In this document: positions 1 to 32,608 of the stretch, one piece after another
Numbering within the stretch: position 1 is the first letter of the stretch
Layout of the letters: each line of letters opens with the position of its first letter
Source: an uncultured Eubacterium sp.
GTDB taxonomy: Bacteria > Bacillota_I > Bacilli_A > Erysipelotrichales > Erysipelotrichaceae
Direction: 5' to 3'
Assembly: GCA_904395785.1 (NCBI GenBank)
Contig: CAJFOG010000107.1
Span: forward strand, 1-32,608
Length of the DNA: 32,608 nucleotides
Notes under the pieces: generated by a model
The model's database searches: none
What the model was told of the DNA's origin: nothing
What the model saw: the letters and a program-made list of their open reading frames with translations, nothing else
Program-made: the position numbers and the translations under genes

Positions 1-1
1 A

Positions 2-127
2 CAAATACAAGAGAAACAATATGATATAGGCTTAGGAAATGATGTAGTATATATCGGAATGGCACATCATCATAAAGATGTGGAAATCGTGTGGATGTAT
101 CATATGGAAAGAGAGGAAATAGGATGA
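2..127 (+). CDS. C-terminal end of an upstream CDS truncated by the window edge (…QIQEKQYDIGLGNDVVYIGMAHHHKDVEIVWMYHMEREEIG*)
   Basis: Frame 2 is open from base 2 to a TGA at 125-127; it overlaps the next gene's ATG (124-126) as ATGA, typical of translational coupling. Confidence 0.6.
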   Translation, partial: QIQEKQYDIGLGNDVVYIGMAHHHKDVEIVWMYHMEREEIG

Positions 128-1755
128 AGAAAGGTTTAGGAGTTATTATTTATTTACTTTATATTGCAGGTTATTATTATGTTATGTTGCCGCCAATGAA
201 TTGGCATGCACCTGAGTTTTGGCAGTTTTTGGTATTTTGTTTATTACCACTACTTGTAGTTGCGTTTATGTTTGCGTTAGGAAAAGTAGGTTTAGAAAAA
301 TTTAAGTATAGAAACACAATTGTTTTAGAGAATAGCAAATGGAAAAGATTAGCACAAGTTAGTGGGGTAATGATTGTATGTATTTTTTTAATCCCAATGA
401 TTAGTGCAGGTATTACGAGTAGATTTTTTCATGCGAAAGAATATGCAACTCGTATAGAACCTAAAGAAGTAGATTTTACAGAAATTCCAGAAGTAGATTT
501 TACGAAAACACCAATTATTGATCGTGATAGTTCACAACGTCTTGGGGATAAGGTCATGGGAAATATGACAGAATGGGTCTCTCAATTTGATGTAAGTAGT
601 GAATATACACAAGTTTCTTACAAAGATAGTGTCTATCGTGTTACACCATTAACATATAATGGATTTATTAAATATTTTAAGAATAGAAAAGAAGGAATTC
701 CAGCATATATTACAGTAGATAGTACGAATGGACAAACATCTTTAGTAAAACTGCAAGATTTAGGGTTAGGTGGGATGAAATATGTACCTTCCGCAATGTT
801 TCATGAGAATTTGATGCGTCATTTACGTTTCAATTATCCTACTGAAATCTTTGGTTCCCCTTCATTTGAAGTAGATGAAGAAGGGCATCCTTGGTATATA
901 TGTACAACATATACGTATAAAGGTGTTGGAACGCAAAAAAAGGTAACAGGTGCTATATTCTTAGATCCAATTAGTGGTAAAAGTAAAAAATATGATGTTG
1001 GAGAAATACCTTCTTGGGCAGATCGCGTATATCCTGAATCTTTATTAGTTGAAGAATTAGATGATAATGGAAGTTTACAAGATGGATTTATTAACTCTAA
1101 GTTTGGACAGAATGGAGTAACTGTAACTTCCCAAGGTTATAATTATTTAGAAAAAGATGGAGATATTTGGTTATATAGTGGGATTACATCAGCAAATGCA
1201 GACGAATCAAATTTAGGATTTGTCTTAGTGAATATGCGTACTCATGAAGCTATGAAAATAAAAACAGCTGGTGCGAATGAAACAAGTGCGATGAAAAGTG
1301 CAGAAGCTGAAGTAAAAAACTATGGATATGCATCTACATTTCCATTGTTGATTAATGTAGAAGGTAATCCAGTATATTTAATGTCATTAAAAGATAATGG
1401 TTTAATTAAAATGTATGCGATGGTATCTGCGATTGATTATCAAAAAGTTGTGACAATTAATAGTGATGAACCTTTCACAGCATTAACAGATAAAATGTTA
1501 AGAGTACTAGGTGTTGAAGAAAAAGTAGAAGAAAAAAATACAGAAGAAAAAAAGATTCATGTGTCAGAAATTGAAACAGCAATTATTGATGGAAATACAT
1601 GGTATTATCTTAAGGATGAAGATGATAAAGTATACAAATGTAAATTAACTTCTAATACGGAAAATTCTTTGGTATTTCTAAAGGTAAAAACTGATGTGAA
1701 GATTCGTTATGTATCATCAGATGGTATACAAGAAATTATACAATTTATACAATAG
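124..1755 (+). CDS. Membrane-anchored protein of unknown function (two N-terminal TM segments plus a large presumably extracytoplasmic region)
   Basis: Start corrected from 91 to ATG 124 (MKKGLGVIIYLLYIAGYYYVML…) after AGAGAGGAAATAGG; hydrophobic segments near residues 5-25, 38-58 and ~85-105. Confidence 0.75.
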   Translation: MKKGLGVIIYLLYIAGYYYVMLPPMNWHAPEFWQFLVFCLLPLLVVAFMFALGKVGLEKFKYRNTIVLENSKWKRLAQVSGVMIVCIFLIPMISAGITSRFFHAKEYATRIEPKEVDFTEIPEVDFTKTPIIDRDSSQRLGDKVMGNMTEWVSQFDVSSEYTQVSYKDSVYRVTPLTYNGFIKYFKNRKEGIPAYITVDSTNGQTSLVKLQDLGLGGMKYVPSAMFHENLMRHLRFNYPTEIFGSPSFEVDEEGHPWYICTTYTYKGVGTQKKVTGAIFLDPISGKSKKYDVGEIPSWADRVYPESLLVEELDDNGSLQDGFINSKFGQNGVTVTSQGYNYLEKDGDIWLYSGITSANADESNLGFVLVNMRTHEAMKIKTAGANETSAMKSAEAEVKNYGYASTFPLLINVEGNPVYLMSLKDNGLIKMYAMVSAIDYQKVVTINSDEPFTALTDKMLRVLGVEEKVEEKNTEEKKIHVSEIETAIIDGNTWYYLKDEDDKVYKCKLTSNTENSLVFLKVKTDVKIRYVSSDGIQEIIQFIQ

Positions 1756-1778
1756 GATGTAATTTGCATCCTTTTTTA
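1754..1778 (+). terminator. Intrinsic terminator
   Basis: GGATGT-AATTT-GCATCC followed by TTTTTT immediately after the stop codon. Confidence 0.7.
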
Positions 1779-1788
1779 TAAAAAATAC

Positions 1789-1819
1789 TTGACTTGGAGT
1801 TTACTTCAAGAGTTACAAT
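1789..1819 (+). promoter_or_regulatory. MerR-type promoter/operator: -35 TTGACT, 19-bp spacer, -10 TACAAT
   Basis: TTGACT 1789-1794 and TACAAT 1814-1819 with a 19-bp spacer carrying the dyad CTTGGAGT-TT-ACTTCAAG (1793-1810); a long spacer with a centred dyad is the classic MerR-family arrangement. Confidence 0.8.
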
Positions 1820-1839
1820 ATGAGCAAGAGGTGATTTGT

Positions 1840-2217
1840 TTGACAATAAAAGAAGTAAGTGAGATGTTTCAAGTTTCACAAGATACACTTCGCTATTATG
1901 AACGTGTAGGAATGATACCCAGCGTATCTCGAACTGTTACAGGTATACGTGATTATCAAGAAGAAGATATCCAATGGGTAGAAATGGCAATTTGTATGCG
2001 TAATGCTGGCTTGCCTATAGAAGGAATTATAGAGTATGTACGTTTATTCCAAATGGGTGATACAACTTTTAAGGCGAGATTAGAATTATTAAAAGAACAA
2101 AGAAATCATCTTGAAAAACAAAAACAACAAATAGAAACAATGGTAAAACGCTTAGACTTTAAGATTCAAAGGTATGAGCGAGCAGTAAAAACAGGTATAT
2201 TAAGTTGGGAGGAATAA
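1840..2217 (+). CDS. MerR family transcriptional regulator
   Basis: TIKEVSEMFQVSQDTLRYYERVGMIPSVSRT…GIRDYQEEDIQWVEM is a MerR HTH. The track start (1789) lies in the -35 box; the likely start is TTG 1840 after AGAGGTGAT. Confidence 0.85.
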   Translation: MTIKEVSEMFQVSQDTLRYYERVGMIPSVSRTVTGIRDYQEEDIQWVEMAICMRNAGLPIEGIIEYVRLFQMGDTTFKARLELLKEQRNHLEKQKQQIETMVKRLDFKIQRYERAVKTGILSWEE

Positions 2218-2219
2218 CT

Positions 2220-3974
2220 ATGGTATTAGAAATAATACAAGGACCTAGTGATGTAAAGAAATTAGCAAAAGAACAAAGATTAACATTGGCAAATGAAATT
2301 AGAAGTGCATTATTGAAAAAATTGAGTAAACAAGGAGGACATTTTGGTCCAAACTTTGGATTTGTAGAGGCAACAATAGCTTTACATTATGTATTTGATT
2401 CTCCAAAAGATAAGATTGTATTTGATGTTTCTCATCAATGTTATCCACATAAAATGTTAACGGGAAGAAAAGATGCATTTTTATATGAAGCACATTATCA
2501 TGATGTTTCCGGATACACAAATCCATTAGAAAGTGAACACGATCATTTTACAGTAGGACATACTTCCACTTCCATTAGTTTAGCATGTGGATTGGCAAAA
2601 GCTAGAGATGTAAAGCAGGGAGAAGGTAATGTGATTGCGATTATTGGAGATGGATCATTAAGTGGTGGAGAAGCGTTAGAAGGCTTAAATGTAGCAGCAG
2701 AATTAAATAGCAATATCATCATTGTGGTGAATGATAATGATATGTCTATTGCGGAAAACCATGGTGGTATGTATCGTAATTTAAAACGGTTACGTGATAC
2801 AAATGGCAGTGCATCATGTAACCTATTTAAAGCAATGGGACTAGACTATGTATTTGTGGATGATGGTAATGATGTGGAAAAACTTATTACAGTATTTCAA
2901 CAAGTGAAAGATACAAATAAACCTATTGTAGTACACATTGTAACAGAAAAAGGGAAAGGGTATCAGCCAGCAATAGAAAATAAGGAGCCATGGCATTATT
3001 GTGCGCCATTTGATATAAAAACAGGTGCATCTATCATAAAAACTAATATAGAAAGTTATAACGATCTTACAGGTAAATTTTTATTAGAAAAAATGAAACA
3101 AGATACAAGTATTGTTGCGATTACTGCAGGAACACCAACAGTCATGGGGTTTGTGGAAAAATTACGAAATGAGGCTGGTAATCAATTTGTAGATGTAGGA
3201 ATTGCGGAAGAAACAGCTGTTGCCATGGCTTCAGGAATAGCGAAAAATGGTGGAAAGCCTGTATTTGGTGTATATAGTACATTTATTCAAAGATCATATG
3301 ATCAAATATCACATGATGTATGTATTAATCAAAGTGCAGTAACAATTCCGGTATTTGCAGGTTCTATTTATGGAATGAGAGATGTTACACATTTAGGAAT
3401 TTATGATATTGCGATGTTGTCGAATATTCCTAACCTTGTATATCTAGCACCAGTTAGTAAAGAAGAATATTTGGCAATGTTAGATTGGAGTATTGAACAA
3501 ACACAATATCCAGTCGCAATTCGTGTGCCAGGTGGTAAGATGATTTCCACTGGAAAACAAGTGACAAAAGATTTTAGTCAATTAAACACCTATGAGATTG
3601 TGGAAAAAGGTAGTAAAGTAGCAATACTTGGATTAGGAAGTTTTTATCCATTAGCTGAAAAAGTAAAAATGATGTTACAAGAAACATTAAAAATAGAGGC
3701 AACACTTATTAATCCACAGTATATTACAGGAATAGATGAACAAGTATTAACAGCTTTAAAAGACAATCATGATCTTGTGATTACGTTAGAAGATGGTATA
3801 TTAGATGGTGGATTTGGAGAGAAAATAACACGTTTTTATGGTACTAGTGAGATGAAGGTTTTAAATTATGGATTTAAAAAGGAGTTTTTAGATCGTTTTG
3901 ATTTAAATGAAGTATTACTTGCGAATCGTTTAAAAGAAGAACTTATTGTAGAAGATGTGAAAGCTATTTTATAA
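2220..3974 (+). CDS. 1-deoxy-D-xylulose-5-phosphate synthase-like TPP enzyme (divergent, short form)
   Basis: FDVSHQCYPHKMLTGR, GHTSTSISLACGLA, GDGSLSGGEALEGLN…NDNDMSIAENHGG (TPP motif), VYSTFIQRSYDQISHDV; RBS GGGAGG overlaps the end of the MerR gene. Confidence 0.85.
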   Translation: MVLEIIQGPSDVKKLAKEQRLTLANEIRSALLKKLSKQGGHFGPNFGFVEATIALHYVFDSPKDKIVFDVSHQCYPHKMLTGRKDAFLYEAHYHDVSGYTNPLESEHDHFTVGHTSTSISLACGLAKARDVKQGEGNVIAIIGDGSLSGGEALEGLNVAAELNSNIIIVVNDNDMSIAENHGGMYRNLKRLRDTNGSASCNLFKAMGLDYVFVDDGNDVEKLITVFQQVKDTNKPIVVHIVTEKGKGYQPAIENKEPWHYCAPFDIKTGASIIKTNIESYNDLTGKFLLEKMKQDTSIVAITAGTPTVMGFVEKLRNEAGNQFVDVGIAEETAVAMASGIAKNGGKPVFGVYSTFIQRSYDQISHDVCINQSAVTIPVFAGSIYGMRDVTHLGIYDIAMLSNIPNLVYLAPVSKEEYLAMLDWSIEQTQYPVAIRVPGGKMISTGKQVTKDFSQLNTYEIVEKGSKVAILGLGSFYPLAEKVKMMLQETLKIEATLINPQYITGIDEQVLTALKDNHDLVITLEDGILDGGFGEKITRFYGTSEMKVLNYGFKKEFLDRFDLNEVLLANRLKEELIVEDVKAIL

Positions 3975-3978
3975 AATG

Positions 3979-4013
3979 AAAAAACATGACAGTGTATATC
4001 TGTTATGTTTTTT
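3979..4013. terminator. Bidirectional intrinsic terminator between convergent genes
   Basis: AAAAAACATGACAG…CTGTTATGTTTTTT stem with A-tract and T-tract. Confidence 0.75.
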
Positions 4014-4557
4014 CGTGTGATGTATTATGTTTTTTGATAAGTTTTTTCATATAAGATAATAAGTTTTGTTCACCATGTTCTTGTAGGTATTCTAGTAAAT
4101 GTTGTGTTAGTTGTTTGGTATTAGGATGCATTGTCACATAGCGACCTTCGTTATGAAAGTATTGTAAGGGTGCTCCATCATGGTAGTTATCTTTTAAATA
4201 TGTTTTACTAGCTGCAATACGGTCACAAATCATTTCCGCAACATAGCGTATTGGCATTTGAATAGGGGTTACCCCTTGTTTGGTATGATCAATCCAATAT
4301 TCCCAATGATGTTTATTTCTCCCTTTATGGTGTAGCCATCCTTCTGAATAGCCTTTTACTTCCTTTTCTTTACTAATAGGACTACGATATCCTTGATAGT
4401 ATTTTACGCCAGGAATAAATTCAATCAAACTATACTTTGATAAGTCATGAAGAATCCCTTGTTTATACAACCCACATTGAAAACATAAACGCATAACACG
4501 ATATTTATGTATTGTGATGGTTAAGAAATGAGATATAAGATTATGCATCATCATCAT
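4003..4557 (-). CDS. DUF5662 family protein
   Basis: HDLSKYSLIEFIPGVKYYQGYRSPISKEKEVKGYSEGWLHHKGRNKHHWEYWID, as recalled for DUF5662. Confidence 0.75.
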   Translation of the reverse strand: MMMMHNLISHFLTITIHKYRVMRLCFQCGLYKQGILHDLSKYSLIEFIPGVKYYQGYRSPISKEKEVKGYSEGWLHHKGRNKHHWEYWIDHTKQGVTPIQMPIRYVAEMICDRIAASKTYLKDNYHDGAPLQYFHNEGRYVTMHPNTKQLTQHLLEYLQEHGEQNLLSYMKKLIKKHNTSHEKT

Positions 4558-4652
4558 CCTTTCTATCTTCTAGACATGATTGTATCAAAAATTATAATAA
4601 AATTCACGTATTGTTCATATGAAAATCACAAAAGTGGTGTATAGTAATATCA

Positions 4653-4760
4653 TCAAGTGATGAGTACGTTTCCCCATCCCTATAAATAAAACAGCTATGA
4701 ATTATTTTTTTATTCTCATCACTTGAGGGGTTCTTGTATACTAGATACAAGAACTTTTTT
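4653..4760 (+). ncRNA. Candidate structured RNA (small RNA or cis-regulatory leader) ending in an intrinsic terminator
   Basis: TCAAGTGATGAG (4653-4664) pairs perfectly with CTCATCACTTGA (4715-4726); CCCC 4672-4675 could pair with GGGG 4727-4730; terminator hairpin GTTCTTGTAT-ACTAG-ATACAAGAAC plus TTTTTT follows. Confidence 0.5.
4730..4760 (+). terminator. Strong intrinsic terminator
   Basis: Perfect 10-bp stem GTTCTTGTAT/ATACAAGAAC, 5-nt loop, followed by T6. Confidence 0.85.
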
Positions 4761-4784
4761 ATTATATAATGAAATGGTAGGATG

Positions 4785-4814
4785 TTAGACTTCTATGAAA
4801 AAAAATGATATACT
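4785..4814 (+). promoter_or_regulatory. Candidate sigma-A promoter of map
   Basis: TTAGAC 4785-4790, 18-bp spacer, TATACT 4809-4814. Confidence 0.55.
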
Positions 4815-4836
4815 TAAACAAAGTGAGGTGTTTACA

Positions 4837-5706
4837 TTGGAAATAGGTAGAAATTCAAAATGTTGGTGTGGAAGTGGAAAAAAATATAAACAGTGTCATG
4901 CACGCTTTGATGATAAATATAATCGTTTATTAAGGGAAGGAAAGATTATGCCTAATCGTTCTTTAATCAAAAATGAGCAACAAATTGAAGCAATTCGTAA
5001 AAGTGCACGTATTAATACAGGAGTATTAGATTATGTAGCACAACATATTCGTGTAGGGATGTCAACGTTAGATATTGATACACTTGTGCATGAGTATACT
5101 GTTTCTCATCATGCAATTCCTGCTCCTTTAAACTATCATGGATTCCCTAATAGTTGTTGTACATCTGTAAATGAAGAAGTATGCCATGGAATCCCTTCAA
5201 AAGATTGTATATTAAAAGAAGGGGATATTGTGAATGTGGATGTTTCTACGATATTAGATGGATACTTTTCAGATGCATCACGTATGTTTATGATTGGAGA
5301 AGTTAGTGATAAAGCTAAAAAATTAGTAGAAGTAACTAAAGAGTGCTTAGAAATAGGAATTGCAGCAGTAAAACCTTGGGGGCATCTTGGTGATATTGGA
5401 GCAGCTATTCAAGAACATGCGCATAAACATGGATATAGTGTTGTGATTGACTTTGCAGGGCATGGAATAGGTTTAGAATTTCATGAGGATCCAGTTGTTT
5501 CTCATGTTGGGCAAAAAGGTAGAGGAATGGTATTAGTACCAGGAATGGTATTTACAATTGAACCAATGATCAATGAAGGTACTCATCATGTGTATGTGGA
5601 TAAAAAGAATGGATGGACTGCACGTACCAAAGATGGTAAATTATCTGCTCAATGGGAGCATCAAATATTAGTTACCGAAACAGGTATTGAGATTTTAAGT
5701 CATTAA
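4837..5706 (+). CDS. map: Type I methionyl aminopeptidase with N-terminal SEC-C zinc motif
   Basis: CWCGSGKKYKQCH SEC-C motif; NEEVCHGIPS, DVSTILDGYFSDASRMF, FAGHGIGLEFHEDP, MVFTIEPM. Likely start TTG 4837 after GAGGTG; track start 4795 precedes the candidate -10. Confidence 0.9.
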   Translation: MEIGRNSKCWCGSGKKYKQCHARFDDKYNRLLREGKIMPNRSLIKNEQQIEAIRKSARINTGVLDYVAQHIRVGMSTLDIDTLVHEYTVSHHAIPAPLNYHGFPNSCCTSVNEEVCHGIPSKDCILKEGDIVNVDVSTILDGYFSDASRMFMIGEVSDKAKKLVEVTKECLEIGIAAVKPWGHLGDIGAAIQEHAHKHGYSVVIDFAGHGIGLEFHEDPVVSHVGQKGRGMVLVPGMVFTIEPMINEGTHHVYVDKKNGWTARTKDGKLSAQWEHQILVTETGIEILSH

Positions 5707-5710
5707 TATA

Positions 5711-5757
5711 AGTGGTTATTAAAATTTGATTTTAAATTTTTATAACCGCTTTTTTTC
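5711..5757 (+). terminator. Intrinsic terminator after map
   Basis: AGTGGTTAT…ATAACCGCT stem followed by TTTTTTT. Confidence 0.75.
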
Positions 5758-5813
5758 TGAAAAGACATGATAAGAAGATAAATAGGAAAATCCCTAATTT
5801 TTAAGTGGTTATA

Positions 5814-5842
5814 TTGTGTTTCGTATGCGTATATGGTATCAT
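5814..5842 (+). promoter_or_regulatory. Candidate promoter of the PAS-GGDEF gene
   Basis: TTGTGT 5814-5819, 17-bp spacer, TATCAT 5837-5842. Confidence 0.5.
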
Positions 5843-5872
5843 AATACATATAGTAAAGTGAGAGAGGTTTGT

Positions 5873-7069
5873 ATGAAAAAGTTACAATTAGATAGCAAAA
5901 TCAATGATATTCTAAATTGTATTCATGCAGGTGTATTGTATTGTGAAAATGATGAGCATTCTACAATTTTATATGCGAATGATTATTTTTATACGATTGT
6001 AGGATATAGCAAAGAAGAAATACAGACACTTTTTCAAAACCGATTTGCGGATATGGTAATTGATGATGTATCTGAAATATTAGTAGATGTTGCAGCATCA
6101 ATAGAGCGTGGAGAAGATTTAGATTTTGAGTTTAGAATGCGCCATAAAGATGGTAGAGAAATTTGGATTCATGATACAGCACGATATGACAAAGAAACAA
6201 ATTGTTTTTATGTAACAATTATGGATATTACGTATATGAAACAGATGGAATATGAAAAAGAACGATTACATCAATATTTGGAGTATTTACCAAACAAAAT
6301 CGTAATTTCAGATGTACATGGTGAAATATCATATAAAAATAGCCAAGCAAGACAATGTTCCTATTTTGACCCATCCGCAAAATATATTCATGATTTAGTA
6401 GATAAACATATTATAGGAATAAAATTCGAAGATGCGCTCAATATTACAAAATTAGGTCAAAATGCAACATATGAAACGAGATTTAAAAATGAAAGTGGAT
6501 TTATAGGACATGATTTAAATTATCTGGTACCAATATACGATAAACAAAGTAAGCAATTAAATTATATGCAGGTAAGTGAAAACTTGATTTCCAATAGTGA
6601 TACATTGACAAAGTTTCCTGCAAGAGGAATGTTTGAAAAGTATTATGAAAAATTAATGGGATATGAGGAACTAGATAATGTACATTTATGTATTATAGAT
6701 ATTGATGATTTTAAGAATATTAATGATTCATATGGGCATTTAATTGGTGATTACGCGATAATTCATACGGCGAATAAACTAGCAAATATCATGGACCCTA
6801 AAGATTATATTTGTCGATTTGGAGGCGATGAATTTTTGTTCTTGATGGTTGGGAAAGATATTGCATGTGTAAAGCATAAATTACAACGTTTTATGGAACA
6901 AGGTGTAATGGATATACATGGTCAAGTTGTTCATATATCTTATAGTATTGGTATTGCCAGCACAAATTGTAAACGAATTACATATCAGAAATTGTTACAA
7001 GAAGCAGATGATATGTTATATAGAGTAAAAGAAAGCGGGAAAGGTAGAATTCTTTCTTGTGGTGATTAA
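5873..7069 (+). CDS. PAS domain-containing GGDEF protein (probable diguanylate cyclase)
   Basis: PAS/PAC-like N-terminus (ILYANDYFYTIVGYSKEEI…RHKDGREIWIHDTARY); CIIDIDDFKNINDSYGHLIGD and RFGGDEF. ATG 5873 follows AGAGAGG. Confidence 0.88.
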   Translation: MKKLQLDSKINDILNCIHAGVLYCENDEHSTILYANDYFYTIVGYSKEEIQTLFQNRFADMVIDDVSEILVDVAASIERGEDLDFEFRMRHKDGREIWIHDTARYDKETNCFYVTIMDITYMKQMEYEKERLHQYLEYLPNKIVISDVHGEISYKNSQARQCSYFDPSAKYIHDLVDKHIIGIKFEDALNITKLGQNATYETRFKNESGFIGHDLNYLVPIYDKQSKQLNYMQVSENLISNSDTLTKFPARGMFEKYYEKLMGYEELDNVHLCIIDIDDFKNINDSYGHLIGDYAIIHTANKLANIMDPKDYICRFGGDEFLFLMVGKDIACVKHKLQRFMEQGVMDIHGQVVHISYSIGIASTNCKRITYQKLLQEADDMLYRVKESGKGRILSCGD

Positions 7070-7071
7070 AG

Positions 7072-7099
7072 AACTGTCAATGGTATATTGACAGTTTTT
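7072..7099 (+). terminator. Intrinsic terminator after the PAS-GGDEF gene
   Basis: AACTGTCAAT…ATTGACAGTT plus T-run. Confidence 0.75.
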
Positions 7100-7115
7100 C
7101 TATATAAGGTATACT
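7088..7115 (+). promoter_or_regulatory. Candidate promoter of dtd-folD, overlapping the upstream terminator arm
   Basis: TTGACA 7088-7093, 16-bp spacer, TATACT 7110-7115. Confidence 0.55.
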
Positions 7116-7137
7116 TAAACGTAAACGAGGTGATTAG

Positions 7138-7584
7138 ATGAGAGTTGTTGTACAAAGAGTGAAATATGCACAAGTTTTTGTAGATCAAGAGTGTGTAGGA
7201 TCAATCCAAGAAGGATTATTATTACTTGTAGGAATATCAAATACAGATGATGAAAGTATAATAAAAAAAGTCGCAAAAAAATGTGTAGAAATGCGTATTT
7301 TTAATGATGAAGATGGAAAGATGAATATTGGAGTGAAAGATGTGTCTAATCAAGTCTTATCGATTAGTCAGTTCACATTATATGGGGATGTAAAAAAAGG
7401 AAAACGTCCTAATTTTATGCAAGCAGCTAAGGCAGAAGTGGCAAAATCTATGTATGATAAGTTTAATGAACAGTTAAGAAGTCATGGAGTACATGTGGAA
7501 ACAGGAATGTTTCAAGCAGATATGCAAGTAGAATTATTAAATGATGGTCCTGTCACAATGATCATTGACAGTGATTTACTGTAA
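7138..7584 (+). CDS. dtd: D-aminoacyl-tRNA deacylase
   Basis: MRVVVQRV…[20 protein letters not shown]…[10 protein letters not shown], characteristic Dtd motifs. Confidence 0.93.
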
Positions 7585-7595
7585 GGAGGCATAAT

Positions 7596-8468
7596 ATGGC
7601 AACAGTTATTTATGGTAGTGAGGTCAGTGCGTCTATAAAAAGTGAACTAAAAAAACATGTGGAACAATTACATAATATGAAGAAAAGAATACCGAAATTA
7701 GTCGTCATATTAATTGGAAATCATCCAGCGAGTATGTCATATGTAAAAGGCAAGCAAAAAGCATGTGAACAAATAGGGATGTTACAAGAAGTTTTACATT
7801 TTAATGAAACAATTACACAGAATCAACTGATAAAGCAAATAGAAGTATTGAATAATGATCATACTGTAGATGGAATATTAGTACAGTTACCATTACCAAA
7901 ACATTTAAATGAACAACAAGTTTTACAAACAATTTCATATAAAAAAGATGTAGATGGATTTCATCCATACAATATAGGAAAAGCAGTTTTACAAGAAAAA
8001 GATACATTTTTATCTTGTACTCCTAAAGGTGTGATGCGATTATTAGAATCGATTGGTTATGATGATTTATCAGGCTTACATGCAGTAGTAGTAGGAAGAA
8101 GTAATATTGTGGGAAAACCAATGGCACAATTGTTGTTACAAAAGAATGCAACGATTACAGTATGTCATTCCAAAACAAAAGATATTTCAATGTACACAAA
8201 ACATGCAGATATAGTTGTAGTGGCAGTAGGGAAGGCTAAATTTATTAAGAAAGAGTGGATAAAAAAGGGGGCGATTGTGATTGATGTGGGAATTAATCGT
8301 TTAGAAGATGATACTTTATGTGGAGATGTCGATTTTGAAGAAGTAAAACAAATTGCCTCTTATATTACACCAGTACCAAAAGGTGTAGGACCGATGACCA
8401 TTGCGATGTTACTGGAAAATACATGGGAATCGTATAAAAGAACAAATGAGGAAGGAGAGTTTAAATGA
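7596..8468 (+). CDS. folD: Bifunctional methylenetetrahydrofolate dehydrogenase/methenyltetrahydrofolate cyclohydrolase
   Basis: DGILVQLPLPKHL, KDVDGFHPYNIGKA, VVVGRSNIVGKPMAQLLL, TPVPKGVGPMTIAMLL. Confidence 0.95.
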   Translation: MATVIYGSEVSASIKSELKKHVEQLHNMKKRIPKLVVILIGNHPASMSYVKGKQKACEQIGMLQEVLHFNETITQNQLIKQIEVLNNDHTVDGILVQLPLPKHLNEQQVLQTISYKKDVDGFHPYNIGKAVLQEKDTFLSCTPKGVMRLLESIGYDDLSGLHAVVVGRSNIVGKPMAQLLLQKNATITVCHSKTKDISMYTKHADIVVVAVGKAKFIKKEWIKKGAIVIDVGINRLEDDTLCGDVDFEEVKQIASYITPVPKGVGPMTIAMLLENTWESYKRTNEEGEFK

Positions 8469-8674
8469 TACAACATGATTACGGTTTTGGAGATATTGTG
8501 GAAATGAAAAAGGAACATCCTTGTAGAAAATCTAAACATTGGAAAATTATTCGTATGGGTGCAGATATTAGAATTAAGTGTTTAGGATGTGGGACAAGTG
8601 TGTTATTTCCAAGAGTAGAATTTGAGAAAAAATTAAAAAAAGTTGTGGAAAAAGCGATTGTTGAGGAAAATTAA
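8465..8674 (+). CDS. DUF951 family protein
   Basis: FGDIVEMKKEHPCRKSKHWKIIRMGADIRIKCLGCGTSVLFPR; start overlaps the folD stop (ATGA). Confidence 0.85.
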   Translation: MIQHDYGFGDIVEMKKEHPCRKSKHWKIIRMGADIRIKCLGCGTSVLFPRVEFEKKLKKVVEKAIVEEN

Positions 8675-8675
8675 G

Positions 8676-9236
8676 ATGAAGAATGATAGAAAGTTATGTA
8701 ATTATCATATGTTTGGATTAATTGTAATTTGGATGATGTATGCAGCTTGTGCATGGAATTTAAATAGTGCAGAGCTTTATTTTAGAATTGTTTTAGTTCT
8801 TGTATTATGTATGTTATGGTATCGAACGCACAAAATTTATAAGCGTATAGGAGATATTTCAAATAAATATGTGGAAAAGATGGATGTGTATACGTTAATA
8901 AATCCTTTTATACTTGCGATGATTTTTAGTTTATATATTCTTATGATGCAGTATGTAACTGATGATGGGCTGGTAGTATTTGCATATGGAGTATCCATGG
9001 CTTCGTTTATATTACTGCGTTTTCCACTCGCCATTGATAAAAATAAAGTATGTATAAATGGAAGGTGGTATATGAGTAATGATATAAAAAGTGTACATGT
9101 ATATAAACAATCTAAATGTACATATAAGGTAGTATTTTATACTAGAAATCGTGTGAAACAAATAATTGTAAATAGTGAGTTTTTAGAGGAGCTAATTCTT
9201 TTTACTAAACAAGAAGGTATAGAGTTATTTTTATAA
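8676..9236 (+). CDS. Small multi-pass membrane protein of unknown function
   Basis: ATG 8676 lies just after the DUF951 stop (8672-8674); several hydrophobic segments. The track start 8643 lies inside the DUF951 gene. Confidence 0.65.
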   Translation: MKNDRKLCNYHMFGLIVIWMMYAACAWNLNSAELYFRIVLVLVLCMLWYRTHKIYKRIGDISNKYVEKMDVYTLINPFILAMIFSLYILMMQYVTDDGLVVFAYGVSMASFILLRFPLAIDKNKVCINGRWYMSNDIKSVHVYKQSKCTYKVVFYTRNRVKQIIVNSEFLEELILFTKQEGIELFL

Positions 9237-9244
9237 AATGATAC

Positions 9245-9273
9245 TTGATTATATAAGTAAAAAAAGATAGAAT
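9245..9273 (+). promoter_or_regulatory. Candidate promoter of ychF
   Basis: TTGATT 9245-9250, 17-bp spacer, TAGAAT 9268-9273. Confidence 0.55.
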
Positions 9274-9295
9274 GTTTAAGTTGAGAGGTGATATT

Positions 9296-10399
9296 ATGGC
9301 ATTAACGGCAGGTATTGTTGGGCTTCCAAATGTAGGGAAATCAACATTATTTAATGCGATTACAAAAAGTCAGGTAGAAGCGGCGAATTACCCGTTTGCG
9401 ACAATTCAACCAAACGTTGGTGTAGTAGAAGTACCTGATGCTAGATTAGATCGTTTAAGTGAGATTTTTCAAACGAAAAAAACATTATATACGACTTTTG
9501 AATTTACAGATATAGCAGGTCTTGTGAAAGGAGCTAGTAAAGGAGAAGGTCTTGGGAATCAATTTTTAAGTAATATTCGATTAACAGATGCAATTTGTCA
9601 TGTTGTACGTTGTTTTGATGATGGAGATATTACGCATGTGGAAGGTAGTGTAGATCCTATTCGTGATATTGAAATTATTAATTTAGAGCTAATTATGGCT
9701 GATTTACAAAGTGTGGAAAACCGTCTTTCTAAAGTGGAAAGAAAAGCAATGACGAATAAAGATAAAGATGCATTAGCTGAAGTAGCTGTATTAAAAAGAC
9801 TACAAGAAACATTAGAATCAGGTCAACCTGTAAGAAGTTTAGAACTTACAAAAGAAGAACTAGTTATTTTAAAAGCTTTTAACTTTTTAACATTAAAACC
9901 AATGATATATATTGCGAATATGTCTGATGAAGATATTGCAGATCCTCAATCTAATCCTTATTTTGTGAAAGTTAGTGAGTATGCGGCTTCACAAAATAAT
10001 CAGGTAGTACCTGTATGTGCGAAGATTGAAGAAGAATTATCAGGTTTAGATAAAGAAGAAAAAATCGAATTCTTAAATGAATTAGGTATTCCTGAAAGTG
10101 GTTTAGATAAAGTAATTAAGGCAGCATATCATATATTAGATTTATGTACATTTATGACAGCTGGACAAGTAGAGTGTCGTGCATGGACATTTAAAAAAGG
10201 GATGTTAGCTCCACAATGTGCTGGTGTTATCCATACAGACTTTGAGAAAGGGTTCATACGAGCTGAATGTTATAAGTTTGAAGATATTGATGCCTTAGGT
10301 AGTGAACAAGCTGTAAAAGAGGCTGGAAAGCTTCGTTTAGAAGGTAAAGAGTACGTTGTACAAGATGGAGATGTACTGCATTTTAGATTTAATGTATGA
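9296..10399 (+). CDS. ychF: Redox-regulated ATPase YchF (OLA1 family)
   Basis: [63 protein letters not shown]-terminal TGS-like region; start ATG 9296 after GAGAGGTGA. Confidence 0.95.
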
Positions 10400-10469
10400 C
10401 ATATAGTTAGTTATTCTTTATGAAGATATGTCAAATACATAATATTTATAATTGTTTTCATGTATTAGT

Positions 10470-10592
10470 TTAGCTGTTTTTTTACGTAAGTATCATAAGC
10501 ATATTTAGTTTGTTTACCCTTATTAGATATTATGATATATGGTATTTGTTTAAGATTGATGTTGTTGTGAGAAAATAGTTAAATAAGATGAA
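10470..10592 (-). pseudogene. Possible C-terminal remnant of a decayed gene (speculative)
   Basis: About 40-codon open stretch with no start, translating to FILFNYFSHNNINLKQIPYIIISNKGKQTKYAYDTYVKKQLN*; composition looks protein-like. Confidence 0.2.
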
Positions 10593-10672
10593 TTAAACTC
10601 TATAAAATATATGACATGGTTAAGTATCATAGTATATATTGTTATATAAGTGAAATATGAATTTATATCATA

Positions 10673-10699
10673 AAAAAACGAGCAATCTGCTCGTTTTTT
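10673..10699. terminator. Bidirectional-type intrinsic terminator for the patatin gene
   Basis: AAAAAACGAGCA-ATC-TGCTCGTTTTTT. Confidence 0.8.
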
Positions 10700-10705
10700 A
10701 GCTAT

Positions 10706-11554
10706 TTATTTCTTAATAAATTTCAATAAATCTTCATAACATGCTTTCGCATCTTCATAGCCTTGCATATATAATTTGTGTAAGTTGTCTGGATTTTTTT
10801 CTAATCTTGAGATTTCTACTGGATATTTTGGTTGAATGATAAAAGTATTTCCTTTTTTCTTCATACAAGATAATTCATCTAATGTACGATTATAATGAAT
10901 ATGTCTTTGTTCAATAGCTTTTATAAATTGTGGATATTTACGATAAACTTTACGTATTAGCGGAAGTAAATTATTTTTTCCTTTACGATATGATTTACAT
11001 TGTGTAAGAACAACAATATTTTTAGTATAACCCATTTTTTGAAATTGGTGAATGGGTATAGAATCACTAACACCACCATCCAAATATTTTTTACCGTTTA
11101 AATGCACGATTTTTGATAATAAAGGTAATGAAGCAGATGCACGAACATATTGTACATCTTGTTTCATATTTATACAGTGAATGTACTCAGCTTTCCCTGT
11201 TTCTACATTTGTACAAACAGCATATAAAGGAATGTTTGCTTTATGAAATGTATCATAATCATATACATCTAATTCATCGGGGATTTTACGATAAATAAAG
11301 TCAGAGCCAAAATAATCTCCAGTTTTTAATAAAGAGAGAAGCCCCATATATTCTTTATTTTTTAAATAGGCAGTATTAATACGATATGCTCTACCTCTTT
11401 GTTTAGATACATAACTACACGCATGCCCAGCACCTGCACTTACACCAATTACACCATCAGGATATATATTATGATCCATAAAAAAATCAAGTACACCAGC
11501 TGTATAAACCCCTCTCATACCGCCTCCTTCAAGGACCAATCCTAATTTTTTCAT
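10706..11554 (-). CDS. Patatin-like phospholipase family protein
   Basis: LVLEGGGMRGVYTAGVLD oxyanion loop, GVSAG nucleophile elbow, YLDGGVSDSIP catalytic Asp. Confidence 0.9.
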   Translation of the reverse strand: MKKLGLVLEGGGMRGVYTAGVLDFFMDHNIYPDGVIGVSAGAGHACSYVSKQRGRAYRINTAYLKNKEYMGLLSLLKTGDYFGSDFIYRKIPDELDVYDYDTFHKANIPLYAVCTNVETGKAEYIHCINMKQDVQYVRASASLPLLSKIVHLNGKKYLDGGVSDSIPIHQFQKMGYTKNIVVLTQCKSYRKGKNNLLPLIRKVYRKYPQFIKAIEQRHIHYNRTLDELSCMKKKGNTFIIQPKYPVEISRLEKNPDNLHKLYMQGYEDAKACYEDLLKFIKK

Positions 11555-11635
11555 ATACTCACTTCCTTTTGTAGTTATTATAACACGAAATAATAGAATT
11601 AGATGAAAAAATAACTACATCTTGTTAAAAAAAAT

Positions 11636-11664
11636 TTGAAAATCAAAAAATAAAGTGTTAGAAT
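11636..11664 (+). promoter_or_regulatory. Candidate promoter of the c-di-AMP receptor gene
   Basis: TTGAAA 11636-11641, 17-bp spacer, TAGAAT 11659-11664. Confidence 0.5.
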
Positions 11665-11695
11665 ATAAATATAAAAACAGGAAGGAGAATGACTT

Positions 11696-12019
11696 ATGAA
11701 ATTAATATTAGCGATTATGTCAAATGATGATAGTCCAGCTGTTTCAAGTGCGCTTACGAAAGAAAATTATCAAGTTACAAGATTAGCAACAACTGGAGGA
11801 TTTTTAAGAGCAGGGAATACAACATTATTAGTTGGTACAGATGATGAAAAGGTTGATCGAGCAATTGAAGTAATTGGTGAATATAGTAGAAAACGTACAG
11901 AGATTGTACCTAGTACAGCATCTTACGATATAGGAAGATATGCAAGTTTTCCAGTGGAAGTACAAGTAGGAGGAGCTACCATCTTTGTAGTAGATGTGGA
12001 AAAATTCGTTAAATTATAG
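11696..12019 (+). CDS. darA: Cyclic-di-AMP receptor, PII-like (DarA/PstA family)
   Basis: MKLILAIMSNDDSPAVSSALTKENYQVTRLATTGGFLRAGNTTLLVGTDDEKVD…VQVGGATIFVVDVEKF. Confidence 0.9.
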   Translation: MKLILAIMSNDDSPAVSSALTKENYQVTRLATTGGFLRAGNTTLLVGTDDEKVDRAIEVIGEYSRKRTEIVPSTASYDIGRYASFPVEVQVGGATIFVVDVEKFVKL

Positions 12020-12020
12020 T

Positions 12021-12048
12021 AAAAAGCCAGTTTCCATACTGGCTTTTT
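12021..12048. terminator. Bidirectional intrinsic terminator between convergent genes
   Basis: AAAAAGCCAGT…ACTGGCTTTTT. Confidence 0.85.
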
Positions 12049-12057
12049 ACATATAGA

Positions 12058-14238
12058 TTATTTTTGAAAACGTAAGTTTACTTTAAATAAGTCACCATCT
12101 GTTGTGATTGTAATGCTGCCTTTTTGAAGTTCTGTAAAGCTTTTTACAATCGCAAGTCCTAAACCACTACCTTCACTATTACGAGAATGATCTTCGCGAA
12201 CAAATCGTTCCATTAATTCTTCTGCAGAGTAAGTAATTTCTTCTTTAGAGATATTTTTCATAGATATTTCTAGTACAGATTGATAATTATGTATAGAAAT
12301 ATATACACGGGTATGTTCTAAAGCATATTTAGAAATGTTACTTAATAAGTTGTGGAAAATACGAAATGTTTTTTGTGGATCTAATGTCCATAAAATTTTA
12401 TTATCAGAAAACGTATTTCGAATTTCCAAACCGCGTTCTTTCATCATGGTATCACACTCTAATTGTACTTGTTTCATTAAAGCAACAATATCTAGTTCCA
12501 TATAATCTAATTGAATATTCCCACTATTTGCCTTACTAATATCAAATAAGTCTTCAATTAAGTGTTTTAATCGATTACTACTTGTTGTTAGAACATCTAA
12601 GTATTGTATTCTTTCTTCTTCAGATAGTTCATTTTTCTTTAATAAGTCGATATAACTAATAATTGATGTAAGAGGGGTTTTTAAGTCATGAGATACATTC
12701 GTAATTAATTCAGTTTTCATTTGTTGAGAGCGTCGTTCTTCTAAGATTGCGGTTTCTATTTGTTCATGAATTTTTAATAAATCTGATTTAATGGGTTCTA
12801 ATTCTCCGCAATGCATAGGAATTTCTGAAATAAAATCTTCCTTCACAATATGTTCAGTTAGTTGTTTGATTTTCATGATATTTACGTTTCGTTTTTTCTC
12901 TATAAAAGAGAAAATAAAGAACAAAGTGATACAGTAAAGAGGGAATATAATACATACAAAAAATGGAGGGGAAAAAATGAATATTCCAAAAGTAAACGTA
13001 TAAATAATTAAAAAACAAGCAGATATGAATACATATAATCCTATTTTTAATTTTTGATGATAGGAAAGATACGTTAAAATCTTATTATAATTTTTAATAT
13101 ATTTTACATATAAAGAATATATTAATGTATGCTTTATGAATGTTTTAAAACTGTGAATTTTTAATAAGTTGTGAGCTTTCCATCCAAGTAAATATACAAG
13201 GAGAAGATATAGGATAAATATAGAAATTTGAAATAAAGATGTAATGATAAATGGAATATATTCAGATAATGATAAATTCAAAAGATGATACACATTATCA
13301 ATAAAAGCTGCCGAAGTTTCACATGAAATCTTATATAAAATTAATAAAGAGATGAAATGTAGATCAATAGGGATTTTATAAGATAAAGTATCTAATCTTG
13401 TTTCTTTTGATGATTTATGGCGCTTCCATACTGCAAAAAGTAATAAGATGAATGTAAAAGAAAATATCATTTTAGAAATATTATTGTATAAAGTGTAGTA
13501 CGTGTTATCATCTACATAGAAATTACTATCGTAAGCATCACTTGGTTCATAAATACTTCCTTTGGTAACTTCAAAGATGATATCTAAATCTTGTAAATCG
13601 TTTAATTCATATATTGAATTTCCTATTGTTTCAAAAGCATAATCATTTAAACTTGTTTGTAAGCGATACTTTACCTCACTTGCAGGATATTTATCGGATG
13701 ATGAATTCCATTTTGTAATGACACCGTAATCATTTATATGAAATGCCATATACCATGTATTTTTTTTGTCAATTGTATCTGTATTTGTAATATAGTCTGC
13801 AATAGATTCATTATTTGTTAGTACAGCATTTGTTTTGGTGTTTTTTAAGTAGTAATGTATATTAGAATATAAATTTGCGTAGTTTAACTGTATATTTTCA
13901 ATATAATTATTAAAATATTGAACTTGATCCTCATTTAATTTTTCGTAGTTTTTTAATAATAATTCAGCATAGGATTTATCTTTGTATGTATCATCTTGTT
14001 TTATTAATTGACAGTATAATGGTAAGATAGAATTGGTTAGTTCTGATGGAAGTGTATAAGAATCTTTGTATAAATTTAATTGATTCATTTGATGTTGCGT
14101 AACTTGATAGCGATATAAGTAGTTGTTCTTGTCATTATAATAACTAAAAAAACAAGTACTAATTATGAGAATAACGATAAGAATAATTGTAATGCAAAGA
14201 TTTTGTTCGTTTTTAGTAAGCTTTTGTATTTTTGGCAT
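12058..14238 (-). CDS. Membrane sensor histidine kinase (VanS-like catalytic core)
   Basis: NVSHDLKTPLTSIISYIDLL (HisKA), FHNLLSNISKYALEHTRV, GSGLGLAIVKSFTELQKG (HATPase); N-terminal TM, long extracytoplasmic region, several central TM helices. Confidence 0.9.
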   Translation of the reverse strand: MPKIQKLTKNEQNLCITIILIVILIISTCFFSYYNDKNNYLYRYQVTQHQMNQLNLYKDSYTLPSELTNSILPLYCQLIKQDDTYKDKSYAELLLKNYEKLNEDQVQYFNNYIENIQLNYANLYSNIHYYLKNTKTNAVLTNNESIADYITNTDTIDKKNTWYMAFHINDYGVITKWNSSSDKYPASEVKYRLQTSLNDYAFETIGNSIYELNDLQDLDIIFEVTKGSIYEPSDAYDSNFYVDDNTYYTLYNNISKMIFSFTFILLLFAVWKRHKSSKETRLDTLSYKIPIDLHFISLLILYKISCETSAAFIDNVYHLLNLSLSEYIPFIITSLFQISIFILYLLLVYLLGWKAHNLLKIHSFKTFIKHTLIYSLYVKYIKNYNKILTYLSYHQKLKIGLYVFISACFLIIYTFTFGIFIFSPPFFVCIIFPLYCITLFFIFSFIEKKRNVNIMKIKQLTEHIVKEDFISEIPMHCGELEPIKSDLLKIHEQIETAILEERRSQQMKTELITNVSHDLKTPLTSIISYIDLLKKNELSEEERIQYLDVLTTSSNRLKHLIEDLFDISKANSGNIQLDYMELDIVALMKQVQLECDTMMKERGLEIRNTFSDNKILWTLDPQKTFRIFHNLLSNISKYALEHTRVYISIHNYQSVLEISMKNISKEEITYSAEELMERFVREDHSRNSEGSGLGLAIVKSFTELQKGSITITTDGDLFKVNLRFQK

Positions 14239-14249
14239 AAAAATCTCCT

Positions 14250-14951
14250 TTATTGTTTTTCAATTTTATATCCAACACCCCAGACTACTTTTATATATGT
14301 AGGCTTTTTTGGGTCAATTTCAATTTTTTCTCTTAGATTTCTTATATGAACCATAACAGTTTCTGTATTAATAGCTGCTTCTTTCCATACAATTTCATAA
14401 ATTTGTTCACTAGAAAAAACTCTTCCTGGATGCTCCATGAAAAGTTGTAGAATTTTAAATTCAATGGGAGTTAAACGTTTGTATTCACCATCTACATATA
14501 CTTCTTTTGTATCTTTATGCAGTTCAATACCTCCTATAATGTGTATTTCGTTTGATACAAGCTGATTTTTATGTAAAGTAGTATATCTAGTATAACGTCT
14601 TAATTGGGCGTTTACACGAGCTAATAACTCCATTGGAGTGAAAGGTTTTGTGATATAATCATCAGCACCAATATTTAAACCTGTAATCTTATCCATATCT
14701 TCCGATTTTGCAGATAAAAAGATAACAGGAAAATCATAAGTTTCTCTTAATTTCATTGTGAAGGTAATCCCATCCATTATAGGCATCATAATATCTACAA
14801 TGGCCAAGTGTATCTCATGTTGCGTTAATGCTTGTAATCCTAATTCTCCATGTATTGCCTTAATTGTATTGTATCCTTGATTTCGCAAGTAAATTTCTAT
14901 CGCACTTGCGATTGCGACTTCATCTTCGACAATTAAAATAGTATATGACAT
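14250..14951 (-). CDS. OmpR/VanR-family response regulator
   Basis: ILIVEDE, IVDIMMPIMDGI, FLSAKSEDMDKITGLNIGADDYITKPF, winged-helix C-terminus …VMVHIRNLREKIE…IKVVWGVGYKIE; 11 nt upstream of the kinase gene. Confidence 0.92.
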   Translation of the reverse strand: MSYTILIVEDEVAIASAIEIYLRNQGYNTIKAIHGELGLQALTQHEIHLAIVDIMMPIMDGITFTMKLRETYDFPVIFLSAKSEDMDKITGLNIGADDYITKPFTPMELLARVNAQLRRYTRYTTLHKNQLVSNEIHIIGGIELHKDTKEVYVDGEYKRLTPIEFKILQLFMEHPGRVFSSEQIYEIVWKEAAINTETVMVHIRNLREKIEIDPKKPTYIKVVWGVGYKIEKQ

Positions 14952-15064
14952 ATGTATCCCTCTTTTCTTTTCATATTATATAATAAAATTATCAATGCTC
15001 AAACAGAGTATACAAAAAAGAATTAAAAAAATAGGGGATATAAATATTAAGAAATTCTAAAGAA

Positions 15065-15086
15065 AAAAGAGGTAAGTACCTCTTTT
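15065..15086 (-). terminator. Second terminator of a tandem pair downstream of the NlpC/P60-like gene
   Basis: AAAAGAGGTA-AG-TACCTCTTTT. Confidence 0.6.
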
Positions 15087-15094
15087 GTTAGATA

Positions 15095-15123
15095 AAAACA
15101 GAAGATAAGATATCTTCTGTTTT
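15095..15123 (-). terminator. First terminator of a tandem pair downstream of the NlpC/P60-like gene
   Basis: AAAACAGAAGATA-AGA-TATCTTCTGTTTT. Confidence 0.75.
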
Positions 15124-15139
15124 ATTATGTATATTTGTA

Positions 15140-16402
15140 TTATTTTCCTACTCGAATAAATACTGGACCTGATCCTACATAAGCAGATGCAAGAACTGTT
15201 TGGTTACCTAACCATCCACCATGATATGCTTGTCCATTTCCAGCATATACAGCAATATGTGCCATTCCAGTACCACCATCAGCATAGTAGATTAAATCTC
15301 CTGGTTGTGCTTGAGAGGCAGATACAGTACTTCCTAATGATAAGTAATCTGCTGGCCATCCATGGAAATAAATTCCATTTGCAGCTAATGCGTTTGTAGC
15401 TAACATTGTACAGTCTTGGTTTACACCAATTTGTGCAGCAGCAGCAGCAGCAATACCATTACCACTTGCACTTGCAGATACTTTTCCGCTAGAACTTGAA
15501 GATGATCCAGTTGTATCATAAGCGGCAGTTGTAGTATCTTCTACTTTTGTAGCAATACCTTCTTCATCAAAATTATAACCTTTGTAATCTTCTGTATCAG
15601 TTACTGCTTGACCGATAGAGTTAAAGTAGTATTTATCACCATCTACGGTTTTCCATTCACTTGTAATTGCACGACCTTCAGAATCAAAATAATATTTTTC
15701 ACCATCAATTTTTTTCAATCCAGTCACCATGTAACCATCTTTATCAAAATAATATTTTTTATCATCGATTGTTTTTAATCCTTTAGTGATAAATCCTGTT
15801 GAAGAGTAATACTGTTTTTTGCCATTTTTGCTTACCCACCCAGTAGTGAAAGCACCATCTTTAGCAAAGTAATATTTCGTTCCATCGATTGTTATTTCAC
15901 CTGTTGCCAATTTACCATTTTCCATGAAGTAAACATCTTTTCCATCAACTTTTTTCCAACCTTTTTGGATAACTCCAGTTTCAGAAAAGTTATATGTACT
16001 TCCATCAATTTCATGAATACCAGTATAAGGAACACCGTATGTATCATAGTACATTGTGTTATCTTCCTGCCATCCAGTTAATAACTTACCAGATTTTTGG
16101 AATGTATATGTATGTCCATCAATTTCAACTTCACCATTTACTTTTAAACCTTTTTCATCAAAGTAGTAAGTGTCATTATCAATTGTTTTCCATCCAGTAA
16201 CTGGTTTTCCATTTTTGTCTAAGTAATAAGTACCTTCTTCTAAGAATAACCATTCTGTTTGTACTTTACCATCCACTTTGTATACACCATCATGCCAACC
16301 ATTTGCAGTTGTGGCTGCATATACAGTTGTCATAGCAGATGCACAAGTGGCGATACCTAAAATTATGGCAACGATTTTTGTGTTTTTCTCGATAAAATTC
16401 AT
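15140..16402 (-). CDS. Secreted cell-wall-binding-repeat protein with C-terminal NlpC/P60-like peptidase domain
   Basis: Signal peptide (IVAIILGIATCASAMTTVYAA), about ten ~20-aa repeats of the GWKTIDNDTYYFDEKG type, then IGVNQDCTMLATNALAA…AQPGDLIYYADGGTGMAHIAVYAGNG. Confidence 0.88.
   Translation of the reverse strand: MNFIEKNTKIVAIILGIATCASAMTTVYAATTANGWHDGVYKVDGKVQTEWLFLEEGTYYLDKNGKPVTGWKTIDNDTYYFDEKGLKVNGEVEIDGHTYTFQKSGKLLTGWQEDNTMYYDTYGVPYTGIHEIDGSTYNFSETGVIQKGWKKVDGKDVYFMENGKLATGEITIDGTKYYFAKDGAFTTGWVSKNGKKQYYSSTGFITKGLKTIDDKKYYFDKDGYMVTGLKKIDGEKYYFDSEGRAITSEWKTVDGDKYYFNSIGQAVTDTEDYKGYNFDEEGIATKVEDTTTAAYDTTGSSSSSSGKVSASASGNGIAAAAAAQIGVNQDCTMLATNALAANGIYFHGWPADYLSLGSTVSASQAQPGDLIYYADGGTGMAHIAVYAGNGQAYHGGWLGNQTVLASAYVGSGPVFIRVGK
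15590..16300 (-). repeat. Tandem cell-wall/choline-binding-type repeats encoded within the NlpC/P60-like gene
   Basis: Repeated G-x-YYFD-x-xGx(V/A)TG-style units across residues ~35-270. Confidence 0.75.
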
Positions 16403-16618
16403 CTAATCACCTCGACATCATCGACTACCATTGTAACAAAGACTATTCTTAAGTGCAACCTTTCGGAATCGAAAATCAGCATAATATCAGCATACTTTTC
16501 ATAAAGGAGGTTCAGAAAAGACGATAAATAAAGGCTAATCAGTACATTTTAAAATTTAGAAAAAATTTTGGATTTTTTTATATTTTCATAGATTTTTTGG
16601 TATATTTTTTAAAATATT

Positions 16619-18484
16619 TTATTTAAAAAACCAGTAGGTAGAACCATTATTATCTTCTGTTGCATGTATAGGATTTACTTTCTTTTCCACAAGATTATTA
16701 CTAAGCTGATACCAGGGTCCATTTTGCTGTGTATATAATGCATTAACAGTGTCTTTAAATATTTGTTTATCAATCGTGTAGTAGCGTTTATCAAGATCAC
16801 GATTATCATCAAAACCACACCAAATTCCTATAACATATTCAGGATTAAAAGCCATAACCCAAGAATCCCAATTACTTGTCCCTGATTTAGCAGCCATCAT
16901 GGTATTTGGTTCATATCCATACATACTTGGTATCGTAAAATTTTTATTTTTTATATCAAAAGGTGCACGCAACATTTGGTTTAATACTAAAGTTGTATCT
17001 CGATCTAATAATTGTTTATGATTGATTTGATGTACATAAAGTTCTTTATCTTCATTTGCTACACTCTGAATAAATGTTGGTTTTGCATATAAACCTTCTG
17101 AAGCGAATGTTGTGTAAATACTAGAAAGTTCTAATAAAGACATATTCACTGTTCCTAAAGCTTCACTTGCATTGGGAGTTGATTGTTCAATGTTAAATTT
17201 CAATAACATTTGATGTAATGTGTTAATTCCTAAAAATAAATGTGTTTTCACTGCATAAATATTATCACTTAATGCTAATGCATTGATCATAGAAATTTCA
17301 TCATTTGCATACAAGTCGGCATAATTTGATGGGGAATACTGTTCTGTATCAGAAATACGAAAGGTTGTTTTTTGTGATACAAATTGGGTAGCAGGAGTAA
17401 AGCCTTGTGTTAATGCACAATAGTATAGTAATGGTTTTATTGTACTGGCAACTTGTCGATTAGCGTATAAGGCTCGATTATATTGAGAGAGTGTATAATC
17501 TTTCCCACCAGCAATCGCAAGAATACCTGATGTAAAAGGTTGGGTAATCATTGCAGCAGTTTCTAATTCATTTGTAGTATCTTGTGTTAGATTTGTTTGT
17601 ATTGCATCATTTAATGCTTGTTGTGCTTTTTGGTCATAATATGTATAAACTTTTAATTCTTGATTTGAATCAATATTCATTTGTAATAATTCTTGTAGAA
17701 CTGCATCTATATAGTATTGTTGGATATCCTGTTGTTCACTTGTATCATGTGTATGGTATACAAGTTTTTCATTAATAGCTTGTTCATACGTTTTTTGATT
17801 AATCATGTCTTCTTTTAAAAATACATGCAATATAAGTTGTTGGCGCTGTGTTGCTTGTTCAGGATTGATAAATGGAGAATATAAAGAAGGACCATTAGGA
17901 ATACCAACTAACATAGCAACTTGAGAAACTGATAAATCTTGTAAATCTGTATCAAAGAAATAAGTAGCAGCTGCGGATATTCCATAAACACCATGACCAA
18001 AGTATAAGGTGTTTAAATAACCTTCTAAAATTTCTTGTTTACTATATTGCATTTCTAAACGAGCAGCATAACCTAATTCTTGTATCTTTCGTGAAATGGT
18101 TTGCTCATTTGTTAAGAATAAGTTTTTGGCATATTGTTGAGTTATGGTGGAACCACCTTGACGAACATTACCATGTAGCAAATTTGTCGCAAGTGCTTTT
18201 GTAATCCTAATTGGATCAATACCAGCATGGTAATAGAAACGTTTATCTTCTACTTTCACAAATGCATCTTGAATGAATGTAGGAATATCTTCAATAGCAG
18301 TCCAATGCATAGAACGTTTAAAATTTGTTTCATACATGACTTGCCCATCATAATCATAGATGGTAATATTATTGCGCTGTTTTTCTAATGATAGTTGGTC
18401 AAACAAAGCGTATGTATAAAGTAGGATGACACATGTGAGAAAGAAGAAAAAAATTCCTAAAAATAGTTTGAATACAAACTTCAT
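16619..18484 (-). CDS. Class A penicillin-binding protein (transglycosylase/transpeptidase)
   Basis: VEDKRFYYHAGID, GGSTITQQYAKNLFL (GT51); STIK, SDN and KSGTS transpeptidase motifs; start corrected to ATG at 18484 (MKFVFKLFLG) behind GAGGTGAAAAT. Confidence 0.92.
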   Translation of the reverse strand: MKFVFKLFLGIFFFFLTCVILLYTYALFDQLSLEKQRNNITIYDYDGQVMYETNFKRSMHWTAIEDIPTFIQDAFVKVEDKRFYYHAGIDPIRITKALATNLLHGNVRQGGSTITQQYAKNLFLTNEQTISRKIQELGYAARLEMQYSKQEILEGYLNTLYFGHGVYGISAAATYFFDTDLQDLSVSQVAMLVGIPNGPSLYSPFINPEQATQRQQLILHVFLKEDMINQKTYEQAINEKLVYHTHDTSEQQDIQQYYIDAVLQELLQMNIDSNQELKVYTYYDQKAQQALNDAIQTNLTQDTTNELETAAMITQPFTSGILAIAGGKDYTLSQYNRALYANRQVASTIKPLLYYCALTQGFTPATQFVSQKTTFRISDTEQYSPSNYADLYANDEISMINALALSDNIYAVKTHLFLGINTLHQMLLKFNIEQSTPNASEALGTVNMSLLELSSIYTTFASEGLYAKPTFIQSVANEDKELYVHQINHKQLLDRDTTLVLNQMLRAPFDIKNKNFTIPSMYGYEPNTMMAAKSGTSNWDSWVMAFNPEYVIGIWCGFDDNRDLDKRYYTIDKQIFKDTVNALYTQQNGPWYQLSNNLVEKKVNPIHATEDNNGSTYWFFK

Positions 18485-18884
18485 ATTTTCACCTCTATCA
18501 TGTAGTTTGAACATGAAAAAAGGTTTTAATCAAAAAAATGTAGAAATTCTTTTCTAAATGAAAATTGATAGTACAATAAGAATAACAGGAAAAGATATAT
18601 AAAATTATATTATAAAAGTAGAATATAACCAAAGTATAAAATATAGAAAAAATATAATTTATTTGAAAATAGAAATATTATGCTAAAAGATGTTTGACAT
18701 AATGCAAAAATTTATATGCTATATATAATATAAGGAAGAGTTTTTAAAAAAGTATTAAAAATACAATATTTATTTATTAAAAGAATATTCTAATTTTATA
18801 ATATTAAATGTGATTATTTTAATAAAAAACATCATGAATTTTATAGGAATGAAATGATGTTTCGTAAATTTGTGGAAAAAACTC

Positions 18885-18912
18885 TTGCAGGTTATATAAA
18901 TTCTGTTATAAT
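18885..18912 (+). promoter_or_regulatory. Candidate promoter of the DUF1934-argS-rpoE run
   Basis: TTGCAG 18885-18890, 16-bp spacer, TATAAT 18907-18912. Confidence 0.6.
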
Positions 18913-18934
18913 GCTCATGATAGTGGTGAAATAT

Positions 18935-19327
18935 ATGAAAGTTAAGTTAATATTAAAACGTACACATCTATATTTGGATGAAAAATTAATACTACATAAT
19001 GGCGAGGCTTTTTTAAAGAAAGAAGATAACATTATGTATATTGAATATGTAGAAGAAGATGATGTAAAGGTTGAGGTGAAGGCTAGTGAAGATGAACTGT
19101 CTATTTTAAGAAATGGAGAGCATCGTAGTGAACTAGTGTTCATTCCAAATAAAAAAACTATTGGGAAAATCATTTCTGAGTATGGTGTACTTCCACTAGA
19201 AATTTATACGCGTAAATATATTCGAAATCATAATGTGGTTGCGTTAGAATATGACATTATACACGACGATGATGTTGTCGATAGTTTTCGTATGATTTGG
19301 AATATGAAGGAGGATATAAGGGCATGA
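18935..19327 (+). CDS. ywiB: DUF1934 family protein (YwiB-like)
   Basis: Small protein directly upstream of argS as in Bacillus; start corrected to ATG 18935 since track start 18854 precedes the -10 box. Confidence 0.75.
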   Translation: MKVKLILKRTHLYLDEKLILHNGEAFLKKEDNIMYIEYVEEDDVKVEVKASEDELSILRNGEHRSELVFIPNKKTIGKIISEYGVLPLEIYTRKYIRNHNVVALEYDIIHDDDVVDSFRMIWNMKEDIRA

Positions 19328-20967
19328 ATCAAATTGAAAAAGATTTAAAATTGGCATTAGCTAATGCGGTTAAAAAAGTATTTGATGTCGAAATGTCTGT
19401 TGATCAGATTGTTATTGAGATACCAAAAGATAAAAGTCATGGTGATTATTCTACAAATGTTGCTATGCAATTAACAAGAATTTTAAAAAATAATCCAAGA
19501 AAGATTGCGGAAGAACTTTTATCAGCTTTTGATTGTGAAGCAGCTTCTGTAGAAAGTTTTGAAATAGCTGGTCCTGGTTTTATTAACTTTGTAATTCAAA
19601 AAGCGTCTTTATCGCAAGTGATTACAAAAGTATTGGAAGAACAAGAAACTTATGGACATAATAACTCTGGAAATGGATTAAAAATTAATGTGGAGTATGT
19701 TTCTGCTAATCCAACGGGTGATTTGCACTTAGGTCATGCAAGAGGTGCTGCATGGGGAGATAGTATTACGCGTTTATTAAAAGCAAGTGGATACGATGTT
19801 ACTAGAGAATATTATGTGAATGATGCTGGAAACCAAATTGTGAATCTAGGTAAGTCATTGCAGGCGCGCTATCGTGAATGTCTTGGGTTAGATTATACAT
19901 TACCGGAAGATGGATATCATGGAGAAGATGTAAAAAACATTGCGATTGCCTTAGTTGAAAAGTATAATGATCAATATAAAGATGAAACAGAAGAAAATTT
20001 AAAATTCTTTAAAGAAAAAGGTATTGCCTATGAATTAGATAAAATTCGTAAAGATCTAGATAATTTCCGTGTACATTTTGATGTGTGGAGTAGTGAACAA
20101 AAAATCCGTGATGATGGTAAAGTAGAAGTAGCCTTAGATGTATTAGCTGAAAAAGGTTATACGTATGAACAAGATGGTGCTTTATGGTTTGCGACAACAC
20201 ATTTTGGTGATGATAAAGATCGTGTATTAAGAAAAACTGATGGTTCTTATACATATCTTGTACCTGATATTGCATATCATAAGGATAAGTTAGATCGTGG
20301 ATATGATGTGCTTGTTGATTTACTTGGAGCGGATCATCATGGATATATCCCACGTTTAAAAGCTAGTATTGAAGCATTAGGTAATAATCCTGAAAAATTA
20401 CAAGTGGACATTATTCAAATGGTTCGTTTAGTTGAAAACGGTGAAGAAGTAAAAATGAGTAAACGTTTAGGAAATGCGGTTACAATTCGTGATTTATGTA
20501 ATGAAGTTGGTGTAGATGCTGTACGTTACTTCTTTGTGCAAAGAGCTGTGGATACACACTTTGATTTTGATTTAGGTTTAGCTCGTAAACAAAGTAATGA
20601 TAATCCAGTGTTCTATGTACAATATGCACATGCTAGAATATGTTCTATTTTACGTCAAGCACCAGAATATGCGACTGTAAATAGTTACGAGTTGTTGACA
20701 CATGAAAAAGAAGTTGCATTAATGAAATATATTAATGAATTCTCTAGTGTAGTAGCAGATGCAGCAAAAACAAGAGCGCCACATAAAGTATGTAACTATA
20801 TTCAAAAATTAGCGCAACATTTCCATAGTTTCTATAATGCATGTAAAGTAATTGATACAGATAATGAAGTATTATCTGCGCAACGAGTTGCTTTATTAAA
20901 GGCAACAAAAATTACTTTGAAAAATGCGTTATATTTAATTGGTGTTGAGGCACCTGAAAAAATGTAG
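19324..20967 (+). CDS. argS: Arginyl-tRNA synthetase
   Basis: VEYVSANPTGDLHLGHARGAAWGDSI, YYVNDAGNQI, MSKRLGNAVTIRDL; ATGA overlap with the upstream gene. Confidence 0.96.
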   Translation: MNQIEKDLKLALANAVKKVFDVEMSVDQIVIEIPKDKSHGDYSTNVAMQLTRILKNNPRKIAEELLSAFDCEAASVESFEIAGPGFINFVIQKASLSQVITKVLEEQETYGHNNSGNGLKINVEYVSANPTGDLHLGHARGAAWGDSITRLLKASGYDVTREYYVNDAGNQIVNLGKSLQARYRECLGLDYTLPEDGYHGEDVKNIAIALVEKYNDQYKDETEENLKFFKEKGIAYELDKIRKDLDNFRVHFDVWSSEQKIRDDGKVEVALDVLAEKGYTYEQDGALWFATTHFGDDKDRVLRKTDGSYTYLVPDIAYHKDKLDRGYDVLVDLLGADHHGYIPRLKASIEALGNNPEKLQVDIIQMVRLVENGEEVKMSKRLGNAVTIRDLCNEVGVDAVRYFFVQRAVDTHFDFDLGLARKQSNDNPVFYVQYAHARICSILRQAPEYATVNSYELLTHEKEVALMKYINEFSSVVADAAKTRAPHKVCNYIQKLAQHFHSFYNACKVIDTDNEVLSAQRVALLKATKITLKNALYLIGVEAPEKM

Positions 20968-20973
20968 GAGGAA

Positions 20974-21306
20974 TTGATGATTATGAAAAAAGCGATGATT
21001 GATGTAGCTTTTGATATACTATCTAGCAAAAACAGTGGAGAAACTTTTGTTGAATTATGGAAAGAAGTTTGTGAAATTATCGGATTTACAAAAGAACAAG
21101 AAGAAGATAATATTGCACAGTTTTATAGTGATTTATCAATAGATGATCGTTTTGTTTGTTTCGGAGGCAACAAATGGGATTTACGTGAACGTCATACGTA
21201 TAATGAAGTAGTAGTTGATACTGAAGAAATCTTAATTGATGAAGACAGTGATGATATTTCTGACTATGATGTAGAAGAAACTACAAAAGAAAGTGAAGAC
21301 TATTAA
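20974..21306 (+). CDS. rpoE: DNA-directed RNA polymerase subunit delta
   Basis: FDILSSKNSGETFVELWKEVCEIIGFTKEQEEDNIAQFYSDLSIDDRFVCFGGNKWDLRERH, acidic tail, next to argS. Confidence 0.9.
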   Translation: MMIMKKAMIDVAFDILSSKNSGETFVELWKEVCEIIGFTKEQEEDNIAQFYSDLSIDDRFVCFGGNKWDLRERHTYNEVVVDTEEILIDEDSDDISDYDVEETTKESEDY

Positions 21307-21313
21307 TTAAAGA

Positions 21314-21346
21314 AAAAAGGGTAAACGTATATGGGTTACCCTTTTT
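21314..21346 (+). terminator. Intrinsic terminator after rpoE
   Basis: AAAAAGGGTAA…TTACCCTTTTT. Confidence 0.8.
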
Positions 21347-21474
21347 ACTATTTAGATGATTATGTGATTATCGCAGTTAATAGCATTTATTTTTGATTTT
21401 AGATGGATAATACTTTTCAAATAGGAAAAAATGAAGTAGAATATACTTGTAAAAAAGTATAAGGAGGAAATACA

Positions 21475-22341
21475 ATGTTAGTATCAGCAACTGAAATGAT
21501 TAAAAAAGCACACGAAGGACATTATGCAATTGGTGCTTTTAACATTAACAACTTAGAATGGACAAAAGCTATTTTAGCTGCTGCTGAAGAAGCGAAATCT
21601 CCTGTTATGTTAGGAGTTTCTGAAGGTGCAGCAAAATACATGTGTGGATTTAAAACTGTAGCTAATATGGTTAAAGAAATTCACGATGCAATGGGAATTA
21701 CAGTACCAGTAGCATTACACTTAGACCACGGATCATATGAAGGGGCGAAAGCAGCTATTGAAGCTGGATTTACTTCAGTAATGTTCGATGGTTCTCACTA
21801 CCCATTTGAAGAAAACTTAGCAAAATCAAAAGAAATGATTGAATTAGCTCACTCTAAAGGAATTTCTATCGAATGTGAAGTTGGTGGAATCGGTGGGGAA
21901 GAAGATGGAGTTGTTTCTAACGGTGAATTAGCTGATCCAGAAGAATGTGGAACAATCGCTGCATTAGGTGTTGATTTCTTAGCTGCTGGAATTGGAAACA
22001 TCCACGGTAAATACCCAGCTGACTGGAAAGGATTAAGCTTTGAACGTTTAGAAGAAATTCAAAAAACAACAAATGGAAAACCATTAGTATTACACGGTGG
22101 TTCAGGAATTCCTGCTGATCAAGTAGCAAAAGCTATCTCTTTAGGTGTTTCTAAAATTAACGTTAACACTGAGTTACAATTAGAATTTGCTGCTGCTACT
22201 CGTAAATACATCGAAGCTGGAAAAGACAACGAAGGTAAAGGATATGACCCTCGTAAACTATTAAAACCAGGTTGTGATGCAATTACTGCAAAAGTAAAAG
22301 CAATGATGGAAGAATTTGGTTCTGCTGGTAAAGCTGAATAA
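21475..22341 (+). CDS. fba: Class II fructose-1,6-bisphosphate aldolase
   Basis: AIGAFNINNLEW, VALHLDHGSYEGAKAAIEAGFTSVMFDGSHYPFEENL, LVLHGGSGIPADQVAKAISLGVSKINVNTE. Confidence 0.95.
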   Translation: MLVSATEMIKKAHEGHYAIGAFNINNLEWTKAILAAAEEAKSPVMLGVSEGAAKYMCGFKTVANMVKEIHDAMGITVPVALHLDHGSYEGAKAAIEAGFTSVMFDGSHYPFEENLAKSKEMIELAHSKGISIECEVGGIGGEEDGVVSNGELADPEECGTIAALGVDFLAAGIGNIHGKYPADWKGLSFERLEEIQKTTNGKPLVLHGGSGIPADQVAKAISLGVSKINVNTELQLEFAAATRKYIEAGKDNEGKGYDPRKLLKPGCDAITAKVKAMMEEFGSAGKAE

Positions 22342-22344
22342 TTC

Positions 22345-22383
22345 ATACAAAAAAAAGATCTCGTATGAGGTCTTTTTTTGTAT
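22345..22383. terminator. Intrinsic terminator after fba
   Basis: ATACAAAAAAAAGATCTCGTATGAGGTCTTTTTTTGTAT. Confidence 0.8.
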
Positions 22384-22423
22384 AAGGCTAAACTTGTTAT
22401 AAGTTTTCATATAAAAAACCACA

Positions 22424-23107
22424 TTACGTGGTTTCATGTTTTTGTTTATAATAATGATAATATTTATATATCAGATATATAATGTAAGCACCTAATAAAT
22501 TTAAGATAAAATCATCAATATCCATAGAGCCTGTAAGAGTTAAAAATTGGAGTATTTCTACACTACATATGATTAATATCATTGTCAAAATAAAATATTT
22601 AGTTTTATGCATAATAGGAAATAGTGTTGGTAGAAAATAAGCAAAAGGTGCAAAAGCGATAATATTACCAAAAATATTTAAAAAAGCAATTTGTTGATAG
22701 TAGGTAGAGTATGGGATAATAGATATCATAGATTGAATTGTATAAAAAGGTTGTAGGTTTGTATTGTGTTGCCATTGCTGGGATAATGCATGTAAATAGG
22801 AATCTTGTAGATTCACTTGGTCACGGGAAAACTCGCTGGCAAAAAATAATAGATGACATAATTGTGAAATATACACAATAAAAATCACAATATGAAATAT
22901 ATGTATATTTTTCTGTTGTCTAGAAATAGGTAAGTGTTTGTTATATAACATCACAATTAAATATGATGATAAAGAAAATAATAAAGTTGCTTGTATACGT
23001 AAAAAAAGGTTAGTTTGATGAGGGAAGAAAAAAAGCAGTAGGCATAAGCTATATAAGGCTATGAAAATAGATGTATAAAATAATAGTTTATGAAGATGTT
23101 TAGACAT
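22424..23107 (-). CDS. VanZ family membrane protein
   Basis: Multi-pass; NIFGNIIAFAPFAYFLPTLFP and VEILQFLTLTGSMDIDDFILNLLGAYIIYLIY are VanZ-like. Confidence 0.85.
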   Translation of the reverse strand: MSKHLHKLLFYTSIFIALYSLCLLLFFFPHQTNLFLRIQATLLFSLSSYLIVMLYNKHLPISRQQKNIHIFHIVIFIVYISQLCHLLFFASEFSRDQVNLQDSYLHALSQQWQHNTNLQPFYTIQSMISIIPYSTYYQQIAFLNIFGNIIAFAPFAYFLPTLFPIMHKTKYFILTMILIICSVEILQFLTLTGSMDIDDFILNLLGAYIIYLIYKYYHYYKQKHETT

Positions 23108-23344
23108 GCAGTTTCCTCCTTAGATATGTTTATTATGATAGCGTAGTTTTAATAGTTTCTCAAGAGTGTTTTTCTTAATTTTCGTACGTTTATTGTCGTT
23201 TTATGAAAGTAAAGAATCTAGTAAGTTTTCTAAACAGCTAAGTATTAAAATTGATAATTTTGTAGTATAATGGTAACAGTGAATATCAATAGTGTATAAA
23301 ACTAGAATAGTAGATATGATAAATGTGTAAAAGGAGATATCAAG

Positions 23345-24796
23345 ATGGTTAAAAATGATCAAGGATTGTCTAAAAAACAAACTTTAAAGTATCGTTATTT
23401 GACAAAAGAAGATGGAAAAGAGTTATTGTTGGCATATATGTTAGATTTATGTATTATGCTTTCTCCGATGATGATTTGGAATATTATAATGCTTGCGGTA
23501 TTAGGTAGCTTATTAAGTATAGCAGGTATTTTTATTGCGGATATTTTTGTAGGTGTATTTATGGTGTTTACCTTATTTATTTTAAACGCAAAAATTATGA
23601 AGAAAACAAAAGGATGTACATATGGAATGTATCATTTTGGATTTCGTATTATTCACAAAGATGGTAAAATGGCAACAAGTAAGATGTGTTGGAAACGTGA
23701 AGTATTTGGAACAAGTATTCCTTTTGTTATTTTGATGATTTTTACAAATATTTTTGGATTGATCGTGTATTGGGCTATTAATATGCTTGTGGTATGTATA
23801 GATAAACATCATCGAAGTATTATTGATTTTTTCACGAAAACATGTGTTGTGAAAATGGAAGAAGTAGAAGATGAACTTCAAGTGGTAGAAGAAACTAAAG
23901 AGGAGATTGTGGAAAAGCTGAATACAATAGACTTACGTGTTCATTCTAATTTTAGTGCACAAGGAATCTATAATGTAGAAGAGTTGTTTCAAATGGCAGT
24001 ACGTAAAGGAATTAAAACCTTATCCATTACAGACTTTAATAGTGCAAAAGCGAATGCTGTTGCATTACGTATGAGCGAGTTGTATCATCTACAATATATT
24101 CCTGGTATAGAATTAAGTGCACAATACCGTAATCATAAAATAAGAGTGTTGGCGTATTTTATTGATTATAAGAATGAATTATTTACAACAATAGAAAATA
24201 CAAGTTTATTGAATGAAAAAAAAGCGAGTGTCGAGCGTATTCGTCGCTTTGAGTATTATTTACAAATGCAAATTCCTACGGAACAATTATTAAGAAATAA
24301 TCGTTATCAAAGAATTACTGGTAAGATGATTGCACATCATGTATTATCAAGAGAAGAATATGTACACTGTAGTATTTTACAAGAATATCGAAATATGTCA
24401 TTAGATAAGGCGATTGATGGGTTAGTTAAACGTTATTTTGTGAAAGGAAGACCATGCTATGTGGAAGTAGAGTGTCCTCCTTTACAAGATATATTGGATG
24501 TTGTTAGTTTAAGTAATGGTGTAGCGATTTTAGCGGATGCCGCATATTTGTTGGATGAAAAAGAAATATTAGAAGAAATTTTAGATTGTGGTATTGAAGG
24601 AATTGAAGTATTTCAATCTTCATATACGAGATCTATGATGGCTTCCTTGTTACAAATTGCACAACGTAAGAAGTTGTTTATTACTTGTGGAAGTAATTTT
24701 TATGGAGAACAAAAAAATATAGATTTAGGATTATGTCGTTGTCCAAAAGATGCGGAGTCTTTAGTAAAACTGTTTATTGATACAAGAAAAGACTAG
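23345..24796 (+). CDS. RDD-family membrane domain fused to a degenerate PHP-like domain
   Basis: N-term …LLLAYMLDLCIML…CIDKHHRSIIDFFTKTCVV (RDD-like); C-term IDLRVHSNFSAQGIYNVEELFQMA…LSITDFNSA…IPGIELSAQYRNHKIRVLAYFID…GIEGIEVFQSSYT…FITCGSNFYGE aligns with the PHP motif series. Confidence 0.75.
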   Translation: MVKNDQGLSKKQTLKYRYLTKEDGKELLLAYMLDLCIMLSPMMIWNIIMLAVLGSLLSIAGIFIADIFVGVFMVFTLFILNAKIMKKTKGCTYGMYHFGFRIIHKDGKMATSKMCWKREVFGTSIPFVILMIFTNIFGLIVYWAINMLVVCIDKHHRSIIDFFTKTCVVKMEEVEDELQVVEETKEEIVEKLNTIDLRVHSNFSAQGIYNVEELFQMAVRKGIKTLSITDFNSAKANAVALRMSELYHLQYIPGIELSAQYRNHKIRVLAYFIDYKNELFTTIENTSLLNEKKASVERIRRFEYYLQMQIPTEQLLRNNRYQRITGKMIAHHVLSREEYVHCSILQEYRNMSLDKAIDGLVKRYFVKGRPCYVEVECPPLQDILDVVSLSNGVAILADAAYLLDEKEILEEILDCGIEGIEVFQSSYTRSMMASLLQIAQRKKLFITCGSNFYGEQKNIDLGLCRCPKDAESLVKLFIDTRKD

Positions 24797-24877
24797 AATT
24801 TTAATAGTATTACTTGAAAAAAATAAAAAATATAATAAAATTGTAATGTTAGTTTATAAATAATGGAGGTATATCTC

Positions 24878-25789
24878 ATGTATGATATTTGTATTATTGG
24901 TGCAGGATCTGCAGGTATAAGTAGTGCAGTTTATGCAGCAAGTCGTGGAAAAAAAGTAGCAATTTTTGAAGGTGATGCTATTGGAGGAAGAATTCGTGAA
25001 GTCTCTAATGTAACACACTATGCTGGAATTATGGAAATAGAAGAAGGTAATAGCTTTGTAGAGCGCATGGAAACACAATTACGTTCATATCCAATTGATT
25101 TAATTGAAGAAAAAGTTGTGAAAGCTGAATTAACAGGTGATGTGAAAAAAGTTTACACAGACAATGAATGTTATGAAGCAAAAGCAGTTATTATTGCAGG
25201 AGGTACTTCTGCACGTGAATTAGATTTACCGGGATTAAAAGAATTTGAAGGAAAAGGTACTGGATTAAATGCAGCAAGAGATGCACAAACATATGAAGGA
25301 AAAGATGTATTTGTAATTGGTGGTGCTGATGGTGCAGTAAAAGAAGCTATTTATTTATCTAAATTTGCGAAAAAAGTTACGATTATTCACTTTGAAGATA
25401 CATTAGGAACAATTTCTGAATTCCTAGATGCATTAGTGAAGAAAAATAATATTAAAGTTCGTTTACATGCTCGTTTATTTGCGGTAGAAGGTGAAACTTG
25501 TGCGGATCGTATCATTTTAGAAGATGTTCACACAGGGAAAAAACAGTATATTGAAGCTCCAGGATGTGGTGTATTTATTTATGCGGGATCTTTACCTAAT
25601 ACACAATTATATCCTGAATTAGAAAAAGAAGATGGATACTTAGTGGTAGATAAACATCAAGCAACAAATATTCCTGGTGTATTTGCAGCTGGTGATATTT
25701 GTGCAAAACAAGTTCGTCAAGTCGCAACAGCGGTAAATGATGGATGTATTGCAGGTATTAATGCAGCAGACTACATTGATGGGAAGTAA
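24878..25789 (+). CDS. NAD(P)/FAD-dependent oxidoreductase, thioredoxin-reductase fold, lacking the CxxC motif
   Basis: CIIGAGSAGISSAVYAASRGKKVAIFE (FAD), VFVIGGADGAVKEAIYLSKFAKKVTIIH (second Rossmann), GVFAAGDICAKQVRQVATAVNDGCIAGINAADYI; start ATG 24878 behind GGAGGT. Confidence 0.85.
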   Translation: MYDICIIGAGSAGISSAVYAASRGKKVAIFEGDAIGGRIREVSNVTHYAGIMEIEEGNSFVERMETQLRSYPIDLIEEKVVKAELTGDVKKVYTDNECYEAKAVIIAGGTSARELDLPGLKEFEGKGTGLNAARDAQTYEGKDVFVIGGADGAVKEAIYLSKFAKKVTIIHFEDTLGTISEFLDALVKKNNIKVRLHARLFAVEGETCADRIILEDVHTGKKQYIEAPGCGVFIYAGSLPNTQLYPELEKEDGYLVVDKHQATNIPGVFAAGDICAKQVRQVATAVNDGCIAGINAADYIDGK

Positions 25790-25803
25790 TTATAAAATAT
25801 AGG

Positions 25804-25832
25804 TTGTCAATTACTAGAATTTTCTATATAAT
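25804..25832 (+). promoter_or_regulatory. Promoter of the T-box-metG transcript
   Basis: TTGTCA 25804-25809, 17-bp spacer, TATAAT 25827-25832. Confidence 0.7.
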
Positions 25833-25839
25833 AATGATA

Positions 25840-26057
25840 AATGGTGATGATAGGAAGAGTATATATCTGAAAACTGATAGAGAGTGAATGGTTGGTGGAA
25901 ATTCATAGGAATAGGATATAGAAGATGGTCCTTGAACTGCTTTTTCGATAATGGTAGGGAAAGCCGTATATCTGCGTTAAAGATTTAAGGTGTACAGTAT
26001 GTACATGAATAAAGGTGGTAACACGAATCTCTCGTCCTTTGATGAGAGATTTTTTTA
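25840..26057 (+). ncRNA. T-box riboswitch (candidate Met specifier ATG) with terminator/antiterminator
   Basis: Stem I-like region with AGAGAG…GGTTGGTGG, T-box sequence AAGGTGGTAACACG (~26012-26025), terminator ATCTCTC…GAGAGATTTTTTT; candidate specifier ATG 25925-25927 on the 3' side of the specifier loop. Confidence 0.9.
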
Positions 26058-26075
26058 TAAATAAGGAGGAGTATT

Positions 26076-28022
26076 ATGTGTAATAGTAAAAAACCATATT
26101 TTATTACAACTGCAATTGCATATACATCGGGAAAACCACACATTGGAAATACATACGAAATTGTGTTAACGGATGCGATAGCTAGATATAAGCGTCAACA
26201 AGGATATGATGTATTTTTTCAAACAGGTACTGATGAACATGGACAAAAAATAGAGGAAAAAGCAAAAGAAGCTGGTATTACACCAAAGCAGTTTGTGGAT
26301 AATGTTGCGAAAATTGTGAAAGATAGCTTTGATCAAATGAACACTTCATATGATTACTTTATTCGTACAACAGATGAATATCATGAAAAACAAGTACAAA
26401 AAATCTTTAAAAAACTATATGAAAAAGGAGATATTTACAAAAGTACATATGAAGGTATGTATTGTACACCTTGTGAGTCATTTTGGACAGAGAGTCAATT
26501 ACAAGATGGATGTTGTCCAGATTGTGGACGTTCTGTACAAAAAGCTACTGAGGAAGCATATTTCTTTAAAATGCAAAAATATGCAGATCGTTTAATTCAA
26601 TATATTGAAGATCACCCGGAATTTATTCAACCAGAATCAAGAAAAAATGAAATGTTGAATAACTTCTTAAAACCTGGTTTACAAGATTTATGTGTTTCAC
26701 GTACCTCATTTACTTGGGGAATTCCTGTAGATTTTGATCCAAAACATGTTGTATATGTATGGATTGATGCTTTAACAAACTACATTACATCATTAGGATA
26801 TGATGCAGATGGAAATCATCATGAGAATTTTAAAAAATATTGGCCAGCAGATGTACATATTATTGGAAAAGATATTTTACGTTTTCATACCATTTATTGG
26901 CCAATTATGTTAATGGCATTAGATTTACCATTACCAAAACAAGTATTTGGTCATCCATGGTTACTTGTGGGGGATGGAAAGATGTCAAAATCTAAAGGAA
27001 ATGCAATTTATGCGGATGAATTAGTACATTATTTCGGAGTAGATGCTGTACGTTATTTTGTATTACATGAAATGCCATTTGCGCAAGATGGTACAATTAC
27101 ATGGGACTTAATGATAGAGCGTATTAACTCAGATTTAGCAAATATCCTTGGTAACTTAGTAAACCGTACTATTTCTATGCAAAATAAATATTTTGGTGGA
27201 ATTATAAGTAATCCATTAGAAAAAGAAGCAATTGATGATGAATTAATTCAATTAGCATTAGATACACCAAAACGTGTAGAAAAAGCAATGGAAACATTAC
27301 ATGTAGGACAAGCGATTGATGAAATCTTTACATTATTAAAACGTTGTAACAAATACATTGATGAAACTACACCTTGGGTGTTAGGAAAAGATGAAACGAA
27401 AAAAGATCGTTTAGCGACTGTACTGTACAACTTATTAGAAAGCATTCGTTTTGCAGGTGTGTTACTACAAAGTTTTATGCCAGATACAGCAGAAAAAATG
27501 CTTGATGAATTAAGTACATCTATGTGTGATATAGGTAGCTTAAAAGAATTTGGAAACCTAGAATGTGGACGTACATTAGATAGTAAACCAGAAATTTTAT
27601 TTGCACGTATTGATGCGAAAGAATTTATGGAAAAATTAGAAGCTGATAAAAAACAAGAAACAAATAAAGTAGAGAAAAAAGAACATGTAGATGAAGTAGC
27701 AGAAATTACAATCGAAGACTTCACAAAAATTCAATTAAAAGTAGGAACAGTAATTTCAGCAGAAAAGCATCCAAAAGCAGATCGTTTACTTGTGGAAAAA
27801 GTGGACTTAGGTGATGAAGTTCGTCAAATTGTCAGTGGGATTGCATCTAACTTTACACCAGAGCAATTAATTGGTCGTAAAGTAGTTGTTGTGTCTAATT
27901 TAAAACCTGTAAAATTACGTGGTGTAGAAAGTCAAGGAATGATTTTGTGTGCTGCCAATGATGAAGATTTAGATATTGTAAGTATTACAAAAAATCTACC
28001 AAATGGTACAATCGTAAGGTAA
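26076..28022 (+). CDS. metG: Methionyl-tRNA synthetase with C-terminal tRNA-binding domain
   Basis: AYTSGKPHIGNTYEIVLTDAIARY, CTPCESFW…CCPDCGR zinc knuckle, KMSKSKGNAI, C-terminal FTKIQLKVGTVISAEKHPKADRLLVEKVDLG…QIVSGIA. Confidence 0.96.
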   Translation: MCNSKKPYFITTAIAYTSGKPHIGNTYEIVLTDAIARYKRQQGYDVFFQTGTDEHGQKIEEKAKEAGITPKQFVDNVAKIVKDSFDQMNTSYDYFIRTTDEYHEKQVQKIFKKLYEKGDIYKSTYEGMYCTPCESFWTESQLQDGCCPDCGRSVQKATEEAYFFKMQKYADRLIQYIEDHPEFIQPESRKNEMLNNFLKPGLQDLCVSRTSFTWGIPVDFDPKHVVYVWIDALTNYITSLGYDADGNHHENFKKYWPADVHIIGKDILRFHTIYWPIMLMALDLPLPKQVFGHPWLLVGDGKMSKSKGNAIYADELVHYFGVDAVRYFVLHEMPFAQDGTITWDLMIERINSDLANILGNLVNRTISMQNKYFGGIISNPLEKEAIDDELIQLALDTPKRVEKAMETLHVGQAIDEIFTLLKRCNKYIDETTPWVLGKDETKKDRLATVLYNLLESIRFAGVLLQSFMPDTAEKMLDELSTSMCDIGSLKEFGNLECGRTLDSKPEILFARIDAKEFMEKLEADKKQETNKVEKKEHVDEVAEITIEDFTKIQLKVGTVISAEKHPKADRLLVEKVDLGDEVRQIVSGIASNFTPEQLIGRKVVVVSNLKPVKLRGVESQGMILCAANDEDLDIVSITKNLPNGTIVR

Positions 28023-28023
28023 T

Positions 28024-28221
28024 ATGAAACAGAAGCAAAAGTTTCAATTATACGCGATTACAATATTATTGTGTATAATATCAATAGCTTTCTTAATAAA
28101 AGGTATTCAAAAAAATAGTATTGCATATGTAATAGTTTCTATCGTATTGGCTATATTGATGTTGACAAGAATTGCGATTTTACGTTATTTAAGAAAGCAT
28201 GACATCGATAATTTTCAATAA
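28024..28221 (+). CDS. Small two-TM membrane protein of unknown function
   Basis: ATG one base after the metG stop; two hydrophobic helices (AITILLCIISIAFLIKG, AYVIVSIVLAILMLTRIAIL). Confidence 0.6.
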   Translation: MKQKQKFQLYAITILLCIISIAFLIKGIQKNSIAYVIVSIVLAILMLTRIAILRYLRKHDIDNFQ

Positions 28222-28249
28222 ATTTAAGTCTAGAATTTTTAGGAAATAC

Positions 28250-28278
28250 TTGCGAATAAAAGTAATACTTGATATAAT
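28250..28278 (+). promoter_or_regulatory. Promoter of rpmE
   Basis: TTGCGA 28250-28255, 17-bp spacer, TATAAT 28273-28278. Confidence 0.65.
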
Positions 28279-28334
28279 AGTGAAGAACTTACTTTGGACT
28301 CGCATGAAGTCTAAGGCGGAAGGAGAGTTAAATT

Positions 28335-28538
28335 ATGAAAAAAGGAATTCACCCAGAATATAACCGTATTATGGTTAAATGTACTTCTTGTGGTGCAGAA
28401 TTTGAATCTGGTTCAACTGCGAAAGAATTACGTGTTGATACTTGTTCAAATTGTCATCCATTCTTTACAGGACGTCAAAGATTTGCTGCTGCTGCAGGAC
28501 GTATTGAGAAATTCAACAAAAAATACGGAATTAAATAA
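28335..28538 (+). CDS. rpmE: 50S ribosomal protein L31 (Cys-containing, zinc-type)
   Basis: [28 protein letters not shown]…[19 protein letters not shown]…[11 protein letters not shown]. Confidence 0.96.
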
Positions 28539-28552
28539 GCGTCTTAAATTTA

Positions 28553-28578
28553 AAAGCGGGGTTATTACCCTGTTTTTA
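28553..28578 (+). terminator. Intrinsic terminator after rpmE
   Basis: AAAAGCGGGG…CCCTGTTTTTATTTT with G-U pairs. Confidence 0.65.
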
Positions 28579-28600
28579 TTTTGATTTTTTTATTAAAAGA

Positions 28601-28629
28601 TTGGAACTATGAATGGTTTCATGTATAAT
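28601..28629 (+). promoter_or_regulatory. Candidate promoter of tdk
   Basis: TTGGAA 28601-28606, 17-bp spacer, TATAAT 28624-28629. Confidence 0.55.
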
Positions 28630-28701
28630 AAGATTGTTCGTATATTAGAAAGGAAAAGCGCACATTATCGAAGATAATGTTTGTATAATATGGTGAGAAT
28701 T

Positions 28702-29313
28702 ATGTATCAACAATATAAAGAAGGTTGGATTGAAGTAATTTCTGGATGTATGTTTGCCGGAAAAACAGAAGAGCTTATTCGTAGAATAAAGGTTTTAGAA
28801 TATGCACAAAAGAAAATTGCTGTTTTTAAACCTTGTATTGATAATAGATATAGTGAGCATTGTGTTGTTTCTCATGCAGGAAGTAGTGTGGAAAGTTTTA
28901 ATATTTCTTGTGCCCATGATATATATGATTATGTGGATGACACATATGATGTAATAGCAATCGATGAAGTGCAATTTTTTGATAAAGAAATTATAGATGT
29001 TTGTGAGTATTTTGCAGATAAAGGAAAACGTGTAATGGTGGCAGGATTAGATATGGATTTTCGTGGAGAGCCATTTAGTGTCATGCCTGATTTATTTACA
29101 TATGCAGAATTTGTAACGAAATTAACAGCAGTATGTACAAAGTGTGGGGCTCCGGCTACTAGAAGTCAACGATTAATCGATAATAAAGCAGCTCGCTATG
29201 ATGATCCAATCATACAAGTTGGAGCGAGTGAACAGTATGAGGCACGTTGTCGTCATTGCCATGAGGTTCCTGGAAAATCAAGTATACAACAGCATTTAAG
29301 AGAGAGGAAATAG
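28702..29313 (+). CDS. tdk: Thymidine kinase
   Basis: [22 protein letters not shown] (P-loop), [30 protein letters not shown]…CRHCH zinc site; start ATG 28702 behind GGTGAG. Confidence 0.94.
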
Positions 29314-29315
29314 GG

Positions 29316-30887
29316 ATGGAACCAATATTTAAGGACTATGAATTTCAATGTGTATTAAATTCAATGTATGAATTAAAAAATAATAAGCAATTGCAGGAAT
29401 TAGAAGATTTAGCAAATCAAACATTAACACAGGCGAAGTATCGGAAAAATAAATATGTTATATGTATTTCATATTATTATTTAGCGGAAGTATCATTTAT
29501 AAATGGTAAGCATAATAAGTGCATTGCGTATTGTTGGAATATAATTAGAGAATATAAGAAAAAAGAATATGATGAGTTATATGCACTAAATTGTAATTTA
29601 TTAGGAAAAGCATATGGTTCGATACAAGATAATGTAAACGCCTTAACTTTTCTTTTAAAAGGATATTATATCACATTGGATCAGCACTTACATGATATAG
29701 AAATTCGTATTTTAAGTAACATAGGTACGCTGTATTTTCATTTAGAATATTATGATGATGCGATTAATTTTTATAAAAAAGCAATGAAAAAAATCAGTCA
29801 ATGCGGAATTGTAGAAGAAAGCATGTATCAAGTTATTATGATAAACATTATAAGTGTGTATGTTCGTAAACAAGATTTTGATAATGTGAAAAAATGGGAA
29901 ATCTTATTTAAGAAAGAATTTCCCAATATTGAATATACATCAGAATTTGAAGGGTATGTAGCGAATAAAATTTTGGATAGTTATCGTAAACAAGATCATG
30001 TCTCTTTAGAATTTTATGTGGAAAAATTAATTAAATATTCTCAACAAACATGGATTGATATATATACAAAGCAACTATTATTTGAAACAGCAAAACGTTG
30101 TTTAATAGCTAAGCAATATAAGTTGGTTGAAAGATGTCTGTCTTGTGCGAAGGAATTTATTGGAGAAGATGATATACGTACGAATTACCAATTATCTATG
30201 TTATATGTAGAATTATATAAAGCACAAGATGACACAATTAATTTATTAAAAGAATATGATAACTTTTATATGTTAAGTAAACAAAACATAGAAGAAGATA
30301 AGCGTATTGAATATCAAGGATTGAAAAATAAATTAGAATTAGAGGCAGAATTATATGCGAAACAACATTTAATAAAAGAAAATGCTGAACTAAGTGAAAA
30401 AATGGAAAAAGACTTATTTACAGGAGTACTAAATAAATTTTCTTTTATTCAAAAAGTTGACCATGATTTAAGTGTTATCACAGATGATTCATATAGTATA
30501 TTAGTGGTGATTGATGTGGATGATTTTAAAGGAATTAATGATCACTATGGACATTTAGTTGGTGATGAAGTGTTAAAAAGTATTTCGAATGTCTTATTAA
30601 AAATGACGAATGAAACTGATATTGTAGGAAGAATTGGTGGGGATGAATTTTGTATTTTTATGAATTGTATAAAAAGTATGGATTTAATAAAGAATAAGTT
30701 AAACATACTGATGGAGGAAATTGGCAAAATTCAAATATCTTGTGCTAATGAATACCGTATAAAAGTAAGTATTGGGGTAGCTGGTGTAAGAAGTTCTTGT
30801 GATTTTAAAACTTTATTTGAAAAAGCTGATGAAGCACTATATTCAGCAAAGAAAAAAGGAAAAAATATTATGGTAATACGACATTAA
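29316..30887 (+). CDS. TPR-like repeat protein with C-terminal GGDEF domain (probable diguanylate cyclase)
   Basis: Helical repeats (LNCNLLGKAYGSIQDNVNALTFLLKGY…ILSNIGTLYFHLEYYDDAINFYKKA); VVIDVDDFKGINDHYGHLVGDEV, GRIGGDEF. Confidence 0.88.
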   Translation: MEPIFKDYEFQCVLNSMYELKNNKQLQELEDLANQTLTQAKYRKNKYVICISYYYLAEVSFINGKHNKCIAYCWNIIREYKKKEYDELYALNCNLLGKAYGSIQDNVNALTFLLKGYYITLDQHLHDIEIRILSNIGTLYFHLEYYDDAINFYKKAMKKISQCGIVEESMYQVIMINIISVYVRKQDFDNVKKWEILFKKEFPNIEYTSEFEGYVANKILDSYRKQDHVSLEFYVEKLIKYSQQTWIDIYTKQLLFETAKRCLIAKQYKLVERCLSCAKEFIGEDDIRTNYQLSMLYVELYKAQDDTINLLKEYDNFYMLSKQNIEEDKRIEYQGLKNKLELEAELYAKQHLIKENAELSEKMEKDLFTGVLNKFSFIQKVDHDLSVITDDSYSILVVIDVDDFKGINDHYGHLVGDEVLKSISNVLLKMTNETDIVGRIGGDEFCIFMNCIKSMDLIKNKLNILMEEIGKIQISCANEYRIKVSIGVAGVRSSCDFKTLFEKADEALYSAKKKGKNIMVIRH

Positions 30888-30888
30888 G

Positions 30889-30912
30889 AAGCTGTTTTTA
30901 CAGCTTTTTATA
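30889..30912 (+). terminator. Intrinsic terminator between the two GGDEF paralogues
   Basis: AAGCTG-TTTTTA-CAGCTTTTTAT. Confidence 0.65.
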
Positions 30913-30995
30913 TAAAAGTTTATGAATGGATAGAAACATTAAGAAAAATATAGTATAATTAAATGACATTATACTATTAAATAAGGAGATTTAGA

Positions 30996-32564
30996 ATGAA
31001 ATTTATCGCACAGAATACAAAGTATCAAGCTTCTATTGATACTTTTATACACTATAGAGATAAAAAACAAATACAAAATATGTTTGAAGCATCATTTAAA
31101 TTATATGCAGAAGCTTGTAATGATTGCGATATCCAAGTAATTAATTATGCAAATTATTTTCTTGCGGAAGCTTACTTTTATTTAAATGATTTAGAAAAAT
31201 GTTATGCTAAATGTTGGGAATTAATTGAATATTATGATCGTAACATTAAAGATATAGTCTATGTAATTACTTGCAATTTGTTAGCGTTAATATATCAAGA
31301 AAAATCAGATTTGCATAATGCTATTATGTATTTTTTTAAAGGGTATCAACAAGCACAAGTAGAAAATTCTAAGGAGTTTGAATTAAAAATATTGAATAAT
31401 ATAGGGGCATTATTTTTTGATGTAGAGTGTTATGATGAAGCATTGTATTATTTTATGCAGGTATTTGAAGCAATAGATAATAAGAATGATTATGCTGAAA
31501 TATATGAAGTAACACTAGTGAATATTCTAACTTCTTATACACGTAAAAAAGACTTAAAGAGTGCAATGGAATGGGAGAATAAATATCAATATGTGTTTAA
31601 AAAACCAATTAATATAATAGGGAAATTGGGTTATATGTCTTATAAAGTAATTCGCGATGCTTATAATCATGATTTAGTATCTATGAAAAAAAATTTAAAT
31701 TTGTTTTTAGAAGAATCAAAAGAAAATTGGACAGGGTATATTTCTTCTATGTTAATATTGGATGCTGTAGAAGCTTGTTTATCGGTTAATGCATATGATG
31801 AAGCGAATCAAGGCTTTTCTTTAATTGAACAAGAATCAGAAGATGATTATAAATTGAAATTAAAGATGACAGATTTATATGTGCAAATGTATAAGAAAAC
31901 AAATAATAAAGATATGTTAATAAAATGTCTTAAAGTATATTATGAATATCATCATAAATTGAGTGAAAAAGATTCGGAGATAGAATTTAAAAACCTAAAA
32001 AACATTGTACAATTAGAAGAAGAGCGCTATTTGAAAAAACAATTGTTGAAAAAGCAAATAGAATTATATACAAAAAATGAACATGATGAATTTTTAAATA
32101 TGTTGCATAAAAAGAGTTATATAGAACATGTAAATGCATATTTTATGAATAAAGATGCATATCAATACGCAGCTTTTGTAATTGTTGATGTGGATAATTT
32201 TAAATATGTAAATGATACATATGGGCATATGATTGGAGATAAAGTATTAAAACAATTATCTGAGATTTTTAAATGTAATTTAAGAAAAGATGATATTATC
32301 GGTAGAATAGGAGGAGATGAATTTAGTTTTACATTAAAGGATATCAAAGATAAAGAGTGCATAGGAATAAAATTACAATATATTTTGGATGAGGTAAATC
32401 AAATCAAAGTAGAAGGGTTGCATGAAAATATATCTGTGAGTATTGGAGGTGTCATTACTAATCAAAATGTAGAATATGAAGCTTTATTAAAAGTTGCGGA
32501 TGAAGCTTTATATGATGCCAAAGCGAAAGGTAAAAATACATATGCAATCATTGATAAATCTTAA
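30996..32564 (+). CDS. TPR-like repeat protein with C-terminal GGDEF domain, paralogue of the preceding gene
   Basis: ITCNLLALIYQEKSDLHNAIMYFFKGY…ILNNIGALFFDVECYDEALYYF; VIVDVDNFKYVNDTYGHMIGDKVLKQ, GRIGGDEF. Confidence 0.88.
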   Translation: MKFIAQNTKYQASIDTFIHYRDKKQIQNMFEASFKLYAEACNDCDIQVINYANYFLAEAYFYLNDLEKCYAKCWELIEYYDRNIKDIVYVITCNLLALIYQEKSDLHNAIMYFFKGYQQAQVENSKEFELKILNNIGALFFDVECYDEALYYFMQVFEAIDNKNDYAEIYEVTLVNILTSYTRKKDLKSAMEWENKYQYVFKKPINIIGKLGYMSYKVIRDAYNHDLVSMKKNLNLFLEESKENWTGYISSMLILDAVEACLSVNAYDEANQGFSLIEQESEDDYKLKLKMTDLYVQMYKKTNNKDMLIKCLKVYYEYHHKLSEKDSEIEFKNLKNIVQLEEERYLKKQLLKKQIELYTKNEHDEFLNMLHKKSYIEHVNAYFMNKDAYQYAAFVIVDVDNFKYVNDTYGHMIGDKVLKQLSEIFKCNLRKDDIIGRIGGDEFSFTLKDIKDKECIGIKLQYILDEVNQIKVEGLHENISVSIGGVITNQNVEYEALLKVADEALYDAKAKGKNTYAIIDKS

Positions 32565-32608
32565 TAAATAATGTAGAATATATTTTATATAATAAAACTT
32601 TAAGAAAG

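Follow-up and report, generated by a model that had tools for sequence, protein, structure and literature searches.

RDD-PHP fusion proteins of the Erysipelotrichaceae: loss of metal ligands in a membrane-anchored PHP domain with a probable non-catalytic role

The protein described here joins an RDD membrane domain to a PHP domain that keeps two of the nine metal ligands of active PHP phosphoesterases, and it belongs to a clade of RDD-PHP fusions most of which are degraded in the same part. It is encoded in a window (the whole stretch of DNA analysed, 32.6 kb, about 31% G+C) that is a single contig of a 1.9-Mb draft genome of an uncultured Eubacterium sp. We consider it probable that the PHP, tethered to the membrane and without catalytic activity, serves for binding or regulation.

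The fusion protein and its metal ligands

An earlier note, made without database searches, had described an intact reading frame in which an RDD module is fused to a PHP domain stripped of its ligands. The frame is indeed intact, with 483 codons, a start, a stop and a ribosome-binding site (Table 1), and Pfam scores both domains within it above their gathering cut-offs: RDD (PF06271) at residues 28-164 with an E value of 8.8e-8 (33 bits against 24.1), and PHP (PF02811) at residues 196-307 with an E value of 5.4e-8. The PHP part proved longer than had been estimated, about 286 residues instead of about 265.

Table 1. Positions of the fusion gene, its domains and its neighbours in the window.
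Feature	Position	Strand	Remarks
VanZ-family membrane protein, divergent	22424..23107	-	neighbour in 4 window-clade loci, window included
Ribosome-binding site AAAGGAGAT, strong	23331..23339	+	5' of start codon; by eye
RDD-PHP fusion gene, 483 aa	23345..24796	+	ATG at 23345, stop 24794-24796; one copy in own genome
RDD membrane domain, aa 28-164	23426..23836	+	Pfam; hydrophobic helices ~21-53, 60-87, 112-152
Linker, aa 165-194	23837..23926	+	AlphaFold; aa 176-186 low confidence
PHP pseudo-phosphoesterase domain (predicted), aa 195-480	23927..24784	+	profiles, alignment, model
Helical insertion domain, RNase AM type, aa 278-364	24176..24436	+	model, alignment
FAD/pyridine nucleotide-disulphide oxidoreductase (TrxR-like)	24863..25789	+	66 bp downstream of fusion gene
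Promoter-like site (25804-25832) and T-box leader (25838-26042) of metG	25804..26042	+	
metG (MetRS)	26076..28022	+	downstream, same strand in 30/36 fusion loci examined

The window PHP is a full domain of the RNase AM/nucleoside-bisphosphatase type. The NCBIfam models for nucleoside bisphosphatase (NF041577) and for the RNase RNM equivalog (NF047791) align with residues 194-465, far below their equivalog cut-offs (94 bits against 400 and 72 bits against 375, respectively), and the matches of a phmmer search against PDB sequences were RNase AM (7ug9/9etk), CV1693 (2yb1) and 3e0f. AlphaFold modelled the whole protein with a pLDDT of 92.4, and the PHP part alone with 96.8 (pTM 0.92); Foldseek matched the model to RNase AM 9etk with TM scores of 0.74/0.77, and to 9etk, 3e0f and 2yb1 within a range of 0.69-0.77. 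By its profile match and its distorted beta/alpha-barrel the domain belongs to the PHP superfamily as a fold, and the confident model follows RNase AM and CV1693 over the whole domain, as the motif-by-motif reading in the note had implied.

Alignment with E. coli RNase AM by phmmer placed substitutions at seven of the nine ligands: H13 corresponds to R198, D20 to Q206, H45 to F231, H83 to R267, H198 to D398, D255 to N451 and H257 to Y453. The sole survivors are H200 (H15 in RNase AM) and E256 (E72), the same two residues, the second H of motif I and the E of GIE, that the note had singled out. His15 is here counted with the alpha site, in keeping with PHP structures in general. In RNase AM, Mn-alpha is bound by His13, Glu72 and Asp255, Mn-beta by Glu72, His83 and His198, and Mn-gamma by Asp20, His45 and His257 (PMC9410882); His15 is a further HxH ligand in the nine-residue PHP consensus (PMC3666897). 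All three sites are broken in the window protein and none is complete. The possibility that the ligands lie elsewhere in the chain found no support, since no relocation was seen in the alignment and the model matches RNase AM and CV1693. The substituted motifs quoted in the note (DLRVH, TDFN, IRVLAY, GKMIA, LADA, SYT and SNFYG) are each present in the sequence, and most of them represent ligand losses; the changes of RPHIA to GKMIA and of SHS to SYT fall outside the nine, and the change of D20 to Q206 was absent from the list. Intact stand-alone PHPs of the same order also lack RPHIA and read GEMFAE there.

Set against the ligand pattern of active PHPs (H H D/H H E H C/H D/N H), the window protein has 2/9, or 3/9 if N451 is allowed. 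N451 could conceivably bind metal, since PolC uses Asn at that position; the D-to-N change at the D255 position, D226N in M. tuberculosis DnaE1, leaves a dead exonuclease (PMC5636811). The RNase AM mutants D20A, E72A and D255/H257A are inactive, and Arg201 of that enzyme forms a salt bridge with the bound sulfate (PMC9410882). In the window protein this arginine aligns with A400. Because no site is complete, ligand mutations abolish activity in RNase AM and DnaE1, and Arg201 is replaced, catalysis has very likely been lost.

The fusion family and its pattern of loss

Genomes of the genus and of the bacterial family (196, then 273 genomes) were searched together with samples of the order, class and phylum. 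At least 52 RDD-PHP fusions were found. They come from 25 of the family's 60 genera, and the order, class and phylum samples contained no fusion from outside it. In a tree of the PHP part, from which the ligand columns were left out, the 52 fusions form one clade (support 100/99.6) adjoining stand-alone PHPs of the same order. The window protein carries the features that define the family, namely RDD and PHP in one frame, a PHP part within the fusion clade, and both R298 and F365.

All nine ligands are kept by three of the 52 fusions (L039, L048 and L066), which are positioned at the bases of both main branches; the other 49 are degraded, and both intactness and the lid motif disappeared independently in two lineages or more. 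The full-length stand-alone relatives compared keep 9/9 without exception (21/21). Among those of the same order, L071-L076 lie in the sister group of the fusion clade and L064 branches just outside it; they differ from the fusions in having 9/9 ligands, the R...NFYWD motif and no RDD domain. Because the intact fusions are basal, the stand-alone relatives are complete and at least two changes are required, the ancestor of the fusions was most likely an active membrane-anchored enzyme, and inactivation would have proceeded in parallel after fusion. The note had allowed that homologues with intact motifs might expose the window gene as a single-strain degenerate copy. Intact homologues do exist, yet the loss is common to 49 fusions from many genera, and single-strain decay or assembly error is ruled out by the 52-member clade and the intact frames. 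Rescue by an intact stand-alone paralogue, in the way that epsilon compensates in Pol III, was rejected as a general account because the search of the window genome gave no TrpH-like paralogue and only one match appears in each of several fusion genomes.

In RNase AM the insertion region holds a 5'-phosphate cavity with Arg107, Arg110 and Arg141 (PMC9410882). The window insertion domain keeps K292, R298, R320 and Q322 and is without the R352...N359-F-Y-W-D motif of intact relatives. R352 and W362 are present in 16/16 intact PHPs of the order versus 0/49 degraded fusions, and N359 and Y361 separate the two groups nearly as well. The loss of R352/W362 is independent of the ligands and provides a second, clean sign that an enzyme has turned into a pseudoenzyme.

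Among the metal sites, beta has been lost most widely, H83 being replaced by Arg in 42/52 fusions and His standing at the H198 position in only six. Such a change of His to Arg has a counterpart in E. coli DNA polymerase III, whose PHP domain is dead, and Arg is reported as the most frequent substitute in the inactivated PHP domains of polymerases (PMC3666897). The His of SSWH, two residues past the lost H198 in the majority class, was considered as a substitute ligand and rejected, as its column varies among H, G, N, Q and R. The gamma site is wholly lost in the window clade (window, L008 and L013-L016) and in the L050-L054 clade, with mostly Tyr at H257 in both. H45 and H257 were lost together in three of three independent comparisons, too few for significance.

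Most fusions (39/52) have a complete set of gamma ligands, and 23 fusions show alpha 3/4, beta 0 and gamma 3, a pattern that would suit mono- or binuclear phosphoesterases in the majority class, with the window protein as an extreme case; in E. coli Pol III, three substitutions turn the PHP domain into one that binds two metals (PMC3666897). We nevertheless regard enzymes with fewer metals as improbable, given that the R352/W362 motif is gone even from fusions with 7-8 ligands, that mutating a single ligand inactivates RNase AM or DnaE1 and that the window protein has no complete site.

Variation in domain layout was also observed. L058-L060 and L062 are RDD-PHP proteins of about 590-620 aa with about 100 extra residues between RDD and PHP, and L070 (2926-4470, + strand), from the same bacterial family, combines a HAD phosphatase-like N-terminal domain, recognised by eye, with an intact 9/9 PHP.

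Constraint on the PHP domain and genomic context

Several residues are specific to the fusions and strongly conserved among them: R298 and F365 (both 52/52), Y251 (100%), N237 (98%), R320 (46/52) and Q322 (42/52). The window protein itself keeps S227, N237, Y251, R298, R320, Q322 and F365. In those close degraded pairs for which dN/dS is computable, its value for the PHP part is 0.016-0.135, a range from which pairs at saturation and the pair window-L008 (0.26) are left out. With MetRS as the yardstick, the PHP part evolves 1.9-4.0 times as fast in the degraded classes versus 3.2 times in the single intact-intact pair, and the PHP/RDD rate ratio is 0.64-0.97 across classes and about 0.9 in the window clade, so that PHP evolves no faster than RDD. 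Because of these rates and the persistence of the fusion-specific residues, we read the dead PHP as a retained pseudoenzyme and not as a product of decay. The preference of the earlier note for selection on a non-catalytic role is thus backed by the fold, the conserved fusion-specific residues and the rates.

It might be held that only RDD is needed in the window lineage and that PHP is eroding in place. The window clade evolves fast (44-53% identity, versus 82-87% for MetRS, with dN/dS about 0.3 and dS near saturation), the lost ligands differ by lineage, and the RDD part, from a family with one Arg and two Asp conserved, has also lost a signature residue, keeping D34, R118 and D161 while the first signature Arg is replaced by L27, though it is Arg in several relatives. 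Such erosion is nevertheless unlikely: at this level of identity all six members of the window clade have intact frames, many PHP positions, fusion-specific ones included, are invariant in all six, the PHP/RDD ratio stays near 0.9, and the PHP part is modelled with a pLDDT of 96.8. Constraint in the window clade is real but weaker than in other lineages, because the gene evolves fast there.

An operon with metG was considered and rejected. In the window a promoter-like site and a T-box leader precede metG itself, and the gaps are mostly 200-330 bp; because of the promoter-like site and leader, metG is probably a separate transcription unit and its proximity is read as synteny. No conserved operon partner was found among the fusion loci, where neighbours vary. 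A zinc-ribbon membrane protein of about 106 aa often lies directly 5' of the fusion in L077, L078, L080, L081 and L084-L086, and is not beside the window copy. The window also encodes a pair of neighbouring GGDEF proteins of 523 and 522 aa, each with TPR-like regions (29316-30887 and 30996-32564, + strand), a third GGDEF protein with a PAS domain (5816-7069), and a choline-binding-repeat protein with an NlpC/P60 domain (15140-16402, - strand), which adjoins a class A penicillin-binding protein (16619-18514, - strand).

Proposed role and comparison with known systems

The PHP domain is placed on the cytoplasmic side with moderate confidence, because the loop 88-111 and the segment past residue 152, as read from the sequence, are basic. 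RDD has been proposed to hold an intramembrane site facing the cytoplasm, and its fusions to other domains, including VanZ-RDD, are known (PMC12419801). The RDD protein SppI acts on SppA by binding and inhibiting it, and the C-terminal domain of SppI is important here (PMC7568657). Although this precedent, in which the C-terminal domain of an RDD protein controls SppA, invites the idea that the window protein inhibits the same membrane protease, we find that scarcely credible, as peptidase S49 (PF01343, SppA) was absent from the window genome and five other fusion-bearing genomes (0/6), with 11/14 controls positive.

A membrane-tethered ligand sensor or adaptor, as the note suggested, is plausible. 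The ancestor would have been an active three-metal phosphoesterase resembling RNase AM and TrpH; after fusion, the metal ligands, together with the substrate motif in the insertion, would have been lost at least twice, while the fold, the insertion domain and the fusion-specific residues were kept. The RDD helices would tether the dead PHP, most likely on the cytoplasmic side, and its present action would be binding and not hydrolysis. More tentatively, the cleft may bind a phosphorylated ligand and signal to RDD: its basic residues (R267 in place of a metal ligand, with K292, R298 and R320) might still hold such a ligand, for example a 5'-phosphate nucleotide or RNA end, and occupancy of the cleft might alter the state or the partners of the RDD membrane part. 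The further suggestion of a new class of membrane signalling proteins, in which a dead cleft would recognise a phosphorylated nucleotide or the 5' end of an RNA and would gate or steer RDD, having evolved at least twice from an active membrane enzyme, is speculative.

The main alternative is that PHP serves as a rigid protein-binding scaffold or adaptor in a membrane complex, with no small ligand; it amounts to the best explanation minus ligand sensing, and the probabilities of the two overlap. The PHP of E. coli Pol III has lost 5/9 ligands yet keeps its fold and a role in stability (PMC3666897), SppI offers an RDD protein that acts by binding (PMC7568657), and cleft residues differ among the degraded clades, as expected if the cleft is unselected. 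A purely structural role is, in our view, possible but doubtful, since R298 and R320, which are basic and conserved in the insertion domain, suggest a charged site and the loci examined yielded no conserved operon partner.

Because intact members stand beside dead ones in a well-supported tree, the path from enzyme to pseudoenzyme can be traced site by site and probed with matched proteins, the intact L039, L048 and L066 versus the degraded ones. The results also caution against annotating the 49 degraded proteins as phosphoesterases. The family would be a second case of dead PHP domains besides those of replicative polymerases, and would pair the little-understood RDD domain with a soluble one whose fold is known. 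No description of an RDD and PHP fusion, or of a PHP pseudoenzyme of this kind, was found in the literature searched; dead PHP domains are known from polymerases, whereas these papers seem to contain no account of the RDD-PHP architecture, of parallel loss inside a single family or of intact members paired with dead ones.

RNase AM (YciV/RNM) and the 3',5'-nucleoside bisphosphatase CV1693, TrpH-type PHPs with a helical insertion, are the top sequence and structure matches and share the entire PHP fold and the insertion domain with the window protein, which differs from them in the loss of 7/9 metal ligands and of the phosphate-stabilising Arg201 and in its attached membrane domain. On the membrane side, SppI of B. 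subtilis, the Halobacillus andaensis RDD protein (Na+/H+ antiport) and the VanZ-RDD fusions share a module of the same Pfam family; the window protein stands apart from these in its attached PHP, in the absence of SppA from its genome and in its missing first signature Arg. The PHP domain of E. coli DNA polymerase III alpha is alike in having lost ligands and kept its fold, with Arg as the commonest replacement (PMC3666897), but it is part of a polymerase, whereas the window PHP is membrane-anchored, belongs to the TrpH/RNase AM branch and has losses that can be traced within a clade with intact members.
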